A stretch of DNA of 64,000 bases from Aedoeadaptatus urinae (GTDB taxonomy: Bacteria > Bacillota > Clostridia > Tissierellales > Peptoniphilaceae), in the NCBI RefSeq assembly GCF_900155585.1, contig NZ_LT707416.1, forward strand, positions 209,142-273,141. Reading direction: 5' to 3'. The notes beneath the pieces were generated by a model that did not search any database, was not told where the DNA came from, and was given only the letters and a program-made list of their open reading frames with translations. Each line of letters starts with the position of its first letter. The first letter of the stretch is position 1. Below, one piece after another: positions 1-64,000 of the stretch. The position numbers were made by a program, and so were the translations under genes.

Positions 1-410
1 TTATTTTCTGTTTCGCTTTCTGCATTTGTTCCACGTGGAACATTTTTTTCGTCTCGCTTCAGATAGATGATCTTTTCCTCCGACGTCTTTCGATCCTTAA
101 TCACGATGCGCTCGTGCTCGTCTTCGGCTTTTATTAAGGTCGCGGCATTTTCGCGGCGCATGCGGCGCTCTTTTAGGTAATTGATCTTAGCCACCTTGTA
201 TTCCCGCCAAGACAAAAAGCTGAGGTAGAGCACACAGATCAAGGCGACGGTGGGAAAGACGGCCGGGATCGGTTCTATAAACAGAGACGGGACGTCCATG
301 TAGGCTACAGCGCTCAGTATACAGAGGACGATGAGCAGCAGGGTCGTTTTGCTCCGACGTTTATACAGATTGTAGAGAAGAAAAATAAATGCCGGGATGT
401 AGAAAATCAT
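1..410 (-). CDS. Hypothetical membrane protein, 3' end cut by the window edge
   Basis: The start is ATG at 410-408, two bases after the rsmG stop codon, so it should be the next gene of the mnmE-mnmG-rsmG transcript. About 136 codons are visible and the frame is still open at base 1. Three hydrophobic stretches lie at about residues 1-13, 23-38 and 47-68, followed by a charged, Arg/Lys/Glu-rich cytoplasmic tail. I do not recognise a family. The gene sits where parA/parB usually follow rsmG in Firmicutes, so those genes may lie just outside. The codons of the tail contain a perfect parS site (27-42). Confidence 0.7.
   Translation of the reverse strand, partial: MIFYIPAFIFLLYNLYKRRSKTTLLLIVLCILSAVAYMDVPSLFIEPIPAVFPTVALICVLYLSFLSWREYKVAKINYLKERRMRRENAATLIKAEDEHERIVIKDRKTSEEKIIYLKRDEKNVPRGTNAESETEN
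27..42. other. parS: parS chromosome-segregation site
   Basis: TGTTCCACGTGGAACA is a perfect 16-bp palindrome and matches the known Firmicute parS consensus (TGTTNCACGTGAAACA and variants). ParB (Spo0J) binds such sites near the origin and loads SMC. It lies inside the coding sequence of the membrane protein at the left edge and about 7 kb from the dnaA-side origin, the expected location. Confidence 0.9.
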
Positions 411-412
411 GA

Positions 413-1114
413 TTACAGGGGATCCTTTCTCGGCTTACCGCCGCCGCGGGGGTATTTTGCCGGCGTAGTTTTCACTTTTTTTACGACCACAAGATGACGC
501 TCGTCGCCGCCGGGAAGCTTGAGGTCCGCGACCTCTTCCAGCTTGCCGCCCAAAATATCGATGGCGTGCTTCGCTTCCTCTACTTCATCGACGCCCTCGG
601 CGCCCTTCATGGCGACAAATTGGCCGCCCAGGTAGACGAAGGGCAGGCAATACTCCGCCAAAATAGGCAGGCGCGCCACGGCGCGGGAGATGACCAGCCC
701 GTATTGCTCGCGGAATCTATTGCTCCGTCCCGCCTCTTCGGCACGGCCGTGGAAGGTCTTTACATTGGTAAGCCCCAGCTCGTCTACCACGTGATCCAAA
801 AAGGTGATCCGCTTATTTAAACTGTCCATTAAGTGAACCTCCCGCTGAGGCGATACCATGGCGAGGACCATGCCGGGAAAGCCCGCTCCGGTGCCCAGGT
901 CCAAAATCTTTCCCGTGCCCTCGTAGGCGTCGAGAAGGGTGGGCGTCAGAGAGTCGATAAAGTGCTTGTCCATCATATCGTCTTCGTCGGTGATGCGGGT
1001 CAGGTTCATGCGCTCGTTCCAATCCAGGAGAATGTCCCCGTAGCGGTCGAATGCCTTATAGGGAATCTCCACGGGGAATTGCTTTAAATAATCCTCACGC
1101 GTCTGCCAATTCAT
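413..1114 (-). CDS. rsmG: 16S rRNA (guanine-527-N7)-methyltransferase RsmG
   Basis: RsmG (GidB) methylates N7 of G527 in 16S rRNA using S-adenosylmethionine; loss in other bacteria gives low-level streptomycin resistance. The protein is 233 residues, normal for the family. The SAM-binding motif DLGTGAGFPG is at residues 72-81, and SLNKRITFL follows as the acidic/adenine-binding strand region. The start overlaps the end of mnmG by 20 bases, and the membrane-protein gene begins two bases after the stop, so these genes are co-transcribed leftward. Confidence 0.95.
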   Translation of the reverse strand: MNWQTREDYLKQFPVEIPYKAFDRYGDILLDWNERMNLTRITDEDDMMDKHFIDSLTPTLLDAYEGTGKILDLGTGAGFPGMVLAMVSPQREVHLMDSLNKRITFLDHVVDELGLTNVKTFHGRAEEAGRSNRFREQYGLVISRAVARLPILAEYCLPFVYLGGQFVAMKGAEGVDEVEEAKHAIDILGGKLEEVADLKLPGGDERHLVVVKKVKTTPAKYPRGGGKPRKDPL

Positions 1115-3002
1115 TTGATTCCTCCCTATGCTTTTGCTCTAAATAAATCAACAGGACATTAATGTCCGCCGGACTCACGCCGCTGATGCGGCTCGCCTGT
1201 CCCACGGATTCCGGCTGAATTTTCGACAGCTTCTCCTTGGCTTCGTTTCTAAGGCCGCCGATTGCTTCGTAATCCAGCTCTTTGGAGAGAAGCTTATTTT
1301 CCATCTTTCGGAATTTCTGAATTTGCGCCGCCTGCTTTTCGATATAGCCCTTGTAGCGAATGTCCGTCTCCACCTCGTCGATGACGTGGCGGGGAAGGGA
1401 CGGCCTGTCGGGATCAAAGACGGCCAGTCGTTCGTAGGTGAGCTCCGGGCGCTGCATAAGATTTAAAAGGGACGTGGCGTTTTTAAGCACGGCCGAGCCC
1501 ATGGCGTTTAATATGTCGGAATTTTCCTTCGTCGGATTGATTTGAATGGCTGCCAGGCGCGCCCTTTCCCTTTCGATGGCGTCCCTGCGCTCGACGAATT
1601 TTCCGTATTGCTCGTCTCCCACGAGGCCCACAGCCCGTCCGATTTCCGTCAGCCGCAGATCCGCATTGTCCTGACGCAGGGTGAGTCGGTACTCGGCCCG
1701 CGCCGTCATCATGCGGTAGGGCTCCCTGGTGCCCTTGGTGACTAAATCGTCGATTAAGACGCCGATATAGGCCTGATCTCTGCCCAAGATAAGGGGCTCC
1801 TTGCCTTCAACGGCGAGGGCCGCATTGATTCCCGCCATAAGCCCCTGAGCCGCCGCCTCCTCGTAGCCGCTGGAGCCGTTGATTTGCCCGGCCATGTAGA
1901 GATTCGGCGTCTCCGTGACCTGTAGACTCAGCCTTAGTTTCGTTGCGTCGATGGCGTCGTATTCGATGGCATAGGCGGGGCGCATGAATTCACAGGCCTC
2001 CAGCCCTTCGATTTTTTTGTAAAGGGCCATTTGCACCTCCACAGGCAGGGAGGAGGACACACCCTGAACATAGATTTCCTTGGTGTGCAGTCCCTCCGGC
2101 TCGAGAAAGACCTGGTGCTTGTCCCGATCGGCAAAGCGGGTCACCTTGTCTTCGATGGAGGGGCAGTAGCGGGGCCCGACGCCCTCGATGTCCCCCATGG
2201 CCATGGCGGAGCGATGAATGTTTTCGCGAATAATCTCGTGACATTCCGGCGTCGTATAGGTTAAGTAGCAGTCGATTTGCTCCTTGTCAGAGTAATCCAC
2301 GTCGAAATTCGAGAAGGAGAAGGGCACAATGACATCATCGCCCTTTTGCACGTCCATGCCCGTAAAATCGATGGAGTCCCGGTGCACTCGGGCCGGCGTT
2401 CCGGTCTTCATGCGCATGGTCTCAAGCCCCAGGCCTTCGATGGCGGAGGTGAGCTTGTTGGCGGGCTGCATGCCGTCGGGACCGGAGGCGTAATTGACCT
2501 CGCCCATGAAAACACGGCCTCGTAAATAAGTCCCCGTAGCCAGAATGGTCTTCTTCGCCCGGTAAATGGCGCCGCTCTTTCCGACGACGCCGCAAACGTC
2601 CCCGTCTTCCATATTGAAAGCCACGGCTTCCTCTTGAATTAGATAAAGATTTTTTGTGTTTTCTAAAGTCTCCTTCATGGCGGCGTGGTAGTCCCACTTA
2701 TCCGCCTGAGCCCGCAGCGAATGGACCGCCGGCCCCTTGGAGCGATTCAGCATGCGGCACTGAATAAAGGTCTTGTCGATATTACGGCCGATCTCGCCGC
2801 CCAAGGCGTCGATTTCCCGCACCAAGTGGCCCTTGCCCGTGCCGCCCACATTGGGATTGCAGTTCATAGCCGCCACGGCATTTAAATTAATGGTGAGAAT
2901 CGCTACGGAATGGCCCATGCGCGCCGCCGCAAGCGCCGCTTCACATCCGGCATGACCGGCACCGACGACGACGATGTCGACGCTTTTCGCTAAAAAATTC
3001 AT
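1095..3002 (-). CDS. mnmG: tRNA uridine-5-carboxymethylaminomethyl modification enzyme MnmG
   Basis: MnmG (GidA) is the FAD-dependent partner of MnmE; together they add (carboxymethyl)aminomethyl groups to C5 of the wobble uridine in tRNAs reading NNA/NNG codons. The 635-residue length is typical. The N-terminal dinucleotide-binding motif GAGHAGCEAA starts at residue 14, and the family signatures GPRYCPSIEDKV and GYEEAAAQGLMAGINAA are present. It starts only 9 bases downstream of mnmE and overlaps rsmG, so the three form an operon. Confidence 0.97.
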   Translation of the reverse strand: MNFLAKSVDIVVVGAGHAGCEAALAAARMGHSVAILTINLNAVAAMNCNPNVGGTGKGHLVREIDALGGEIGRNIDKTFIQCRMLNRSKGPAVHSLRAQADKWDYHAAMKETLENTKNLYLIQEEAVAFNMEDGDVCGVVGKSGAIYRAKKTILATGTYLRGRVFMGEVNYASGPDGMQPANKLTSAIEGLGLETMRMKTGTPARVHRDSIDFTGMDVQKGDDVIVPFSFSNFDVDYSDKEQIDCYLTYTTPECHEIIRENIHRSAMAMGDIEGVGPRYCPSIEDKVTRFADRDKHQVFLEPEGLHTKEIYVQGVSSSLPVEVQMALYKKIEGLEACEFMRPAYAIEYDAIDATKLRLSLQVTETPNLYMAGQINGSSGYEEAAAQGLMAGINAALAVEGKEPLILGRDQAYIGVLIDDLVTKGTREPYRMMTARAEYRLTLRQDNADLRLTEIGRAVGLVGDEQYGKFVERRDAIERERARLAAIQINPTKENSDILNAMGSAVLKNATSLLNLMQRPELTYERLAVFDPDRPSLPRHVIDEVETDIRYKGYIEKQAAQIQKFRKMENKLLSKELDYEAIGGLRNEAKEKLSKIQPESVGQASRISGVSPADINVLLIYLEQKHREESNELADA

Positions 3003-3011
3003 CTTCGCTCC

Positions 3012-4370
3012 TTATTTTCCAATACAGAATTTAGAAAAGACGTGGTCCAAGACCTCTTCGCCGGCGGTTTGACCGGTAATCTCCCCTAATTTCAAAAAGG
3101 CATCTTCGATATACACCTCGGCGAGATCCAAGCCGATTCCGGCACGAATATCGTCCACCGCCTTGGCCAGGGATTCCACCGCCTCCGAAAGGAGAATCTT
3201 GTGCCGCAGGGAATAAATTTGAATCTCGTCTTCCTCGATGGTGCCGGACAAAAACCAGGACTGAATCAAGTCCTCTACGGCAGCGAGGCCCTCGCCTTTA
3301 ATAAAGCTGGTCTCGATGACGGCGCCGGGGAAGTGGGCTTCCATGGTCTTTTTATCCAACACCGCGCCCAGATCCTGCTTGTTTAAGAGGCAGATCACCC
3401 GCTTGTCCTTGATCCGCTCCATGATTTCAAAATCCATATCCTCCAAGGGGCGGGAAGCGTCGAAGAGGGCGATGACCAGATCCGCTTCCCGGATGCTTGC
3501 CATGGCGCGCTCGATGCCGATTTGCTCGATGGTATCGTCGGTTTTTCGAATTCCCGCCGTATCCTGAATTCTAAGGTGAATGCCGTCGAGGGAGTAAGAC
3601 GCCTCCAGCACGTCCCGAGTGGTGCCGGGAATATCCGTGACGATGGCCTTGTCTTCCCTGAGCATCTGATTTAAAAAGGAGCTCTTGCCCACATTGGGCT
3701 TGCCCACAATGGCCGTGGCAATGCCTTCTTGGACCATTTTCCCGCGGGAAAAAGTCCCTTCAAGCTCCTTCATCTCCATTAAAATGCCGTCACAGGTGGT
3801 AATCAGAGCGCTGATATCCACGGGCTCCACTTCCTCCGTGGAAAAGTCGATATCCGCCACTAAATGGGCCAGGGTATCCTTGATTCGGCTGCGGAAGCCC
3901 TCGATTTTGCGGTACAAATGGCCGGTAAGCTGGCGGGCACTCTGCTTCTGGGCCGACACGCTTTCCGCCTCGATCATATCGATAATGGCCTCGGCCTCCG
4001 TTAAATCCAGCTTGCCGTTTAAAAAGGCGATTTTCGTAAATTCTCCCCGCTTCGCCGGCTCCGCCCCGGCGGAAATAAAGCAGTTTAAAATCCGCTCCAG
4101 GCCGACGCGACTGCCATGGGCCTGAATCTCCACCATGTCCTCGCCGGTATAGCTGAAGGGGCCGCGAAAAGCCACGGCAAGAACCTCATCTACCACTTCC
4201 CCTTCGGAGATGATGTGACCGTAAAGAAGCTTGCGGTCATTGGCCGGATCCGTCAAAGCCTGTTTGCTCTTAAAAAAACCGTCGGCTAAAGAAATAGCGT
4301 CGTCGCCGCTTAAGCGCACGATGCCGATGCCCGCGGGAGACTTTGCCGTAGAGATAGCCGCAATAGTCAT
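3012..4370 (-). CDS. mnmE: tRNA modification GTPase MnmE
   Basis: MnmE (TrmE) is the K+-stimulated GTPase and folate-binding partner of MnmG in wobble-uridine modification. The 452-residue protein shows the N-terminal tetrahydrofolate-binding domain, then a GTPase domain with G1 GKPNVGKSS (223-231), G2/G3 DIPGTTRD and DTAG (246-273) and G4 NKQD (330-333). It ends in CIGK, the conserved C-terminal motif carrying the catalytic cysteine. A ribosome-binding site (AAAGGTGA) precedes the ATG. A terminator separates it from jag upstream. Confidence 0.97.
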   Translation of the reverse strand: MTIAAISTAKSPAGIGIVRLSGDDAISLADGFFKSKQALTDPANDRKLLYGHIISEGEVVDEVLAVAFRGPFSYTGEDMVEIQAHGSRVGLERILNCFISAGAEPAKRGEFTKIAFLNGKLDLTEAEAIIDMIEAESVSAQKQSARQLTGHLYRKIEGFRSRIKDTLAHLVADIDFSTEEVEPVDISALITTCDGILMEMKELEGTFSRGKMVQEGIATAIVGKPNVGKSSFLNQMLREDKAIVTDIPGTTRDVLEASYSLDGIHLRIQDTAGIRKTDDTIEQIGIERAMASIREADLVIALFDASRPLEDMDFEIMERIKDKRVICLLNKQDLGAVLDKKTMEAHFPGAVIETSFIKGEGLAAVEDLIQSWFLSGTIEEDEIQIYSLRHKILLSEAVESLAKAVDDIRAGIGLDLAEVYIEDAFLKLGEITGQTAGEEVLDHVFSKFCIGK

Positions 4371-4384
4371 AGTGTCACCTTTCC

Positions 4385-4417
4385 TATAAAAAAGCCTTCA
4401 TAGAGACTATGAAGGCT
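4385..4417 (-). terminator. Rho-independent terminator after jag
   Basis: Perfect 11-bp arms (AGCCTTCATAG, 4393-4403, and CTATGAAGGCT, 4407-4417) with a 3-base loop, followed on the minus strand by TTTTTT. It ends the rpmH-rnpA-yidD-yidC-jag transcript. Its upstream arm contains the jag stop codon (4407-4409). Confidence 0.9.
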
Positions 4418-5252
4418 GGGATGTATCCTTATGAATGACGACGCGCCTATGGGGCTCCTTGCCCTCGCTTCGCGTTCGAATGCCGTCGACATTGGCCAGG
4501 CAGGCGTGAATAATGCGCCTTTCCTGTGCATTCATCGGCTCCAATTTAATGGATTTATTTGTCTTTAAAACCTTGTTGGCCGTCTTGCCGGCGATGCGCT
4601 TCAATACCTGCTCGCGCCGCTTTCTGTAGCCGCTGCAATCGACGATCACGCGGCGGAAATCGTCGCTTCGTTGATTGACCATGGCGGATAAGACGATTTG
4701 GATGCCGTTTAAGGTGGATCCGTGCTTGCCGATAATAATGCCCGTTTCCTCTCTCTTGCCGTCGATGGAAACGTCGATTTCATTTTCATTGAAATCCACG
4801 GACAAGGTATAGGCCAGCTCCATGGCACTCATAATGCGGTCGATGTAGTCGCGGATTAAATCCTCCAGCTCCTCGTCGCTTAAATACTCGAAGGCCGGCT
4901 CTTCCGCCTCATCCGTTGTAGACTCGCTACCTTCCTCCGCGGCTTCGTCGGCATCCGGGACCTCCGCCTCCGCACTCGATTCGAAGACAGCTTCTTCCTT
5001 CGCCTTTTCATCTAAGACCGTGCGCACGGATTCGATTTCTTCATCCTTTAAAATGGAATCCACAATGTCCCTGTGGTCCATTTTTCTTCTCACTTTGACA
5101 ATAGCATCCTTGCCTCCAATCAGCCCTAAAAAACCGCCGGAGGGCTCTTCAATAACTTCGATGTCGACCTCGTCCCGGGTCGCTTTTAACTCGAGAAGGG
5201 CCTTTTCTACGGCCTCGTCAACCGTTTTTGCCGATTGGATGGAGAAATTCAT
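4407..5252 (-). CDS. jag: RNA-binding protein KhpB/EloR (Jag)
   Basis: Jag (KhpB, EloR) is a single-strand RNA-binding protein that works with KhpA and is linked to cell elongation in Gram-positive bacteria. The 281 residues show a Jag_N domain (about 1-55, with EEPSGGFLGLIGGKDA), an acidic Glu/Asp/Ala linker (about 85-125), a KH domain with the GKHG loop at 175-178, and an R3H domain at about 243-271 (ERRIIHACL, His249). It starts one base after the yidC stop, so the two are translated together. Confidence 0.95.
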   Translation of the reverse strand: MNFSIQSAKTVDEAVEKALLELKATRDEVDIEVIEEPSGGFLGLIGGKDAIVKVRRKMDHRDIVDSILKDEEIESVRTVLDEKAKEEAVFESSAEAEVPDADEAAEEGSESTTDEAEEPAFEYLSDEELEDLIRDYIDRIMSAMELAYTLSVDFNENEIDVSIDGKREETGIIIGKHGSTLNGIQIVLSAMVNQRSDDFRRVIVDCSGYRKRREQVLKRIAGKTANKVLKTNKSIKLEPMNAQERRIIHACLANVDGIRTRSEGKEPHRRVVIHKDTSQPS

Positions 5253-5253
5253 G

Positions 5254-5973
5254 CTAAGCCTCCGCTTCTTTTTCTTTTTCGATGATTTTGTTGCTCACAA
5301 ATTGTTGGAAAACCGTGTAAATACTACCGACGATCCAATACAGGACCAAACCCGCCGCCATTCGTCTCGCAAACATAAAAATCATAACCGGCATCATCAT
5401 CGACATGGTACGCATCATTTGCTCAGACGACTCCGTCGACGGCGCCTTGTTGCTCTTTTGCACGATGTAAGTAGATAGCCAGGTAAAAAATGCTGCGATC
5501 ACCGGCAAGGCTATTTTTGTCGGATCGGGATGATCCAGACTTTGGATAAAAAAGAAATTCTTTTGTATGGACGCGTAAAATTCCGGATTTGTAAAGGCAA
5601 ATTTCGTCGGGAACATAAAGATCCGATAGAATGCCAAGAGAACGGGAAATTGAACGAGCATGGGCAGACAGCCGCTTAAAGGATTAAATTTGGCTTCCTT
5701 ATAGAGCTGAGACTGCTTTTGCGCCAAGAGCTGCGGGTCTTTTTCGTATTTCTTTTGGATTTTTTTCATTTCCGGCTGCAATTTCGCCATCTTTAACTGG
5801 TTTTTCGTTTGGAATAAATTCAAAGGCAAGAGCGCCAAACGGAAAAGCAGAGTGGTAATTATAATGGCAATCGCATAATAGGAAATGACCTTCGGCTCGG
5901 AACCGATGCTTGCGACGAAATTATAAATCGCGTGCAGGATCGTGCCGAAAAAACTCGCTAATGCGTTAATCAA
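5254..5973 (-). CDS. yidC: Membrane protein insertase YidC/SpoIIIJ
   Basis: YidC inserts membrane proteins alone or with SecYEG. The 239-residue protein is the short Gram-positive form without the large periplasmic domain. Hydrophobic segments lie near residues 29-50, 105-130, 155-172 and 188-212, with the positively charged cytoplasmic loop (KNQLKMAKLQPEMKKIQKKY) between the first two. No N-terminal lipobox cysteine is visible, unlike Bacillus SpoIIIJ. It lies between yidD and jag, the standard order. Confidence 0.95.
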   Translation of the reverse strand: MINALASFFGTILHAIYNFVASIGSEPKVISYYAIAIIITTLLFRLALLPLNLFQTKNQLKMAKLQPEMKKIQKKYEKDPQLLAQKQSQLYKEAKFNPLSGCLPMLVQFPVLLAFYRIFMFPTKFAFTNPEFYASIQKNFFFIQSLDHPDPTKIALPVIAAFFTWLSTYIVQKSNKAPSTESSEQMMRTMSMMMPVMIFMFARRMAAGLVLYWIVGSIYTVFQQFVSNKIIEKEKEAEA

Positions 5974-5990
5974 CTGAACTTCCTCCTAAT

Positions 5991-6206
5991 CTATGGAAGT
6001 GGATCATAGCCGCCCCTGTGAAAGGGGTGGCAGCGTAAAATACGCCTTACCGTTAAATAAAGCGCTTTGAAAAAAGGGTATTTTGAAAAAGCCTGGTAGC
6101 CGTATTCACTGCATGTAGGTGTAAACCGACAGTGGGCACCGGGTAAGAAATAAGGAGAAATGATTTTTTGGTAAAATCGAATGAATCCCAAAGCGAAACT
6201 CTTCAT
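5991..6206 (-). CDS. yidD: Membrane protein insertion efficiency factor YidD
   Basis: A 71-residue member of the YidD family, which aids YidC-dependent insertion. The signature regions are visible: [35 protein letters not shown] and [13 protein letters not shown] with its conserved cysteines. Its start overlaps the end of rnpA by 4 bases, and it lies 17 bases before yidC. Confidence 0.96.
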
Positions 6207-6553
6207 GACTTTTTTTCTCCTTTTAAAAACTTCGATACGCGGAACAGATGGTGAAAGGCCGATTTCATCGTTTTAAAATCTAAATCCGCCACATTATTTT
6301 TAACGACGATGACGTAATCGTATCCGGGCGTCAAGCGGGGGAAGACCTCCGTATAAAGCGCCTTTAATCGTCTTTTTATTTTATTACGAATAACGGCCTT
6401 TCCCACCTTCTTATTGATGGAAAAACCCATCCTGGAATGGGCCAGGCCGTTTTTTTTAACGTAAAGAGTAAAATTTCTGTTCCCGAACGTTTTTCTCTTT
6501 CTATATACTTTTTTAAAATCGCCGTCTTTCGTAAGAAAGTACTTTTTTTCCAT
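6203..6553 (-). CDS. rnpA: Ribonuclease P protein component
   Basis: RnpA is the protein cofactor of RNase P, which trims the 5' leader of tRNA precursors. The protein is 116 residues and basic, with the family RNR signature in [19 protein letters not shown]. It follows rpmH after three bases and overlaps yidD by four bases, the conserved rpmH-rnpA-yidD-yidC-jag order. Confidence 0.97.
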
Positions 6554-6556
6554 GGA

Positions 6557-6691
6557 TTAAGCGGAAAGTCTTTTTCTACCTTTGGCTCTGCGAGCGCGTA
6601 AAACCTTGCGACCGCCGCGAGTTCTCATGCGTGCACGAAAACCGTGTTCTCTTTTTCTTTGTTTGCGTTTCGGTTGGTACGTTCTTTTCAT
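6557..6691 (-). CDS. rpmH: 50S ribosomal protein L34
   Basis: A 44-residue, Arg/Lys-rich protein beginning [18 protein letters not shown] and ending KGRKRLSA, the diagnostic L34 sequence. The ATG is at 6691-6689 with a strong GGAGGAGGT ribosome-binding site. It is the first gene of the leftward operon, reading away from dnaA. Confidence 0.97.
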
Positions 6692-6757
6692 CGTTACACC
6701 TCCTCCATAGGGATAAAAAAATGCCCAAAGGACCTATTCTTTAAATACACTCTATAT

Positions 6758-6786
6758 ATTATAGAGACTGCCGTGGTTTAAGTCAA
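6758..6786 (-). promoter_or_regulatory. rpmH promoter, sigma-A type
   Basis: On the minus strand TTGACT (6786-6781) and TATAAT (6763-6758) are separated by exactly 17 bp, close to consensus. The initiation point would fall about 60 bases before the rpmH start codon. Confidence 0.85.
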
Positions 6787-6789
6787 TTA

Positions 6790-7163
6790 CTTTTGGTGAG
6801 AAAGTCCATAAAACAGACGAAATCCGCCGGTTAAACCCTCCGGAAAACGGTCCTGTAACCCCTCCCGGATATGTTGATAACTTTTTTATCTTTGTGTATA
6901 ATTGTGGCAAGTGTGTGAATAAAAATAAAGCCTGTGAACAGACTGTAGTTATACACAGTCTGTGTATAACTTGTTGATAAGTTTTATGCTTTTGGAAAGC
7001 TTCTCATAAAATACGAAAAAACACTACCCGTTTATAGACAGATGAGTAAATTATCATTGTTTATAAATTGTTTATCCCCACCATCCACAACACTGTGGAT
7101 TTTTTCATCCATAGGAAATCTTTCCACATGTGTATATGTTAATACATAAATCAAGGAGCAAAT
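6790..7163. other. oriC: oriC, upstream part: DnaA-box cluster between rpmH and dnaA
   Basis: This AT-rich gap has no gene. It contains DnaA-box matches: TGTGTATAA at 6893-6901, an inverted pair TTATACACA (6949-6957) and TGTGTATAA (6961-6969) three bases apart, and TTATCCCCA at 7072-7080. Weaker matches flank 7081-7102 (CCATCCACA and TGTGGATTT around CAC). Repeated TTGTTGATAA-like words lie between them. Together with the boxes after dnaA this gives a bipartite Bacillus-like origin. The dnaA promoter must also lie here, but I cannot fix it with confidence. Confidence 0.85.
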
Positions 7164-8498
7164 ATGTCAACCGATGTTAAAACGCTGTGGGACGACGCCT
7201 TTCAGCTGCTTCTCGAAGAAAATCTCTACGAGTCGCAAATCAATACCTGGTTTCGTCCGATTCAACCCCTCGCCATCCAAGGCGACGCCCTTATTTTAGG
7301 CGTTTCAAGGGAATTCGTCCTGAATCACTTAAAAAGGAACAACAACAATTACAAAAGCCTGATTCGTCGCGTCGTAAAAGAAGCCGGTGGCCGTGATTTG
7401 GATATTCAATTCGTCCTCACATCCGACGGCGAGACCTCCTATAAGGCCTCTGAAAATACGGCCGAAGCCCTGTACCATCTGAATCCGAAATATACCTTCG
7501 ATTCCTTTGTGGTGGGCCAGTCCAATCAATTTGCCCACGCGGCGTCCTTGGCCGTGGCGGAAAATCCCAAGGAAGCCCACGCCAATCCGCTGTTTATTTA
7601 CGGCGGCGTCGGTTTGGGAAAGACGCACTTAATGCATGCCATAGGCCATTTTATGCACCGGAGCGATCCCAATAAACGAATCCTGTACGTGACCAGCGAA
7701 CAATTCACCAACGAATTTATCGCATCCATTCAAACCAATCGAAATGAAGAATTTCGTAGGAAGTATCGATCTCAGGATCTGCTTCTTATCGACGATATTC
7801 AATTTATCGCCGATAAGGAATCCACCATGGACGAATTTTTCCATACCTTTAACGAGCTTCACGCCCAGGATAAGCAAATCGTCTTGACCAGCGACAAGCC
7901 GCCGAAGGATATAAAAAAATTGGAACAGCGATTAATCTCCCGCTTCGCCTGGGGATTAGTCGTAGATATTCAGGCGCCGGATTTGGAAACCCGAATCGCT
8001 ATTTTAAGAAACAAGGCGAAAAGCGACGGCTTCGTCGTGCCCGACGAAGTGATTAATTACATCGCCACCCACGTGAAAAGCAATATCCGTGAATTGGAGG
8101 GTGCCCTGTCACGGGTGACGGCTTATTCCAAGCTGACCACCGGCATTATTACCGAAGAGACGGCAGCAACGGTATTAAAGGATATTTACGAAAACAACAA
8201 GCCCGCACAAATTACCGTAGGCCATATTAAAAGCGTGGTCTGTGATAAATACCACATTACCCTGGAGGAAATGGACAGCAAGAAGCGGTCCAGACCCTTG
8301 GCTTATCCCCGCCAGATCGCCATGTATCTGACCCGGGAGCTAACCGACATGTCCCTGCCGAAAATCGGCCAGGATTTCGGCGGACGCGATCACTCCACGG
8401 TCATTCACGCCTGCGATAAAATTAAAAGCGATATGGAAAATGACAACCAGCTCTTCGTCACCATCGAATCCTTAAAGGAACAAATCAGAGGCAATTAG
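7164..8498 (+). CDS. dnaA: Chromosomal replication initiator DnaA
   Basis: DnaA binds DnaA boxes, opens the origin and recruits the helicase. The 444 residues show domain I (about 5-75), a short linker, the AAA+ domain with Walker A GGVGLGKT (147-154) and Walker B LLLIDDIQF (about 206-214), and the C-terminal DNA-binding domain with GGRDHSTVIHACDKI. The ATG follows an AGGAGC ribosome-binding site. Length and order are those of other Firmicutes. Confidence 0.98.
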   Translation: MSTDVKTLWDDAFQLLLEENLYESQINTWFRPIQPLAIQGDALILGVSREFVLNHLKRNNNNYKSLIRRVVKEAGGRDLDIQFVLTSDGETSYKASENTAEALYHLNPKYTFDSFVVGQSNQFAHAASLAVAENPKEAHANPLFIYGGVGLGKTHLMHAIGHFMHRSDPNKRILYVTSEQFTNEFIASIQTNRNEEFRRKYRSQDLLLIDDIQFIADKESTMDEFFHTFNELHAQDKQIVLTSDKPPKDIKKLEQRLISRFAWGLVVDIQAPDLETRIAILRNKAKSDGFVVPDEVINYIATHVKSNIRELEGALSRVTAYSKLTTGIITEETAATVLKDIYENNKPAQITVGHIKSVVCDKYHITLEEMDSKKRSRPLAYPRQIAMYLTRELTDMSLPKIGQDFGGRDHSTVIHACDKIKSDMENDNQLFVTIESLKEQIRGN

Positions 8499-8652
8499 AA
8501 AATTGTGGACAAAAGGAGAACCATCCACGGAGATATCCATAGACTATCCACATGCTTCTTACCACGACCCTCCGTTAAACGAGGGCTATCCACATATTCA
8601 CAAGCCCTACTACGAATACGAAGTACTAATCTTATATAGAGGAGGAGATAAG
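8499..8652. other. oriC: oriC, downstream part: DnaA boxes and DnaA-trio-like triplets before dnaN
   Basis: Between the dnaA stop and the dnaN TTG there are two identical CTATCCACA boxes (8544-8552 and 8586-8594), and a weaker ATATTCACA at 8594-8602. A short GC-rich spacer (AAGCCC) follows, then a run of triplets CTACTACGAATACGAAGTAC and onward (8607-8630), then AT-rich DNA. Box, GC spacer, triplets, AT-rich is the arrangement of the Bacillus basal unwinding system with DnaA-trios, so strand opening probably begins here. An open frame across this stretch joins dnaN but should not be read as protein. Confidence 0.8.
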
Positions 8653-9750
8653 TTGAAATTTCAAATCGAAAAATCCGTCCTGTCCACCATAGTATCTACG
8701 GTCTCCCGTGCCATTTCGTCAAAGACGAATATGCAAATATTGGAAGGCATTTACATGGAAGCGATGGAAGGCCAATTAATTCTTCGAGCTACGGACACGG
8801 AAATTTCCATGGAATCCCGTCACACCTGCTTTGTTCAGGAACCGGGAAGCATCGTATTAAATGCCTCTTTATTCGGAGACATCGTGCGCAAATTGCCCAA
8901 TGCCATGGTCCATATGGAAAGCGAGGGACAAAAGCTGTCCTTAGTTTGCGAGCAATCGGAATTTGAAATCATGGGACAAAACCCGGAGGAGTATCCCCAG
9001 CTTCCTGAGCTGGGCGGCGCGGAACAAATCGTCGTCACCGGAGAATCTCTTTTAAAGGCATTTAAGGAAACCCAGTTCGCCACGTCCAACGACGACATGC
9101 GCATGGTCCTTACCGGCGTCCTCTTGGATGTTAAAAAGGAAGACATTACCTTCGTCGCCTTAGACGGCTATCGTATGGCACTGAGCCGCATCGAAGGGGA
9201 ACAAGCCCTGGAACGGGATTTAATCTTACCGGCGAGAAGCGTGTCGGAGATTTCAAAATTAATCGACGAGACCAAGACCTTGACCTTGGAAATCGGAAAT
9301 AACCACGTTTTAATTCAATTCGACGAAACGAAATTCTTTACGAAGCTTTTAAACGGCGAATTTTTCCGCTACAACAGCTTGATTCGCAAGGAACACGACG
9401 TCACGGTGGTGGCCGACAGAAAGCAATTAATCGATTCCTTGGAGCGTGCCAGCTTAATGACAGGCAAGGAACGCAACGGCTTGGTGCGCTTGGAAATTAA
9501 AGACGATCAAATCGAAATCCTCTCCAATTCCGAAGTGGGCAAGGTTCACGAAACCATTCGGGCGCAAAAGACGGGCGCCGATTTAACCATCGCCTTTAAC
9601 GCCCGCTATTTGCTGGAAGGCATACGGGTCATGGATACGGAAGAAATCTCCATGGGCTTTACCGACGCGGTAAACCCCTGCATTATTACGCCTTTAAACG
9701 GCAACGACATGCTCTACTTAGTATTACCTGTACGGTTGGCCAATCTATGA
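8653..9750 (+). CDS. dnaN: DNA polymerase III beta subunit (sliding clamp)
   Basis: The ring-shaped clamp holds DNA polymerase III on DNA. I place the start at TTG 8653: AGAGGAGGAGATAAG gives a strong ribosome-binding site, the product begins MKFQIEKSVLSTIVSTV like other clamps, and its 365 residues equal the family length. The frame is open 50 codons further upstream to an ATG at 8503, but that extension covers the DnaA boxes and does not resemble a clamp. The C-terminus NDMLYLVLPVRL matches the family end. Confidence 0.96.
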   Translation: MKFQIEKSVLSTIVSTVSRAISSKTNMQILEGIYMEAMEGQLILRATDTEISMESRHTCFVQEPGSIVLNASLFGDIVRKLPNAMVHMESEGQKLSLVCEQSEFEIMGQNPEEYPQLPELGGAEQIVVTGESLLKAFKETQFATSNDDMRMVLTGVLLDVKKEDITFVALDGYRMALSRIEGEQALERDLILPARSVSEISKLIDETKTLTLEIGNNHVLIQFDETKFFTKLLNGEFFRYNSLIRKEHDVTVVADRKQLIDSLERASLMTGKERNGLVRLEIKDDQIEILSNSEVGKVHETIRAQKTGADLTIAFNARYLLEGIRVMDTEEISMGFTDAVNPCIITPLNGNDMLYLVLPVRLANL

Positions 9751-9950
9751 AAATAAGTACCGATTTTATTAAACTGGACAGCTTTTTAAAATACGTGCAG
9801 TGGGTGGATTCCGGCGGCATGGCCAAGGCCGTGGTTTCGGACGGCTTGGTCTATGTTAACGGCGAAATGGAGCTGCGAAGGGGAAGAAAGCTTTACCCCG
9901 GCGACGTCGTCGAATTTATGGGCGAAAAAGACAGTATCGAAAGGGAATAA
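9747..9950 (+). CDS. yaaA: S4-domain RNA-binding protein YaaA
   Basis: A 67-residue S4-type RNA-binding protein of the family found between dnaN and recF in most Firmicutes. The S4 pattern is visible: LDSFLKYVQWVDSGGMAK, then VYVNGEMELRRGRKLYPGDVV. Its ATG overlaps the dnaN stop by 4 bases (ATGA), implying coupled translation. The exact function is not settled. Confidence 0.92.
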   Translation: MKISTDFIKLDSFLKYVQWVDSGGMAKAVVSDGLVYVNGEMELRRGRKLYPGDVVEFMGEKDSIERE

Positions 9951-9958
9951 TTCACCCT

Positions 9959-9987
9959 TTGTATGAATAGAACATTTGTACTATACT
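9959..9987 (+). promoter_or_regulatory. Promoter upstream of recF
   Basis: TTGTAT (9959-9964) and TATACT (9982-9987) are 17 bp apart in the short gap after yaaA, so recF-gyrB-gyrA may have its own transcript besides readthrough from dnaA. Confidence 0.6.
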
Positions 9988-10015
9988 AAAGGTGGTTAAA
10001 TGGCGGGAGGGCGAC

Positions 10016-11116
10016 GTGTTTGTCAAACAATTGAACATAGTCTCTTTTCGCAATCACGAGCGCCTGTCTATGGATCTGGAGCCGAAAATGTACAATATCG
10101 TCGGTCCCAACGGCACGGGAAAGACGAATTTTTTAGAGGCGATCTACCTGTCCTTGACGGGAAGAAGCTTTAAGACCGCTTCCTTAAAGGAAGTGATCAC
10201 CTTCGGCGAAGAGAGCGCTTTTGTTTCGGCCACCGCCGTGTTGGATGATTTTTCCCACGATATGGAAATCACCGTAAAAAAAGACAAGCGGCGCTTTATG
10301 CGGGATCACAATCCGGTGAAAAACACCTCGGCCTACGGTCGTGGCATGGGCGTGGTGCTTTTTGAGCCCAAGCATTTACAAATGGTTCAGGGCTCGCCTT
10401 CTCAGCGACGCGGATTTATCGACGACATGCTCCGCATGATCAATCCTCTCTATGAGGAGGCCTACAGCGGCTATTACCACATACTCTATCAGCGGAATGT
10501 GACCCTGAGAAAATTCAGGGACACGAATTTATTGGATGTTTACGACCGAAGCCTAGCCACCTATGCGGCGGTTCTGTTAAAAGAGCGATTAAAATTTTTA
10601 AAGCGCATGACCGCCTCCGTCGCCGACTATTACGAAGCCATCGCCGGGGAAAAGGAGCGATTGGAAATTCGCTATAAGGCCTCTTTTCCCGTGGCATTGG
10701 ACGAAAATTTGGACCGGGCCTTTTACGAAAGCTTAAGGCACCGAAGGCGGGAAGACAAAGAGCGGGGACGCACGGGCATCGGCCCTCATTTAGACGATTT
10801 GTCCTTTTTACTAAATGGTGAGGAAGCGAAAAAATTCGCCTCCACCGGACAAATACGAAGCATCGTCCTGGCCATGAAATGTATGGAAATCGATCGGGTG
10901 GCGGAGCATATCGGCTCCTCTCCCGTGGTTTTGTTGGACGATGTCTTGTCGGAGCTTGACGATAAACGGCGGCGCATGCTGCTGGATATAATTCACGGCC
11001 AGTGCTTTATTACGGCGGCGGAGCCTATCGGCGCATTGGAAGGCGTTTCGGAGGCCATTGATTTCATGGATATAAAAAGAAGTGCAGAAGCCCTGCGCAA
11101 GGAGGATTTATGGTAA
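10016..11116 (+). CDS. recF: DNA replication and repair protein RecF
   Basis: RecF is an SMC-like ATPase that helps load RecA at gaps. I choose the GTG at 10016, preceded by GGGAGG at 7-bp spacing, giving MFVKQLNIVSFRNHERL and 366 residues, as in the family. A GTG 24 bases upstream (9992) lacks a comparable ribosome-binding site. Walker A is VGPNGTGKTNFLEA near residue 33, and the C-terminal VVLLDDVLSELDDKRR carries signature/Walker B elements. The gene overlaps gyrB by 7 bases. Confidence 0.95.
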   Translation: MFVKQLNIVSFRNHERLSMDLEPKMYNIVGPNGTGKTNFLEAIYLSLTGRSFKTASLKEVITFGEESAFVSATAVLDDFSHDMEITVKKDKRRFMRDHNPVKNTSAYGRGMGVVLFEPKHLQMVQGSPSQRRGFIDDMLRMINPLYEEAYSGYYHILYQRNVTLRKFRDTNLLDVYDRSLATYAAVLLKERLKFLKRMTASVADYYEAIAGEKERLEIRYKASFPVALDENLDRAFYESLRHRRREDKERGRTGIGPHLDDLSFLLNGEEAKKFASTGQIRSIVLAMKCMEIDRVAEHIGSSPVVLLDDVLSELDDKRRRMLLDIIHGQCFITAAEPIGALEGVSEAIDFMDIKRSAEALRKEDLW

Positions 11117-13029
11117 AGGAAAATGAATACAATGCCGGCAATATACAGGTCTTAACGGGGCTTGAGCCGGTAAGAAAACGGCCGGGGATGTATATCGGCT
11201 CTACGGGTCCCAAGGGCCTGCACCACTTGGTATACGAGGTGGTAGACAATTCCATCGACGAAATTTTAGCCGGCCGTTGCGATCAGGTCCTTGTGGAGTT
11301 GAACGAAGACGGCTCCGTTTCCGTGCGCGACAACGGCAGCGGCATTCCCGTGGACATTCATCCCCAAACGAAAAAATCCACGGTGGAAACCGTCCTTACC
11401 ATTCTCCACGCCGGAGGTAAATTCGACAGCAACGCCTACAAGGTTTCCGGCGGCCTTCACGGCGTCGGCGTATCCGTGGTCAACGCCCTGTCTAAAAAAC
11501 TCATCGCCAATGTGCGCCGAGGGGGCAAAGAATACGAACAGATTTTTTCCAGAGGCAAAGCCCAAACGGAGCTGACCGTCGTCGGCGAAGGGATAAAGGA
11601 AACGGGAACCACCATTACTTTTTGGCCCGACGAAGAAATTTTCAAGGAAACCGTGGAATTCAGCCGCGAGGTTCTGGCCCGTCGCTTCCGTGAAATGGCC
11701 TTTTTAAACAAGGGCGCCTATATCGAATTTGTGGACCATCGAGACGGCGACAAATTTAAGGAAATTTACCACTACGTCGGCGGCATTCAAAGCTATGTGG
11801 AATACATTAACCGAAACAAAAAACCCATTCACGATAAAATTCTCTACTTGGACGAAACGGATTCAGACACCAATGTGGAAATTTCGATTCAGTACACGGA
11901 CAGCTATCGGGAGACGGTTTTGTCCTTCGCCAACAATATCAATACGGAGGAAGGGGGCAGCCACCTTTCCGGCTTCAGAAGCGCCCTGACGAAAAGCATT
12001 AACGAATACGGCAGAAAGTACAATTACATTAAGGAAAAGGAAGAAAATCTTTCCGGCGACGACGTGCGTGAAGGCATCAGCGCCGTCATCAGCGTCAAAA
12101 TTCCCGATCCTCAGTTCGAAGGCCAAACCAAGGCCAAGCTGGGCAATTCCGAAACGAAGACCATTGTGGAAAGGGTGTTGAACAACTACTTAACCGCCTT
12201 TTTGGAAGAGAATCCCAAGATCGGAAAGATCATTTTAACCAAAGCCCTATCCGCCCGCCGCGCCAGAGAGGCGGCGAGAAAAGCGCGGGATTTAACGCGG
12301 AAGCGCTCCATTTTAGATAATACGCCCCTCCCCGGCAAGCTGGTGGACTGCCAGTTAAACGACAACGAAAAGACCGAGATCTTCCTGGTGGAAGGGGACT
12401 CCGCCGGCGGCAGCGCCAAGGGCGGACGGGACAGCAGCTATCAAGCGATTTTGCCCCTTCGCGGCAAGATCATGAATGTGGAAAAAGCGCGGATGGACAA
12501 GATTTTAAATTCCAACGAAATTCGCGCCATGATCACCGCCTTCGGCACGGGGATCGACAAGGAATTCGACATCGAAAAGCTGCGCTACGGAAAAATTATT
12601 ATCATGACCGATGCGGACGTAGACGGCGCCCACATTCAAACCCTGCTTTTAACCTTCCTTTTCCGTCATTTGTCGGAGCTTATCGAAGCGGGGCGGGTCT
12701 TTGTGGCGAAACCGCCCCTCTACGGCATTAAGCGGGGCACGAAGGTGCTGGAATATTGCTACAGCGACGAGGAGCTTCAAGGTTCCTTGAACCGACTGGG
12801 TCGGGACAAAAATTTAAAGGTCAGCCGCTACAAAGGTCTCGGTGAAATGAATGCCGAAGAATTGTGGGAAACCACCATGAATCCCGAGCACCGGGTGCTT
12901 CTCCGCGTGGAAGTGGACGACGCGCAAATGGCCGATGAAGTCTTTTCCATGCTCATGGGCCAGGAAGTGGGACCGAGACGGGAATTTATCGAAGAAAACG
13001 CAATTTACGTCGAAAACATAGACGCTTAG
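11110..13029 (+). CDS. gyrB: DNA gyrase subunit B
   Basis: GyrB is the ATPase subunit of gyrase, which adds negative supercoils. The 639 residues include the GHKL ATPase (VVDNSIDEILAG, GRGGKFDS-like region GGLHGVGVSVVNALS) and the TOPRIM domain with EGDSAGGSAKGGRD (from residue 428) and MTDADVDGAH (499-508), the metal-binding acidic residues. ATG 11110 lies within the end of recF behind AAGGAGG. gyrA follows after 9 bases. Confidence 0.98.
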   Translation: MVKENEYNAGNIQVLTGLEPVRKRPGMYIGSTGPKGLHHLVYEVVDNSIDEILAGRCDQVLVELNEDGSVSVRDNGSGIPVDIHPQTKKSTVETVLTILHAGGKFDSNAYKVSGGLHGVGVSVVNALSKKLIANVRRGGKEYEQIFSRGKAQTELTVVGEGIKETGTTITFWPDEEIFKETVEFSREVLARRFREMAFLNKGAYIEFVDHRDGDKFKEIYHYVGGIQSYVEYINRNKKPIHDKILYLDETDSDTNVEISIQYTDSYRETVLSFANNINTEEGGSHLSGFRSALTKSINEYGRKYNYIKEKEENLSGDDVREGISAVISVKIPDPQFEGQTKAKLGNSETKTIVERVLNNYLTAFLEENPKIGKIILTKALSARRAREAARKARDLTRKRSILDNTPLPGKLVDCQLNDNEKTEIFLVEGDSAGGSAKGGRDSSYQAILPLRGKIMNVEKARMDKILNSNEIRAMITAFGTGIDKEFDIEKLRYGKIIIMTDADVDGAHIQTLLLTFLFRHLSELIEAGRVFVAKPPLYGIKRGTKVLEYCYSDEELQGSLNRLGRDKNLKVSRYKGLGEMNAEELWETTMNPEHRVLLRVEVDDAQMADEVFSMLMGQEVGPRREFIEENAIYVENIDA

Positions 13030-13038
13030 GAGGATACA

Positions 13039-15465
13039 GTGGCAAAATTTGCAAACGAAAGCGGCATTCAAGACGTCGTCTTAGAAAAAGCCATGAAAAA
13101 GGCTTATTTGGAATATTCCATGAGCGTCATCGTCGCCCGGGCCCTGCCCGACGTGCGCGACGGCTTAAAACCCGTGCATCGCCGTATTCTCTACGGCATG
13201 CAACAGCAGGGTCTGACGCCGGATAAGCCTCACAGAAAAAGCGCCCGCCTCGTCGGGGATGTCATGGGTAAGTATCACCCCCACGGCGACTCGTCAATTT
13301 ACGACGCCGTGGTGCGCCTGGCACAGGACTTTAACATTCGCTACCCCTTAGCCGACGGTCAGGGGAATTTCGGTTCCATGGACGGGGACAGCCCGGCGGC
13401 CATGCGTTATACGGAAGTGCGCATGTCGAAGCTCGCCATGGAAATGCTGAGAGACATTAACAAGGAAACCGTGGACTTCGTTCCCAATTTCGACGAGGAA
13501 TTACTTGAGCCTTCCGTGCTTCCCTCTCGCTTCCCCAATCTCCTGGTTAACGGCTCCGCCGGTATCGCCGTCGGGATGGCCACCAATATGGCCCCTCACA
13601 ATATGAACGAGGTCATCGACGGGGTCATCGCCTATATGGACGACGAAAGCATTTCACTGGAAGAGATGATGACCCACATCAAAGGCCCGGATTTTCCCAC
13701 CGGCGCCTTTATTATGGGAAGAGACGGCATCAAGGAAGCCTATAAAACCGGCCGCGGCAAGGTGCGTGTACGGGCGCGGGCGGAAATCGAGCCCTTAAAG
13801 AGCAAGCACCAAATCGTGATCACGGAATTTCCCTATCAGGTCAACAAGGCGAGAGTCATCGAAAAAATCGCGGAGCTGGTTAAGGACAAAAAGCTCGACG
13901 GCATTTCCGACATTCGCGACGAATCCAATCGCCGCGGCGTGCGCATGGTGGTGGAGCTGAAGCGGGATGCCAATCCCAACGTGGTTTTAAACCGCCTGTA
14001 TAAGGAAACGCAGCTGCAGATCACCTTCGGCATCATCAACCTCGCCCTGGTGGACGGCGTGCCCAGAGAATTAAATCTTCTCGAGCTTATTCACTACTAC
14101 GTCAAGCATCAGCGCGATGTGGTCACCCGCCGCACCACCTTCGACTTAAATAAAGCCAAGGCGCGGGTTCACATTATCGAAGGCCTGAGGCTTGCCATCG
14201 ACAATATCGACGAAATCATTGAAATCGTCAAAAGCTACCGCACCGACGAAGAGATCAAGGCTAAATTTACCGAGCGCTTCGGTCTCACCGACGTACAGGG
14301 CCAGGCTATTTTAGATATGCGCATCAAGCGCTTAAGCGGTCTGCAGGTGGAAAAGCTGGAAGAAGAGTATCGTGAGCTTTTGGCATTGATCGTGCAATTG
14401 GAGCTGATTCTTTCCGATCCCAAGGTCTTAGATAAAACCATTCAAGGCGAGCTTTTGGAAATCAAGGAAAAATACGGCGACCTGCGCCGTACGGTGATTA
14501 CGAAATCCGACGGCGATATGGAAGACGAAGATTTAATCGACGAGGAGGAAGTGGTCGTGACCCTGACCAATTCCGGCTACATTAAGCGCATGCCTGAAGG
14601 CACCTACAAGCCGCAAAACCGCGGCGGCCAGGGCATCAGCGCCTTAAATAAAAAAGCCGACGACTTCGTCACCAGCTTATTTATTACATCCACCCTGGAC
14701 ACGATTTTATTTTTCACCGATTGCGGCCAGGTCTATAAGAAACAGGCCTACGAAATTCCCGCCGCCGGCAGAAACGCCAAGGGCACGGCCATCGTGAATC
14801 TCCTTCAATTAGAAGAAGGGGAGCGGATTCAAACCATTATTCCCATTGCCGATGTGGCAGACGACGATAATTTATTCCTCGTCACCCGTCGAGGCTATAT
14901 TAAAAAGACGAAAATGGGCGAATACAAAAATATTCGTAAAAACGGCTTAATCGCCATGGGCTTGAGAGACGGCGACACGGTGATCGGCGGCATTCAATGC
15001 GGCGACGACGAAGATTTAATTTTCGTCACGAAAAAAGGCATGTCCCTGCGCTTAAAAGGCAAGGACTTGCGGGAACAAGGCCGCACCGCCATGGGTGTCA
15101 TCGGCATTCGTCTGGATGAAGACGACGAAGTGGTCAGCTTTGTCAAGGCCGAAGAGGGCAAGACCCTGGCCGTCATCAGTGAATACGGCTACGGCAAGCG
15201 CACGGCACTGGACGAATACAACGTGCAAAACCGCGGCGGCAAGGGCCTGATCACCTATCGAATCAAGGAAAAGACCGGTCAATTGGTCTCCGCCAAGGTA
15301 TTGGACGATTCGGATCAGCTCATGATGATCTCGGAGGACGGCGTCATCATCCGCCTGAAGGCGGAATCCATTTCCCTGTTGGGACGGGCTACATCCGGCG
15401 TGAAACTGATGAATATTAAGGACAGCCACATCGTCGCCGTGGCCGAATACGTGGGAGAAGAATAA
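13039..15465 (+). CDS. gyrA: DNA gyrase subunit A
   Basis: GyrA cuts and rejoins DNA. It is 808 residues, starting at GTG 13039 behind TAGGAGG. The active-site tyrosine lies in [11 protein letters not shown]. The quinolone-resistance region reads [17 protein letters not shown]; Ser85 and Asp89 correspond to Escherichia coli Ser83 and Asp87, so the common fluoroquinolone-resistance substitutions are absent. The C-terminal beta-pinwheel shows repeated GRGGKGL/NRGGQG-type motifs (the GyrA box at QNRGGQGI). Confidence 0.98.
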
Positions 15466-15469
15466 TCGG

Positions 15470-15498
15470 TTGCTCTCCCTCGGGGGAGCATATATACT
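15470..15498 (+). promoter_or_regulatory. Promoter of the STAS/anti-sigma/sigma operon, with a hairpin in the spacer
   Basis: TTGCTC (15470-15475) and TATACT (15493-15498) are 17 bp apart. A hairpin with arms TGCTC-TCCC and GGGG-GAGCA (15471-15490) fills the spacer; it follows the gyrA stop but has no T-run, so it is at best a weak terminator. Confidence 0.5.
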
Positions 15499-15519
15499 GA
15501 AAGGACAAAGGAGGGCGGA

Positions 15520-15834
15520 ATGTTTACACTGAATATTAAAGATGAAGGCGATCAACTGCGTCTCAGTCCCTGCGGCGAAATGGACATGTACTATACGGCG
15601 CAGTTTAAAGAAGAAGCCATTAGCGCCTACGACGCCCATAAAAAAGATATACTCATCGACTGCAAGGATTTAAATTACGTGGATTCCACGGGACTCGGCG
15701 GCTTTATTTTCCTGCTCAACCACATGAAGGAAGAGGGACATAAGGTGCGCATGGAGCATTTGGATCCCAATGTAAAAAAGCTCTTTACCATTACGAAGCT
15801 GGACCAGCTTTTTCAAATTGAAGGAGACGCCTAA
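15520..15834 (+). CDS. STAS-domain anti-sigma factor antagonist (SpoIIAA/RsbV-like)
   Basis: A 104-residue STAS protein. In SpoIIAA/RsbV systems the unphosphorylated antagonist binds the anti-sigma factor and frees the sigma factor; the anti-sigma kinase inactivates it by phosphorylating a serine. That serine is conserved here in NYVDSTGLGGFIFLL (about residue 52). A GGAGGG ribosome-binding site precedes ATG 15520. The stop overlaps the next start (TAATG), so the three genes of this operon are coupled. Which partner (spore-type or stress-type) cannot be decided from the sequence. Confidence 0.9.
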   Translation: MFTLNIKDEGDQLRLSPCGEMDMYYTAQFKEEAISAYDAHKKDILIDCKDLNYVDSTGLGGFIFLLNHMKEEGHKVRMEHLDPNVKKLFTITKLDQLFQIEGDA

Positions 15835-16190
15835 TGGGTGAGAGAGTTTATTTGACCATACCGGCCAAGCCCCGCTACCTTTCCCTGGCCCGCTTAAATG
15901 TTTCGGGCATTTGCATGGAAGAGGACGTGGACCTGGACACCTTGGGCGATCTTCGCCTGCTTCTGACGGAAAGCTGCAATCTTTCCTTTGCCATCGGCAT
16001 GAGTGACACTATCGACATCGTCATGGAGCCGGAGGAAGGGGCCATTCGCTTTAAGGTTTCCGGCATTACCGAGGAAAAGGTCGCAGCCGACGAGCACCTG
16101 GCCATTACCGCCATGATTATCGAATCCCTGGCCGATGAATTTTCCTATGACGACGGGCAACTGGTCGTCTATAAAACCTTCGGAGCATAG
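15834..16190 (+). CDS. Anti-sigma factor, degenerate RsbW/SpoIIAB-like ATPase fold
   Basis: By position between a STAS antagonist and a SigB/F/G-type sigma factor this is the anti-sigma factor. At 118 residues it is shorter than SpoIIAB or RsbW (about 140-160). An N-box-like ExxN is visible (LLLTESCNLSFAIG, about residue 44) and the C-terminal LADEFSYDDGQLVVYK resembles the last helix and strand of the fold. The DxGxG G1 box expected after IRFKVSG is not there, so kinase activity is doubtful. It could bind sigma without phosphorylating the antagonist. Confidence 0.75.
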   Translation: MGERVYLTIPAKPRYLSLARLNVSGICMEEDVDLDTLGDLRLLLTESCNLSFAIGMSDTIDIVMEPEEGAIRFKVSGITEEKVAADEHLAITAMIIESLADEFSYDDGQLVVYKTFGA

Positions 16191-16191
16191 T

Positions 16192-16983
16192 ATGGACAAA
16201 GAAGCCTATTACAGCATGGACCGGCCCCTATCGAAAGCAAAGCGCAAAGAATTATTTGCCAAATATGCGGAAACCGGCGACAAGATGCTTCGGGATATTT
16301 TAATCGAGGAGCATCTTTACATCGCGGAGATTTTAGCGAAAAAATATACGGGCAAGGGCATCGACTACGACGATATTTTTCAGGTCGCATCCATGGGCCT
16401 GATTTTTGCCGTGGAGCGCTACGATCCGTCTAAGGGCTTTGAATTTTCTTCCTTTGCCACGCCCACCATTATCGGGGAAATAAAAAAGTATTTCCGAGAC
16501 AAGGGCTGGACCATTCGCGTGCCCCGCAGGGTGCAGGAGCTGTCGAAAAAAATCAACGATGCCAAGCTGACCCTGGCGCAGAAAAATCAAAAGACCCCCA
16601 CCATTACCGACATCGCCGAATACCTGGACATTACCACGGCGGAGGTGTTGGAAGTGATGGAAGCCTCGAAGGTCTATTCGCCGGAAAGTTTGGACATGAA
16701 CTTCGACACGGGCAGCGAGGATCGCGATCTGTCCCGAGGCGATAAAATCGGCGTGGAAGAGGAATACTTCCAAAAGGTCGAAATGAACGATTTTATTCAG
16801 CGAGCCATGGAAAAGTTTAACGATGTGGAAAAAACCATTTTAATCGATCGGTACCAATATCGAAAAACGCAGGTTTCCATCGCCGAAAAGCTGGGCATTT
16901 CACAAATGACCGTGAGTCGAATCGAAAAAAAGCTCTTGGAAAAAATGCGTAAGGAAATAGAAAGGTCAGGCGAGTTAGGATGA
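16192..16983 (+). CDS. RNA polymerase sigma factor, SigB/SigF/SigG family
   Basis: A 263-residue alternative sigma-70 factor. Region 2 is seen in YDDIFQVASMGLIFAVERYD and GFEFSSFATPTIIGEIKKYF, followed by RVPRRVQELSKKI (region 3) and a C-terminal helix-turn-helix in VSIAEKLGISQMTVSRIEKK (region 4). I start at ATG 16192, two bases after the anti-sigma stop; an in-frame ATG at 16135 would overlap the anti-sigma gene by 56 bases and adds residues not typical of the family. The stop overlaps the next gene by four bases. Confidence 0.92.
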   Translation: MDKEAYYSMDRPLSKAKRKELFAKYAETGDKMLRDILIEEHLYIAEILAKKYTGKGIDYDDIFQVASMGLIFAVERYDPSKGFEFSSFATPTIIGEIKKYFRDKGWTIRVPRRVQELSKKINDAKLTLAQKNQKTPTITDIAEYLDITTAEVLEVMEASKVYSPESLDMNFDTGSEDRDLSRGDKIGVEEEYFQKVEMNDFIQRAMEKFNDVEKTILIDRYQYRKTQVSIAEKLGISQMTVSRIEKKLLEKMRKEIERSGELG

Positions 16984-17612
16984 ACCGGAAAAGAAACATT
17001 CAAATGCTTCAGCGGCTGCTTTATGCCTTCGAATTTGCCATGGCCGTCATTATTTTTGTCGGGATCATCGTTTCCCTTCCCGATCTGTTTAAGTACATGT
17101 TTGAGATTGTCAACAGCGCCCAAGCTCACAGCTACAAACTCTTCCAATCCTTTTTGGCTCACGTGCTCCTAATGGTCATCGGCTTGGAGTTTGTTGCCAT
17201 GCTAATCAATCACGAAGAATATCAGGTCATCTACATTATGATCATGGTGGTGGCCAGAAAGATGCTGATTTACGGCGACAATACCCGGGATTTATTTATC
17301 GGCGTCCTGGCCATTGCCGTATTATTTGTCGTGCGCAAATACTTTACCATTCATAAAATCCTCGCCAATGCCGGCGTCGCCATTTTCGATGCGAACACGA
17401 GAATGGAAAGCGTGAACGAGCACCTGGTCCGGGACATTGAAAGTCGGGAGGATATTCTGGGCGTCTACGTTCAAAAAATGTTCGACGAACAGAATAAAAT
17501 CATCGAAGCCGGCGCCGTGGTAGAGGACGAACGCTACATTTACCAGGTGGAAGAAATGGACGGCGAGGAAATCGCGTTAATCGCCTTGGAAGATAAATTC
17601 AAAGGAATGTAA
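16980..17612 (+). CDS. PsiE-like four-helix membrane protein with cytoplasmic C-terminal domain
   Basis: A 210-residue protein with about four hydrophobic helices (residues 15-35, 55-75, 80-96, 102-117). The middle part, EEYQVIYIMIMVVARKMLIY and the next helix, resembles the PsiE (phosphate-starvation-inducible) membrane family. A soluble tail of about 85 residues (AGVAIFDANTRMESVNEHL onward) may be a TrkA-C-like ligand domain; this is inference. ATG overlaps the sigma gene stop (ATGA), so it belongs to the sigma operon and may be its first target or effector. Confidence 0.6.
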   Translation: MNRKRNIQMLQRLLYAFEFAMAVIIFVGIIVSLPDLFKYMFEIVNSAQAHSYKLFQSFLAHVLLMVIGLEFVAMLINHEEYQVIYIMIMVVARKMLIYGDNTRDLFIGVLAIAVLFVVRKYFTIHKILANAGVAIFDANTRMESVNEHLVRDIESREDILGVYVQKMFDEQNKIIEAGAVVEDERYIYQVEEMDGEEIALIALEDKFKGM

Positions 17613-17641
17613 AAAATTTTCCTCTTCAAAACAATAAAGAA

Positions 17642-17670
17642 TTGCAATTAAATTTTCAGATGAGTATACT
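17642..17670 (+). promoter_or_regulatory. tRNA-Arg promoter
   Basis: TTGCAA (17642-17647) and TATACT (17665-17670), spacing 17 bp, ten bases before the mature tRNA. Confidence 0.8.
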
Positions 17671-17679
17671 ATTTTTTAT

Positions 17680-17756
17680 GGAGCTGTAGCTCAGTTGGAT
17701 AGAGCAGTGCCCTCCTAAGGCACGTGCCGGGGGTTCGATTCCTCTCAGCTCCGCCA
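17680..17756 (+). tRNA. tRNA-Arg (anticodon CCT)
   Basis: A 77-base cloverleaf: acceptor GGAGCTG pairs with CAGCTCC, the D-arm contains AGCTCAGTTGGATAGAGC, the anticodon stem GTGCC/GGCAC encloses CTCCTAA (anticodon CCT, reads AGG), and the T-loop is TTCGATT. CCA is encoded at 17754-17756. Confidence 0.96.
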
Positions 17757-17788
17757 TAATTTTATGTGGCAAATTTGTCTTCAGTTGA

Positions 17789-17813
17789 GAACAATACCGA
17801 AGAGGCATTGTTC
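17789..17813. promoter_or_regulatory. Inverted repeat upstream of the MarR gene, possible operator
   Basis: GAACAAT (17789-17795) and ATTGTTC (17807-17813) form a perfect 7-bp inverted repeat with an 11-bp spacer, about 100 bases before the MarR start codon. MarR proteins usually bind palindromes in their own promoters; the link is inference. Confidence 0.35.
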
Positions 17814-17908
17814 ATTTAAGTTAAATGGGATTTGACGGGATGCGACGAATCGTGAAAAATTTCGACGGTACGAATCCTTTTGAATCATAAAAGAAGTGAG
17901 GTATCCAG

Positions 17909-18400
17909 ATGGACAACAAGGAACGTTCAATGCAAGATGTGATGAATTCGATTTATTTGAAATACAAATTAAATTTCTACAAGAACCTTTATCGGAACAA
18001 TCGTCAGCCCGATTCTTTAACGGTTATGGAAAAATTTTGTGCCGAAGCCATTTACGCCTTGCAAGGTCCCACCATTAACGAGCTGGCCAATTTTATTCGC
18101 GTAAGCCAACCCAATGCCGCCTACAAGGTGAATAATCTGGTGGAAAAGGGCCACGTGGAAAAAGTCCGCAGTCAAAAAGACCGCCGCCAGGTCCATCTGT
18201 TTGTTACGGATAAATTTAAAAAATACTACCAAGTCAATTACGATTTCGTCGAAGACGTTCAAAAATGCTTGGAAGACAAGGTGCCCGAAGAAAAAATGCA
18301 GGTCTTTAAGGAAGTGCTGGAGGTATTGGACGACGGCATTGTGGAAGCGGTGACGGAAGAAATAGACGAAGCCTACAGCAGTGACCACACCAAGCTTTAG
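17909..18400 (+). CDS. MarR-family transcriptional regulator
   Basis: A 163-residue winged-helix protein. The MarR core is clear: FIRVSQPNAAYKVNNLVEKGHVEKVRSQKDRRQVHLFVT contains the recognition helix and the DRR wing motif (about residues 68-105). Ligand and target are unknown. The start ATG 17909 follows AAGTGAGG. A 67-residue gene follows 2 bases after the stop. A terminator then ends the unit. Confidence 0.9.
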   Translation: MDNKERSMQDVMNSIYLKYKLNFYKNLYRNNRQPDSLTVMEKFCAEAIYALQGPTINELANFIRVSQPNAAYKVNNLVEKGHVEKVRSQKDRRQVHLFVTDKFKKYYQVNYDFVEDVQKCLEDKVPEEKMQVFKEVLEVLDDGIVEAVTEEIDEAYSSDHTKL

Positions 18401-18402
18401 TC

Positions 18403-18606
18403 ATGGACTTAAAATCGTTGCGCCGATTTCGGCGATTGGAAAAGGATATGCTCCGCACCGAAAAGGCCTATGTCCACGATCTGATGGAGGTTATGGATTT
18501 TAAAGGTGAAGCCGATATGGCCGCCATGGAAGAAAAGCAAAAGGGCTTTGAAGATGCCATTAAAGAGTTTAAAGTCGCTCTGTACGGCGATGAAAACAAG
18601 GGATGA
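18403..18606 (+). CDS. Small hypothetical protein coupled to the MarR regulator
   Basis: A 67-residue charged, largely helical protein (LRRFRRLEKDMLRTEKAY onward, likely coiled coil), with no membrane segment or metal motif. It begins two bases after the MarR stop and is followed by a terminator, so it is co-transcribed with MarR and may modulate it; no family is recognised. Confidence 0.6.
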   Translation: MDLKSLRRFRRLEKDMLRTEKAYVHDLMEVMDFKGEADMAAMEEKQKGFEDAIKEFKVALYGDENKG

Positions 18607-18609
18607 AAG

Positions 18610-18640
18610 GCTCCGGGGGATAGCCCTCGGAGCTTTTTTA
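18610..18640 (+). terminator. Terminator after the MarR unit
   Basis: GCTCCGGGGG (18610-18619) pairs with CCCTCGGAGC (18624-18633) around ATAG, followed by six Ts. Confidence 0.88.
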
Positions 18641-18642
18641 AT

Positions 18643-18678
18643 GTCTTAACGCCGTCTTAACGGTCTCTCCGTTACAAT
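18643..18678 (+). promoter_or_regulatory. Direct-repeat activator site and promoter of the redox module
   Basis: GTCTTAACG occurs twice, at 18643-18651 and 18654-18662, an 11-bp step typical of OmpR/PhoB-family response regulators. A -10 like TACAAT lies at 18673-18678. The -35 position falls inside the repeats and has no consensus hexamer, which fits an activator-dependent promoter. The OmpR-type regulator encoded at 20940 is the obvious candidate; this is inference. Confidence 0.5.
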
Positions 18679-18708
18679 AGCCTTAACATAAAAAAAAGGA
18701 GTGTTGAC

Positions 18709-19833
18709 ATGAACAAGAAGATGAAAAAGATATTAGCCGCCGGTCTAATTGCAAGTCTGAGTATCGGACTCATGGCCTGCGAGAAGAAAGACAACCGCCG
18801 GGAGGACCATCCGGAGGAAGTGGAAAGCGTGGAAGCTTCCAAAGCCGGCATGAGCAACGAAATGATCAAGCCCGCCGACTACGCCTGGCAGGTAAAGGAT
18901 ACTTACGAATTCCCCTACATGGGTGCAAAAATCACCTTGCCCAAAACCCTGCAGGACATGATGACGAAAAAAGACGTGATCATGCTGGACGATCAGTCCT
19001 TAGGCGACAAAAACGAAATCAAGTACGCCATGCTCACCTTCTCCGCCTTAACGGAAGAGGATAAGAACAAGGAAATTCCCAAAATGGGCGACGAATACCC
19101 GAAGTGGCTGGAAGCCATTAAGCGGGCGGGCACCCTGGGTATCTACGAAAAATCCATGGACGAAGCCGCCATTAGCAAGGTAACGAAATGCGACACCCAC
19201 ACCAAGCTCGGCGAAAGCCAAGACGGCAAGTATAATTACTACCTGTCTACGGCTGGCGATGTGGATGCGTCTATTTTGGAAGCATTAAAGGGCGTAAAGC
19301 TTGAAACCATGGAACGCGCGCCTATGGCTGAAAACGGCTACGTCTTCCAAGAAAAGGAAATGGAGCAGACCTCCGATGCAAAAACCGTCGCCCCCTTGAA
19401 GACCCAAGACATCGACGGCAAGGCCTTTACCGATGCGGATTTCGCGAAAAACAAATTGACCATGGTCAATGTCTTCGCCACCTGGTGTACGGCTTGTATT
19501 CAGGAAATTCCCGATCTGGAAAAGTTAAATAAAGAAATGAAAGACAAAGGCGTCGGCGTCGTCGGCGTGGTCATGGACACCCACGAGGACGGAAAAGACA
19601 TTCCCGATGCTCTGGACAAGGCCAAGGCCATTCAAAGCAAGTTAAAGACCACCTACCCCTTCTTAAAACCCGACGACAAATTAATGAACGGCCGCCTTGG
19701 GGGCATTCAAGCCCTGCCGGAAACCTTCTTCGTCGACAGCAAGGGCAATATCGTCGGCGAAACCTACTCCGGCGCCAAGAGCCTGGAGGAATGGAAGGCC
19801 GTGGTGGAAAAAGAACTGAAGAACGTGAAGTAA
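18709..19833 (+). CDS. TlpA-like thioredoxin-domain lipoprotein
   Basis: A 374-residue exported lipoprotein. The signal peptide ends in the lipobox LMAC (Cys24), and an extracellular domain of about 200 residues of unknown fold follows. The C-terminal thioredoxin/TlpA domain has the WCTAC redox motif (Cys260, Cys263) and the cis-proline loop ALPETFF. It would reduce or isomerise disulfides outside the membrane. The next two genes encode a CXXC membrane peptide and a polyferredoxin that could pass electrons to it. The promoter has a response-regulator-like direct repeat. Confidence 0.88.
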   Translation: MNKKMKKILAAGLIASLSIGLMACEKKDNRREDHPEEVESVEASKAGMSNEMIKPADYAWQVKDTYEFPYMGAKITLPKTLQDMMTKKDVIMLDDQSLGDKNEIKYAMLTFSALTEEDKNKEIPKMGDEYPKWLEAIKRAGTLGIYEKSMDEAAISKVTKCDTHTKLGESQDGKYNYYLSTAGDVDASILEALKGVKLETMERAPMAENGYVFQEKEMEQTSDAKTVAPLKTQDIDGKAFTDADFAKNKLTMVNVFATWCTACIQEIPDLEKLNKEMKDKGVGVVGVVMDTHEDGKDIPDALDKAKAIQSKLKTTYPFLKPDDKLMNGRLGGIQALPETFFVDSKGNIVGETYSGAKSLEEWKAVVEKELKNVK

Positions 19834-19834
19834 G

Positions 19835-19984
19835 ATGACGAAAGAAAAATGTCGCGCCTATTTAGGTCCCGCCATCCTCCTCGCCTCCGTGGCCATGATG
19901 GCCTTCGGCATTCACCGGGGAGAGATGCAAGTAGTCCTTGAGAAGGCCGTAAGAATTTGCATGGAGTGTATCGGCATTGGCTAG
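19835..19984 (+). CDS. CD1871A-family small CXXC membrane protein
   Basis: A 49-residue protein starting at ATG 19835, one base after the upstream stop. It has one membrane helix (GPAILLASVAMMAFGIHRGE) and ends VRICMECIGIG with a CXXC pair at the membrane edge. This matches the pattern of the CD1871A CXXC family as I remember it, which is found beside polyferredoxin and thioredoxin-like genes in clostridia. It overlaps the next gene by 8 bases. A small redox carrier between ferredoxin protein and lipoprotein is plausible but unproven. Confidence 0.8.
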   Translation: MTKEKCRAYLGPAILLASVAMMAFGIHRGEMQVVLEKAVRICMECIGIG

Positions 19985-20870
19985 TAAAAAGAAGTCTATG
20001 AAAGAAACGAAGCGCCACCTGTTTCAAAGCCTGTGGTTTCTCGCCACCAATTCCTATTTTGAAGGCTTTAAAACGGGAAAAATCTATGAAGGCAAGATGA
20101 AAAACCTCTGCGTGCCGGGAATGAATTGCTACTCCTGTCCCGGCGCCAAGGGGGCCTGCCCCATCGGGGCCTTGCAGGCCGTTATGGGAAATATGAATTA
20201 CAAATTCGCCTTTTACGTGGTGGGTTTTCTCTTCTTCATCGGCGCCCTTATGGGCCGCTTCGTCTGCGGATGGCTCTGCCCCTTCGGTTTGGTGCAGGAC
20301 CTTCTTCATAAAATCCCCTTTCCGAAAAAAATCAAAACCTTTAAAGCCGACAAGTATTTGAGAAAAGCAAAATACGCTATCCTGCTGATCTTCGTCCTGA
20401 TCCTTCCCCTTTTTCTCGTGGACGTCTTAGGTCAGGGCTCCCCCTATTTCTGCAAACTCATCTGTCCCGTGGGCATGCTGGAAGGCGGCCTGCCCCTGGT
20501 TTGGAAAAACGAAAGCATGAGAGGCGCCGTGGGCTTTTTGTACGCGTGGAAAGGATCTATCCTCGCCGTGACGATTATCCTGAGCCTGATGATCTATCGC
20601 CCCTTCTGCAAATACATTTGTCCCCTGGGGGCGGTGTACTCCCTCTTCAATCCCATTTCCGTTTTTAAATACCGACTGGATAAAGAAGCCTGCGTTCACT
20701 GCGGCGCCTGTGCGAGGGCCTGCAAGATGAATGTGGATCCCGTGGAAAACGAAAACGCCGCCGAGTGCATTCGCTGCGGTCAATGCGAAAAGGCCTGCCC
20801 CACCGGCGCCATTTCGAAAGGCATCTGTGCCATGGAAAAAAAAGATATGAAAGAACTACCTGAAAACTAA
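19977..20870 (+). CDS. NapH/CcdA-like membrane polyferredoxin (4Fe-4S)
   Basis: A 297-residue membrane iron-sulfur protein with several helices. Cysteine motifs in order: CVPGMNCYSCPGAKGACP near residue 43, CGWLCPFG, CKLICPVG, CKYICPLG, and two C-terminal ferredoxin clusters CVHCGACARAC and CIRCGQCEKACPTG. It probably moves electrons across or along the membrane to thiol carriers encoded just upstream. I keep TTG 19977, which has GGAGTG at good spacing and overlaps the CXXC gene by 8 bases; ATG 19998 is the alternative start. A terminator follows. Confidence 0.85.
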   Translation: MASKKKSMKETKRHLFQSLWFLATNSYFEGFKTGKIYEGKMKNLCVPGMNCYSCPGAKGACPIGALQAVMGNMNYKFAFYVVGFLFFIGALMGRFVCGWLCPFGLVQDLLHKIPFPKKIKTFKADKYLRKAKYAILLIFVLILPLFLVDVLGQGSPYFCKLICPVGMLEGGLPLVWKNESMRGAVGFLYAWKGSILAVTIILSLMIYRPFCKYICPLGAVYSLFNPISVFKYRLDKEACVHCGACARACKMNVDPVENENAAECIRCGQCEKACPTGAISKGICAMEKKDMKELPEN

Positions 20871-20880
20871 AAGATTCGAA

Positions 20881-20912
20881 AACGCAAGGAGGCCCGGCCT
20901 GTTTGCGTTTTT
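20881..20912 (+). terminator. Terminator after the redox module
   Basis: AACGCAAGGAGGCC (20881-20894) pairs, with two mismatches, with GGCCTGTTTGCGTT (20896-20909), followed by five Ts. A -10-like TATAAT (20915-20920) for the next operon follows at once. Confidence 0.75.
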
Positions 20913-20939
20913 GCTATAATGAGAAAAAAGGAGGGAAGT

Positions 20940-21611
20940 ATGCGACTTTTAATCGTGGAAGACGAAAAGGATTTGTTGGAGAGCATCGCCGAAGGGCTGC
21001 GCCTCTCGGGCTACGCCGTGGATACGGCAGCGGACGGGGCGGAGGCGGAGGATCTCTTTTGGAGCGAAACCTACGACCTCATCGTTTTGGATATCAATCT
21101 TCCGAAAATCGACGGCTTCACCCTGCTGGAGGAAATTCGCGAGGAAGACAAGCAGGTCAATGTCATTATGCTGACCGCTCGCACCCAAGTGGCGGATCGG
21201 GTCAAGGGGCTGGATCTCGGCGCCAACGACTACTTAATCAAGCCCTTCCACTTCGACGAGCTGGAAGCGCGGATCCGCTCCCTGCTCCGCAGAAAGCAGG
21301 TAGTGGAAGACAAGATCATTCACTACAAAAGTCTGTCCTTCGACACGGCAACGAAGAGCCTCACCGCCGGCGGCGAGGTCATTAAGCTCACGGCGAAGGA
21401 GCGGGGCATTTTCGAATACCTGATCTTAAATCAGGGCCGCTACGTTTCCGCCGAGGAGCTCATGGAACATGTGTGGGACATGAACGTCAGCGACGTGTCC
21501 AATGCCGTGCGGGTGCACATGTCCGCCCTTCGGCGAAAGATTAAAGAAGCCACCGGAGAAAACATCATTCGAAACGAAATCGGAAGGGGTTATATGATTG
21601 ACAGGGAATAA
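20940..21611 (+). CDS. OmpR-family response regulator
   Basis: A 223-residue two-domain regulator. In the receiver domain the phospho-acceptor is Asp51 (YDLIVLDINLP) and the conserved lysine is Lys101 (DYLIKPF). A C-terminal winged helix follows (VRVHMSALRRKIKEATGEN). The start ATG 20940 has a strong AAGGAGGG site. The gene overlaps the histidine kinase by 14 bases. It probably controls the redox module upstream, whose promoter carries an 11-bp-spaced direct repeat. Confidence 0.95.
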   Translation: MRLLIVEDEKDLLESIAEGLRLSGYAVDTAADGAEAEDLFWSETYDLIVLDINLPKIDGFTLLEEIREEDKQVNVIMLTARTQVADRVKGLDLGANDYLIKPFHFDELEARIRSLLRRKQVVEDKIIHYKSLSFDTATKSLTAGGEVIKLTAKERGIFEYLILNQGRYVSAEELMEHVWDMNVSDVSNAVRVHMSALRRKIKEATGENIIRNEIGRGYMIDRE

Positions 21612-22734
21612 AAGAACGGATCGCTCCATTATTTTTAAACTGACGGCGGCGAGCCTCGCCGTCTTTATGATCATGCTGATCCTCTCCAATTTTCTCATTA
21701 CCCGGCGGCAGGCGGACATCGCCTCAAACCTCACGGCTCAAGTGGAAAGTCGCATGAAGGGAAAATCCGCTGCCGACGAATCGGTTATGGTATTTATCGA
21801 CGAGGACGAGATTCGCCATTTGGCGGATTTCAAGCTCTACGCCCTGGGGGTCTTTCTCGCCACCGGGCTCTTAGGCGGCGGAATCTTTATCCTGCTCATT
21901 CGCCGCACCCTCAGCCCCTTGGAGGCCCTTACGAAAAAAGTGGCGGCCACGGACATGGACGCCATGGCGCAAAAAGACAGCCTGGTTTTAGAAAAGGGCG
22001 CCTACGAAATCGTCGCCCTGTCCGAAGCCTTTCAAAAGACCCTGGATAAAATTTACGACAATTACGAAAAAGAGCGGCTCTTTTCCGTGAACGTAGCCCA
22101 CGAGCTGCGCACGCCATTGGCGGTGCTCAGGACCAAGGTGGACGTGTTCAAGAAGAAGAGAGAGACCATGGATCCGGAGCTCGCCGCCTTTGTTCAGAGC
22201 ATGGAAAAAAATATCCGCCGCCTCTCCGATTTAGTGGAAGAGATTTTGTTCTTAGGTCGCGACGCCGCTCCCGTCCTTCGTCCCGTAAACGTGAAGGAAT
22301 TGGCCCGGGAGCTGGTGCTGGATCTGGAAGAAAAGGCCGCGGGAAAAAACGTGGCCCTCGCCGTGGAAGGGGAGGATGTGATCCTTCAAACCGACGACGC
22401 CCTTTTGGAGCGGGCCTTGTATAATCTCTTGGACAACGCCGTGAAATACAATAAGCCCGGTGGAAAGGTGGTCATTTCTTTCGCAGAAGACAAAGAGAAG
22501 GCCATCGTCTCCGTCGCCGACACGGGCATGGGCATGAATGAGGAAGACAAGGCCAAGGCCTTCGACCTCTTTTACCGCGCCGATCCGTCGAGAAATCACG
22601 ACGGCTACGGCGTGGGCCTCGCTTTGGTAAAGGAAATCGCCCGCCGCCTGGAGGGAAGAATCGACATTCGAGACAACGAGCCTACGGGGACGATTTTCGA
22701 CTTCACCCTTCCGAAAAAAGAGGAACGGCCATAG
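21598..22734 (+). CDS. Sensor histidine kinase
   Basis: A 378-residue kinase starting at TTG 21598 behind GGAAGGGG. Two membrane helices (about 13-31 and 74-98) enclose only a short outer loop of about 40 residues. A HAMP-like linker, the dimerisation box VNVAHELRTPL (phospho-acceptor His168) and a HATPase domain (LLDNAVKYN, DTGMGM, GYGVGLALV) follow. With so small an external loop it may sense the membrane or a membrane protein such as the adjacent redox module rather than a soluble ligand. Confidence 0.94.
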   Translation: MTGNKRTDRSIIFKLTAASLAVFMIMLILSNFLITRRQADIASNLTAQVESRMKGKSAADESVMVFIDEDEIRHLADFKLYALGVFLATGLLGGGIFILLIRRTLSPLEALTKKVAATDMDAMAQKDSLVLEKGAYEIVALSEAFQKTLDKIYDNYEKERLFSVNVAHELRTPLAVLRTKVDVFKKKRETMDPELAAFVQSMEKNIRRLSDLVEEILFLGRDAAPVLRPVNVKELARELVLDLEEKAAGKNVALAVEGEDVILQTDDALLERALYNLLDNAVKYNKPGGKVVISFAEDKEKAIVSVADTGMGMNEEDKAKAFDLFYRADPSRNHDGYGVGLALVKEIARRLEGRIDIRDNEPTGTIFDFTLPKKEERP

Positions 22735-22822
22735 AAAAACAAAATACTGGATTTTTCACATAGATTCGATCCTATGCTATGATAGTTAGGAGAATATAGA
22801 AAAATCAGAAAGGAAGATCATT

Positions 22823-23743
22823 ATGGCATTTATCGACCGCGTACCGGAAGAATTTCGCACCACCGGTCCCGTCGGCGTCCTGCAATTAAATATTACGGGC
22901 AAATGCAATTTGCGATGCGCTCACTGCCACGTCATGAAAAATTCCGAATTCGACGAAATGTCGAAGGAAACCATGGACAAATGCATGGAGGCATTGAAGA
23001 AGCACCGCTTCCATACGGTGGACATTACCGGCGGCGAGCCGACGACCCATCCCCTCCTCATTCCTTTTATCCGCGAGGTGAGCGAGTATACCGACGACAT
23101 TATCCTTCGGACCAATGCCGTGGCCATCGACAAAAATCCCGAGCTTATGGAGCTCTTGGATGAAAAGAATATCCACGTCGTCGTGTCCCTGCCCTGTTAC
23201 ACGGAAGAAAACGTGGACTCCCAACGAGGCGAAGGCACCTTTAAGCACGTGATCCCCAATTTGCGGAAGCTCAACGCCATGGGCTACGGCAGCAAGAAGG
23301 ACCTGTCCCTGGTGAACAATCCCCTGGGCGCCTATTTGCCCGGCCCTCAAGAGGGCTTAGAGGCCGATTACCGCAAGTATTTGGAAGAAGAGGGCGTGGA
23401 ATTTTCCGAGCTCTTCACCATTACCAATATGCCCATGGGCTATTTCGGCGACAAGCTGCGGGAGGAAGGCATTGAAGAGGAGTACATGAAGCTCTTGGAG
23501 GACAATTTCAATCCCGACACCGTGGAAAACCTCATGTGCCGCTTCCAAATTTCCGTGGACCCCAAGGGCCGCATCTACGACTGCGATTTCCATCAAGCGG
23601 AAAGAATCCCCGCCGCCACCTATAAGACCATCGACGAGGTGATCGAAGCCGACGAGCTGTCCCGCCCCATCGTGTGGAAGGAATACTGCTACGGCTGCAC
23701 GGCCGGAGCCGGAAGCAGCTGCGGCGGCGCATTGGCGGAATAA
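22823..23743 (+). CDS. ArsS-like radical SAM/Cys-rich protein (DUF3641 family)
   Basis: A 306-residue radical SAM enzyme. The iron-sulfur motif is CNLRCAHC (Cys28, Cys32, Cys35) and GGEPTTHP follows for SAM binding. The second half matches the DUF3641/ArsS pattern: VNNPLGAYLPGPQ, TITNMPMGYF, then GRIYDCDFHQ and the Cys-rich end CYGCTAGAGSSCGGALAE. ArsS forms arsenosugar precursors in other bacteria, but no arsenic genes are near, so the substrate here is open. Some relatives use selenocysteine; here the positions are cysteine codons. ATG 22823 follows AAGGAAGA. Confidence 0.82.
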   Translation: MAFIDRVPEEFRTTGPVGVLQLNITGKCNLRCAHCHVMKNSEFDEMSKETMDKCMEALKKHRFHTVDITGGEPTTHPLLIPFIREVSEYTDDIILRTNAVAIDKNPELMELLDEKNIHVVVSLPCYTEENVDSQRGEGTFKHVIPNLRKLNAMGYGSKKDLSLVNNPLGAYLPGPQEGLEADYRKYLEEEGVEFSELFTITNMPMGYFGDKLREEGIEEEYMKLLEDNFNPDTVENLMCRFQISVDPKGRIYDCDFHQAERIPAATYKTIDEVIEADELSRPIVWKEYCYGCTAGAGSSCGGALAE

Positions 23744-23752
23744 GAAAGTGAC

Positions 23753-23835
23753 GAGAGCGACCCCATAAAATCGGATTTAATCGAGTGAGCATTTCGCTTG
23801 CTCGATTTTTTTTACATACTATTCCTTCGCGGCAT
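23753..23835 (-). mobile_element. Remnant of an IS150-group element end
   Basis: This stretch is about 90 percent identical by eye to the reverse complement of the right end of the intact element at 54391-55946. It shares the CGACCCCATAAA end, the 12-bp hairpin and the following T-rich tail with TTTACAT. The match fades after about 23835, so only the terminal 80 or so bases of an old, oppositely oriented copy remain. Confidence 0.75.
23779..23813 (+). terminator. Terminator of the ArsS-like gene, derived from the IS end
   Basis: AATCGAGTGAGC (23779-23790) pairs over 12 bp (two wobble pairs) with GCTTGCTCGATT (23796-23807) around ATTTC, followed by eight Ts. The hairpin is part of the IS remnant. 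Confidence 0.85.
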
Positions 23836-23922
23836 TGCCTCGGGAGCAGGCCGATAATTCCGTTGTTGCGAGAAATCTATGCTATAATAAATCCGTAAAA
23901 AGTATGAAAAGGGGGAAGACTT

Positions 23923-25431
23923 TTGCTTAACAGCTTAGCGAACTATCTGGAAGAGAGTGCCCGTCGCTTTCCGGACAAATTGGCTTTGTCCGACGAAAAA
24001 CTGGAACTGACCTTTCGACAAATGCGAGAAGCCGCTCAAAAAGTCGCCTCGTATATATGCAGGGAATATGGCGCAAAAAATCGCCCCGTGGCCGTGGAGG
24101 TGGATCGGGCGAGCCAATCCGTCGTCCTTTTTCTGGGCGTCCTCTACAGCGGAAATTTCTATGTACCCATGGACAAGCGCATGCCGAAGGAGCGCATGGC
24201 GCAAATTTTAGACGACGTGGATCCCCTTCTCTGTCTGGGCATCAAAGAAAAAAATATCTTCAACGACTTTGCTTATCCGGCGAAGAGCTACGACGCCCTT
24301 ATGGAAGAAGAAATCGACGAGAGCGGGGTTGAAAGGGCCGTAAAGGGAACCATCGACATGGATCCCGCCTACATGATCTACACCTCCGGCTCCACCGGCC
24401 GCCCGAAAGGCGTCGTCATCAGCCATCGCATGGTCATGGATTTTGCGGATTTTCTTTCCTGCACCTTCTCCATTACCGGGGAAGACATTATCGCCAATCA
24501 GGCGCCCTTCTACTTCGATTGCTCGGTAAAGGGGATTTACCAAATGCTCAGAAACGGCGCTACTTTATATATTTTGCGGCCGTCTTATTTTATGTTCCCT
24601 ATTAAGGCCGTGGAATTTTTTAACGAAAAAAAAGTCACCACCCTTCTTTGGGCCACATCGGGGCTCAATATTATTTCCGGCTCCGGGGCATTGAGCAAGA
24701 TCAAGCCGACGACTTTAAAGCGGGTCTTCTTTTCCGGCGAAACCCTTTACGGAAAAAATTACCTGCCCTGGAAAGAAGCCTGCGCACCGGATGCCCGCTT
24801 CATCAATCTTTACGGCCCCACGGAAGTGACGGTGGACTGCTGCTACTACGAAATCCATCGCGAATTCAGCGCCGAAGAGGTGATTCCCATCGGCGGTGCC
24901 TGCCCGAATATGGAGGTTTTTCTCCTGGACGAGAAAGACGAGCCCGTCGCCGGGGAGGGACTCGGGGAAATTTGCGCCCGAGGAACGGGAATTGCCTACG
25001 GCTATTACAAGGATCCCGAGAAGACGGAAGCCGTCTTCGTTCAAAATCCCCGCCACGGAAATTACCGGGACATTATCTACCGAACCGGTGACCTGGCTCG
25101 CACCAACGAGCACGGGGAATTGATCTTCGTCTCCAGAAAGGATCAACAGATCAAGCATCAGGGCAATCGCATCGAGCTGGGAGAGTTGGAAGCGGCGGCC
25201 AATAAAATCGAGAGCGTGAGAGAATCCGTGGCCTTTTACGATTACGAGGCCAGGAGCATTATTCTCGCCTACAGCGGCGAGGAAGATGGCGCCCTTTCCC
25301 ATAAGCTGAAGGAGCAAGTGCCGAAATACATGTTGCCGGCCGAGATTTTATTTTATGAGAAATTCCCTTATAATAGAAACGGTAAAATCGACCGCACGAG
25401 GATAAAGGCGGATTACGATGAAAAAAATTGA
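23923..25431 (+). CDS. DltA-like amino acid adenylation enzyme
   Basis: A 502-residue stand-alone adenylation enzyme that activates a carboxylic substrate with ATP and loads it on a carrier protein. Motifs: TSGSTGRPKG (154-163), YGPTE (297-301), YRTGD (386-390), SRKDQQIKHQGNRIELGELE, and the catalytic lysine in NGKIDR (Lys488). DltA for D-alanine is the closest classic relative, but the neighbours differ from a standard dlt operon, so the substrate may be another amino or short acid. The start TTG 23923 has GGGGGAAG. It overlaps the GNAT gene by 14 bases. Confidence 0.82.
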   Translation: MLNSLANYLEESARRFPDKLALSDEKLELTFRQMREAAQKVASYICREYGAKNRPVAVEVDRASQSVVLFLGVLYSGNFYVPMDKRMPKERMAQILDDVDPLLCLGIKEKNIFNDFAYPAKSYDALMEEEIDESGVERAVKGTIDMDPAYMIYTSGSTGRPKGVVISHRMVMDFADFLSCTFSITGEDIIANQAPFYFDCSVKGIYQMLRNGATLYILRPSYFMFPIKAVEFFNEKKVTTLLWATSGLNIISGSGALSKIKPTTLKRVFFSGETLYGKNYLPWKEACAPDARFINLYGPTEVTVDCCYYEIHREFSAEEVIPIGGACPNMEVFLLDEKDEPVAGEGLGEICARGTGIAYGYYKDPEKTEAVFVQNPRHGNYRDIIYRTGDLARTNEHGELIFVSRKDQQIKHQGNRIELGELEAAANKIESVRESVAFYDYEARSIILAYSGEEDGALSHKLKEQVPKYMLPAEILFYEKFPYNRNGKIDRTRIKADYDEKN

Positions 25432-26203
25432 AACGATCGCGGAATTTAACGAGATCTTCAGGGCCAATTTGTCGAAAAAGGGCTTTTCCAATCTGGAGGG
25501 CCTGCTTTTCGATGCCGAAGGGCTGATCCGTCAGGGGACGCTTTTCTACGAGCCCGTGGACGGAGGCGTCTTCTTTTTTCAAGACGAGGGGGCTTATTTT
25601 CAAACCTACCACGCCTTGAAGGGCGACGTGACTTCCGCCATCTGCCCCCGTCGGGAGAAGCCCTGTATCTTGGATTTTATTTTTAAACCGGGGAAGGAAG
25701 GGGCCTTTCCCGCCCTTTTGGAAGAGGGCGGCTGGCGCCCCTATATGAAGAGGCGCTCCGCTACCATGGACGTGGGCGAGGCGGCGAGGGCCGGGGTCCT
25801 CGCCCGGGAAGAGGATGCGGAGAAAATTACGGAGCTTCAGTGGAACCACATCGACCCCTACACCGGCCACTGTCTGCCCGTAGATGAGATGGCGGAGGAA
25901 ATAAAAAACGAACGCGTCTTTGCATCTTATGACGGCGCACGGCTCCGCGGCTATCTCAGGTATTCGAGCCGCTCTCGCCACTTGATTTTGGAAAACATCG
26001 TCGTCTCCCCGGGCGCCAGAGGCGAGGGCGTGGGAAGAGAATTGGTCGAGATGCTTATGGCTGTGGCGAAAGAGAAGGGTTTTTCCGCCATACGCCTGTG
26101 GGTTCGGGAAGACAACGAGGCGGCCATTCGCCTCTACGGCGGCTTTCCCTTCCGCTTCGGCGACTATGAATGTGTGAATTATATTTTAGAGGAAATGAGG
26201 TAA
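25418..26203 (+). CDS. GNAT-family N-acetyltransferase inside the Dlt-like operon
   Basis: A 261-residue protein whose C-terminal half is a GNAT domain: ENIVVSPGARGEGVGRELVEMLM is the acetyl-CoA binding motif A (about residues 189-211), followed by SAIRLWVREDNEAAIRLYGGFPF. The N-terminal half is a second, more diverged domain, possibly another GNAT-like lobe. It overlaps the adenylation gene and precedes the carrier protein. Standard dlt operons lack such a gene; it could acylate the amino group of the activated substrate before transfer. That role is inference. Confidence 0.8.
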   Translation: MKKIETIAEFNEIFRANLSKKGFSNLEGLLFDAEGLIRQGTLFYEPVDGGVFFFQDEGAYFQTYHALKGDVTSAICPRREKPCILDFIFKPGKEGAFPALLEEGGWRPYMKRRSATMDVGEAARAGVLAREEDAEKITELQWNHIDPYTGHCLPVDEMAEEIKNERVFASYDGARLRGYLRYSSRSRHLILENIVVSPGARGEGVGRELVEMLMAVAKEKGFSAIRLWVREDNEAAIRLYGGFPFRFGDYECVNYILEEMR

Positions 26204-26205
26204 GG

Positions 26206-26439
26206 ATGGATACGAGAGAAAGGGTCATTGCCCTGATTCGTGAGATCAACGAGGACTTTGATCCGGAAGAAAATGTGGATTTAATCGAAGAGGAAATTTT
26301 AGATTCCTTCGACATGATTTCGTTTATTATCGAAGTGAAAGAGGAATTCGGCGTGACGATCGGAGTCGATGACATTGTTCCCGAAAACTTTGCCACCGTC
26401 GATCAAATCGCGGATCTTATCGAGCAACTGGACGAATGA
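26206..26439 (+). CDS. Acyl/D-alanyl carrier protein (DltC-like)
   Basis: A 77-residue acidic carrier protein starting at ATG 26206 behind GAGGTAAGG. The phosphopantetheine site is Ser34 in ILDSFDMISFII (DSF instead of the usual DSL, as in many DltC proteins). It would carry the unit activated by the adenylation enzyme to the MBOAT protein. The stop overlaps the MBOAT start by four bases. Confidence 0.9.
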   Translation: MDTRERVIALIREINEDFDPEENVDLIEEEILDSFDMISFIIEVKEEFGVTIGVDDIVPENFATVDQIADLIEQLDE

Positions 26440-27905
26440 TTTTATTTAAAGGCACATACATCGCCTTCGTAATTTGTGTAATACTTGCCTATTACACAAT
26501 TTTTCGGCGTGCTCAATGGACGCTTCTTCTGGCGGCGTCCCTTTTCTTTTACGTCTATTTTACGAAATCCTATTTTATTTTCTTCTCCATCATCAATATC
26601 TACCTGTTCTCCCTCCTGGTCCATAGAATCGAGAACAAGGGCTTGAAAAAGGCGGCGGTAACGGCCTGCCTCCTCTTTAACTTTTCCTTTTTATTTCTCA
26701 TCAAGTACACGCCCCTTCTTTCCAATCGCTTTAATCTTTTGATTCCCCTGGGCATTTCCTTTTACATGTTCCAGTCCATATCCTACATTATGGACCTCTA
26801 TTGGGGCAGGGTGGAAATCGAAAGGAACCCCTTTAAGCTGGCTCTGTTTATTTCCTACTTTCCCCAAGTCATTCAAGGGCCCATCGGCCGCTTCGACGCA
26901 CTTATGCCTCAGCTCTTGGAAAACAAGGCCTATGATTCGGACAATCTGCGCTACGGCTTCGAAACCATTTGTTGGGGCGCCTTTAAAAAGATTTTTATCG
27001 CCGACCACCTGGGCCTTCTGGTCAATACGGTCTTCGACTCCTACGGCTCCTATCCCGGCCTCTTTGTATTTCTGACGGTCTTTGCCTACAGCATACAGAT
27101 CTACGCGGACTTTTCCGGCGGCATCGACATTATTCGAGGGATTTCCCAAATCCTGGGCATCGACATGGCCGTGAACTTTCGCCGCCCCTTCTTTTCCCGC
27201 TCCCTGGCCGACTTTTGGCGTCGCTGGCATATTTCCCTGGGTACGTGGATGAAAGATTACGTCTTTTATCCCCTGAACCTGTCACGGCCCCTGGTCTTCG
27301 TCAACAAGAAGGCGAAGAAACACTTCGGACGGAAGCGGGGCAAATTAATTTCCATTTGCCTCTCCACCTATATCCTCTATTTCATCGTGGGGATATGGCA
27401 CGGCGCCGGCACGAATTACGTCCTTTACGGCCTGTGGAACGGCACGATTATTTCCTTCAGCCTGTATTTGGAAGGGACCTACAAGAAAACCCTGGCGAAG
27501 CTGGGCATCGACCCCAAGGCCCGGGTCTACACCCTCTTTCAAATTATTCGCACCAATCTTCTCGTGACCTTGGGCAGATACTTTTCCAGAGCATCGGGGG
27601 CTCTCGTGGCCCTGAAGATGTGGGCCCACACCTTTAAAAATTTCCATTTGGGCTCCGCGCCCCTGTATTTGCTCCACGAAATGGGCTACACGAATAACGA
27701 GCTGATCGTGCTTTTTATCAGCATCTTCTTGGTCTTTCTCGTGGACCTGGCCTTCGAGGGGGGCGTCAATCTATACAAGAGCTTCGACGAAGCGTCCACG
27801 CCGGTGCAACTCGGCGTCATCGGCGCCTTTGCCCTCGCCTTCGTCGTCTTCGTCGTCTATGCCGGGGGCTATGTGCCCACGGAATTTATCTATCGCCAGT
27901 ACTAG
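26436..27905 (+). CDS. MBOAT O-acyltransferase (DltB-like)
   Basis: A 489-residue polytopic membrane protein of the MBOAT family. The conserved motif FWRRWHISLGTWMKDYVFYP contains His265, and the catalytic histidine is His322 in GIWHGAGTNYVLYGLWNG. DltB/AlgI-like proteins take an acyl or aminoacyl group from a carrier or CoA inside and pass it across the membrane. It sits between the carrier protein and an extracellular SGNH protein, so it should pass the unit to that protein or directly to an envelope polymer. Confidence 0.92.
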   Translation: MILFKGTYIAFVICVILAYYTIFRRAQWTLLLAASLFFYVYFTKSYFIFFSIINIYLFSLLVHRIENKGLKKAAVTACLLFNFSFLFLIKYTPLLSNRFNLLIPLGISFYMFQSISYIMDLYWGRVEIERNPFKLALFISYFPQVIQGPIGRFDALMPQLLENKAYDSDNLRYGFETICWGAFKKIFIADHLGLLVNTVFDSYGSYPGLFVFLTVFAYSIQIYADFSGGIDIIRGISQILGIDMAVNFRRPFFSRSLADFWRRWHISLGTWMKDYVFYPLNLSRPLVFVNKKAKKHFGRKRGKLISICLSTYILYFIVGIWHGAGTNYVLYGLWNGTIISFSLYLEGTYKKTLAKLGIDPKARVYTLFQIIRTNLLVTLGRYFSRASGALVALKMWAHTFKNFHLGSAPLYLLHEMGYTNNELIVLFISIFLVFLVDLAFEGGVNLYKSFDEASTPVQLGVIGAFALAFVVFVVYAGGYVPTEFIYRQY

Positions 27906-27917
27906 AAAGGAACGGAT

Positions 27918-29750
27918 ATGACCACGAAAAAATTTTTTATAATGATCGTCTCCGTCCTCGTCCTCATCTTTGCCGCCATCGGCGCGGGCAATTACTTTAT
28001 CAATCCCTTCGGCCTGTTTAACGAGTCTCTCATGGATTGGGATTCCTATAATTTCACGCAAAATCCCCGGACGGCGAAAATTCATTACATCGACAAGAAT
28101 CACGATAAGTACAATGCCTACATCGTCGGCTCCTCCGGCTGCGGCAGCCTCGATCCCAAACAGCTGAGCAGCTACACGGGAAAGAGCTACTACAACAGCT
28201 TTTATTACGGCTCCGACCTTTTGGACTCCTATGAAACCGTGGATTACCTGATTCGAAATTACACCGTGGACGAAATTATGCTGGGCATTAATTACAACAC
28301 GGCGATCAATTTCGACATCGGGGAAGACCAGCTGAATCTGCGCATGCCGGCCAAGCTTTCCGGGAAAAGTCTCTTGGCCTTTTACAAAGACTATCTTTTC
28401 GCCGATCCGCGGTATTTCGTAAACAAGCTGAGGGACAAGAGGAAAGACACCTTCTTCACTCAAGACTTCGACGTCTTTCTCCCCGAAACCGGCAGCTACG
28501 ACAAGCGGCTCAGGGACACGGAAGGCATCGGCGATTTAAACGCCTATGTGGAGAAAGAGGACTATCGGGTTTTTCAGGACTACCCTCGGGAAGTGAAGCC
28601 CTTTGCAAAAATGAAGGAATTTAAAGAGACCATGGCGGCCATTAAAAAGCTTTGCGACGAGAACCATGTGAAGCTCACCGTGGTGGTGATCCCCATTTAC
28701 AAGGACGACTTCCCCAACTATCCCGCGAAGGATTTGGATCTTTTCTACAGAAGTTTGGCCGAGATCACGCCCTTCTGGGATTTTTCCAAATCGTCGATTT
28801 CCGCCGATCCCCGCTATTTTTACGACGCCACCCACTTCAGAAACAGCGTGGGCCGCATGATTCTGGATCGAATCTACGACAAGGGCGACGACTATATTCC
28901 GGAGGATTTCGGTCACTACGTGGATCGCAAGGGCGTCGAGGATTTTTTAGCCTCCTTCCGGCAATACGAGGTGGTTCGCAATGAAGCGAACTATACTAAA
29001 AAGCTTCCCGTCCTCATGCTCCACCACATCGGCGAAGGTGATTATGCCATTTCCGAGGACAAGCTGAAGGCCTATCTGACGGCGATTCGTGGGGCGGGCT
29101 ACCATACGGTGGGCTTGCAGGACCTGTATAACTACGTCTACAAGGGCGTGGATTTAGGGGACAATCCCATTCTCATCACCTTCGACGACGGCTATTTAAG
29201 CAATTACGACAAGGCCTTTCCCCTTTTGAAGGAAATGAATATGAAGGCGGTCATATACTGCGTCGGCTCTACCTTCGGATCCTCCACCTATAAGGACACG
29301 GGCGAGCCGATTATTCCCCATTTCGGCGAAAAAGAAGCGCGGGAGATGCAGGATTCCGGCCTCATCGACATACAAAGCCACAGCTTTGATATGCATCAAT
29401 CGGAAGAATTGGAAACAAAGAAGCCGGTGCGCATAGACATGGGGCAATTTCCCCACGAAACGGAAGAGGAGTATATGAAGGCCTTCGGCGACGATTTCAA
29501 GAAAGAGGATTTGCTGATCCGCGCAGTGACGGGGCAGCCCATCCGCGCCGTCGCCTATCCCCGCGGCACCTATTCCGATATGACTCAGGGCCTGTTGGGC
29601 CTATACGGCGTCTGCGCCACCTTTACCTCGGATACCGGGGTCAACACCCTGATCAAAGGGCTGCCCCAATCCCTTTACGGGCTGAAGCGCATCGAGGTGG
29701 AGGCCAATTTGACGCCGGAGGAACTTTTGCAAAAGATTCGCGGCGAATAA
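27918..29750 (+). CDS. SGNH-hydrolase/NodB deacetylase fusion protein (DltD-like position)
   Basis: A 610-residue membrane-anchored extracellular protein. An N-terminal helix (about 5-24) is followed by an SGNH/DltD-like domain with the nucleophile region IVGSSGCGS (Ser72 or Ser73) and the DATHF motif (Asp303, His306). The C-terminal half is a NodB polysaccharide deacetylase: LPVLMLHHIGEGD, metal-binding TFDDGY (421-426), SHSFDMH (His488, His493) and AYPRGTYSD. It could move the activated unit onto an envelope glycan and remove N-acetyl groups from the same glycan. Canonical DltD lacks the deacetylase domain. Confidence 0.85.
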   Translation: MTTKKFFIMIVSVLVLIFAAIGAGNYFINPFGLFNESLMDWDSYNFTQNPRTAKIHYIDKNHDKYNAYIVGSSGCGSLDPKQLSSYTGKSYYNSFYYGSDLLDSYETVDYLIRNYTVDEIMLGINYNTAINFDIGEDQLNLRMPAKLSGKSLLAFYKDYLFADPRYFVNKLRDKRKDTFFTQDFDVFLPETGSYDKRLRDTEGIGDLNAYVEKEDYRVFQDYPREVKPFAKMKEFKETMAAIKKLCDENHVKLTVVVIPIYKDDFPNYPAKDLDLFYRSLAEITPFWDFSKSSISADPRYFYDATHFRNSVGRMILDRIYDKGDDYIPEDFGHYVDRKGVEDFLASFRQYEVVRNEANYTKKLPVLMLHHIGEGDYAISEDKLKAYLTAIRGAGYHTVGLQDLYNYVYKGVDLGDNPILITFDDGYLSNYDKAFPLLKEMNMKAVIYCVGSTFGSSTYKDTGEPIIPHFGEKEAREMQDSGLIDIQSHSFDMHQSEELETKKPVRIDMGQFPHETEEEYMKAFGDDFKKEDLLIRAVTGQPIRAVAYPRGTYSDMTQGLLGLYGVCATFTSDTGVNTLIKGLPQSLYGLKRIEVEANLTPEELLQKIRGE

Positions 29751-29771
29751 GCTGAAGAAGAGCATAAAAAG

Positions 29772-29800
29772 ACGAGCCCCGATTCGGGACTCGTTTTTGT
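29772..29800. terminator. Bidirectional terminator between convergent genes
   Basis: ACGAGCCCCG (29772-29781) pairs with CGGGACTCGT (29785-29794), one mismatch, loop ATT. TTTTTG follows on the plus strand and a T-run lies at the other side on the minus strand, so it can stop both the Dlt-like operon and the leftward gene. Confidence 0.85.
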
Positions 29801-29801
29801 T

Positions 29802-30332
29802 TTATAAGCTTTCCTCCAGGCGACGTATGGCTTCCTTCACATCGGCCTCTTCCATGGCCTCGCCCTTCAGGCGAAGGTCCTTCGCAAAAGCCAATGCCTC
29901 GGCGCGGGCGTCGGTGGGATCGGTCTTTTGCTTTTCCATGGATTCCTTGGCCACGGCGAGCATTTTCGACCAGGCCTGCACGATGGCATTTTCCCGGCGA
30001 ATGTGCTTAATAAGCCGGGCAAAGGTCCAGTCTTTGTTGGTGTCCGTCAGGGCCGCCTTGTGAGGGAACACTTCCCCCATGTCCCGAAGGGCCATAAGAA
30101 TCTTTTGCAGCTCGTGGGAGTGCAGATCCACAAAGACCAACAGCTCTTCATCAGGCGCATCCTCCGCGCCGCCGAGCTTTTCGTAGCCTTCCAGGCCCGC
30201 AAAATAGCCCACGTATTCGCCGACCTCATCCCGTGCCACTTCCCGCAAGGCGATGTCCTGTGCCCTTGCCGCTTCAATCAAACGAGCTTTTCGCTCCTCG
30301 CCCTTAATGCCGTAGTATATAATCAGACTCAT
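29802..30332 (-). CDS. DUF3783-like hypothetical protein
   Basis: A 176-residue soluble protein. I start at ATG 30332 (MSLIIYYGIKGEERKARL) behind GGATGAGGGC, not at the longer frame. The middle part, PHKAALTDTNKDWTFARLIKHIRRE, has the pattern I associate with DUF3783. The C-terminal third is helical and charged. It stands alone on the minus strand, ending at a bidirectional terminator. Function unknown. Confidence 0.65.
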   Translation of the reverse strand: MSLIIYYGIKGEERKARLIEAARAQDIALREVARDEVGEYVGYFAGLEGYEKLGGAEDAPDEELLVFVDLHSHELQKILMALRDMGEVFPHKAALTDTNKDWTFARLIKHIRRENAIVQAWSKMLAVAKESMEKQKTDPTDARAEALAFAKDLRLKGEAMEEADVKEAIRRLEESL

Positions 30333-30429
30333 GCCCTCATCCTTTCCGAATTTACCATCGCGCAATCGATGGTGCCCGTCCTATCGCGCGCTGCGATGTT
30401 CGGATGATAGATACCCGGGGAAAAAGTAT

Positions 30430-31077
30430 TTAATCGTTTAAGGAAGCGTGTGTGATTTCGTGCCAGTCGAGATGCAAATAGCCCTCGGCATCGGTCTTGC
30501 TGTTGATCAAATAGCGGGTCTTGACCAGCTCCATCATGGGGCGGTCGGCGGAAAGGGAATCGCTGTAGGCGACGCTGTTTTCGTAGTCGATCTCCATGCC
30601 CTTTTCCGTCAGGTGTCCGAGAATGTTGTCCACCTTTTTTCCGCGCTTGTTGTTGTCCCCCGTCATGCGGTACTCGTCGTCGGTCTTCGTGCCGATAATG
30701 TGATCGAAGGGGAGCACGTCCCCCACGTACTTCAGGTAATCCTCCACGGAGGCGGAGACCAAAAGCAGGTAGTAGCCCGCGGCCTTCAGGGCGTAAATTT
30801 CATCCACCGCCTCTTTAAAGGTGCGTGCCATGACATCCTCGTAGACGAAGGCCTTGATTTCGTCCTCCGTATAGTAGCGGAGCATGGAGAGAAAGCTGTC
30901 CTTGACGTTTTTCTTCACGCCCTTCGGCGATTTAAACAGACTGCCGAGAAGCAGGGTTCGGTAAAGTTTCGAGCGAAAGCCCGGGATTTTTCTCGCCGTT
31001 ACGTCGTATAATATAAGGATGGAGTCCGTGGATATGACGGTGCGGTCGAAATCGAAGAGGGCGATTTTTTGTTTCAT
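30430..31077 (-). CDS. HAD-superfamily phosphatase (SerB-like, subfamily IB)
   Basis: A 215-residue hydrolase with the HAD motifs: catalytic DFDRT near residue 8 (nucleophile Asp8), motif II LLVSASVEDYL, and motif III/IV region SVAYSDSLSADRPMM. Subfamily IB includes phosphoserine and other small phosphomonoester phosphatases; the substrate here is unknown. It is transcribed away from dinB across a short shared promoter region (31078-31144). Confidence 0.88.
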   Translation of the reverse strand: MKQKIALFDFDRTVISTDSILILYDVTARKIPGFRSKLYRTLLLGSLFKSPKGVKKNVKDSFLSMLRYYTEDEIKAFVYEDVMARTFKEAVDEIYALKAAGYYLLLVSASVEDYLKYVGDVLPFDHIIGTKTDDEYRMTGDNNKRGKKVDNILGHLTEKGMEIDYENSVAYSDSLSADRPMMELVKTRYLINSKTDAEGYLHLDWHEITHASLND

Positions 31078-31144
31078 ATTGTCTCCTTTTCATAGGCGAT
31101 TTACGCCGACGGTGGTTTTTTGATATATTAGGGTGGTGATTCAT

Positions 31145-32176
31145 TTGGACATTTTACATGTGGATATGGACGCGTTTTTTGCCTCTGTTGAGATTCTATT
31201 GAATCCCGCTCTGAAAAACAAGCCCCTTGCCGTAGGCGGAAAGAATCCTTCGGGGATCGTCACCACGGCGAGCTACGAGGCACGTAAGTACGGGGTGCAT
31301 TCCGCCATGCCCATGTTTATGGCGAGGAGTCTTTGCCCGAATCTCATCGTGGTGCCTACGAGAAAGGGCGTTTACGGCCGGGCGAGCCGAAAGGTCTTCG
31401 GCTATTTACACGACTACGGCTTTCCCATGGAGCAGGTGTCCATCGACGAGGCCTATTTGGATTTAACGGGGGCGGACAATCCCGAGGCCCTTGCGAAAAC
31501 CATGCAGAGGGAAGTGAAGCGCCGCTTCGGCCTTTCCATGAGCTGCGGTTTGAGCTACAATAAATTTCTCGCAAAAATCGCCTCGGACATGGACAAGCCC
31601 GCGGGCTTTACCGTCATCGACCGGAAATGGGCGGCGCAGGTTATCGACGGCCTTCCCCTTTCAAGGATTCACGGTATCGGCGAGAAGACGGAAAGGCGCT
31701 TGAAGGAGCTGGGGATTCACAACGGGGCGGATCTGAAGGCCCTGGATCGGGATTTTCTGGAGGAGGCCTTCGGGAAACCGGGCCTGGAGCTTTACGACCG
31801 GGTGCGGGGCGAGGACCTGCGGCCCGTGGAGCCCGGCAGGAAGCGAAAATCCATCGGCACCGAGGAGACCTTCATCGAGACGCGGGACAGAAATTTTTTT
31901 AAAGAGCGGCTAAAGCGCTTCGCCGAGGAGACGGCCTTTCTCATGGAGAAAAAAGGCATCGTGGGCTACACCCTGACGGTGAAGCTCAAGACGTCGGATT
32001 TTCACACGCACACGAAATCTAAGACCTTCGGCCTGCCCCTGGAGGGGGAGGCGCTGCTGTTTCGAGAGGCGTGGGCCCTGTTTTGCGCCCTCTACGGCGG
32101 CGAAAAGCTGCGGCTTTTGGGTCTGAGTGTGTCGTCTTTAGAGGAGAATTACAGCAGGCAGCTGCGTTTTTTATAG
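31145..32176 (+). CDS. dinB: DNA polymerase IV (Y family)
   Basis: A translesion polymerase. The product begins LHVDMDAFFASVEILLNP with the first catalytic aspartates, and SIDEAYLDLTGAD carries the second acidic pair. The little-finger domain follows to about residue 343. Start choice: TTG 31145 has AGGGTGGTGA at suitable spacing; GTG codons at 31133 and 31136 are alternatives. The C-terminus lacks a clear clamp-binding QLxLF motif beyond RQLRFL at the end, which may serve. Confidence 0.93.
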   Translation: MDILHVDMDAFFASVEILLNPALKNKPLAVGGKNPSGIVTTASYEARKYGVHSAMPMFMARSLCPNLIVVPTRKGVYGRASRKVFGYLHDYGFPMEQVSIDEAYLDLTGADNPEALAKTMQREVKRRFGLSMSCGLSYNKFLAKIASDMDKPAGFTVIDRKWAAQVIDGLPLSRIHGIGEKTERRLKELGIHNGADLKALDRDFLEEAFGKPGLELYDRVRGEDLRPVEPGRKRKSIGTEETFIETRDRNFFKERLKRFAEETAFLMEKKGIVGYTLTVKLKTSDFHTHTKSKTFGLPLEGEALLFREAWALFCALYGGEKLRLLGLSVSSLEENYSRQLRFL

Positions 32177-32184
32177 GAGGAAGC

Positions 32185-32568
32185 ATGGAAGAGTGGAGAC
32201 AAAAAAGAGTGCGTGAAATTTTTCAGCGCTTTACGAGTCAGTTCGATCTGACGATTTTAGAGCACACGGACGAGCGTATTTATGCCCGCTGGCATGTAGA
32301 CGAAAATTCGCTGAATCCGGAGGACATCGCCCACGGCGGGGCGGTTTATTCCGTGGCTGACGTGGTTTGCGCGGCTCTGGGCCTTAGGAACAATCACCTG
32401 CTCACCAAGAGCGTGAACTTTTATTACTTCCACTCCGTGCGCCTGGGAGATGCTTATATTCGCGGGAGCTTTCAAAAGGTCGGCAGCTACACCTCGGTGA
32501 TGGAGATCGAAGTATGGCAGGAGGAGACGCTCTGCGCCAAGGGTCTATTTGACATGGCGAAGCTGTAG
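32185..32568 (+). CDS. PaaI-type hotdog thioesterase, first copy
   Basis: A 127-residue hotdog-fold protein. The active-site region AHGGAVYSVADVVCAALGL matches PaaI-type acyl-CoA thioesterases (HGG with a downstream Asp). ATG 32185 lies 8 bases after dinB, behind TAGGAGG. A second hotdog gene follows after 9 bases, so the pair may form a heteromer. The substrate is unknown. Confidence 0.82.
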   Translation: MEEWRQKRVREIFQRFTSQFDLTILEHTDERIYARWHVDENSLNPEDIAHGGAVYSVADVVCAALGLRNNHLLTKSVNFYYFHSVRLGDAYIRGSFQKVGSYTSVMEIEVWQEETLCAKGLFDMAKL

Positions 32569-32577
32569 GGAGGAATC

Positions 32578-32994
32578 ATGGCAGTATTTCATTATTTAGA
32601 AGAGGGCTTGGATCACCGCCTGATGGCGGATTCCGAGCTGAGTATAAAGGAGCAGGAGGGCGAGACGCTCACCGCCACCTGGAAGGTATGGCCCGGCGCC
32701 ATTAATTCCGCCGGCACCTGCCAGGGCATGATCCACTTCGGCATGGCCGATGTGATCAGCGCCATTTTGTGTGACCGCAAAGGAGTGGTGGTGACCAAGG
32801 CCGCTTCCTGCTTCTACCACGCGCCCCTTTACGAGGGCGAGGTCACGGCCGAAGCCGCCTTCAACAAGCGGGGCAAGGTCAACGACAATGTGGAGGTGCG
32901 CTTTTTTCAAAGGGGCATCCTCTGCTATCAGGCAATTTTCAGTATGCACGCCACCGGCGTCACCTTAGACAAGGGAGGGGAAAATGAAGCGTAG
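32578..32994 (+). CDS. Hotdog-fold thioesterase-like protein, second copy
   Basis: A 138-residue hotdog-like protein: INSAGTCQGMIHFGMADVISAIL aligns with the PaaI active-site helix, but the usual HGG is replaced (CQG), so catalysis may be altered. It follows the first hotdog gene directly and overlaps the EamA transporter gene by 11 bases, which points to one transcript (dinB to EamA). Confidence 0.7.
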   Translation: MAVFHYLEEGLDHRLMADSELSIKEQEGETLTATWKVWPGAINSAGTCQGMIHFGMADVISAILCDRKGVVVTKAASCFYHAPLYEGEVTAEAAFNKRGKVNDNVEVRFFQRGILCYQAIFSMHATGVTLDKGGENEA

Positions 32995-33877
32995 TCAGGC
33001 CATTATGCTTTTGCTCTTAACGACGATTATCTGGGGCATGGGCGTGGTGGCACAGATCGCCGGCATGGACTACATTCATCCCTTCGCCTTAAATGTGCAT
33101 CGCTCCTTGGCGGCGGCGCTGTTTCTTTTGATCGTGCTCCTCTTTATTCCGAAGCTGAGGGACGTGGGCACGGATCTTGAGGCAACCATCAAGGGCGGCA
33201 TTTTATGCGGCATCTGTTTAAGCGTGGCCATGGCCCTTCAGCAATACGGCCTTCAATACACCACCGCCGGCAAGGGCGGTTTTATTACGGCCCTTTACAT
33301 CGTCCTCGTGCCCATCGGCGGCATACTTTTACACCATCCCATTTCGAAAAAAACCTGGTTCGCCGTCCTCGTCGCCGCCGTGGGGCTGTACTTTATCAGC
33401 ATGAAAAAAGGCGCGGGCTTTTCCATGGGCCGTGGAGATTTTCTGGTCCTTCTCTCCGCCGTGGCCTTCAGCGTCCATATTCTCGTCATCGACCGCTTCG
33501 CGCCCTATGTGGACGGCGTGGCCATGAGCTGCATTCAATTTTTTACGGCGGCGATACTGTCGCTGATTCTCGTTGTGTCTACCGGGGCCTCCCTCTTCGG
33601 CGAGTACACCAAGGCCCTGCCCGCCATATTATATTTGGGGATTTTATCGAGCGGCGTGGGCTTTACCCTGCAGATCATGGGCCAGCGCTACACGGAGCCC
33701 ACCACGGCGAGTTTGATCCTGAGCCTGGAGGCGGTCTTTTCCCTCTTAGGGGGCATCATCCTCTTAAGCGAAGCCCTGACTGCCCGCGAGGCCTTCGGCT
33801 GCGTCCTTCTCTTCGTCGCCATACTTATCGCCCAGCTTCCCATGCCCAAGCTTCGAAAATCCTCGGAGAATAATTAA
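32984..33877 (+). CDS. EamA/DMT-superfamily permease
   Basis: A 297-residue membrane protein with ten hydrophobic helices in two EamA repeats (the first starts LLLLTTIIWGMGVVAQIAG). Members export amino acids, nucleobases or other metabolites. The second repeat ends with TASLILSLEAVFSLLGGIIL, a typical EamA signature. It overlaps the hotdog gene upstream. Substrate unknown. Confidence 0.9.
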   Translation: MKRSQAIMLLLLTTIIWGMGVVAQIAGMDYIHPFALNVHRSLAAALFLLIVLLFIPKLRDVGTDLEATIKGGILCGICLSVAMALQQYGLQYTTAGKGGFITALYIVLVPIGGILLHHPISKKTWFAVLVAAVGLYFISMKKGAGFSMGRGDFLVLLSAVAFSVHILVIDRFAPYVDGVAMSCIQFFTAAILSLILVVSTGASLFGEYTKALPAILYLGILSSGVGFTLQIMGQRYTEPTTASLILSLEAVFSLLGGIILLSEALTAREAFGCVLLFVAILIAQLPMPKLRKSSENN

Positions 33878-33969
33878 AAGAAAATTTTTAAAAGCCCCTT
33901 ATCCGTGAAATAAAAAATCATCCTTCGGGTATAGATAAACCTAAAGGATCAGGTTAAGGAGGGAATGAA

Positions 33970-34872
33970 ATGAAATGTCGTTATTGCGGTTATGAAAATG
34001 AGCCCGGTGTAAAATTTTGTGCGTCCTGCTCAACGCCCATGGTCTATCCCCTGGGCTACAAGCCCGAGGACGAGGCAACCGTTGAAAAGGCGGAGCCCGT
34101 GAAGGAAGCGCCGAAGGCCGAAGAAAAACCCGTGAAGGAAGTCGCTGAGGAAAAATCGGAAGCGAAGCCTGTAGAGAAAGTTGCCGAAGAAAAGCCGGCA
34201 GCACCGGAAGAAAAGGCGCCGGCTCGCGGGGAAGCGCCGAAAGAAAAAGAAGCGCCGGCTGAAAAACCGATCGAGGTCCCGGAAAAGGTCGAGGCCGCAG
34301 ATGCCTATAAGGAATCGAAGCCTGTAGAGAAAGTTGCCGAAGAAAAGCCGGCAGCACCGGAAGAAAAGGCGCCGGCTCGCGGGGAAGCGCCGAAAGAAAA
34401 AGAAGCGCCGGCTGAAAAACCGATCGAGGTCCCGGAAAAGGTCGAGGCCGCAGATGCTTATAAGGAATCGAAGCCCGTGGACAAGCGCAAGAAACAGGCG
34501 CAAAAGCGGAAGAAAAAGGCGGAAAAGAAACCGGAAAAGGACGCAAGGGTTAGCGCCGAGGAAAAACGCCTGGAGCATCAAAGCCACAGCGCTAAGCCGG
34601 CGCCGAAAAAGGAAGCCCCGGAAAAGAAAAAACCGGAAGAAAAACCGGCTCCCGTAAAAGAAGCGCCGAAAAAAGAAGCCGCACCGGAAAAGAAAGCACC
34701 GGAAGGGTTGAAGGAAAAAGCAGTCGCTCCCGATAAAAAGGAAGCACCGGCCAAGGCACCGGAAAAGAAACCGGAAAGAAAGCCCGAGCCCAAGAAAGGC
34801 CGCATCAGCCCGGTCCTCGTGGCCATCGTCCTTTTGATTCTGCTCTTTATCATCTATAAAGCCGTGAAATGA
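33970..34872 (+). CDS. Zinc-ribbon protein with Lys/Glu/Pro/Ala repeats and a C-terminal membrane helix
   Basis: A 300-residue protein. The N-terminus is a zinc ribbon CRYCGYENEPGVKFCASC (Cys3, Cys6, Cys17, Cys20). About 240 residues of low-complexity KPE/EAP sequence follow and include a nearly exact 51-residue tandem duplication (DNA 34163-34468). It ends in one membrane helix (SPVLVAIVLLILLFIIY). The layout suggests a tail-anchored protein with a long extended spacer. The stop overlaps the AlkD-like gene by four bases. Function unknown. Confidence 0.8.
   Translation: MKCRYCGYENEPGVKFCASCSTPMVYPLGYKPEDEATVEKAEPVKEAPKAEEKPVKEVAEEKSEAKPVEKVAEEKPAAPEEKAPARGEAPKEKEAPAEKPIEVPEKVEAADAYKESKPVEKVAEEKPAAPEEKAPARGEAPKEKEAPAEKPIEVPEKVEAADAYKESKPVDKRKKQAQKRKKKAEKKPEKDARVSAEEKRLEHQSHSAKPAPKKEAPEKKKPEEKPAPVKEAPKKEAAPEKKAPEGLKEKAVAPDKKEAPAKAPEKKPERKPEPKKGRISPVLVAIVLLILLFIIYKAVK
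34163..34468 (+). repeat. 153-bp tandem duplication inside the zinc-ribbon gene
   Basis: The unit 34163-34315 is repeated immediately at 34316-34468 with one visible difference (C to T in GCCTATAAG). It keeps frame (51 codons). Such a fresh repeat can change length by slippage or recombination. Confidence 0.92.
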
Positions 34873-35519
34873 CGGCCTTGGAGGAAGCCCTGCGCGAGGC
34901 GGCCACAGAGCGGCACAAGGCATTTTTAGAGCGATTGATTCCCACGGTGTCCTCGGATACAATCATAGGCGTACCCATGCCCGCCTTGAGAAAGCTCGCC
35001 AAGAGCCTGGACGGGTCTTTTCTCGACGCCCTGCCCCATAAGAGCTACGAGGAGAATATCCTTCACGGCCTCTTGATCAATGGCGGGGCCTGCGAGGATG
35101 TCGCCCGTGCCCTGGACGATTTTTTGCCCTATTTGGATAATTGGGCCGTGGTGGATACCATGGACCCGCAGGAATTTTATCGGGGTGACTACAGGGATTA
35201 TTATAAGACGCTAATGAAAGATTCCCGCCCCTTCGTATCCCGGCTGGGGATCGTCCTCGCCCTTCGCCACCTGGCGGAGGATCCTCGGGGGCTCATTCCC
35301 GCCGTAGCTGCCGTTAAGAGCGGCCCCTACTACGTGGACATGGCTATGGCATGGTTTTTTGCCGAAGCGCTCCTGCACGATGCAGAGGCCGTATTTACCC
35401 TGTTGGAATCCGAAGCACTGACGCCGTCGGTGCGTCGTAAAACCGTGAGGAAAATAAAAGAATCCTTCCGCGTTCCCGATGAACTGAAAATTCGGGCGGC
35501 GGCAGTAGGAAAAAAATAG
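34869..35519 (+). CDS. DNA alkylation repair protein, AlkD-like HEAT-repeat glycosylase
   Basis: A 216-residue all-helical protein resembling the AlkD/DNA_alkylation family, which excises bulky or N3/N7-alkylated purines. Family-like segments: MPALRKLAKSL near residue 38, SYEENILHGLLI, FLPYLDNWAVVDTMDP and the end helix VRRKTVRKIKES. ATG overlaps the upstream stop (ATGA). A terminator follows. Confidence 0.85.
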   Translation: MTALEEALREAATERHKAFLERLIPTVSSDTIIGVPMPALRKLAKSLDGSFLDALPHKSYEENILHGLLINGGACEDVARALDDFLPYLDNWAVVDTMDPQEFYRGDYRDYYKTLMKDSRPFVSRLGIVLALRHLAEDPRGLIPAVAAVKSGPYYVDMAMAWFFAEALLHDAEAVFTLLESEALTPSVRRKTVRKIKESFRVPDELKIRAAAVGKK

Positions 35520-35520
35520 A

Positions 35521-35545
35521 CGGCTCCTTTCGGGGAGCTGTTTTT
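35521..35545 (+). terminator. Terminator after the AlkD-like gene
   Basis: CGGCTCC (35521-35527) pairs with GGAGCTG (35534-35540), followed by five Ts. Confidence 0.75.
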
Positions 35546-35559
35546 GTGAAAGGAGATCC

Positions 35560-36669
35560 ATGATTTACTTCGACCACGCGGCCACCTGCCCCATGAGCGA
35601 AAGAGCCCTTGAGACCATGACCGCCCTCTTAAGAGAGGGCTACGGCAATCCCTCCAGCCCCCACCGCTTGGGGCGGGAGGCGAAAAACGCCTTGGAAGGC
35701 GCCCGATTGGACGTGGCGCAGCTCTTCGACCTGTCCATGAAAAACGTGATTTTTACGGGATCGGGAACGGAAGCCGACAACATCGCCATCATGAGCGCCT
35801 ACAAAAACCGAAAAAAGAGTCCGGGCCACATGGTCACCACGGCCATGGAACACGAGGCCGTGCTGAAATGCGCCGAAGCCTTGGAAGAAAAGGGTGTAGA
35901 AGTGACTTACATCGCCCCGAATAAAAACGGCGTGGTCAGTGCCGAGGATGTCCTTGCCGCCGTGAGAGAGGACACTTTTTTGGTCAGCGTCATGGCGGTG
36001 AACAACGAAGTAGGCACCGTTCAGCCCCTGAAAGAGATCTCGGCGGGCCTCGACGGGGGCGTGCACCTTCACGTGGACGCCGTGCAGGCGGCGGGCCACC
36101 GACCGATGGACACCTACGCCTTTGCTCACACCGTGGCCATGAGCGGCCACAAATTTTACGGGCCCAAGGGCGTGGGGATTCTGCTTACGCGTAAGGAGCT
36201 CGAGCCCGTCATCTACGGCGGGGGACAGGAGCGGGGCATACGCAGCGGCACGGAAAATGTCCCCGCCATCTGCGCCATGGCAGAGGCACTAAAAGAGGCG
36301 GAGGCCCACAGGGAAGAGGACGCCGCCCACATGGACGAGCTGTCCCGCCGCTTGAGGGGAGGCCTGGAAGAAATTCAAGGCGTGGCGCTTACCGTCCCCG
36401 CCGCCGACGGACGCATCGTCCACGCCATGGTGGAGGGCATGGAACGGGACGTCCTCCTGTATCAGCTGGACCGCAGGGGCTTCGCCCTATCCGGAGGCAG
36501 CGCCTGTCAGGCCGGCGCCGCCACGGAAAGCCACGTCCTTCGCGCCATGGGCGTGGATCAGAAAAATCGGGCGCCTATGCGCCTGTCCCTGGGCAGGGAA
36601 AACACCATGGACGAAGTGGAAGCCTTTTTAAAGGCATTGAGAGAAATATTAGAAGGGAAGAGATCGTGA
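35560..36669 (+). CDS. Cysteine desulfurase (NifS/IscS family)
   Basis: A 369-residue PLP enzyme that releases sulfur from cysteine. The N-terminus MIYFDHAATCPMSERAL is characteristic. The PLP-lysine is in AMSGHKFYGPKGVG, and the sulfur-accepting cysteine is in LSGGSACQAGA. It overlaps mnmA by four bases, so it most likely supplies the sulfur for tRNA 2-thiolation by MnmA. ATG 35560 follows AAAGGAGAT. Confidence 0.95.
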   Translation: MIYFDHAATCPMSERALETMTALLREGYGNPSSPHRLGREAKNALEGARLDVAQLFDLSMKNVIFTGSGTEADNIAIMSAYKNRKKSPGHMVTTAMEHEAVLKCAEALEEKGVEVTYIAPNKNGVVSAEDVLAAVREDTFLVSVMAVNNEVGTVQPLKEISAGLDGGVHLHVDAVQAAGHRPMDTYAFAHTVAMSGHKFYGPKGVGILLTRKELEPVIYGGGQERGIRSGTENVPAICAMAEALKEAEAHREEDAAHMDELSRRLRGGLEEIQGVALTVPAADGRIVHAMVEGMERDVLLYQLDRRGFALSGGSACQAGAATESHVLRAMGVDQKNRAPMRLSLGRENTMDEVEAFLKALREILEGKRS

Positions 36670-37739
36670 GTCGCATACTTGTCGCCATGTCCGGCGGCGT
36701 GGATTCCTCCGTCGCCGCCTACTTATTAAAAAAAGCCGGGCACGAATGCATCGGCGTCACCATGAAATTGTACGAAAATGACACCGTGGCCCATACCGGG
36801 CACACCTGCTGCTCCCTAGACGACATCGACGATGCCCGCATGGTTTCGGCGAAGCTGGGCATGGATTACTTCGTCTACGATTTTTCCGCCCGCTTCGAGG
36901 AAGAGGTCATCGACAAATTCGTCGCCTATTACGAAAAGGGCTGGACGCCCAATCCCTGCATCGACTGTAATCGCTACTTAAAATTCGAAGACCTATACAA
37001 GCGGGCGCGGGAGCTGGATTGCGACTACATCGCCACGGGCCACTACGCTCGCATTGAATACGACGAAAAATTAAAGCGCTACGCCCTTTTAAAGGGGCCC
37101 GACGAAAAGAAGGATCAATCCTACGTCCTCTATAGCCTGAGTCAGGAGCAGCTGGCCCACACCCTCTTTCCCTTGGGAAATTTGGAAAAGAGCGAGGTGC
37201 GAAAAATCGCCGAGGAGGCGGGCCTGGTCAATGCGAAGAAGCACGATTCCCAGGACATTTGCTTCGTCCCCGACGGCGACTACAAGGCCTTTTTGGAGCG
37301 CCGGGAAGATAAGACCTATGAAAAAGGCGACATCGTGGACGAGGAAGGCCGCGTCCTCGGCCGTCACGACGGCGCCGTGGGCTATACCATCGGCCAGCGC
37401 AAGGGCCTGGGCGTGGCCGCGGGCCACCCGGTCTACGTCCTGGATAAGGACATGGCGGAAAACCGCGTCGTCGTGGGAAATAAGGAAAGCCTGAAGAAGA
37501 AGGAGCTGGATGCCGTGGACTTCCACTGGCTCAGCGTCCCCGAAACCGACGAAATGAAAGTTACTGCCCGCACCCGCTACCACGGCAAGGAGACGGCGGC
37601 CACACTAATCGACAAAAAAGACGGGAAGATCACCTTGATCTTCGACGAGCCCCACGGTGCCATCGCCAAGGGCCAAGCTGTGGTCTGCTACGACGGAGAG
37701 AAAGTCGTGGGCGGCGGCACCATCGTCGATGCTCGCTGA
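36666..37739 (+). CDS. mnmA: tRNA 2-thiouridylase MnmA
   Basis: MnmA (TrmU) puts sulfur at position 2 of the wobble uridine of tRNA-Lys/Glu/Gln. The 357 residues show the ATP-pyrophosphatase loop MSGGVDSSVAAYLL (8-21), the first catalytic cysteine in HTGHTCCSLDD and the second in DSQDICFVPDGDY. GTG 36666 lies inside the end of the desulfurase gene (GTGA overlap). MnmE and MnmG in this window modify C5 of the same base. Confidence 0.96.
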   Translation: MSRILVAMSGGVDSSVAAYLLKKAGHECIGVTMKLYENDTVAHTGHTCCSLDDIDDARMVSAKLGMDYFVYDFSARFEEEVIDKFVAYYEKGWTPNPCIDCNRYLKFEDLYKRARELDCDYIATGHYARIEYDEKLKRYALLKGPDEKKDQSYVLYSLSQEQLAHTLFPLGNLEKSEVRKIAEEAGLVNAKKHDSQDICFVPDGDYKAFLERREDKTYEKGDIVDEEGRVLGRHDGAVGYTIGQRKGLGVAAGHPVYVLDKDMAENRVVVGNKESLKKKELDAVDFHWLSVPETDEMKVTARTRYHGKETAATLIDKKDGKITLIFDEPHGAIAKGQAVVCYDGEKVVGGGTIVDAR

Positions 37740-37753
37740 GAAAGAGAGGCAAG

Positions 37754-38209
37754 ATGTATTTAGAGGATTATTTAGAGGGCGTCACCTTTCAAATGCCTCC
37801 CGTTTCCTTAAGGTCAGAGGAAATCATAGACTACGCCCGCATCTACGATCCCAGACCCATTCACGTGGACCGGAGGGCGGCGGAGGCCGGTCGCTTCGGC
37901 GCCCTTATCGCCTCGGGCTTTCACACCTTAAACGCCTGTTGGGGCAAGTGGGTGCATACGAAATTAGATGAAGGCGGCCTCGTCGCCGGCATGGGCATGG
38001 ATAATTTGCGCTGGTTAAAGCCCGTCTATGCTCATATGCCCCTTTACACCACCATCGTCGTGGATCACGTGGATGTCAGAAAGGGAGGTAAACACGGCGT
38101 CGTCCACATGCACGTGACGGTGCGGGACGAAAAGGGCGAAGCCGTTATGGAAATGGACATGTCCTTCCTCGCCGCGTACCGCGACGTAAAAAATAATCGG
38201 TACGAATAG
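37754..38209 (+). CDS. MaoC-like hotdog dehydratase
   Basis: A 151-residue MaoC-type hotdog protein. The hydratase motif region is visible: IYDPRPIHVDRRAAEAGRFG followed by ALIASGFHTLNACWGKWV. Members hydrate enoyl thioesters or act as thioesterase-like enzymes; the substrate is unknown. It begins 14 bases after mnmA and is the last gene before a long intergenic gap. Confidence 0.85.
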   Translation: MYLEDYLEGVTFQMPPVSLRSEEIIDYARIYDPRPIHVDRRAAEAGRFGALIASGFHTLNACWGKWVHTKLDEGGLVAGMGMDNLRWLKPVYAHMPLYTTIVVDHVDVRKGGKHGVVHMHVTVRDEKGEAVMEMDMSFLAAYRDVKNNRYE

Positions 38210-38282
38210 GGGCGAAGCGATGATATACAATATATTGATCGTTTAATGTAAAATTAGGTCCTAAAAATTTTCAAATTTTGTG

Positions 38283-38313
38283 TTGATTTTCCAAAATCAT
38301 TTTGGGAAATCAA
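38283..38313. promoter_or_regulatory. Inverted repeat upstream of brnQ, possible operator
   Basis: TTGATTTTCC (38283-38292) and GGGAAATCAA (38304-38313) form a 10-bp inverted repeat with one mismatch, about 40 bases before the likely -35. It could bind a regulator of branched-chain amino acid uptake. It does not match the CodY consensus well. Confidence 0.4.
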
Positions 38314-38351
38314 GGCATTTTCCGATAAAACAATCAAAATGACTGCTTTCG

Positions 38352-38380
38352 TAGAGATTGCCTTCAATATTCTGTATAAT
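38352..38380 (+). promoter_or_regulatory. Candidate brnQ promoter
   Basis: TAGAGA (38352-38357, roughly) and a perfect TATAAT (38375-38380) about 17 bp apart, 32 bases before the brnQ start codon. Confidence 0.55.
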
Positions 38381-38412
38381 GAATCTCGTATTGAATTTTG
38401 AGGAGTGTATAT

Positions 38413-39741
38413 ATGAAAAGCAGTAAATCAAAAGACGTCATTGTCATCGGCTTCGCGCTGTTCGCTATCTTTTTCGGCGCGGGCAATCTAATCTTCCCTC
38501 CCTTTTTGGGCTTCCAAGCCGGGGATTCGTGGACATCGGTTATGGCAGGCTTTCTCCTTGCCGACCCGGTCATTCCCATCATCACCCTGGTAGTCACTAT
38601 TTTTGCCGGCGGCAAGGCCGTGGACCTGGGACGGCGGGTCAATCATCCCTTCGCCGTGATCCTGGCTACCGCAGGCATGGTCAGCGTCGGCCCGGTCTTC
38701 GCCATTCCCCGTACGGCGGCGACGACCCACGAGGTCGGGATCCTTCCCTTCTTTCCCGGCGCGCCGATTTGGTTGACCTCGGGTATATTTTTCGCCATTA
38801 CCTTTGCCCTGTCCATTCGGGAAACCGGGGTTATCGACATTATCGGCCAATACATTACGCCGGTGCTGCTCGTCTTCTTAGGTTTGATTATCGCAAAGGC
38901 CGTGATCCATCCCATCGGCCCCGTTGTTCCCGTAGAAGGCACGGGCTTCTTTACCGAAGGGATTAAGGAAGGCTATCAAACCATGGACGCCATGGTCGCT
39001 CTTTTGTGTACCTCCATCGTTACCGGCGACTTGATTCGAAAGGGCTACGGCGGCGCAACGAAGAAGGAAAAGCAAATGATGATCATCAATGTCTGCGTCC
39101 TGGCCATGGTTCTGCTGTTCGTCATCTACGGCGGTCTGACCTACGTCGGCGCACAAGGAGGTACCCACTTCCCCAAAGATGCCACCCGCGTTGAAATACT
39201 CGTGGGATGTGTCGGCATGCTTTTAGGTAGATGGGGCCAAGTCGCCCTTGCCGTGGCCGTGAGCCTGGCCTGCTTAACGACGGCAGTCGGCTTAACCTCC
39301 GCTGCCGGAAACTTCTTTAACTCCGTCTCCGGAGACAAGTGGCGGTACGAATACGTCGTCCTCGCTTCCGTCCTCGTCAGCTTCGTCTTGTCCTTGGTGG
39401 GCGTCGAAGGCATTATCGGCCTGGCAGGCCCGGTCCTCGACATCGTCTATCCCGCCATTATCGCCATGTCCTTCATTATGATCTTCGATCGTAAAATCAA
39501 GTACGACGGCACCATTATCGGCATGGCTGTCGGCACCATTATCGCTGCGTCATTCACGACGATTTACAATGCCACCGGATCCTTCGAAGGGGCTGCGAAA
39601 ATTGTCGAAAGCATGCCCTTGGCTGAATTCGGATTCAGCTGGCTCCTCCCCGGCATCGTCGGCGCCTTTGTGGGCACCATTTGCGGCGTCATGGGTATGG
39701 GCAAAACCCGGGACGATCACGACATCAAGCCTGCTTTCTAA
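38413..39741 (+). CDS. brnQ: Branched-chain amino acid:cation symporter BrnQ
   Basis: A 442-residue, 12-helix transporter of the LIVCS family, which imports Leu, Ile and Val with Na+ or H+. The start of the protein (VIVIGFALFAIFFGAGNLIF, PPFLGFQAG) is the family signature. I start at ATG 38413 behind GAGGAG rather than 15 bases upstream. A good terminator follows, so it is a single-gene unit. Confidence 0.95.
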   Translation: MKSSKSKDVIVIGFALFAIFFGAGNLIFPPFLGFQAGDSWTSVMAGFLLADPVIPIITLVVTIFAGGKAVDLGRRVNHPFAVILATAGMVSVGPVFAIPRTAATTHEVGILPFFPGAPIWLTSGIFFAITFALSIRETGVIDIIGQYITPVLLVFLGLIIAKAVIHPIGPVVPVEGTGFFTEGIKEGYQTMDAMVALLCTSIVTGDLIRKGYGGATKKEKQMMIINVCVLAMVLLFVIYGGLTYVGAQGGTHFPKDATRVEILVGCVGMLLGRWGQVALAVAVSLACLTTAVGLTSAAGNFFNSVSGDKWRYEYVVLASVLVSFVLSLVGVEGIIGLAGPVLDIVYPAIIAMSFIMIFDRKIKYDGTIIGMAVGTIIAASFTTIYNATGSFEGAAKIVESMPLAEFGFSWLLPGIVGAFVGTICGVMGMGKTRDDHDIKPAF

Positions 39742-39762
39742 AATTAATTTTAAGATAGCATA

Positions 39763-39787
39763 ATGCGCACTTCGGTGCGCATTTTTT
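39763..39787 (+). terminator. brnQ terminator
   Basis: ATGCGCAC and GTGCGCAT (8 bp) around a TTCG tetraloop at 39763-39782, followed by Ts. The rest of the 39742-40057 gap holds only the promoter below and an AT-rich stretch. Confidence 0.92.
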
Positions 39788-39956
39788 GTTGCCTAAAAAA
39801 ATTTCCGGTGTGGTTCGGAAAACGTTCGACAAGTGATTTTCCCCCTTTTCGGCTATTTCATCTCATTCCGCTTAATAAATTTCGGCGACGGGGAAAACAG
39901 ATGACATCTTTTTGCAAATATTATCACCCAAATAATAAATTTTCTTTAAAAATGCA

Positions 39957-39985
39957 TTGATTTTAAGAAAATCTACTGATAGAAT
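39957..39985 (+). promoter_or_regulatory. Promoter of the NSS transporter
   Basis: TTGATT (39957-39962) and TAGAAT (39980-39985), 17 bp apart. A small palindrome TGGAGC-AC-GCTCCA (40007-40020) follows in the presumed leader and may be an operator or hairpin. Confidence 0.7.
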
Positions 39986-40057
39986 AAGAATACAATATAA
40001 CGTTTATGGAGCACGCTCCACAGATGTTGTTGCAATTTGTTGTGAAAGGATGATTTT

Positions 40058-41419
40058 ATGGAAAATCAAAAAGATCGTGGCTCTTTCAGTAAGATTGGTT
40101 TTATCCTCGCTGCTGCAGGCTCATCCATTGGTTTAGGGAATTTATGGAAGTTCCCCTACTTGACGGGTCAAAACGGTGGGGGCGTGTTCGTCGTCATCTA
40201 CTTGATTATCATTGCAACAATCGGCTTTACTTGCATGTTGGGCGAAATGGCCATCGGCAAGTACACGAAACTCAATCCTATCGGCGCATATAAGAAAATC
40301 GCGTCGAAATGGAAATTTGTAGGCGTCTTGGGAATTTTGGTTCCCTTTATGATCGTTACTTATTACAATATCATCGGCGGATGGGTTCTGAAGTATATCG
40401 TGGAATCCGTTATGGGTCATCTTCCCGGAATCGCCGGCGATTCTGAAAACTTTTTCACCTCTTACGTTTCCAGCGGTGGAGCTCCTATTTTCTTCACCCT
40501 GCTCTTTGTTATCATCAATGCCATCATTATTCAAGCAGGCGTCTCCTCCGGGATTGAACGGGCATCGAAGGTTCTTATGCCTACCCTGTTCGCTTTGTTA
40601 ATCGTCATCGCCATTCGTTCGGTCACCCTTCCCGGAGCCGGAGCAGGCTTGGAATTCTACTTAAAACCCGACTTCTCTAAATTGACACTCGGTACGGTAA
40701 CGGCTGCACTGGGGCAATGTTTCTTCTCCTTGAGTCTTGGGATGGGTGCTATGATTACCTACGGCTCGTATTTACCGGATTCCAGTAACATCGAAAAAGA
40801 CTCCATTGTCGTTCCTCTATTAGACACCTGCGCAGCACTGCTCGCCGGCTTTGCCATTCTGCCCGCAGTCTTCGCATTCGGCTTCGAACCTTCCGCGGGT
40901 CCCGGCCTTATCTTTATCACGCTGCCCGCCGTATTCGACTCCATGCCTTTAGGCTCCCTGTGGGCTGTTATCTTCTTTATCCTGGTTCTCTTTGCAGCCA
41001 TCACCTCGTCGGTTTCCTTGATTGAAAACCCGACCTCTTGGCTCATCGACTCCTACGATATGGACAGAAAAAAGGCTACCTGGCTCGTATGCTTCATCGC
41101 TTTCTTAATCGCCATCCCCGAAGCACTGTCTATGGGTATCTGGAGCGGAATTACCTTCCCGCCCATGGCAATGAACTTCTTCGACGAAGTCAGCTACATC
41201 GCAGAATCCATCCTCATGCCCGCTGCCGGTTTCTTTATGTGTATCGTCATCGGCCACGTTTGGGGTATGGACAACTTTGAAAAAGCCGTCACCAATAACG
41301 GAGAATTCCCCTTCAAGAGCAAGGGCTTCGTCTCCGTCATGATTAAATACATCGCTCCCTTCGCCATCCTGTGTATCTGGCTGAACTCCAGCGGTATCTT
41401 AGGCTTATTCATGAAATAA
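40058..41419 (+). CDS. Neurotransmitter:sodium symporter (NSS/SNF) family transporter
   Basis: A 453-residue transporter with 11-12 helices. The beginning, SKIGFILAAAGSSIGLGNLWKFPYLTGQNGGG, carries the NSS Na+/substrate site in helix 1 (split here: AAAGSSIGLGNLWKFPY). Bacterial members such as LeuT, MhsT and Tyt1 import hydrophobic or aromatic amino acids with Na+. The substrate cannot be read from the sequence. It has its own promoter and terminator. Confidence 0.93.
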   Translation: MENQKDRGSFSKIGFILAAAGSSIGLGNLWKFPYLTGQNGGGVFVVIYLIIIATIGFTCMLGEMAIGKYTKLNPIGAYKKIASKWKFVGVLGILVPFMIVTYYNIIGGWVLKYIVESVMGHLPGIAGDSENFFTSYVSSGGAPIFFTLLFVIINAIIIQAGVSSGIERASKVLMPTLFALLIVIAIRSVTLPGAGAGLEFYLKPDFSKLTLGTVTAALGQCFFSLSLGMGAMITYGSYLPDSSNIEKDSIVVPLLDTCAALLAGFAILPAVFAFGFEPSAGPGLIFITLPAVFDSMPLGSLWAVIFFILVLFAAITSSVSLIENPTSWLIDSYDMDRKKATWLVCFIAFLIAIPEALSMGIWSGITFPPMAMNFFDEVSYIAESILMPAAGFFMCIVIGHVWGMDNFEKAVTNNGEFPFKSKGFVSVMIKYIAPFAILCIWLNSSGILGLFMK

Positions 41420-41447
41420 AATTTAACAGAATATACAAGGATTTCTT

Positions 41448-41494
41448 GACCCCCGACGATCGGTTTTTCGGAGCCCGCCGTCGGGGGTCTTTTT
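41448..41494 (+). terminator. Terminator after the NSS transporter
   Basis: Perfect 11-bp arms GACCCCCGACG (41448-41458) and CGTCGGGGGTC (41479-41489), then TTTTT. Confidence 0.9.
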
Positions 41495-41784
41495 ATGGTC
41501 TTGAGCGGTTGCCTTGTTTAATAGGCCGATCGTTATGTCGGGTGAAACGTGAAATAAAAAATTTTCCGCGCGTCCCTCCGGCAAAAGGGAAGCGTGAATG
41601 CATTGGGTTCGATTCAAAGCGGTGCGCATCTCTTTTCTGCGGATTTATTTCAGAAAATACAAGATTAGGAAAAATTACGGCGAGGGAAAGTCATTTCTGT
41701 GGCAAGCGGCGATGTTTTATATTATAATGACTTCAACTATTGACACTTGCTAATGCAGTAAAGTTACCGGGAGGAGGACCCTTC
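41495..41784 (+). promoter_or_regulatory. Gene-free stretch with candidate nhaC promoter
   Basis: No convincing gene. TATAAT lies at 41723-41728 with a weak TGGCAA about 17 bp upstream (41700-41705). The leader ends in GGGAGGAGG before the ATG at 41785. Confidence 0.45.
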
Positions 41785-43209
41785 ATGAATGACAATTATG
41801 CGCCGAGGAAGGCGAAGCTGTGGGAGGCCCTGACGGTCTTTCTCGGCCTCGTGGTGATTATGTGCGTGAGTATTTTAAAATTTAAGATCGAGCCGCACAT
41901 TCCCATGTTTATCGGCGTGATCTTTGCGGCCTTAATGGCTTTATTTATCGGCTACCGATGGGATGATATCGAAAAGGCCATGGTGCGGGGGATCTCCCAA
42001 GCCCTGCCCTCGGTGATGATTTTAATCACCATCGGGATTTTAGTGGGTATCTGGATCGCCACCGGCGTCGTGCCTTCCATGATTTATTACGGTTTGGGCA
42101 TTTTAAAGCCCTCGATTTTTCTCGTCGCGGCCTGCGTGATCTGCTCCATTACCTCCCTTGCCACGGGAAGCAGCTGGGGTACGGCGGCTACCATGGGGAT
42201 CGCCCTTATGGGGATCGCTCAAGGCTTGAACATACCGGCTCCGGTTACCGCCGGCGCCATTTTGTCCGGCGCCTATTTCGGGGACAAGATGAGCCCTCTG
42301 TCGGATACGACGAATCTGGCCCCCGCCATGAGCGGCACCGACGTCTTCACCCACGTGAAGGCCATGATCAAGCCCACCATGGTGACCTATGTCCTTACCC
42401 TGGTTATCTTCGCCTTCTTAACCGGCCGCTACGTCAGCTCGACGGGTGCTGCGGACACCTCGGGGATCACGGCATTGCAGGAAGGCTTGAAGAGCACCTT
42501 TGTCATCAGCCCTCTCTTACTCCTTCCGCCCATTGTGGTTATCGTCACCATCGCCTTTAAGCTGCCGGCGCTTCCCGGCATCGTGTTGGGCATCGTGGTA
42601 GCCACGCTGATCGGCCCGATTATTCAGCCCACCGTGGGCCTTAACGAAATTTTAGGCAGCGGCATGAACGGCTACGTGTCCGAAACGGGCATCGAAAGCC
42701 TGGATAAGCTTTTAACCGCCGGCGGGCTGATGAATATGATGCAGTCCGTGTCCCTGACCCTAATCGCCATGATGTTCGGCGGCATCGCCGAGGAGACGGG
42801 GCAAATGGAGGTCATCGTCAAGACCTTGGTTCAGGGAATTCGTTCCGTGACGGGCCTCGTCAGCGCCACTCTCTTGACCTGCCTTCTGTCCAATATGACC
42901 ATGCCGGAGCAATACATTTCTCTCGTCGTGCCGGGGCGCATGTTTGCACCGGAATACCGGCGCCGGGGCCTGCACCCGAAGCTCCTCTCCTCCACCCTGG
43001 AGGCATCGGGGACGGTGACCAGCTGCCTCGTGCCGTGGAATACCTGCGGCGTCTATATGAAAGGCGTGCTCCACGTCTCGCCCTTGGCCTATATGCCCTT
43101 CGCCGTCTTCAACTACCTCATGCCCTTTGTGGTCATCATTATGACCGCCATGGGGAAAAATGTCTTCTACATTAAGGACGATCCCGACACGGTGATCGAG
43201 GTGGAATAA
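41785..43209 (+). CDS. nhaC: NhaC-type Na+/H+ antiporter
   Basis: A 474-residue membrane antiporter of the NhaC family. The signature SLATGSSWGTAATMGIAL and the AYFGDKMSPLSDTTNLAPA motif (with acidic and Asp/Thr residues of the ion path) are clear. It would export Na+ that enters with the neighbouring Na+-coupled transporters. I choose ATG 41785 (strong GGGAGGAGG) over an upstream TTG-like start. The next gene begins 3 bases after the stop. Malate/lactate-exchanging NhaC-like proteins are an alternative. Confidence 0.9.
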   Translation: MNDNYAPRKAKLWEALTVFLGLVVIMCVSILKFKIEPHIPMFIGVIFAALMALFIGYRWDDIEKAMVRGISQALPSVMILITIGILVGIWIATGVVPSMIYYGLGILKPSIFLVAACVICSITSLATGSSWGTAATMGIALMGIAQGLNIPAPVTAGAILSGAYFGDKMSPLSDTTNLAPAMSGTDVFTHVKAMIKPTMVTYVLTLVIFAFLTGRYVSSTGAADTSGITALQEGLKSTFVISPLLLLPPIVVIVTIAFKLPALPGIVLGIVVATLIGPIIQPTVGLNEILGSGMNGYVSETGIESLDKLLTAGGLMNMMQSVSLTLIAMMFGGIAEETGQMEVIVKTLVQGIRSVTGLVSATLLTCLLSNMTMPEQYISLVVPGRMFAPEYRRRGLHPKLLSSTLEASGTVTSCLVPWNTCGVYMKGVLHVSPLAYMPFAVFNYLMPFVVIIMTAMGKNVFYIKDDPDTVIEVE

Positions 43210-43212
43210 ATC

Positions 43213-43752
43213 GTGAAAAAGAGAAAGCGGGCTCTCCTCCTCGCCATGGCCTTCGTGGCGGCCCTTCTGTTTTTTCTCAGACCCCGCTACGAGCCCGATC
43301 GGGCGTCGATATTAAGCCGGGAAGATTTTTTCGCGGAGTTCGCCCCTCTGGCACAGGAAGTGGGGAAGAAGTACGAGCTCTACCCCTCGGTGATTTTGGC
43401 CCAGGCGGCGGTGGAATCGAATTTCGGCGAAAGTGAACTGTCGAAGCATTACAATAACTACTTCGGCATCAAAGGCAAGGGCGTCGTCCTTCCCACCATG
43501 GAGATAGAGGGGGAGACGGAAAAAATGGTGAAGGACGGCTTTCGCACCTACGGCTCCGCCCGGGAGAGCTTTTTCGACTACGGCAAGCTCATCGCCAAGG
43601 CGCCTCGTTACGAGACCGTGCGCAGGGCGGAAAGTGCCGAGGCTTATGCCAAGGCCCTGTACCCGGCGGGCTACAGTACCAATCCCCACTACGGCGACAT
43701 TTTGATTCGAACCATAAAGGCCTACAACCTAAAAGCCTACGACGAAAACTGA
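43213..43752 (+). CDS. Exported N-acetylglucosaminidase-domain hydrolase
   Basis: A 179-residue protein with an N-terminal membrane anchor (RALLLAMAFVAALLFFLR) and a glucosaminidase (GH73-like) domain: LYPSVILAQAAVESNFGESE contains the catalytic Glu, followed by YNNYFGIKGKG and DYGKLIAKAPRYE. It should cut peptidoglycan glycan strands. The start is GTG 43213, just after nhaC, and a terminator closes the unit. Confidence 0.9.
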   Translation: MKKRKRALLLAMAFVAALLFFLRPRYEPDRASILSREDFFAEFAPLAQEVGKKYELYPSVILAQAAVESNFGESELSKHYNNYFGIKGKGVVLPTMEIEGETEKMVKDGFRTYGSARESFFDYGKLIAKAPRYETVRRAESAEAYAKALYPAGYSTNPHYGDILIRTIKAYNLKAYDEN

Positions 43753-43773
43753 GACGCTTCGGCGTCTTTTTTA
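43752..43773 (+). terminator. Terminator after the glucosaminidase gene
   Basis: AGACGC and GCGTCT around TTCG (43752-43767), followed by six Ts. Confidence 0.85.
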
Positions 43774-43789
43774 TTTGAAAAAAATCGTC

Positions 43790-43870
43790 TTGAAAATCCG
43801 TCGCCCATGACGTAGTATTAAATCATGTACTACATTTTGAGGTAAGCAGAAACTTAACCACTATATGTTG
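43790..43870 (+). promoter_or_regulatory. nrdJ promoter with paired NrdR boxes
   Basis: TTGAAA (43790-43795) and TAGTAT (43813-43818) are 17 bp apart. Just downstream lie two NrdR-box cores (ACWATATNTWG): ACTACATTTTG (43829-43839, one mismatch) and ACTATATGTTG (43860-43870, exact). They are 31 bp apart, the three-turn spacing known for NrdR repressor sites in ribonucleotide reductase promoters. Confidence 0.7.
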
Positions 43871-43902
43871 ATAACATGTGGATAAATAAAAGGAGGAAAA
43901 GG

Positions 43903-46029
43903 ATGAAGGTTCGCAAGCGTAACGGGAATGTGGTGGACTTCGACGCAGAAAAAATCGTCGTCGCCGTACAAAAAGCCATGGCGGAAACGGACAAGGGCGT
44001 GGACGAGGAAGCGGCCCGTGCCGTAGCCCGAGAGGTGACGGAAAAATTCGATGGCAGCGATGCCATCGACATCGAAGCCATTCAGGACGCCGTGGAAATT
44101 TCCTTGATGACGAAGGATCCGGCGGCGGCAAAAAAATACATTCTCTACCGGGAAGAACGCGCCCGCCTGCGGGAACACGGCTGGGACATGACGGATCTGC
44201 AGCGGGACATTTACGAGAAGAAATACCGCTTCGATTCGGAAAACTTCGAGGGCTTTCTGGAGCGGGTCTCCGGAGGCAACTCCGCCATTAAAAAGGCCAT
44301 TGCCAATAAGGAATTTATGCCTGCCGGGCGGATTTTGGCCGGCCGCGGTCTCGATGCCTTCGGAAAAAAGATCACCCTGTCCAATTGCTACGTCATGCCC
44401 CAGGTAGAGGACAATATCGAATCCATTTACGACACGGCGAAGTGGATGGCGCGCACCTACAGCTACGGCGGCGGCGTGGGCCTCACCTTAAACAAGCTTC
44501 GTCCCAAGGGTGCCAGAGTCAACAACGCCGCCTCCTCCACCACGGGGGCCGTGAGCTTTATGGACCTCTACTCCCTAACTACGGGCCTTATCGGCATGCG
44601 GGGCCGTCGCGGCGCCCTTATGCTCAACATGGACGCCTCCCACCCGGACATTATCGACTTCATTAATGTAAAGAAGGATTTGGATAAGGTCACCAGCGCC
44701 AATATTTCTGTCAACTGCGGCGACGATTTCTTCGAGGCCTACAAAAAGGACGAGCCCTTTACTTTAAAATTCGACGTGGAAGCCACCGGGGAAAAAATCC
44801 GAAGAGAAGTCAGCGCACGGGAGATGATGCACAATTTGGCTCTGAACAACTGGGATATGGCCGAGCCCGGCGTCCTCTTTAAGGACCGAATCAATTCCTG
44901 GCACATTATGAGCGAAGACGACACCTTCGAATACGCCGGGGTGAATCCCTGCGCGGAAGAGCCCCTGCCCGCCTTCGGCTCCTGCAATCTGGCCAGCATA
45001 AACTTAGGGGAATTTGTAAAATATCCCTTCAGCAAATTTGCCCGCTTCGAATTTGAATCCTTCGGCCGACTGGTGCGGGAGGGCGTCATCTATTTAAACG
45101 AGGTGCTGGACGAAAACATGAACCTCCACCCCTTGAAGGAGCAACGGGAGCTGTCTCGTGATCTGCGTCAAATCGGCCTGGGGATTATGGGCGTCGCCGA
45201 CATGTTCATTAAAATGGGCGTGAAGTACGGCTCCTCGGAATCCTTAAACCTCATCAATCAAATCGGCCGGGTCCTCGTCAACGAAGCCCTGCGCCAATCC
45301 GCCCTTTTGGCGAAAAAAGACGGCCCCTTCCCCCGCTACAGAAAAGACAAGGTGCTGGCCAGTGAATTTATTCGCTCCAATGCCGACGAAGACGTGATGG
45401 CTCTTATCGAAGAGCACGGCCTGAGAAATTCTCAGCTCCTCACCATCGCGCCGACCGGCTCCATCTCCACCCTAATCGGCTGCAGCAACGGCGTGGAACC
45501 CATCTTCCAAATCAGCTACGTGAGAAAATCCGAATCCCTCCATGCCGAAGACACCTACTACACGGTGTATACGGAGATCATTCGCAAGCTGATGGAGGCT
45601 CAGAATCTGTCGACGGAGGAAGAGCTGCCCGACTACGTCATCACCACCTCCAATTTAAATTACCGGGACCGGATCAACGTCCAATCCACCTGGCAGCAAT
45701 TTATCGACGCCTCTATCTCCTCCACGGTGAACGTGCCCAATGAATTCAGCGTGGAGGACGTGGAAGACCTTTACGTTTACGCCTGGGAGCGGGGACTGAA
45801 GGGCATCACCATTTATCGCGACGGCTGCGCCAGAAGCGGCATTTTGATCACCAAGGATAAGAAGGATCCCACCGATCGCATCAAAGAGCTGCAGGACGAA
45901 TTAAACCGGGAGATCGCCAAGCAAATGACGGAAAATCCCGACACCTGCCCCATGTGCGGCGGCACCATGAACCACTCGGGCGGCTGCGCCGAGTGCCAGG
46001 ACTGCGGCTACAGCCCCTGCGCCATCTAA
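43903..46029 (+). CDS. nrdJ: Adenosylcobalamin-dependent (class II) ribonucleotide reductase
   Basis: It makes deoxyribonucleotides using coenzyme B12 for radical formation, with or without oxygen. The 708 residues begin with an ATP-cone-like domain (KVRKRNGNVVDFDAEKI). The catalytic core has NPCAEEPLPAFGSCNLASI (Cys, Glu and the radical/redox cysteines). The C-terminal tail has a zinc-ribbon-like CPMCGGTMNHSGGCAEC end, typical of NrdJ. I start at ATG 43903 behind AGGAGG; an in-frame ATG 27 bases upstream is unlikely. NrdR boxes lie in its promoter. Confidence 0.94.
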   Translation: MKVRKRNGNVVDFDAEKIVVAVQKAMAETDKGVDEEAARAVAREVTEKFDGSDAIDIEAIQDAVEISLMTKDPAAAKKYILYREERARLREHGWDMTDLQRDIYEKKYRFDSENFEGFLERVSGGNSAIKKAIANKEFMPAGRILAGRGLDAFGKKITLSNCYVMPQVEDNIESIYDTAKWMARTYSYGGGVGLTLNKLRPKGARVNNAASSTTGAVSFMDLYSLTTGLIGMRGRRGALMLNMDASHPDIIDFINVKKDLDKVTSANISVNCGDDFFEAYKKDEPFTLKFDVEATGEKIRREVSAREMMHNLALNNWDMAEPGVLFKDRINSWHIMSEDDTFEYAGVNPCAEEPLPAFGSCNLASINLGEFVKYPFSKFARFEFESFGRLVREGVIYLNEVLDENMNLHPLKEQRELSRDLRQIGLGIMGVADMFIKMGVKYGSSESLNLINQIGRVLVNEALRQSALLAKKDGPFPRYRKDKVLASEFIRSNADEDVMALIEEHGLRNSQLLTIAPTGSISTLIGCSNGVEPIFQISYVRKSESLHAEDTYYTVYTEIIRKLMEAQNLSTEEELPDYVITTSNLNYRDRINVQSTWQQFIDASISSTVNVPNEFSVEDVEDLYVYAWERGLKGITIYRDGCARSGILITKDKKDPTDRIKELQDELNREIAKQMTENPDTCPMCGGTMNHSGGCAECQDCGYSPCAI

Positions 46030-46055
46030 GAAAAATACAACCTGACAGACACGAA

Positions 46056-46084
46056 AAGCGAAGGTCGAGCCTTCGCTTTTTTTT
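46056..46084 (+). terminator. nrdJ terminator
   Basis: AAGCGAAGG (46056-46064) pairs with CCTTCGCTT (46070-46078), followed by an uninterrupted T-run. Confidence 0.9.
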
Positions 46085-46138
46085 ACGTATTTATGACTTT
46101 TGTCATGAAACTGTCATCTTTTTGTAGTATTAAAGCCA

Positions 46139-46249
46139 TAGACAAGGGGCGGTTCTCTGTTATAATATCCCTCGTGCTCTAAAAGAGTTACAAATTAGTA
46201 ACGAAGCCTGAGAGGTTTCATATAGATAAAATTAGAAAGCGAGACAGAG
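46139..46249 (+). promoter_or_regulatory. Promoter and short structured leader of the M23 peptidase
   Basis: TAGACA (46139-46144) and TATAAT (46161-46166), 16 bp apart. The leader has two small hairpins: GTTAC/GTAAC (46187-46202) and GAAGCCT/AGGTTTC (46203-46219). I do not recognise a known riboswitch, and the ribosome-binding site is weak. Confidence 0.5.
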
Positions 46250-47395
46250 ATGAACAAGATGAATCGAACGATAAAAGTAAGCGCCCTGGCGGCGATGATG
46301 GCGGCGGGTTTGGTTTACAGCCCGGCCTTTGCCCAAGGGAATGCCCCCGCGGAAGCCAAGGCGGCGGCCGTTGTCGCGGAAAGTGAAAAGAAGGGGGATG
46401 TCGTCGCCGTATACATAGGCGATAAGGCGGTCTTTAATTTAAAGAGTGCCGCCGATTACGATGCCCTCATGAAGAAAATCGAAAACCACTTTAAGGCCCA
46501 AGGCGCTACCGTCCGCCGCATGGACATCGAGCCCGCCATGAAGGCCGAACCCGCCAAAGGGGATGTGACCCTTACCGTGGACGAAGCCTTTAAGGCCCTC
46601 TTAACCGGCGGCAGAGAAGAGGTCGTCTACATGGCCGAGGGAACGGAATCCCTGGAATCCGTGGCGAAAAAATTCAACATGACCGTGGACGAAATCAAAG
46701 CGTTAAACGTCAACTGGGAGGATCCCCTGCACAAGGGCTCCAAGATCAATGTCTTAAAGGCGGCGCCTATGATTACCGTCACCTTGGATCAGGAAGTGAA
46801 GGCTCAAGCAACCGTGGCTTTTAAAACCGTGGTGAGAGAAGACGCCAATCAATTGAAGAGCGTGAAAAAGGTCGAACGTGCCGGAAAGGCCGGCGTCGTG
46901 GAAACCACCACGGCCCTTCAATCGAAAAACGGCAAGGTCATTTCCTCGGTCACGGAAAGCAGCCGCCTGGTTCAAGAGAGCGTGGATCAAGTCGTCGTCG
47001 TAGGCACCAAAGAAGGCGTGGCCACGGGCAACTTCATTAAGCCCACGGTCGGCCGCCTCTCTTCCCCCTTCGGTCCCCGCTGGGGCCGCTTCCACTACGG
47101 CATCGACCTGGCCAATCGCACGGGCACCGATGTCATCGCGGCAGACGGCGGCGTCGTCACCCGCGCAAGCATGGCGGGAAGCTACGGCAACCTCATAATC
47201 ATCGATCACCAAAACGGCACCTCCACCCGCTACGCCCACCTAAGCGCCTTTAACGTCAAGGTCGGAGACGTGGTGGCACAGGGACAATCCATCGGCAAGA
47301 TCGGCTCCACCGGTCGCTCCACCGGCCCCCACCTGCACTTTGAGGTGCGCGTCGGCGGCGTGGCAAAAAATCCCTTAAACTATATTAAACTGTAA
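46250..47395 (+). CDS. Exported M23 peptidoglycan endopeptidase with LysM and G5-like domains
   Basis: A 381-residue secreted protein with a signal peptide (cleavage probably after YSPAFAQ). A LysM-like segment (SLESVAKKFNMTVDEIKALN) and a G5-like domain (ITVTLDQEVKAQATVAFKTV onward) follow. The C-terminal M23 domain has zinc ligands in HYGIDLANRTGTD (about His282, Asp286) and GPHLHFEVRV (about residues 359-368). It cleaves peptide cross-links in peptidoglycan. No operon partners. Confidence 0.92.
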   Translation: MNKMNRTIKVSALAAMMAAGLVYSPAFAQGNAPAEAKAAAVVAESEKKGDVVAVYIGDKAVFNLKSAADYDALMKKIENHFKAQGATVRRMDIEPAMKAEPAKGDVTLTVDEAFKALLTGGREEVVYMAEGTESLESVAKKFNMTVDEIKALNVNWEDPLHKGSKINVLKAAPMITVTLDQEVKAQATVAFKTVVREDANQLKSVKKVERAGKAGVVETTTALQSKNGKVISSVTESSRLVQESVDQVVVVGTKEGVATGNFIKPTVGRLSSPFGPRWGRFHYGIDLANRTGTDVIAADGGVVTRASMAGSYGNLIIIDHQNGTSTRYAHLSAFNVKVGDVVAQGQSIGKIGSTGRSTGPHLHFEVRVGGVAKNPLNYIKL

Positions 47396-47470
47396 AGAAC
47401 AGCCTAGACAAAAACGACTTTTAAAACGGGGAAAATTCCTGTATAATAGATTCGTTAAGTCAATAGGCGT

Positions 47471-47559
47471 GGAGCGGTATCGAAGTGGTCATAACGGGGC
47501 TGACTCGAAATCAGTTTGCCTTCACGGGCACGTGGGTTCGAATCCCACCCGCTCCGCCA
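47471..47559 (+). tRNA. tRNA-Ser (anticodon CGA)
   Basis: An 89-base class II tRNA: acceptor GGAGCGG/CCGCTCC, anticodon arm CTGA-CTCGAAA-TCAG (anticodon CGA, reads TCG), a long variable arm (TTTGCCTTCACGGGCAC region) and T-loop TTCGAAT. CCA is encoded at 47557-47559. Confidence 0.95.
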
Positions 47560-47565
47560 AATAAA

Positions 47566-47603
47566 AACGACCCTTTGCTGAAACGGCAAGGGGTCGTTTT
47601 TTC
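47566..47603. terminator. Bidirectional terminator between tRNA-Ser and the ATP-grasp gene
   Basis: ACGACCCTTTGC (47567-47578) pairs with GCAAGGGGTCGT (47586-47597), with Ts after it on the plus strand and a T-rich run on the minus strand. Confidence 0.88.
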
Positions 47604-47613
47604 ATGTCTGCAT

Positions 47614-48783
47614 TTATTTTTTCAGTGGCAGCTTGTCCTTCAGGACGTCGGCTTTTTTCAAGGCTTCGGAGCCTAGCTTGTTCAGACCCGGGCCCATATC
47701 GTCCCAAGCCCAGGTGGCGGGGACCTTTCTGAATTTGTAGTCGCTGATGATTTTCATGAGGCCCATGTGGCCGGTTTTTAAATAGCTGCCGACGGCCCGC
47801 ATGTCGTTGAAGCCGTCCTTGAAGTGGCAGTTCGTGTCCGATTGAAAGAAAATCTTGGGCACTTCCTCCCCCGTGGCGTCGAGGTAATAGAGGTAGGGCA
47901 GCTCGAAGCCCAGGTGGCTGTAGAGCTCCGTCTCGGGGGGAAAGGCGGTGTCGGCGCCGGTAATATAGACCTTGCGGCTGAACTCGTCCCGCTTGTAGCG
48001 CACGTGGATCAGCCCGCGAAAGCCCGCCTCCTTCAGCCGGGGATGGACCAGGCCGATGAGCTCGGGGATCCACTTCTGCTTCATGTAGGTGGCCTCGCCT
48101 ATATTTTCCGGCCATTGGCGCAGCACTTCGGCGGTGACGAAGCCCGCCAGCTCGCCGCCCTTGCCGTAATAGAGCACGGCGGAGGAATTGTCCGAGGCAT
48201 CGCCGGGAATGAAGCGTTGGGCGACATAGCTTTCGGGATCGGAAATTTCTTCAAGGGCCCGGGACAGGGCGCCGGGGCTCGGTATAAATTGCGCCGGATG
48301 GGAAAGATCACCGGCCTTTAAGCTGCGCTTTCGAATGAGGCAGGGAAAGCCGACGGTGGTGGCGATTTTCAGCTCTGTGGCCTGGAGAGTTTCTCCGTCT
48401 AAAGCCACGGTAGCCGGCATTAAATCGTCGAATAGATCCGTTGATCCGCGCCAAAAAATCCCCTCCGGGCTCTCGGCGGGAAAGCGGAAATATTTTTTCA
48501 AGAGAGAAAAGTGCTGCGCCACAAAGGCGGCCCAGGCGGGGGATGTCGGAAAGAGCACTGGCGGCTCGCCCTCTTCGGAAAGGGCGATAAGGCTGTTTAA
48601 AAGGACCTCGTCCGCTCCCTCTTCGAGAAGGACGGCGTCTTTCGTGTAGCGGCTGATGCCGTAGTCCGAGGGAAGAATGTCCACGGTGCGCACCGAAATG
48701 CCGTGGCGACCTAAATTGCGAATAATGGCTAATGATGTATGAGAACGCCCGTCTAAGACCAGGGCGGAAGAATTGAAAGTCAT
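47614..48783 (-). CDS. ATP-grasp carboxylate-amine ligase-like protein
   Basis: A 389-residue protein starting at ATG 48783 (MTFNSSALVLDGRSHTSLAI) behind GGAGGC. The N-terminal domain resembles the pre-ATP-grasp fold of enzymes that ligate amino acids (VLDGRSHTSLAIIRNLGRHGI). The central FPCLIRKRS and ESYVAQRFIPGD are ATP-grasp lysine and hinge regions. The substrate is unknown; D-amino acid or peptide ligases of the cell wall or polyamino-acid capsule are possible. It stands alone between terminators. Confidence 0.72.
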   Translation of the reverse strand: MTFNSSALVLDGRSHTSLAIIRNLGRHGISVRTVDILPSDYGISRYTKDAVLLEEGADEVLLNSLIALSEEGEPPVLFPTSPAWAAFVAQHFSLLKKYFRFPAESPEGIFWRGSTDLFDDLMPATVALDGETLQATELKIATTVGFPCLIRKRSLKAGDLSHPAQFIPSPGALSRALEEISDPESYVAQRFIPGDASDNSSAVLYYGKGGELAGFVTAEVLRQWPENIGEATYMKQKWIPELIGLVHPRLKEAGFRGLIHVRYKRDEFSRKVYITGADTAFPPETELYSHLGFELPYLYYLDATGEEVPKIFFQSDTNCHFKDGFNDMRAVGSYLKTGHMGLMKIISDYKFRKVPATWAWDDMGPGLNKLGSEALKKADVLKDKLPLKK

Positions 48784-48929
48784 AATGCCTCCTGTTCTAT
48801 ATCTATCATACCGCATCGGCGGGACTTTGGCGCGGCGAAAAAAATAAAATTGCTTGCGATTCTGTGTTTGTTTTGTCTAAATTAGGATATACATGTACTG
48901 TATGAACCAATGAGTTTAGGAGGTACATT

Positions 48930-49439
48930 ATGTCCAGAGAAAACATTACATTTGGCGGAAACGCCATCAACATTTTAGGCAAAGAAATTAAAGTCGGCGA
49001 CAAAGCCCCGGATTTTGTTGCGGTAAACAACGACTTAAGTCCCTTTGAATCCAAGGAATTAAACGGTACCGTACGTATTTACTCCGTCGTTCCGTCAATC
49101 GATACCGGCGTCTGCTCCATTCAAACGGGCAACTTTAACCAAATGGCTACGGATTTAGGCGATAACGTTCACGTCATCACCATTTCCAACGACCTGCCCT
49201 TCGCACAAGAACGCTTCGGCGCCGCTGAAGGCATCGACCGCGCCAAGCTCGTCAGCGACTATCAAATCTGCGACTTCGGCAACAAATACGGCTTCTTAAT
49301 CGAAGGCCTGCGCCTTTTGACCCGCGGCATCGTCATCGTCGGCAAAGACGACAAGGTAAAATACGTTGAATACGTCCAAGAAGTGACCAATCACCCGGAC
49401 TACGACAAAGCCCTTGAAGAAGTGAAGGCATTGATCTAA
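48930..49439 (+). CDS. tpx: Thiol peroxidase Tpx, resolving cysteine missing
   Basis: A 169-residue peroxiredoxin of the Tpx family that reduces lipid and organic hydroperoxides. The peroxidatic cysteine is Cys62 in SIDTGVCSIQT. The usual resolving cysteine in DLPFAQxRFC is replaced by glycine (DLPFAQERFGAAEG, residues 88-101). Another cysteine, Cys114 (DYQICDFG), could serve instead. rlmH starts 2 bases after the stop, so the genes are probably co-transcribed. Confidence 0.93.
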   Translation: MSRENITFGGNAINILGKEIKVGDKAPDFVAVNNDLSPFESKELNGTVRIYSVVPSIDTGVCSIQTGNFNQMATDLGDNVHVITISNDLPFAQERFGAAEGIDRAKLVSDYQICDFGNKYGFLIEGLRLLTRGIVIVGKDDKVKYVEYVQEVTNHPDYDKALEEVKALI

Positions 49440-49441
49440 GG

Positions 49442-49921
49442 ATGCGTATTCAGGTACTGGCCCTGGGAAAGTTAAAGGACCGCGCCTTGGATGCCTTGGT
49501 TTCGGAGTATGTGAAGCGCTTAAGGCCCTACGTCCCCACACATGTCGTGGAGCTGAAGGACGAGCGCGCTCCGGAAAGCCTGTCGGCCAAAGAGGCGGAA
49601 GGGGTTCTTCAACGGGAGGGCGAGCGCCTGCTCGCAAAAATAAAACCGCAGGACAGGGTAATCGTCCTGGCGGTGGAGGGAAAGCAGGTGGATTCACCGG
49701 CTTTTTCAAAAAAATTGTACGATTTCATTGAAACGACCGACGGGGATGTGGTCTTTGTCATCGGAAGCAGCATGGGACTTTCGCCCGCCGTGAAGGCGCG
49801 GGCCGATTGGCTCCTGTCTTTTTCCGAAATGACCCTGCCCCACACCCTCATGCGCGTCGTCTTAATGGAACAAATATATCGGGCTGCGCGAATTCACGCC
49901 GGCCACGTGTACCACAAATAG
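49442..49921 (+). CDS. rlmH: 23S rRNA pseudouridine-1915 N3-methyltransferase RlmH
   Basis: RlmH (SPOUT family) methylates N3 of pseudouridine 1915 in 23S rRNA. The 159 residues match the family length; DGDVVFVIGSSMGLSPAVK and the knot region LPHTLMRVVLMEQIYRAA are diagnostic, as is the end HAGHVYHK. It is a short-spaced neighbour of tpx and a small DUF3787-like gene. Confidence 0.97.
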   Translation: MRIQVLALGKLKDRALDALVSEYVKRLRPYVPTHVVELKDERAPESLSAKEAEGVLQREGERLLAKIKPQDRVIVLAVEGKQVDSPAFSKKLYDFIETTDGDVVFVIGSSMGLSPAVKARADWLLSFSEMTLPHTLMRVVLMEQIYRAARIHAGHVYHK

Positions 49922-49930
49922 GAGGATGTA

Positions 49931-50113
49931 ATGTCTAACAAAGAAGAAAAAGCAAAATCCAGAAGAGAACAAGAAAACCAAAACAATGAACAAGCGCCCG
50001 CATCGGACATTTACGGCAAAGTAGCCGGCAAGGATCCGGAAACCGGCGTCGAAATCCCCACAGACGAAGCCGTTAAAGAATCCATGAAATGGATAAACGA
50101 AAACGCAAAATAA
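49931..50113 (+). CDS. Small DUF3787-like protein
   Basis: A 60-residue, hydrophilic, Lys/Glu/Asn-rich protein. The last half (GKDPETGVEIPTDEAVKESM followed by KWINENAK) has the pattern VxIPsxEAVxxAKxWVdeN that I associate with DUF3787, some members of which were named clostridial spore surface proteins. It follows rlmH by 9 bases and is followed by a terminator. Family call is from memory. Confidence 0.6.
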   Translation: MSNKEEKAKSRREQENQNNEQAPASDIYGKVAGKDPETGVEIPTDEAVKESMKWINENAK

Positions 50114-50126
50114 GCGTTGAATGCAG

Positions 50127-50156
50127 AAGGTACCGGCACAGTCGGTACCTTTTCTT
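50127..50156 (+). terminator. Terminator after the tpx-rlmH-DUF3787 unit
   Basis: AAGGTACCG (50127-50135) pairs with CGGTACCTT (50143-50151), followed by a T-rich run. Confidence 0.85.
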
Positions 50157-50177
50157 TTTAAAGAGATGGGAGAAGCT

Positions 50178-50687
50178 ATGGCACAGGGAAATCGCGCCTA
50201 TTACTTATATACGGATCGCCTCCCCGACGAGGAAGGCTTTTTAGCCGTGGAGGAAGCCTATCGCTCTCGCCTGAAGGCGGGAGACGGCCTGTGGCTCGTG
50301 GGAGAGAAGCACCGCCTCTACTCTGTGGACGGGATCACCGACGAAGGCGTCTATTTAAGCGAGCAGGCCTCCGATGAGGAGGAATTTTTCGACCCCTCAC
50401 AAATTCGTCTACCCGCCATGCGGGAGAGCGCGGCCCTGATGCCCATGGCCGAGTCGCCCTTTGCCGTGGAAGTGGAACATGTGGAGGGCGGTCCCGGGGA
50501 AATGGTCATCGAACTTTACGGCAAAGACGAAGGCGGGCTCTTCAAAACCACATCCGATGAAGAAGACGCCTATCTGGCCGAATCCCTAAAGGGTCTTCTG
50601 CGCATGCAGATCAAGACCATGGAGTCCACGGCGGAAATCGGCAATCTGTGGATTCGCCGGCTGAAGGAAAAACAAAGGAGGAAGTAA
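50178..50687 (+). CDS. Hypothetical protein, 169 residues
   Basis: An acidic soluble protein; start ATG 50178 (MAQGNRAYYLYTDRLPDEEG) behind GGGAGAAG. No membrane segments or metal motifs; Glu/Asp rich in the middle and an Arg/Lys-rich tail. The stop overlaps the nitroreductase start (TAATG), so it is translated together with it. Family not recognised. Confidence 0.6.
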   Translation: MAQGNRAYYLYTDRLPDEEGFLAVEEAYRSRLKAGDGLWLVGEKHRLYSVDGITDEGVYLSEQASDEEEFFDPSQIRLPAMRESAALMPMAESPFAVEVEHVEGGPGEMVIELYGKDEGGLFKTTSDEEDAYLAESLKGLLRMQIKTMESTAEIGNLWIRRLKEKQRRK

Positions 50688-51448
50688 TGGCGGATAGAAA
50701 GTTGTTCGAAAAGCAATTAAGCCACGTGACCATTCGGGAATTTACGAAGGAGCCCGTGGATCCGGAGCTGGTGGAGCTATTGAAGGACGTGGCCAATCAC
50801 ACGGCCACATCTACGGGGATGCAATCTTATTCCATTATTCGCATCGTCGATGAGAAAAAAAGACAGGCCCTGGCTCAAATCGGCGGGCAGGATTACATCG
50901 CCCGGGCGCCGGAGTTGTGGGTCTTTATCGTGGACGTCTACCGCAACAGCCGCATTGCCCGGGAACAGGGCTTTGAGCTCGCAGCCGAGGCGGACAGCGA
51001 CCGCTTCTTCCAAGGCTTTACCGACGCGGTTCTGGCGGGGCAAAACGTCACCAACGCCATCGAGGCGGCGGGCCTGGGGGCCGTGTATTTGGGAAGCATT
51101 TTAAACGACGCCCGCGCCGTCATCGAGCTCTTGGACCTGCCCAAGCTCACCTTCCCCGTCTTCGGTTTGGGCTTCGGCCATCCCGCTCAAGCGCCGCAGC
51201 TCAAGCCCCGCATGCCCATGGAGCTGAAGTGCTTTACCGACAGCTATGTGGTACAGGACAGTTACATGGAAGCCATCGCCGATTACGACGAAGAAATGCA
51301 GACCTATTACGATTTAAGGGATGCGAACCGGCGGGTGGATTCCTTTTCGAAGCAAGTGGTGGCCCGCTTACAGGGTGCCTCAAAAAACCGCGCCGCTCTC
51401 GCCGAAATCGCCGAAGAGCAGGGCTTTCATTTAGTAAACAGGAGATAG
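50687..51448 (+). CDS. NfsA-like NADPH-dependent FMN nitroreductase
   Basis: A 253-residue flavoprotein of the nitroreductase family, larger NfsA/FRP type: TIREFTKEPVDPELVELLKD at the start, QSYSIIRIVDEKKRQ, and the FMN region AGLGAVYLGSILNDARAV, then PVFGLGFGHP. Such enzymes reduce nitroaromatics, quinones or flavins with NAD(P)H. It is preceded by an overlapping gene of unknown function and followed after 3 bases by another. Confidence 0.9.
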   Translation: MADRKLFEKQLSHVTIREFTKEPVDPELVELLKDVANHTATSTGMQSYSIIRIVDEKKRQALAQIGGQDYIARAPELWVFIVDVYRNSRIAREQGFELAAEADSDRFFQGFTDAVLAGQNVTNAIEAAGLGAVYLGSILNDARAVIELLDLPKLTFPVFGLGFGHPAQAPQLKPRMPMELKCFTDSYVVQDSYMEAIADYDEEMQTYYDLRDANRRVDSFSKQVVARLQGASKNRAALAEIAEEQGFHLVNRR

Positions 51449-51451
51449 GTC

Positions 51452-51868
51452 ATGCTTGATTTAAAACAGGGAAATACGGAAATCCACGTGGAAATTTTGG
51501 AATTCGAGTACCCGCCGGGCTGGGGCGTGGGCACGGGCTTCAGCACCGATTACTTGATTACGAAAATCGAAGGGCTGCACGACGGCGCGCCCTTTGAGGC
51601 GGAAGACAGCTTCTTTAAATTCGAAGAGCTCGCCGCCATTTACGACGAGTGCATTCGCATTTTAGACGGGGACAGCTTCGGCTTTGAAGCCGTCATCGAA
51701 GACAAGCGGCTGGGCTTTTACGTGGAAATCGAAGAGGGCATGCTCTCCGTCACCATGAATTTCTTAAACGGCGAGCTGATTTCCGTCAACGAAAAACAAA
51801 CCCCGGTGGAATTTCGCGCCATGACCCATGGCATTTACGACGCCCTTCGCGCCCTTATGGGCATTTAA
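51452..51868 (+). CDS. Hypothetical protein, 138 residues
   Basis: A soluble acidic protein (MLDLKQGNTEIHVEILEFEY), beta-rich by appearance, and weakly reminiscent of WapI-like immunity proteins; I do not claim that function. It follows the nitroreductase after 3 bases and is the last gene of that unit. Confidence 0.55.
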   Translation: MLDLKQGNTEIHVEILEFEYPPGWGVGTGFSTDYLITKIEGLHDGAPFEAEDSFFKFEELAAIYDECIRILDGDSFGFEAVIEDKRLGFYVEIEEGMLSVTMNFLNGELISVNEKQTPVEFRAMTHGIYDALRALMGI

Positions 51869-51897
51869 AAATCCGGTAAGAAATAGATAAAGAACCC

Positions 51898-52080
51898 TTG
51901 ACGGCATGATTGATTCATGTGATAATGACTATATCGATGGACGAATGTGCCGACTTACTCCTAGCTATAAGTTTAAATACTTAGAGTTGTTTCTTACTTA
52001 CTGTTGCTTACCAAAAATCGGAATGGCATACCATCGAGTCGGCGTCAAGCCGGGAAAAGTGACCCGCGGGTCACTTTTTT
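51898..52080 (+). promoter_or_regulatory. Promoter and terminating structured leader of the MFS gene (possible riboswitch)
   Basis: TTGACG (51898-51903) and GATAAT (51921-51926), 17 bp apart, start a leader of about 165 bases. TCGATGG (51934-51940) can pair with CCATCGA (52031-52037) and GCCGAC (51949-51954) with GTCGGC (52038-52043), in pseudoknot order. A hairpin ACTC...TAAGT/ACTTA...GAGT lies between. It ends in a strong terminator, AGTGACCC/GGGTCACT (52058-52075) plus Ts, 20 bases before the gene. It matches no riboswitch class I know; the ligand is unknown. Confidence 0.65.
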
Positions 52081-52101
52081 TGTGGAAAATTCGAGGTGAT
52101 T

Positions 52102-53262
52102 ATGAAAAACAAGCCGTCAATTTATCGCACCGCCCTGCCCCTGTACTTCACCTATTTTATTCACGGCATCGGCGTATCCATTCTCTCTCAATACAAATCC
52201 GCCCTGCAAAGCGCCTGGGGCGCGGCGGATATTTCCGCGGTGATTCAGGTCATCGCAGCCCTGGGCCTGGGCCGCCTCGTGGCTCTGCCTATATCCGGCT
52301 ATGTGTCGGACCGGCGGGGGCGAAAGACCTCCGGCCTTTGGGGCGTCTTTCTCTACGCCCTGTACTTTTTCGGAATCGCCTATGCGCCCTCGGCAAAGGC
52401 CGCCTACGCCGCGGCGATCATCGGCGGCATGGCCAATTCCTTTTTGGATACCTGCGTCACCCCTACGGTCATGGAGCTCTTTAAGGAAAAGGGCCCGCGG
52501 GCCAATATGTTTACGAAATTCGCCATGTCTTTGGGCCAATTCGTGCTGCCCTTTGTCATCGGCTTTTTTGCCGCAAAATCCTTAAGCTACACCGCCGTCT
52601 TTAGCCTCTTCGGCGCGCTTATCGCCGTGGACGGCCTCTTGATCTTCACGGCGGCCTTTCCCGATGAAGGGGAAAAAGCGGCGAAGGACAAGGGCCCCAT
52701 GGGCCTACGGCGGGGCATCGTGCCCGTGGTGCTCATGGGATTTACCGCCACCGCCACCTTCACCCTGTGGCTCAACTGCAATCAGGAGCTGGGCAGCCTC
52801 TACGGCATGCAGGACCCATCCATGATTCAGTCGGTTTATGCGGCGGGGACCATCGTCGCCGTCCTGGCCACGGCCTTCGTGGTGCTGAAGAAAATCGATA
52901 CGGAAGATGTCCTCGTCCTTTACCCGGCCTTGTGTTTCTGCGCCCTCGCCTATACCTACTTCGTGAAGAGCCCCGTATCGCCTTTAATCGGCGGCTTCTT
53001 CATCGGCTACGGCGGCGCCGGCGGCGTGCTTCAGCTGGTGGTGGCGGAAGCCAACGGCCTCTACGAGGAGCATAAGGGAAAGATCACCTCCGTGGTCATG
53101 ATGGCATCGTCCCTCGCCAATTACGTGGTCCTCGCCGCGGCGGGAGCCATTACCGCCGCCTCAGGCACACAGGGGCCCGAGCGGGTGGTGCTGTTAAACA
53201 TGGCCATTACCGCCGCAAGCGTCCTCCTCGCCCTGGTGATTCGAAAGGGAAAGACGAAATAA
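52102..53262 (+). CDS. MFS transporter
   Basis: A 386-residue major facilitator with 12 predicted helices. The loop 2-3 signature is GYVSDRRGRKTSGLWG. The start is ATG 52102 (MKNKPSIYRTALPLYFTYFI) behind GAGGTG; a GTG six bases earlier is possible. Helix 5-6 includes DTCVTPTVMELFKEKG. The substrate is unknown. Its leader looks like a ligand-controlled terminator, so the transporter probably responds to the compound it moves. Confidence 0.9.
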   Translation: MKNKPSIYRTALPLYFTYFIHGIGVSILSQYKSALQSAWGAADISAVIQVIAALGLGRLVALPISGYVSDRRGRKTSGLWGVFLYALYFFGIAYAPSAKAAYAAAIIGGMANSFLDTCVTPTVMELFKEKGPRANMFTKFAMSLGQFVLPFVIGFFAAKSLSYTAVFSLFGALIAVDGLLIFTAAFPDEGEKAAKDKGPMGLRRGIVPVVLMGFTATATFTLWLNCNQELGSLYGMQDPSMIQSVYAAGTIVAVLATAFVVLKKIDTEDVLVLYPALCFCALAYTYFVKSPVSPLIGGFFIGYGGAGGVLQLVVAEANGLYEEHKGKITSVVMMASSLANYVVLAAAGAITAASGTQGPERVVLLNMAITAASVLLALVIRKGKTK

Positions 53263-53306
53263 GATAGAACCATTCGGCAATTTTCTGTGAAAAGAAGGGA
53301 GCGGGA

Positions 53307-54371
53307 ATGAAACATCTGGTATTGGCGGGAGGCGGCCACGGCCACATCCTCCTCTTAAAGAAATTTGCGAAAAAGCCCCTTTGCGGCGTGGAAGTCACCT
53401 TAATCACCGATTACCCCAAGCAGTACTACTCCGGCATGCTGGCAGGCTATGTGGAAGGCATCTATTGTGAAGAAGAAATGGCCTTCGACGTGAGGGCCCT
53501 GGCCGAGGCGGCGGGGGTCAATTACATCGAGAGCGATATTCGCACTATAGACAGAGAAAAAAACGCGGTGATCACCGATTCCGAGGATATCACCTACGAC
53601 ATCCTCTCCATGAATCTGGGCGTGCGCTCTCAGGAGCCCTTTCTTTTGGAGAAAAGGGAAGCGAGCTATGTCAAGCCCATCGCCCGCACCGTGGCATTTA
53701 AAAAGCAGCTGGATAAGGCGAGTGGGCTGAAAGAAAAGCGGCTGGTCATCGTCGGCGGCGGGGCATCCGGCGTGGAGCTGGCCCTGGCGCTGAAAGCCGC
53801 CTATGATTTCCGCGAAGTTCTCTTGCTCACCTCCGGTGAAGTGGCGAAAAACATGAATACCGCCTCCAGGGAAAGGCTGCGCCGCCTCTTGAAGGACAAG
53901 GGCATCGACCTTTACGAATCCACCACGGTCCGCGGGGTGGACGGGGAGAAAGTGCAGGCGGAGGACGAAGCCTACGCCTACGACTACTTAATCCTCTCTA
54001 CGGGCTTTACCGGCGTGGAGGTGGAGTACAAGGGCTTTGACGTTACCGAATCCAATTACGTCTACGTGGATTCTTATTTAAAGGCGGCGCCCAATGTCTT
54101 CGCCATGGGGGACATGGTCACATTGAAAGATCGGCCCCGCTTGCCCAAGGCCGGGGTCTTCGCCATACGCCAGGCCCCGGTGCTTTACCACAATCTCATG
54201 AAGACCTTGGCCGACGAGTGCGGCCTTCGCACCTACACCCCTCAGGAAAATTACCTGCAGATCATTAACGGCGGCGGAAAAAAAGCCCTGTTCAATCGCG
54301 GGTCCTTTTCCCTTTACGGCCACATACCCTGGCTCATTAAAGACATGATCGACCGACGCTACATGAAATAA
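53307..54371 (+). CDS. FAD-dependent pyridine nucleotide-disulfide oxidoreductase family protein
   Basis: A 354-residue NDH-2-like flavoprotein: FAD motif LVLAGGGHGHILLLKKF at the N-terminus, PKQYYSGMLAGYVEG, then the NAD motif VIVGGGASGVELALAL (about residue 147) and FAMGDMV near the end. The GGGHGH start and YYSGMLAG pattern are like the family that is fused to or found beside selD (SelD N-terminal domain). No selD is in the window, so the electron acceptor is unknown. The IS element lies just downstream, in its terminator. Confidence 0.85.
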   Translation: MKHLVLAGGGHGHILLLKKFAKKPLCGVEVTLITDYPKQYYSGMLAGYVEGIYCEEEMAFDVRALAEAAGVNYIESDIRTIDREKNAVITDSEDITYDILSMNLGVRSQEPFLLEKREASYVKPIARTVAFKKQLDKASGLKEKRLVIVGGGASGVELALALKAAYDFREVLLLTSGEVAKNMNTASRERLRRLLKDKGIDLYESTTVRGVDGEKVQAEDEAYAYDYLILSTGFTGVEVEYKGFDVTESNYVYVDSYLKAAPNVFAMGDMVTLKDRPRLPKAGVFAIRQAPVLYHNLMKTLADECGLRTYTPQENYLQIINGGGKKALFNRGSFSLYGHIPWLIKDMIDRRYMK

Positions 54372-54396
54372 AAAGAACCGACGAGGCCTATGCACT

Positions 54397-54442
54397 GACC
54401 CCCAAAAGTTGGACCAAGAAATCCAACCTTTGGGGGTCTTTT
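54397..54442 (+). terminator. Left-end IS hairpin: terminator that also hides the orfA ribosome-binding site
   Basis: GACCCCCAAAAGTTGGA (54397-54413) pairs with TCCAACCTTTGGGGGTC (54422-54438), then TTTT. The GGGGG of the right arm, 7 bases before ATG 54444, is the only Shine-Dalgarno sequence for orfA. Confidence 0.75.
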
Positions 54443-54443
54443 A

Positions 54444-55028
54444 ATGGCAAAATACAGTTATGAATTGAAGAGGAAAATCGTCGAAGAATACTTGTCAGGG
54501 AAGACAAGCTATCTCGTCTTAGAAGATAAATATCAGATTGGCGAATCGCAGATCAGACGCTGGGTCAACAATTACAAACATTTTGGCGATGAAGGCTTAA
54601 TACGCTCTAGAAATAAACGCTCGTACAGTGTAGAGTTTAAGTTAGAAGCCATTACACGTTACGAAACGAGCGAATGTAGTTACCAACAATTGGCCCTTGA
54701 ACTCGGTTTGACGAATCCGTCCATGATCGCCAAATGGCACAGTCAGTATCGAAAGGAGGGCATTGAGGGGCTGCAATCACATAAGCGAGGGAGACCTGTG
54801 ACGAAGAAAGACGCCTGCAATCAACCACCGAAGTCTGCAACTAAGAAGGAGCCTCTTGATGCAAGCTCACGTGAGGCATTGGAAAACCGCATCAAAGAAT
54901 TAGAAGCGGAGAATCGGAGGCTCACCATTCAAAAGATATATCTGGAGGAGCTAAGGAGTTTGGTGAGGGAAGAAAAAATGAGAAAAAGGCGAGGATCGTC
55001 GCCAAACTCCGAGAACAATTCCAACTAA
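54444..55028 (+). CDS. IS150-group transposase OrfA (helix-turn-helix)
   Basis: A 194-residue DNA-binding protein with two helix-turn-helix segments (YSYELKRKIVEEYLSGKTSY and VEFKLEAITRYETSECSY) typical of IS150-group OrfA, and a C-terminal coiled coil (LENRIKELEAENRRLTIQKI). Its last codons run through A-rich sequence, where a -1 shift into orfB is expected. Confidence 0.9.
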   Translation: MAKYSYELKRKIVEEYLSGKTSYLVLEDKYQIGESQIRRWVNNYKHFGDEGLIRSRNKRSYSVEFKLEAITRYETSECSYQQLALELGLTNPSMIAKWHSQYRKEGIEGLQSHKRGRPVTKKDACNQPPKSATKKEPLDASSREALENRIKELEAENRRLTIQKIYLEELRSLVREEKMRKRRGSSPNSENNSN

Positions 55029-55870
55029 CAGAGATACTCGCTGCCATCAACTTTCCCAAATCCACCTTTATGTATTGGCAGAAAAAGTGGAGCGAAGAAG
55101 ACAAAGACCAAGCGTTAAAAGACGAGATCCTCGCCATTCGGCGCGAACACAAAGACTACGGCTACCGCCGGATCCATCTGGAGCTGAAGAACCGGGGCCA
55201 AGTGGTAAACAAAAAGAAAGTTCAACGACTGGTTCAAGACATGGGCCTTCAAGTCCACGCCTACGGTAGGAAATACAAGAAGTACAACTCCTACAAAGGC
55301 GTCGTCGGCAAAATTAAGAAGAATCGAATCAATCGACGCTTCAACACCTGTATCCCCTACCAAAAAATTACCACCGACACCACAGAATTCAAATACTACA
55401 TCGAAGATCAAACCGGGAAACTTCAAACAAAGAAACTCTATCTCGATCCATATATGGACATGTACAATCTGGAAATCATCAGCTACGTCCTCTCCGACCA
55501 ACCCAACGGCGTCACCATGCTACGAGGCTTAGAAGAAGCCATCGAACGAACCAACGGTTGCCCCTACCGGCGCACCTTCCACTCCGATCGTGGTTGGGGC
55601 TACCAAATGACCGCCTATCAAGCCATGCTGAAAAAGCATCACATCTTCCAGAGCATGTCGAGAAAAGGCAACTGCTACGACAACGCACCCATGGAAAACT
55701 TCTTTAGTGTGCTGAAAAGAGAAATCTACGACGGTTACGTCTACCGAAGCCGGCAAGAACTCGTGCGGGCGATCGAACGTTTTATCCGCTACTACAACAA
55801 CGATCGAATCAAAGAAAAGTTGGGTGGCTTGAGTCCGAAGCAATACCGTGAACGAATGAAATCCGCATAG
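54983..55870 (+). CDS. IS150-group transposase OrfB (DDE integrase), expressed by -1 frameshift
   Basis: The -1 frame relative to orfA is open well before the first ATG (55070): it reads KKARIVAKLREQFQLTEILA then AINFPKSTFMYW, the normal OrfB N-terminus. The DDE residues are in TTDTTEF, HSDRGWGYQ and APMENFFSVLKREI. Candidate slip sites are A6 at 54973-54978 and AAAAAGG at 54983-54989. The reported start marks the shift region, not an initiation codon. Confidence 0.88.
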   Translation, partial: KKARIVAKLREQFQLTEILAAINFPKSTFMYWQKKWSEEDKDQALKDEILAIRREHKDYGYRRIHLELKNRGQVVNKKKVQRLVQDMGLQVHAYGRKYKKYNSYKGVVGKIKKNRINRRFNTCIPYQKITTDTTEFKYYIEDQTGKLQTKKLYLDPYMDMYNLEIISYVLSDQPNGVTMLRGLEEAIERTNGCPYRRTFHSDRGWGYQMTAYQAMLKKHHIFQSMSRKGNCYDNAPMENFFSVLKREIYDGYVYRSRQELVRAIERFIRYYNNDRIKEKLGGLSPKQYRERMKSA

Positions 55871-55965
55871 AACGAATGTTATGTAAAACAAAATCGAGCA
55901 AGCGAAATGCTTACTCGATTAAGTCCAACTTTATGGGGTCACTCTACTAGGCTTCGTCGGTTTCT

Positions 55966-56373
55966 TTATTCCTTCTTTAAACAATCGGGGCATATGCCTT
56001 CCAGCTGAAAGCGGTGGCCCGTAATGGTGTAGCCCGTGGAGCGAAGAATGTGCTTCTCCAAGGCATCCAAGGGGCAGTCGTCGATGGGGGCGAGCTTGCC
56101 GCAGCGGGAGCAGACGATGTAGTGGCGGTGCTCCTCGTTTCGGTATTCGTAATAAGTGCTCTCGTCCTGCTCCAGGGACGCCTGCAAAATATCCGCCTCG
56201 GTCAGTTGATTTAAAATCCTGTAGACCGTGGACAGAGAGGCGCACACTTCCTTCGGCAACTCGTGAAAGACCTGGGCCGCGCTCATGGGCCTACGTGCCT
56301 CTTTTAAAATCTTCAAGACCTCCAGGCGACCCTTCGTCGCCTTCAAGCCTTTTTCCCTCAATAAATTTTCCAT
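55966..56373 (-). CDS. zur: Fur-family zinc uptake regulator (Zur-like)
   Basis: A 135-residue Fur-family repressor. I start at ATG 56373 (MENLLREKGLKATKGRLEVL) behind GGAGGGTGG. The winged helix (ASLSTVYRILNQLTEADILQ) is clear; metal ligands include HRHYIVCSRCGK and the structural-zinc pair CPDC at the end. Because it is divergent from znuA-znuC-znuB it most likely is Zur and represses them with zinc bound. Fur or PerR are less likely alternatives. Confidence 0.88.
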   Translation of the reverse strand: MENLLREKGLKATKGRLEVLKILKEARRPMSAAQVFHELPKEVCASLSTVYRILNQLTEADILQASLEQDESTYYEYRNEEHRHYIVCSRCGKLAPIDDCPLDALEKHILRSTGYTITGHRFQLEGICPDCLKKE

Positions 56374-56474
56374 TGGCCACCCTCCCGGAATCATCATAAG
56401 CCATGGGCGCAAAAAAGAAAAGCGGGGAGGAAAAAATTTATTGAAAGCTCTTCCCAATAAGCGGAGAAAAGTGA

Positions 56475-56511
56475 TATACTTAGGCATGTTAAATAACAAT
56501 GATTTCTATTT
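56475..56511. promoter_or_regulatory. znuA promoter region with possible Zur operator
   Basis: A -10 like TATACT lies at about 56475-56480. AAATA (56491-56495) and TATTT (56507-56511) flank a 21-bp AT-rich, partly palindromic stretch that overlaps the presumed start site. Operator role is inferred from position. Confidence 0.45.
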
Positions 56512-56521
56512 GGAGGTATAA

Positions 56522-57592
56522 ATGAAAGCAAAACAAATCATCGCCGTGGCCTGTGCCGCGCTGATGCTTACCGCTTGCGGATCGAAGGCGAACAACGACA
56601 ATAACAACAATAACAACAACGACAATAAAGTCGTAGCCACCGAGAGCCAAAAGCCCAAGGGCGAGGGCCTGAAGGTGGTGACCACCACCTACATCCTTCG
56701 CGACCTGGCACGGGAAATCGCCGGGGAAAAGGCCGAGGTCAGCTGCATGATTCCCAAGGGCCAAGGGGTCCACGGCTTCGAGCCCTCGCCGAAGGACATT
56801 AACGGCTTAAACGAAGCGGATCTCTTTATCTATAACGGCGCCGGGCTGGAATCCTTCACCGACTCTTTAAAGGACACCTTAAACGGTGACGTGAGCTTAG
56901 TGGAAGCATCGAAGGGCATCGAATTGTTGGCCGGCGGCCATCACCATCACCACGATGAAGATGAGGCGACGGAACACGATCACGACCACGACAACCACAA
57001 CAATAATCACGACAATAACCACAACAATCACAACCATAACAACGACAATCACGAACACGAAGCCGCAGGTCACGAACACGATCACGGCGGCATGGATCCC
57101 CACGTGTGGATGGCTCCGGACAATGCGGAAGAAATGGCTGAAAACATCTACGAAGCCATGGCGGCGAAAGATCCCGACAATGCCGATTTTTACAAAGCCA
57201 ATTACGAAAAGCTCGCAGGTCAATTTGAAGCACTTGACGAATCCTTCGAAAAAGTGTTGGATAATGTGAAGCACAAAGACATCGTCGTCAGCCACGAAGC
57301 CTACGGCTATCTGGCCAAGGAATTCGGCTTAAACCAAATTCCCATCGAAGGCATTAATTCCGAATCGGAACCGGATCCCAAGGCCATGAAAGACATCATC
57401 GACGAAATGAAGGCCAAGGGCATTAAAACCGTCTTCACGGAACCGGAGGGAGACGACAAAATCGCACAAACCATCGCATCGGAAACGGGAGCCGAAGTGA
57501 AGGAACTGGATCCCATGGAATACGAAACCGACAAGAGCTACTTCGAACGCATGGAAAGCAATCTGAAAATATTGGAGTCGGCCTTGCGATGA
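56522..57592 (+). CDS. znuA: Zinc ABC transporter substrate-binding lipoprotein ZnuA/AdcA-like
   Basis: A 356-residue lipoprotein; signal peptide with lipobox LTAC (Cys19). It belongs to the cluster A-I metal-binding family: VVTTTYILRDLAREIAGEKA, FIYNGAGLES, and the zinc ligands around MDPHVWMAP and VVSHEAYGYLAKEFGL. Between them is a long His/Asp/Asn-rich loop (about residues 141-198, GGHHHHHDEDEATEHDHDHD and onward), which gathers zinc. An Asn-rich spacer follows the lipobox. It overlaps znuC by 4 bases. Confidence 0.94.
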   Translation: MKAKQIIAVACAALMLTACGSKANNDNNNNNNNDNKVVATESQKPKGEGLKVVTTTYILRDLAREIAGEKAEVSCMIPKGQGVHGFEPSPKDINGLNEADLFIYNGAGLESFTDSLKDTLNGDVSLVEASKGIELLAGGHHHHHDEDEATEHDHDHDNHNNNHDNNHNNHNHNNDNHEHEAAGHEHDHGGMDPHVWMAPDNAEEMAENIYEAMAAKDPDNADFYKANYEKLAGQFEALDESFEKVLDNVKHKDIVVSHEAYGYLAKEFGLNQIPIEGINSESEPDPKAMKDIIDEMKAKGIKTVFTEPEGDDKIAQTIASETGAEVKELDPMEYETDKSYFERMESNLKILESALR

Positions 57593-58242
57593 AAGAAATT
57601 TACAGTGTAAAAGACCTGTACTTTTCCTACGGGAAGAACGAGGTTTTAAAAGGGGTGAATCTCTCTGTGAAGCAGGGAGATTTTCTCGCATTTATAGGGG
57701 CCAACGGCTCGGGGAAATCCACCTTGATCAAGCTCCTCTTGGGCATCGAAGTGCCCGATTCGGGCGTTATCGAATACGAAGGCGAGCCCCTGGGCAAGGA
57801 CACGGATTTTTCCCGCGTCAGCTACGTGCCCCAGATCATGATCTCTTCCTACGACTTTCCCATTACCGTGCGGGAGATCGTGGACCTGGGCCTTTACGGA
57901 GAAAAGCTCGCGGAAGAGGAGCGCAAGCACCGCATCGACGATGCCCTTTCCCTCGTGGACTTGCAGGGCTTTCAAGACAGGCTCTACGGCGCTCTCTCCG
58001 GCGGGCAGCGGCAGCGCGTCTTAATCGCCAAGGCCCTGATCTCCATGACCGACGTGCTTATTTTAGACGAGCCCACCACGGGCATCGACTTTAAGGCGAG
58101 GGAAGAGCTGTTTCACATTTTGCGCCACCTCCACGACGCCCACGGCATGACGATTTTAATGATTACCCACGAATTACACTTAGTGGAAGACATGATCGAC
58201 GGTATTTACGTCCTGGAAGACGGCGTCCTTGAAAAGAGGTGA
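57589..58242 (+). CDS. znuC: Zinc ABC transporter ATP-binding protein
   Basis: A 217-residue ATPase: Walker A GANGSGKSTL near residue 38, signature LSGGQRQR, Walker B VLILDEPTTG, and an H-loop in MITHEL. It pairs with ZnuB. Start ATG 57589 overlaps znuA (ATGA). Confidence 0.95.
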   Translation: MKEIYSVKDLYFSYGKNEVLKGVNLSVKQGDFLAFIGANGSGKSTLIKLLLGIEVPDSGVIEYEGEPLGKDTDFSRVSYVPQIMISSYDFPITVREIVDLGLYGEKLAEEERKHRIDDALSLVDLQGFQDRLYGALSGGQRQRVLIAKALISMTDVLILDEPTTGIDFKAREELFHILRHLHDAHGMTILMITHELHLVEDMIDGIYVLEDGVLEKR

Positions 58243-58247
58243 GGCTG

Positions 58248-59054
58248 ATGGAGCTTTTTCAATACGATTATATGATTCGAGCCATGATCGTGGGCCTGGT
58301 GCTTTCGATCGTGATCCCCGCCATGGGCGTGGTCATCGTCAATCGACGCCTGGCCATGATCGGCGACGCCCTGTCCCACGTGTCTCTGGCCGGAGTCATG
58401 CTCGGGCTCTTGCTCGGCATCAATCCCATTTTAGGCGCCGTCATCACCTGTGCCGTCGCCGCCCTTTCCATGGAATGGATTCGTCGCCGCTTTCCCTCCT
58501 ACGGGGAAATTTCCACGGCGGTGATCATGTCCACCGGCGTGGGCATGGCCTCCATCCTCTCGGGCTTCGTCAAAGGCGGGGCCAATTTCGAATCCTTCCT
58601 CTTCGGTACCATCGTGGCCATTACGGATTTCGAATTTTACATGATCCTCGCCGTGTCTCTGGCCGTGGTCGTCTTTCTGGTTTTCAACTATAGAAAACTT
58701 CTCTACCTGTCCTTCGACGGCATTTCCGCCCGCCTGGCCGGGATTCGCGCTGACAGGCTGAGCGGTATCTTCGTCCTCTTGACGGGGCTCACCGTGGCCA
58801 TCTCCGCCCGCACCGTGGGCGTGCTGATTATCTCCTCCCTTTTGGTGCTTCCCGTCTCCTGCGCCCTGCAGTTGAAGCTGAGCTATAAGAAGACCCACGT
58901 CGCCGCCATCCTCTTCGGCATCTTCTTTACGGAGGCGGGCCTCGCCCTCTCCTACTACCTAGGCCTGAAGCCCGGGGGAAGCATCGTCATGCTGGGGGTT
59001 GCGACCCTTATTATTTTAATGGCGAGTAGACAAGTGGCGGGGGCTGAAAAGTAG
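58248..59054 (+). CDS. znuB: Zinc ABC transporter permease
   Basis: A 268-residue membrane protein of the ABC-3 permease family with about eight helices. Family segments: MGVVIVNRRLAMIGDALSHV and the region RTVGVLIISSLLVLPVSCAL. ATG 58248 behind GAGGTGAGG; GTG 58239, overlapping the znuC stop, is an alternative start. Confidence 0.94.
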   Translation: MELFQYDYMIRAMIVGLVLSIVIPAMGVVIVNRRLAMIGDALSHVSLAGVMLGLLLGINPILGAVITCAVAALSMEWIRRRFPSYGEISTAVIMSTGVGMASILSGFVKGGANFESFLFGTIVAITDFEFYMILAVSLAVVVFLVFNYRKLLYLSFDGISARLAGIRADRLSGIFVLLTGLTVAISARTVGVLIISSLLVLPVSCALQLKLSYKKTHVAAILFGIFFTEAGLALSYYLGLKPGGSIVMLGVATLIILMASRQVAGAEK

Positions 59055-59076
59055 AGGCCTCCGTGCTCAAACGTAA

Positions 59077-59105
59077 TTGACTTTAAAAGCCCGAACACGT
59101 AATAT
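59077..59105 (+). promoter_or_regulatory. degV promoter
   Basis: TTGACT (59077-59082) and TAATAT (59100-59105), spacing 17 bp, 60 bases before the start codon. Confidence 0.75.
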
Positions 59106-59165
59106 AAGGATTATCGAGGATCATAAAAAGAATTCGAAAACAAGTTACGCCACAAGGAGCGAATC

Positions 59166-60062
59166 ATGATAAAGATATTTACCGACGACGGTGCGGATTT
59201 AAATTTTAAAATGCGGGAAGGCGCTCAAATCGTGGAGCTGCCCATCGCCGTTTCCGACGGAGAAAATGAATTTGAAACGGGAAAGGCCATCGACATCGAC
59301 ACCTTCTACGACAATATGCGCCAAGGCACCGTCTACCGCACCTCTCGGGTCCTGCCCGGCGTGCTGGAAGAAGCCTTTAGAGAGGCACTCGATCAAGGCC
59401 ACGAAGTCTTATACATCGGCCTCTCTTCCGGCCTGTCCTCCTCTTACGAAGGGGCGGAAATGGTGAAGGCCATGTTGGAAAAAGACTATCCGGGAAAAAT
59501 CGCCGTAGTCGATTCCAAATCCGCCACCTTCGGTGAAGGGCTATTGGCATTAAAGGCCGCCATCCTGCGGGATCGAGGCGAAAGCCTGGAAGCCATTGCG
59601 GATTACTTAAATAAGATCAAAACCACCTCTCACGAATGCTTTACCGTGGGCACCTTGGAGTATTTGCACCGGGGCGGCCGCGTGTCCAAGGCGACGAAAA
59701 TCGCCGGCGGCGTCTTGCAGCTCTGCCCCCTGTTGGAACTGGAGAAGGAAGAGGGCACCTTGGAAGTGCTGGACGTCTACCGCGGCAACAAAGCCTATTT
59801 AAAGAAGCTGAGAAAATATATGGAAGAGCATTCCAAAGACGGCGTCTTTAATCCCGAGCAAAGGGTCTATGTCTACTCCGGCGATTGGCCCGAGCGGGTG
59901 GCCTTGGTAAAGGATTTTCTCATGAAAGACATGGGCATGGAAGAAAAAAACATCGACACCTCCCAACGGTTGGGCTGCGTTATCGGCGCCCACACGGGGC
60001 CGGAGGTATGCGTCGTCACCTTTTCCGGCGATCCCGACGAATTATCCTTAATGAATAAATGA
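59166..60062 (+). CDS. DegV-family fatty acid-binding protein
   Basis: A 298-residue DegV/FakB-like protein. These bind a fatty acid and present it to the FakA kinase. Motifs: KIFTDDGADLNFKM at the start, RTSRVLPGVLEEAF (the TSQP-like strand), GLSSGLSSSYEGAEM, and TVGTLEYLHRGGRVSKATKI in the middle. No fakA is close. Own promoter and terminator. Confidence 0.9.
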   Translation: MIKIFTDDGADLNFKMREGAQIVELPIAVSDGENEFETGKAIDIDTFYDNMRQGTVYRTSRVLPGVLEEAFREALDQGHEVLYIGLSSGLSSSYEGAEMVKAMLEKDYPGKIAVVDSKSATFGEGLLALKAAILRDRGESLEAIADYLNKIKTTSHECFTVGTLEYLHRGGRVSKATKIAGGVLQLCPLLELEKEEGTLEVLDVYRGNKAYLKKLRKYMEEHSKDGVFNPEQRVYVYSGDWPERVALVKDFLMKDMGMEEKNIDTSQRLGCVIGAHTGPEVCVVTFSGDPDELSLMNK

Positions 60063-60069
60063 CACGACG

Positions 60070-60095
60070 AACCGGCTGCATCGGCCGGTTTTTTA
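60070..60095 (+). terminator. degV terminator
   Basis: AACCGGC (60070-60076) pairs with GCCGGTT (60084-60090), followed by six Ts. Confidence 0.88.
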
Positions 60096-60139
60096 TTTGC
60101 AAAAAATTTTTCTTGTAAAAGGTGAAAGAAACTTTTCAT

Positions 60140-60237
60140 AGGTCTAACCTTGTGATAACATTTAGCCCATAGCGGGCTCGCCCTCGGCGGCGCAGCCACG
60201 ACTACATAACGGCTTTTGCCGTATTCAGGAGGCAGAC
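60140..60237 (+). promoter_or_regulatory. Leader of the O-acetyltransferase gene with small hairpins
   Basis: AGCCC/GGGCT (60164-60178) and ACGGC/GCCGT (60209-60222) hairpins lie before the AGGAGG site. No promoter or known riboswitch is certain here. Confidence 0.35.
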
Positions 60238-62079
60238 TTGCACAAAGAAATCAGATCCTTTACCGGACTCCGCGCCCTGGCTTTGTGGGGCGTGATCCTT
60301 TACCACCTTTATCCCCATAAAATCGGCGGCGGCTACTTAGGCGTCGTCATGTTTTTCCTGCTCTCGGGCTATCTGCTCATGAGCCAGCACCTGGCGAAAA
60401 AAAAGCCCGCGCCCTTTAAAAAATTCATCAAGCAGTACAAAAAGCTTACGCCGCCATTGGTCCTCGTCGTGACCGTGGTGCTCTTTATCTCCGCCGTGGC
60501 CTTTCAGGCGGAATTTCGCGACGTGGCCGCATCGGGGATCAGCGCCGTCTTCGGCGTGAACAACTGGCAACAGATTCTGCGGGGCTTTTCCTACTTCGAC
60601 CTCCACGGAAAATTTTTGCCCTTTACCCACTTCTGGGCCCTGTCGGCACAACTTCAGTTCTATCTTATCTGGGCCGTCATCAGAAGGATCTGCGGCAAGA
60701 ATCGCGGCAAGCTCACCCTGTCCTTGTTGGTCACCGGCGGCATCTCCCTTCTCTTAATGCCCCTTATGACCCCCTTCGTCAAAGACATCACCCGCGTCTA
60801 TTACGGCACGGACACCCGCTACTTCGCCTTTGCCATAGGCGCTTTGGCCGGGCTTATGGGCGAAAAGGGCAGCTTCAAGGGCAGTCAAAAGGCGAAAGCG
60901 CCCCAAGCAGCGGGGCTTCTGGCCGCCATGCTCATCTGCTTCGTCGTCTTTAAAAGCGGCGGCTTCCTCTACTACGGCGGCATGGCCCTCTTTTCCGTCC
61001 TCGGCGCGGCCCTCCTGCTCTTCACGGCAAAAGACGACAATATCGCCGCCAAAGCCTTGGGCAATCCCGTGCTAAACTATTTCGGCAAGCGCAGTTACGA
61101 ACTTTACCTGTGGCAATACCCGGTGATGCTCGTCTTTCAACAGGCCTTCTCCCACAGTGAGCTGCCCTACTTCGCCGTGGTCCTCATTCAACTGCCCGTG
61201 CTCTTCCTCTTAGGGGAAGGCACCTACCGCCTCTTCAAGCATCCGATAAAGAAGAAGCGTGCCCTGAGGATTTCCGCCGCGGCCCTTGCGGTAATGACCC
61301 TGATCGGCTCCGCGGCCTTCAGTCCGAAGCGCATCGCCGCCAAGGAAAAGGCCGAGGCAAAGCGAATCGAAGCGAAGCAGAAGGCCGAGGCCAAGGCCAA
61401 AGAGCCGGAGCCCGTGGACGACGAAAACCTCTCCGAGGAAATCAGAGAAATCAATCGCCGCTGGCCTCAGGTGGCTCTCGGCGAAAAGGACATAAACGCC
61501 CTGGCCGAGCAGGACGGGCTCATGATCGGCGACAGCTTGACGGAAATGGAGGCGGAATACATTAAAATGCTCCTGCCGAAATTTACCGTGGACGGCAAGA
61601 AGAACCGCCAAATGGTGAAAGGCCAAGAGGTCTTAGAAAGCCACGACCTCAGTGCCCTCTCACCCGATGCCCCCATCGTCATTCAACTGGGCACCAATTA
61701 CGACTTTAATGCGAAGGTGCTGGACGAGCTCATCGCTGCCACAGGCAAGCACCCGGTGTACCTGGTCAACACCGTCATGCCTGATCCCTGGGAAGAGCCG
61801 GTGAATCAAAAGCTCGCCGCCGCCGCCAAGGCGTCGAAGCGGGTGCACCTTATCGACTGGCACAAAATCGCCAAAGAAGAAGACGAGATCTTTATTTCCG
61901 ACCACACCCACCCGAAAAACCTGGGCCTCTACCTCTTCCCTCAAGTGGTGGCCAAGGGCATTATGCCCTCGGTGAAGCCGGTGAAGGCGAAGCCAAGGAG
62001 CGAGGAGAAAGACGTCAATCAGAAAACGATGAAAGACAATAAAGCCGAGGCAACAGACGAAAAGAGAGAGACTGAATAA
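60238..62079 (+). CDS. OatA-type peptidoglycan O-acetyltransferase (acyltransferase-3 plus SGNH)
   Basis: A 613-residue protein. The N-terminal half is an acyltransferase-3 membrane domain of about 10-11 helices starting RSFTGLRALALWGVILYHLY. The extracellular C-terminal half is an SGNH domain with GDSLTE (Ser433) and DHTHPK (Asp555, His558). OatA adds O-acetyl to MurNAc and protects from lysozyme; other glycans are possible. The start is TTG 60238 behind AGGAGG. The linker is Lys/Glu/Ala rich. Confidence 0.88.
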   Translation: MHKEIRSFTGLRALALWGVILYHLYPHKIGGGYLGVVMFFLLSGYLLMSQHLAKKKPAPFKKFIKQYKKLTPPLVLVVTVVLFISAVAFQAEFRDVAASGISAVFGVNNWQQILRGFSYFDLHGKFLPFTHFWALSAQLQFYLIWAVIRRICGKNRGKLTLSLLVTGGISLLLMPLMTPFVKDITRVYYGTDTRYFAFAIGALAGLMGEKGSFKGSQKAKAPQAAGLLAAMLICFVVFKSGGFLYYGGMALFSVLGAALLLFTAKDDNIAAKALGNPVLNYFGKRSYELYLWQYPVMLVFQQAFSHSELPYFAVVLIQLPVLFLLGEGTYRLFKHPIKKKRALRISAAALAVMTLIGSAAFSPKRIAAKEKAEAKRIEAKQKAEAKAKEPEPVDDENLSEEIREINRRWPQVALGEKDINALAEQDGLMIGDSLTEMEAEYIKMLLPKFTVDGKKNRQMVKGQEVLESHDLSALSPDAPIVIQLGTNYDFNAKVLDELIAATGKHPVYLVNTVMPDPWEEPVNQKLAAAAKASKRVHLIDWHKIAKEEDEIFISDHTHPKNLGLYLFPQVVAKGIMPSVKPVKAKPRSEEKDVNQKTMKDNKAEATDEKRETE

Positions 62080-62167
62080 TATATTTTTCTCCCGTATTTC
62101 TTGCGCCGGAGGGCGCGCCGGGTGTATAGTGTTTTTCATCTTGCAATAACGAAAGGGGAAAATAACT

Positions 62168-63241
62168 ATGTATATGCCGAATTACCACCTGTCGAAGGAC
62201 GGTTACGACGAATTGCCCGAGGTGCTGGCTTCGAGAGGCTTTAAAAAAGCCGTCCTCGTCGGCGGAAAGCGCGCCCTGGATGCCGCCTCGGGAAAAATAA
62301 AAGAAGCCCTCAAGGGCACCGATACGACCATCACCGGCACCTTTGTCTACGGCGTGGAGTGCACCGACGCAAACATCGAACGACTGATGAAAGAGCCCGC
62401 CGTTCAAGAGGCCGATATTATCTTCGGCATCGGCGGGGGCAAGGCCCTGGACACGGCGAAGGTGCTGTCCCTGCGCATGGACAAGCCCGCCTTTTCCTTT
62501 CCCACCATCTGCTCCAACTGTGCGGCCATGACCGCCATCGCCGTCGTCTATCACGAGGACGGCCGGGTGCGGGGCTACGAATTTCCCAAGTCTCCCTCGG
62601 ACATCTTTATCGACCTGAAAATCATCGCCGAAGCGCCTGAAATCTATTTCTGGGCCGGCATCGGCGACGGCATCAGTAAGCAGGCGGAGGTTCTTTCCGC
62701 ATCGCAAGGCGACGACCTGAGCCACATGGCCCGCCTGGGCGTGGGCATTGCCAAAACCTGCGAAGAGCCATTCCTGAAGTGGGGCAAGGAGGGCCTGGAG
62801 GATGTAAAGCACAACCGCGTCTCCCGCGCCGTGGAAGAAATCGCCCTGGACGTCTTGGTCTCCACGGGTTACGTGAGCAATCTCACCAATCAGCCGGATT
62901 TCTACTACAATTCCTACATCGCCCACATCTTCTTCGACGCCGCCTGTTTGATCCCGAGAGAAGGCAATTACCTTCACGGCGAAGTGGTCTCCTTCGGCGT
63001 CATGGTGCTCCACGCCTACGACGGCAACGAGGCGGAGCTGAAAAAAATCGCCCGCTTCAACCAATCCATCGGCCTGCCCATTACCCTGGAGGACGTGGGA
63101 CTTACCGCCGACGACCTGGACGAAATGATGACCTTCGTTCCGGAAACCACGGAGTACAAGAGGGCAAGCAAAGATATTTCCGCAGAAAAAATAAAAGCCG
63201 CCGCCTTAATGGCAGACGCCTATGGCCGCAGCTTAAAATAA
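62168..63241 (+). CDS. Iron-containing alcohol dehydrogenase family protein (glycerol dehydrogenase-like)
   Basis: A 357-residue dehydrogenase: NAD-binding GIGGGKALDTAK (about residue 94) and metal-binding regions, including CLIPREGNYLHGEVVSFGVM with its histidine. The pattern is that of the GldA/HcxA branch, which reduce or oxidise small hydroxy compounds. The substrate is not readable. Start ATG 62168 behind AAAGGGG; ATG 62174 is an alternative. A terminator follows. Confidence 0.87.
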   Translation: MYMPNYHLSKDGYDELPEVLASRGFKKAVLVGGKRALDAASGKIKEALKGTDTTITGTFVYGVECTDANIERLMKEPAVQEADIIFGIGGGKALDTAKVLSLRMDKPAFSFPTICSNCAAMTAIAVVYHEDGRVRGYEFPKSPSDIFIDLKIIAEAPEIYFWAGIGDGISKQAEVLSASQGDDLSHMARLGVGIAKTCEEPFLKWGKEGLEDVKHNRVSRAVEEIALDVLVSTGYVSNLTNQPDFYYNSYIAHIFFDAACLIPREGNYLHGEVVSFGVMVLHAYDGNEAELKKIARFNQSIGLPITLEDVGLTADDLDEMMTFVPETTEYKRASKDISAEKIKAAALMADAYGRSLK

Positions 63242-63250
63242 GCGCAAAAA

Positions 63251-63277
63251 AACCCTGTTCGCAAACAGGGTTTTTTT
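63251..63277 (+). terminator. Terminator after the dehydrogenase gene
   Basis: AACCCTGTT (63251-63259) and AACAGGGTT (63264-63272), followed by seven Ts. Confidence 0.92.
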
Positions 63278-63281
63278 CATG

Positions 63282-63368
63282 CCGGGCTTTTTCGCCGTAG
63301 GTCATGATTGCACTGCTAAAAGGCGTTTGTGGGTGGTACAACGATCTATCCGTTTCGAAAAAGCCCGG
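63282..63368. repeat. Perfect 13-bp inverted repeat around a 61-bp spacer
   Basis: CCGGGCTTTTTCG (63282-63294) and CGAAAAAGCCCGG (63356-63368). The spacer contains AAAGGCGTTTGTGGGTGG, and a near copy AAAGCGTTTTGTGGGTGG occurs near 63422-63439. No gene is visible. Role unknown; small mobile relic or large hairpin. Confidence 0.7.
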
Positions 63369-63382
63369 TGTGCAGCACATCC

Positions 63383-63412
63383 CAATAAAAATCGGAACCC
63401 GTAAGGGTTCCG
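63383..63412 (-). terminator. Leftward terminator behind the second IS element
   Basis: CGGAACCC (63393-63400) and GGGTTCCG (63405-63412), with ATTTTTATT after it on the minus strand. It would stop transcription leaving the transposase gene. Confidence 0.65.
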
Positions 63413-63477
63413 CACATATAAAAAGCGTTTTGTGGGTGGATGGGGATGGGGCCCCGGGGAAGGGGCAGAGGGCGAAT

Positions 63478-64000
63478 TAAGGCGGACCCGCTTCTTTGGA
63501 CACGTCAACCCCTATGCGTGGAGTAGTGTGGAGCCGTATTCGTATGGCGTCATATCGCCGAGGCCTTCTTGGTATCGGCGGTAGCGGTAGTAGTTTATGT
63601 AGTCGCTGACTGCGGCTTCGATCTCTTGGTCGTCGGCGTTTTCGTCGAACGGGACTTCTTGTTTCATTTTGCCGAAGAAGGATTCGCAGGGTGCATTGTC
63701 CCAGCAGTTGCCTTTTCTTGACATGGATTGGATGAGGCCCATGGATTGGACGGTGTCCCGGAATTTTTTTGCTGTGTAGTGAACGCCTTGATCGGAGTGG
63801 ATGATGGCGTTTTGGTTGTAGCCGCAGGTGTTGAGTTGTTCGAGGGTTTCGAGGACGAAGTCGAGGCTGTAGCTTGTACTGGTTTTGTAGGCGACGGGTT
63901 CGTTGGTTTGGGCGTCGATGATGACGGAGACGTAGGAGAAGTGGCCTTGGTGTTTGATGTAGGTGATGTCGGTGAGGAAGAGTTTTCTTGCTTTGCCGGG
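63478..64000 (-). mobile_element. IS3-family element, 3' part only; continues past the window
   Basis: Its right end is placed at 63478: TAAGGCGGACCCGCTTCTTT then GGAC (63478-63501) resembles the 24-base terminal pattern of the other IS in the window (GACCC, 7-8 bases, TTGGAC-like). The coding part starts outside the window. Confidence 0.7.
63512..64000 (-). CDS. IS3-family transposase OrfB, 3' part
   Basis: At least 162 residues of a DDE transposase: LFLTDITYIKHQGHFSYVSV with the first Asp, IIHSDQGVHYTAKKF with the second, and SMSRKGNCWDNAPCESFFGK with the Glu, ending in YEYGSTLLHA. It is a different element from the one at 54391 (the signature and ends differ). The N-terminal part and orfA lie beyond base 64000. 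Confidence 0.92.
   Translation of the reverse strand, partial: PGKARKLFLTDITYIKHQGHFSYVSVIIDAQTNEPVAYKTSTSYSLDFVLETLEQLNTCGYNQNAIIHSDQGVHYTAKKFRDTVQSMGLIQSMSRKGNCWDNAPCESFFGKMKQEVPFDENADDQEIEAAVSDYINYYRYRRYQEGLGDMTPYEYGSTLLHA

What the first reader, a model, noticed from the sequence alone, without database searches (positions are those of the whole stretch)
23923..29750. Non-canonical Dlt-like operon with an added GNAT and a deacetylase fusion
Five tightly packed or overlapping genes encode an adenylation enzyme, a GNAT acyltransferase, a carrier protein, an MBOAT protein and an extracellular SGNH-NodB protein. This has the logic of dltABCD (activate, load, cross the membrane, transfer) but with two parts that standard dlt operons lack. 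The GNAT gene overlaps the adenylation gene and precedes the carrier, which suggests that the activated amino acid is N-acylated or otherwise altered before export. The product may be an unusual aminoacyl or acyl-aminoacyl decoration of an envelope glycan. Gene order and motifs are seen; the chemistry is inference.
Basis: partly seen in the sequence, partly recalled or inferred. Interest (0 to 1): 0.78.

Follow-up and report, generated by a model that had tools for sequence, protein, structure and literature searches.

The report
Carrier-fed envelope glycan aminoacylation operon
Five adjacent genes, kept in one order in many Clostridia, look like a variant of the system that puts D-alanine on cell walls: they are predicted to load a different, likely acidic, amino acid on a carrier protein, would likely cap it, and would pass it through the membrane to a surface sugar polymer that a fused enzyme is predicted to de-acetylate.

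Summary
Window 23923-29750 encodes an adenylation enzyme, a GNAT, a carrier, an MBOAT and an SGNH-NodB fusion. One correction: the carrier most likely starts at 26206, just after the GNAT gene. It is not chance: 14 of 130 genomes of its family (7 genera) hold a full-length GNAT homologue, and all 14 keep the five genes in this order; so do 60 of 80 loci from a wide scan.

It is Dlt-like but not Dlt. The MBOAT ends in FIYRQY, the acyl-shuttle motif that Dlt keeps on the separate protein DltX; so a Dlt-type carrier feeds a PatA-type MBOAT. The predicted pocket lacks the D-Ala residues and has Lys at position 239 (77 K, 2 R of 79 rows), which suggests an acidic amino acid such as Glu; this is tentative. 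The last protein joins an SGNH fold to a PgaB/PplD-like N-deacetylase fold. Sister operons without the GNAT, or loaded by FkbH, show that the loading module is swapped while carrier, MBOAT and SGNH-NodB stay.

Amino acid, GNAT step and acceptor glycan are inferred. My searches found no description in print. New variant of a known kind.

The parts
23779..23807 (+). terminator-like hairpin between the upstream radical SAM gene and the operon
   Evidence: consensus scan: 16 terminator-like sites found in the region against 9.1 expected, so weak on its own
23880..23888 (+). extended -10-like promoter element TGCTATAAT, candidate operon promoter
   Evidence: script; the two-hexamer scan did not list it
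23923..25431 (+). stand-alone adenylation enzyme, 502 aa, TTG start; pocket DCKLFSLVDK (PheA positions 235-517), predicted not D-Ala, tentatively Glu-like
25418..26203 (+). tandem-GNAT-fold protein, 261 aa; R201-G-x-G and Tyr240 in the C-terminal half; inferred N-acyltransferase of the carrier-bound amino acid
26206..26439 (+). acyl/aminoacyl carrier protein, 77 aa, phosphopantetheine Ser in ILDSFD (kept in 74 of 74 rows)
26436..27905 (+). MBOAT, 489 aa, His322 in IWHG, C-terminal shuttle motif FIYRQY with Tyr486
27918..28937 (+). membrane-anchored SGNH domain (about residues 1-340), Ser73/Asp303/His306
28989..29747 (+). NodB / CE4 N-deacetylase domain (about residues 358-610), PgaB/IcaB/PplD-like, Asp423-Asp424, His488, His493

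Best explanation
The five genes encode a Dlt-like envelope-modification pathway in which an adenylation enzyme is predicted to load an amino acid other than D-alanine, likely an acidic one such as glutamate, onto a dedicated carrier protein, the GNAT would likely N-acylate it there, and an MBOAT and an SGNH protein would carry it to a surface glycan. Steps. (1) The genome's single detected phosphopantetheinyl transferase would prime the carrier serine (inferred from DltC). (2) The adenylation enzyme activates and loads the amino acid (family shown; substrate predicted from pocket residues only). (3) The GNAT acylates the free alpha-amino group of the carrier-bound amino acid before export (inferred from its fixed place between the loading enzyme and the carrier gene, its intact CoA loop, and a fold like mycothiol synthase MshD, which acetylates a cysteinyl amine). 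(4) The MBOAT moves the acyl group through the membrane onto Tyr486 of its own C-terminal FIYRQY tail; no DltX is needed (motif shown, chemistry inferred from PatA and DltX). (5) Ser73 of the SGNH domain takes it and transfers it to the glycan, while the fused NodB domain removes N-acetyl groups from the same polymer, so that de-acetylation and aminoacylation are coupled in one enzyme (motifs and folds shown; coupling, acceptor and linkage inferred).
For: Five genes in one order in 14 of 14 family genomes that hold the GNAT, in 60 of 80 loci of the wide scan, and in 50 of the 57 with at least 6.5 kb upstream in view. Active-site residues kept: carrier Ser 74 of 74; SGNH triad 81 of 81; NodB D423 80, D424 79, H488 79 and H493 79 of 81; MBOAT Tyr486 74 of 75 and His322 68 of 75. 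Position 239 is K in 77 and R in 2 of 79 rows, position 235 is D in 79 of 79 (7 loci are in twice, so 72 distinct). A true DltA of the same bacterial family reads DLMVLCTVCK at the same positions, which agrees with the published D-Ala contacts D197, L198, C269, V301 (PMC11253843, passages). K239 is the residue whose mutation turned the Glu domain of surfactin synthetase toward Gln (PMC11355689, passage). Pocket, GNAT and shuttle go together: position 331 is D in 59 of 59 scored GNAT-bearing loci and N in 6 of 6 GNAT-less ones, which also have YVYEN/S endings and Gln for His322. Shuttle motif on the MBOAT: FIY[RK]xY in 14 of 14 of the family; FIYxx[FY] in 54 of 60 AGCMS loci, FIYGRI in 5, no motif in 1. 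PatA auto-acetylates that Tyr (PMC12148441, passages). Folds. FkbH sister operons keep carrier, MBOAT and SGNH-NodB with another loader.
Against: No activity of any of the proteins is known. The pocket code is read by alignment with PheA numbering that I recalled. K at 239 also occurs in published homoserine codes (DLKNVGSDVK, DLKNLGTDVK; PMC12283262, passage), and no published Glu code that I saw equals ours. The GNAT is the least conserved of the five (mean identity 0.30 against 0.48-0.50); the column of its Glu192 is not conserved (E in 6 of 63), so I cannot name a catalytic base. A shared fold with MshD shows no function; aminoacyl-tRNA-dependent GNAT-fold enzymes also match. By Z the SGNH half is as close to plain SGNH esterases (12-13) as to DltD (10.7-11.3) or PatB (10.9-11.2). 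NodB-like proteins with nearly the same Z (BA0330) are reported inactive (PMC4505593, start of abstract). No glycan synthesis gene is fixed next to the operon. One locus (L194) has carrier, MBOAT and SGNH-NodB with no loader in view, and one genome (G492) has the fusion without any of the other genes beside it.
Confidence: 0.55

Rival explanations
1. An ordinary dlt operon variant: the enzyme activates D-alanine and the pathway D-alanylates teichoic acid; GNAT and NodB are bystanders.
For: Best named matches of the adenylation, carrier and MBOAT proteins include DltA, DltC and DltB; an LtaS-size sulfatase-family protein of 615 aa is in the genome.
Against: All three are far below the curated cut-offs: 274.5 of 476 and 272.9 of 559.85 (DltA models), 39.7 of 68 and 26.7 of 52.35 (DltC models), 160.1 of 375 (DltB). 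D-Ala contacts are replaced. No separate DltX; in the same family true dlt operons have it as its own small ORF ending FIYSNF or FVYNQF. True DltB is over its cut-off in 11 of 130 family genomes, none of them one of the 14 (chance alone would give about 1 shared, so this is weak). GNAT and NodB are kept in 14 of 14.
Confidence: 0.1
2. Same pathway, but the GNAT does something else: it uses the carrier-bound amino acid (or an aminoacyl-tRNA) to build a second residue onto it, edits wrong thioesters, or re-acetylates a cytosolic sugar.
For: Aminoacyl-tRNA-dependent GNAT-fold synthases and MprF-type enzymes are among the fold matches; six GNAT-less sister operons still keep all the other genes, so the GNAT is not needed for transfer as such.
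Against: Intact CoA-binding loop: R201 61 and G204 60 of 63 rows; the presence of the GNAT goes with pocket residue 331 and with the MBOAT tail, as expected if it alters the cargo.
Confidence: 0.25
3. The SGNH half is a hydrolase (esterase) and the system trims or turns over decorations instead of adding them, or the cargo is released as a small molecule.
Against: Fixed pairing with an MBOAT that bears the shuttle motif; in Foldseek only DltD chains match the SGNH half at E below 0.001 (5 of 18 such matches).
Confidence: 0.1

Closest known systems
Dlt D-alanylation pathway (DltA, DltC, DltB, DltX, DltD)
   Same: Stand-alone amino-acid adenylation enzyme, carrier protein, MBOAT, SGNH-fold extracellular protein, an FxYxx[FY] shuttle tyrosine.
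   Different: Pocket without the D-Ala residues; shuttle motif on the MBOAT itself, no DltX; added GNAT; NodB deacetylase fused to the SGNH protein; all Dlt models below cut-off.
PatA/PatB and other MBOAT-SGNH O-acetyl transferases (AlgI/AlgX, CcsH/CcsI, PatA1/PatB1)
   Same: MBOAT with the C-terminal hexapeptide shuttle and an SGNH partner (PMC12148441, PMC7710045, PMC9487903, passages).
   Different: Those pathways are said to lack a carrier protein because they use acyl-CoA (PMC12148441, passage); here a loader and a carrier are part of the operon. In 12 hand-picked other MBOAT loci of the family, 12 of 12 lack loader, GNAT and carrier, and end in F[IL]YF[QR][FY].
PgaB, IcaB and PplD polysaccharide N-deacetylases
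   Different: Fused behind an SGNH domain; NCBIfam PgaB 113.6 of 321.9 bits. No PgaC/IcaA synthase over cut-off in the genome (22.8 of 422.3).
AlmE (glycine activation for lipid A, Vibrio)
   Same: DltA-like adenylation enzyme used for an envelope molecule (PMC11253843, passage).
   Different: Glycine; no MBOAT/SGNH fusion there (recalled, not tested).
FkbH plus carrier (glyceryl-ACP) loading modules
   Same: Sister operons join FkbH and a carrier to the same SGNH-NodB and a related MBOAT; FkbH-like enzymes make glyceryl-ACP (PMC7489565, passages).
   Different: No adenylation enzyme or GNAT; gene order MBOAT, SGNH-NodB, carrier, FkbH; tail FLYFQF or FLYFNF.

Membership tests
Dlt D-alanylation pathway | Adenylation enzyme with D-Ala pocket | tested here: not met
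   By residues only: own DCKLFSLVDK against DLMVLCTVCK in a true DltA of the same family. Enzyme not assayed.
Dlt D-alanylation pathway | DltA, DltC and DltB above curated cut-offs | tested here: not met
   272.9/559.85 and 274.5/476; 39.7/68 and 26.7/52.35; 160.1/375 bits
Dlt D-alanylation pathway | Separate DltX microprotein with the shuttle motif | tested here: not met
   Intergenic gaps are overlaps, 2 nt and 12 nt; motif is at the MBOAT C-terminus. Control: separate DltX ORF in two true dlt loci.
Dlt D-alanylation pathway | Carrier with phosphopantetheine serine | tested here: met
   Ser46 of the long ORF kept in 74 of 74 rows
Dlt D-alanylation pathway | DltD-like SGNH acyltransferase | tested here: inconclusive
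Dlt D-alanylation pathway | D-Ala ester on teichoic acid | not testable with these tools
   needs chemistry
PatA/PatB type MBOAT-SGNH O-acetylation | FXYXXF-like hexapeptide at the MBOAT C-terminus and conserved His | tested here: met
   FIYRQY, own His322; FIY[RK]xY in 14 of 14
PatA/PatB type MBOAT-SGNH O-acetylation | Acyl-CoA donor, no carrier or loader | tested here: not met
   Loader and carrier genes in the operon in 14 of 14; that they feed this MBOAT is inferred
PgaB/IcaB/PplD N-deacetylases | NodB fold with metal-binding Asp-His-His | tested here: met
PgaB/IcaB/PplD N-deacetylases | Curated PgaB or IcaB model over cut-off | tested here: not met
   113.6 of 321.9 and 37.4 of 248.35 bits

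The most novel reading that the evidence does not exclude
A glycan acyl-swap machine: the fused SGNH-NodB enzyme strips N-acetyl groups from GlcNAc of an envelope polymer and replaces them with an N-acyl-amino-acid (likely N-acyl-glutamyl) group that was built on a carrier by an adenylation enzyme and a GNAT and carried out on the MBOAT's own tyrosine tail. With the FkbH and GNAT-less sister operons this would be a whole third class of transmembrane acylation, a carrier-fed MBOAT with built-in shuttle and interchangeable loading modules, unnoticed in gut Clostridia.
Probability: 0.22. Interest if true: 0.87.

Novelty: new variant of a known kind. Interest (0 to 1): 0.62.

Why it matters
PMC12148441 (passages) states that MBOAT/SGNH pathways other than Dlt lack a carrier and use acyl-CoA. 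This operon fits neither box: it has a carrier and a loader, and a PatA-type built-in shuttle. It is widespread in Peptoniphilaceae and Oscillospiraceae of gut and body sites, so an unknown amino-acid decoration of their envelope may be common. The natural set of three loading modules (adenylation plus GNAT, adenylation alone, FkbH) on one export module makes the question of what an MBOAT/SGNH pair accepts directly testable.

Tried and rejected
Standard dlt with D-Ala: rejected on pocket, cut-offs and lack of DltX, not by assay. PNAG as acceptor: no PgaC/IcaA over cut-off in the own genome, so not favoured; other acceptors are open. A conserved glycan locus beside the operon: clustering of flanking proteins gave nothing shared across many genera; only a phosphopantetheinyl-transferase-like gene follows directly in 3 of 3 loci of one genus. 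A single-sequence protein search with the GNAT found 4 near-identical proteins only; the alignment search found 26, the last 6 of them 38-52 bits, only one with a source name (diamine N-acetyltransferase), which I take for general GNATs. Promoter scan: the two-hexamer scan lists no promoter before 23923. Catalytic base of the GNAT: the Glu192 column is not conserved. Gene co-evolution: pairwise distance matrices of the five proteins correlate at r 0.74-0.87 over 58 loci, but shared ancestry alone would give that, so I rest nothing on it. Gain or loss of the GNAT: the adenylation tree puts GNAT-bearing (65 rows, support 86/96) and GNAT-less (6 rows, 98/95) on separate sides, but the only outgroup is one long-branched DltA, so the direction is open.

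Not seen: 52 of the 132 relatives were not kept by the tool. In one search genes were counted only on the + strand, within 7.5 kb upstream and 5 kb downstream, over 25 bits (carrier, GNAT) or 100 bits (others). In one search adenylation pieces of 430 aa or less were dropped (65 of 80 loci gave one long enough). The 12 other MBOAT loci were picked by hand from the list; only 3 of the 12 neighbours show a weak SGNH match.

In print: searches found no paper on this gene set; the library is open-licence PMC only, without preprints.


Full report
Anatomy. Five + strand genes form one operon: adenylation enzyme 23923-25431, GNAT 25418-26203, carrier 26206-26439, MBOAT 26436-27905, SGNH-NodB 27918-29750. 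Pfam names four outright and the NodB half of the fifth. NCBIfam places the adenylation enzyme just over the general amino-acid adenylation cut-off (323.7 of 317.4 bits) and far below the DltA cut-offs; carrier and MBOAT are likewise below the DltC and DltB cut-offs. A terminator-like hairpin and an extended -10 (not in the list of the two-hexamer scan) precede the operon, and the next gene is convergent. The genome (1.82 Mb, 4 contigs) has one MBOAT match, one phosphopantetheinyl transferase match, one sulfatase-family protein of LtaS size and no PgaC/IcaA over cut-off. A genome of the same genus (G002) has a contig of 128,112 bases, the length of the Aedoeadaptatus coli contig, so the window is probably Aedoeadaptatus (inference).

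Spread. In 130 genomes of the family, 14 in 7 genera have a GNAT homologue over 110 bits; the next best match has 61.7. The neighbourhoods of the 13 others were fetched, and 13 of 13 show adenylation, GNAT, carrier, MBOAT, SGNH-NodB in this order. In the own genus 3 of 8 genomes have it. In 391 genomes of the class, 9 outside the family have the SGNH-NodB fusion: 4 with the same five genes, 3 with MBOAT, SGNH-NodB, carrier and FkbH, 1 with none of the other genes next to it, 1 at a contig end. A scan of one genome per GTDB species with the SGNH half found 132 relatives and kept 80, from Anaerosphaera, Peptoniphilus, Ezakiella, Aedoeadaptatus, Ruminiclostridium, Evtepia, Agathobaculum and many Oscillospiraceae. 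Architectures of the 80: 60 with all five in order, 6 without GNAT, 4 with FkbH (3 complete, 1 cut), 10 partial, most of them cut by contig ends. Of the 57 with at least 6.5 kb upstream in view: 50 all five, 3 without GNAT, 2 FkbH, 1 where the separate carrier ORF was not found and the GNAT ORF runs on into carrier-like sequence, 1 without loader.

Not Dlt. True dlt loci of the same bacterial family serve as a control: one fetched locus has dltA, dltC, dltB, a 43-aa ORF ending FIYSNF and a following gene in the place of dltD; in the other a 53-aa ORF ending FVYNQF lies beside dltB. Their DltB has no such tail. In our operon the tail FIYRQY is on the MBOAT, FIY[RK]xY in 14 of 14 of the family. 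PatA auto-acetylates the Tyr of that hexapeptide, and non-Dlt MBOAT/SGNH pathways are said to lack carriers (PMC12148441, abstract and passages). So this is a combination of the two. Twelve other MBOAT loci of the family, picked by hand, have no adenylation, GNAT or carrier gene and end in F[IL]YF[QR][FY]. The residue after the shuttle Tyr is Phe there and in the FkbH form (3 of 3 complete), and is not Phe in the 59 five-gene loci with the motif.

Substrate. Pocket positions by alignment (PheA numbering recalled): own DCKLFSLVDK; 14 of 14 in the family fit D[CAG]K[LT]x[SA]L[VC]DK. Over 79 rows (72 distinct loci): D235 79, K239 77 and R239 2, L322 74, D331 73 and N331 6. A true DltA gives DLMVLCTVCK, in line with the D-Ala contacts listed in PMC11253843 (passages). 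K239 is tied to Glu by the surfactin work cited in PMC11355689 (passage), and DAQDLGVVDK is given for Glu/Gln in PMC12283262 (passage). Against it, K239 also occurs in homoserine codes in the same paper. I read the pocket as not D-Ala (fairly firm) and acidic, Glu-like (tentative).

Verdict. A real, widespread and apparently undescribed variant of the Dlt/Pat kind of transmembrane acylation. Anatomy, order, conservation and motif content are shown; substrate, GNAT step, coupling and acceptor are inferred.

Noticed in passing
L122, L123, L127 and L180, L199, L201, L207: Sister operons pair an SGNH-NodB fusion and (where in view) an MBOAT with a carrier and an FkbH protein (TIGR01686 over cut-off in 3 of 3 tested), which would load a glyceryl group: a predicted glyceryl decoration of an envelope glycan.
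   Followed up: partly
L196, L202, L211, L212, L213, L214: Six operons lack the GNAT, have Asn at pocket position 331, and an MBOAT with Gln in place of the conserved His322 and a YVYEN/S tail. How an MBOAT without that His would work is unexplained.
   Followed up: partly
L033:1666-2334, L065:10161-10811, L066:11235-11915: In one genus a phosphopantetheinyl-transferase-like gene follows the operon directly.
   Followed up: partly
window 29802-30365 and L073:4938-5468: The DUF3783 gene downstream of the operon has a similar neighbour, also convergent, in G002 of the same genus, which hints at old residence and loss in other species.
   Followed up: no
window 22823-23743: Radical SAM protein over the cut-off of the arsenosugar-type ArsS family (355.9 of 300 bits), just upstream of the operon.
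   Followed up: no
window 33970-34872: 300-aa protein with a zinc-ribbon-like start, long Ala/Lys/Glu/Pro-rich direct repeats and a C-terminal hydrophobic stretch.
   Followed up: no
L124:9365-11209 (G492): SGNH-NodB fusion without MBOAT, carrier, GNAT or full adenylation gene next to it.
   Followed up: no
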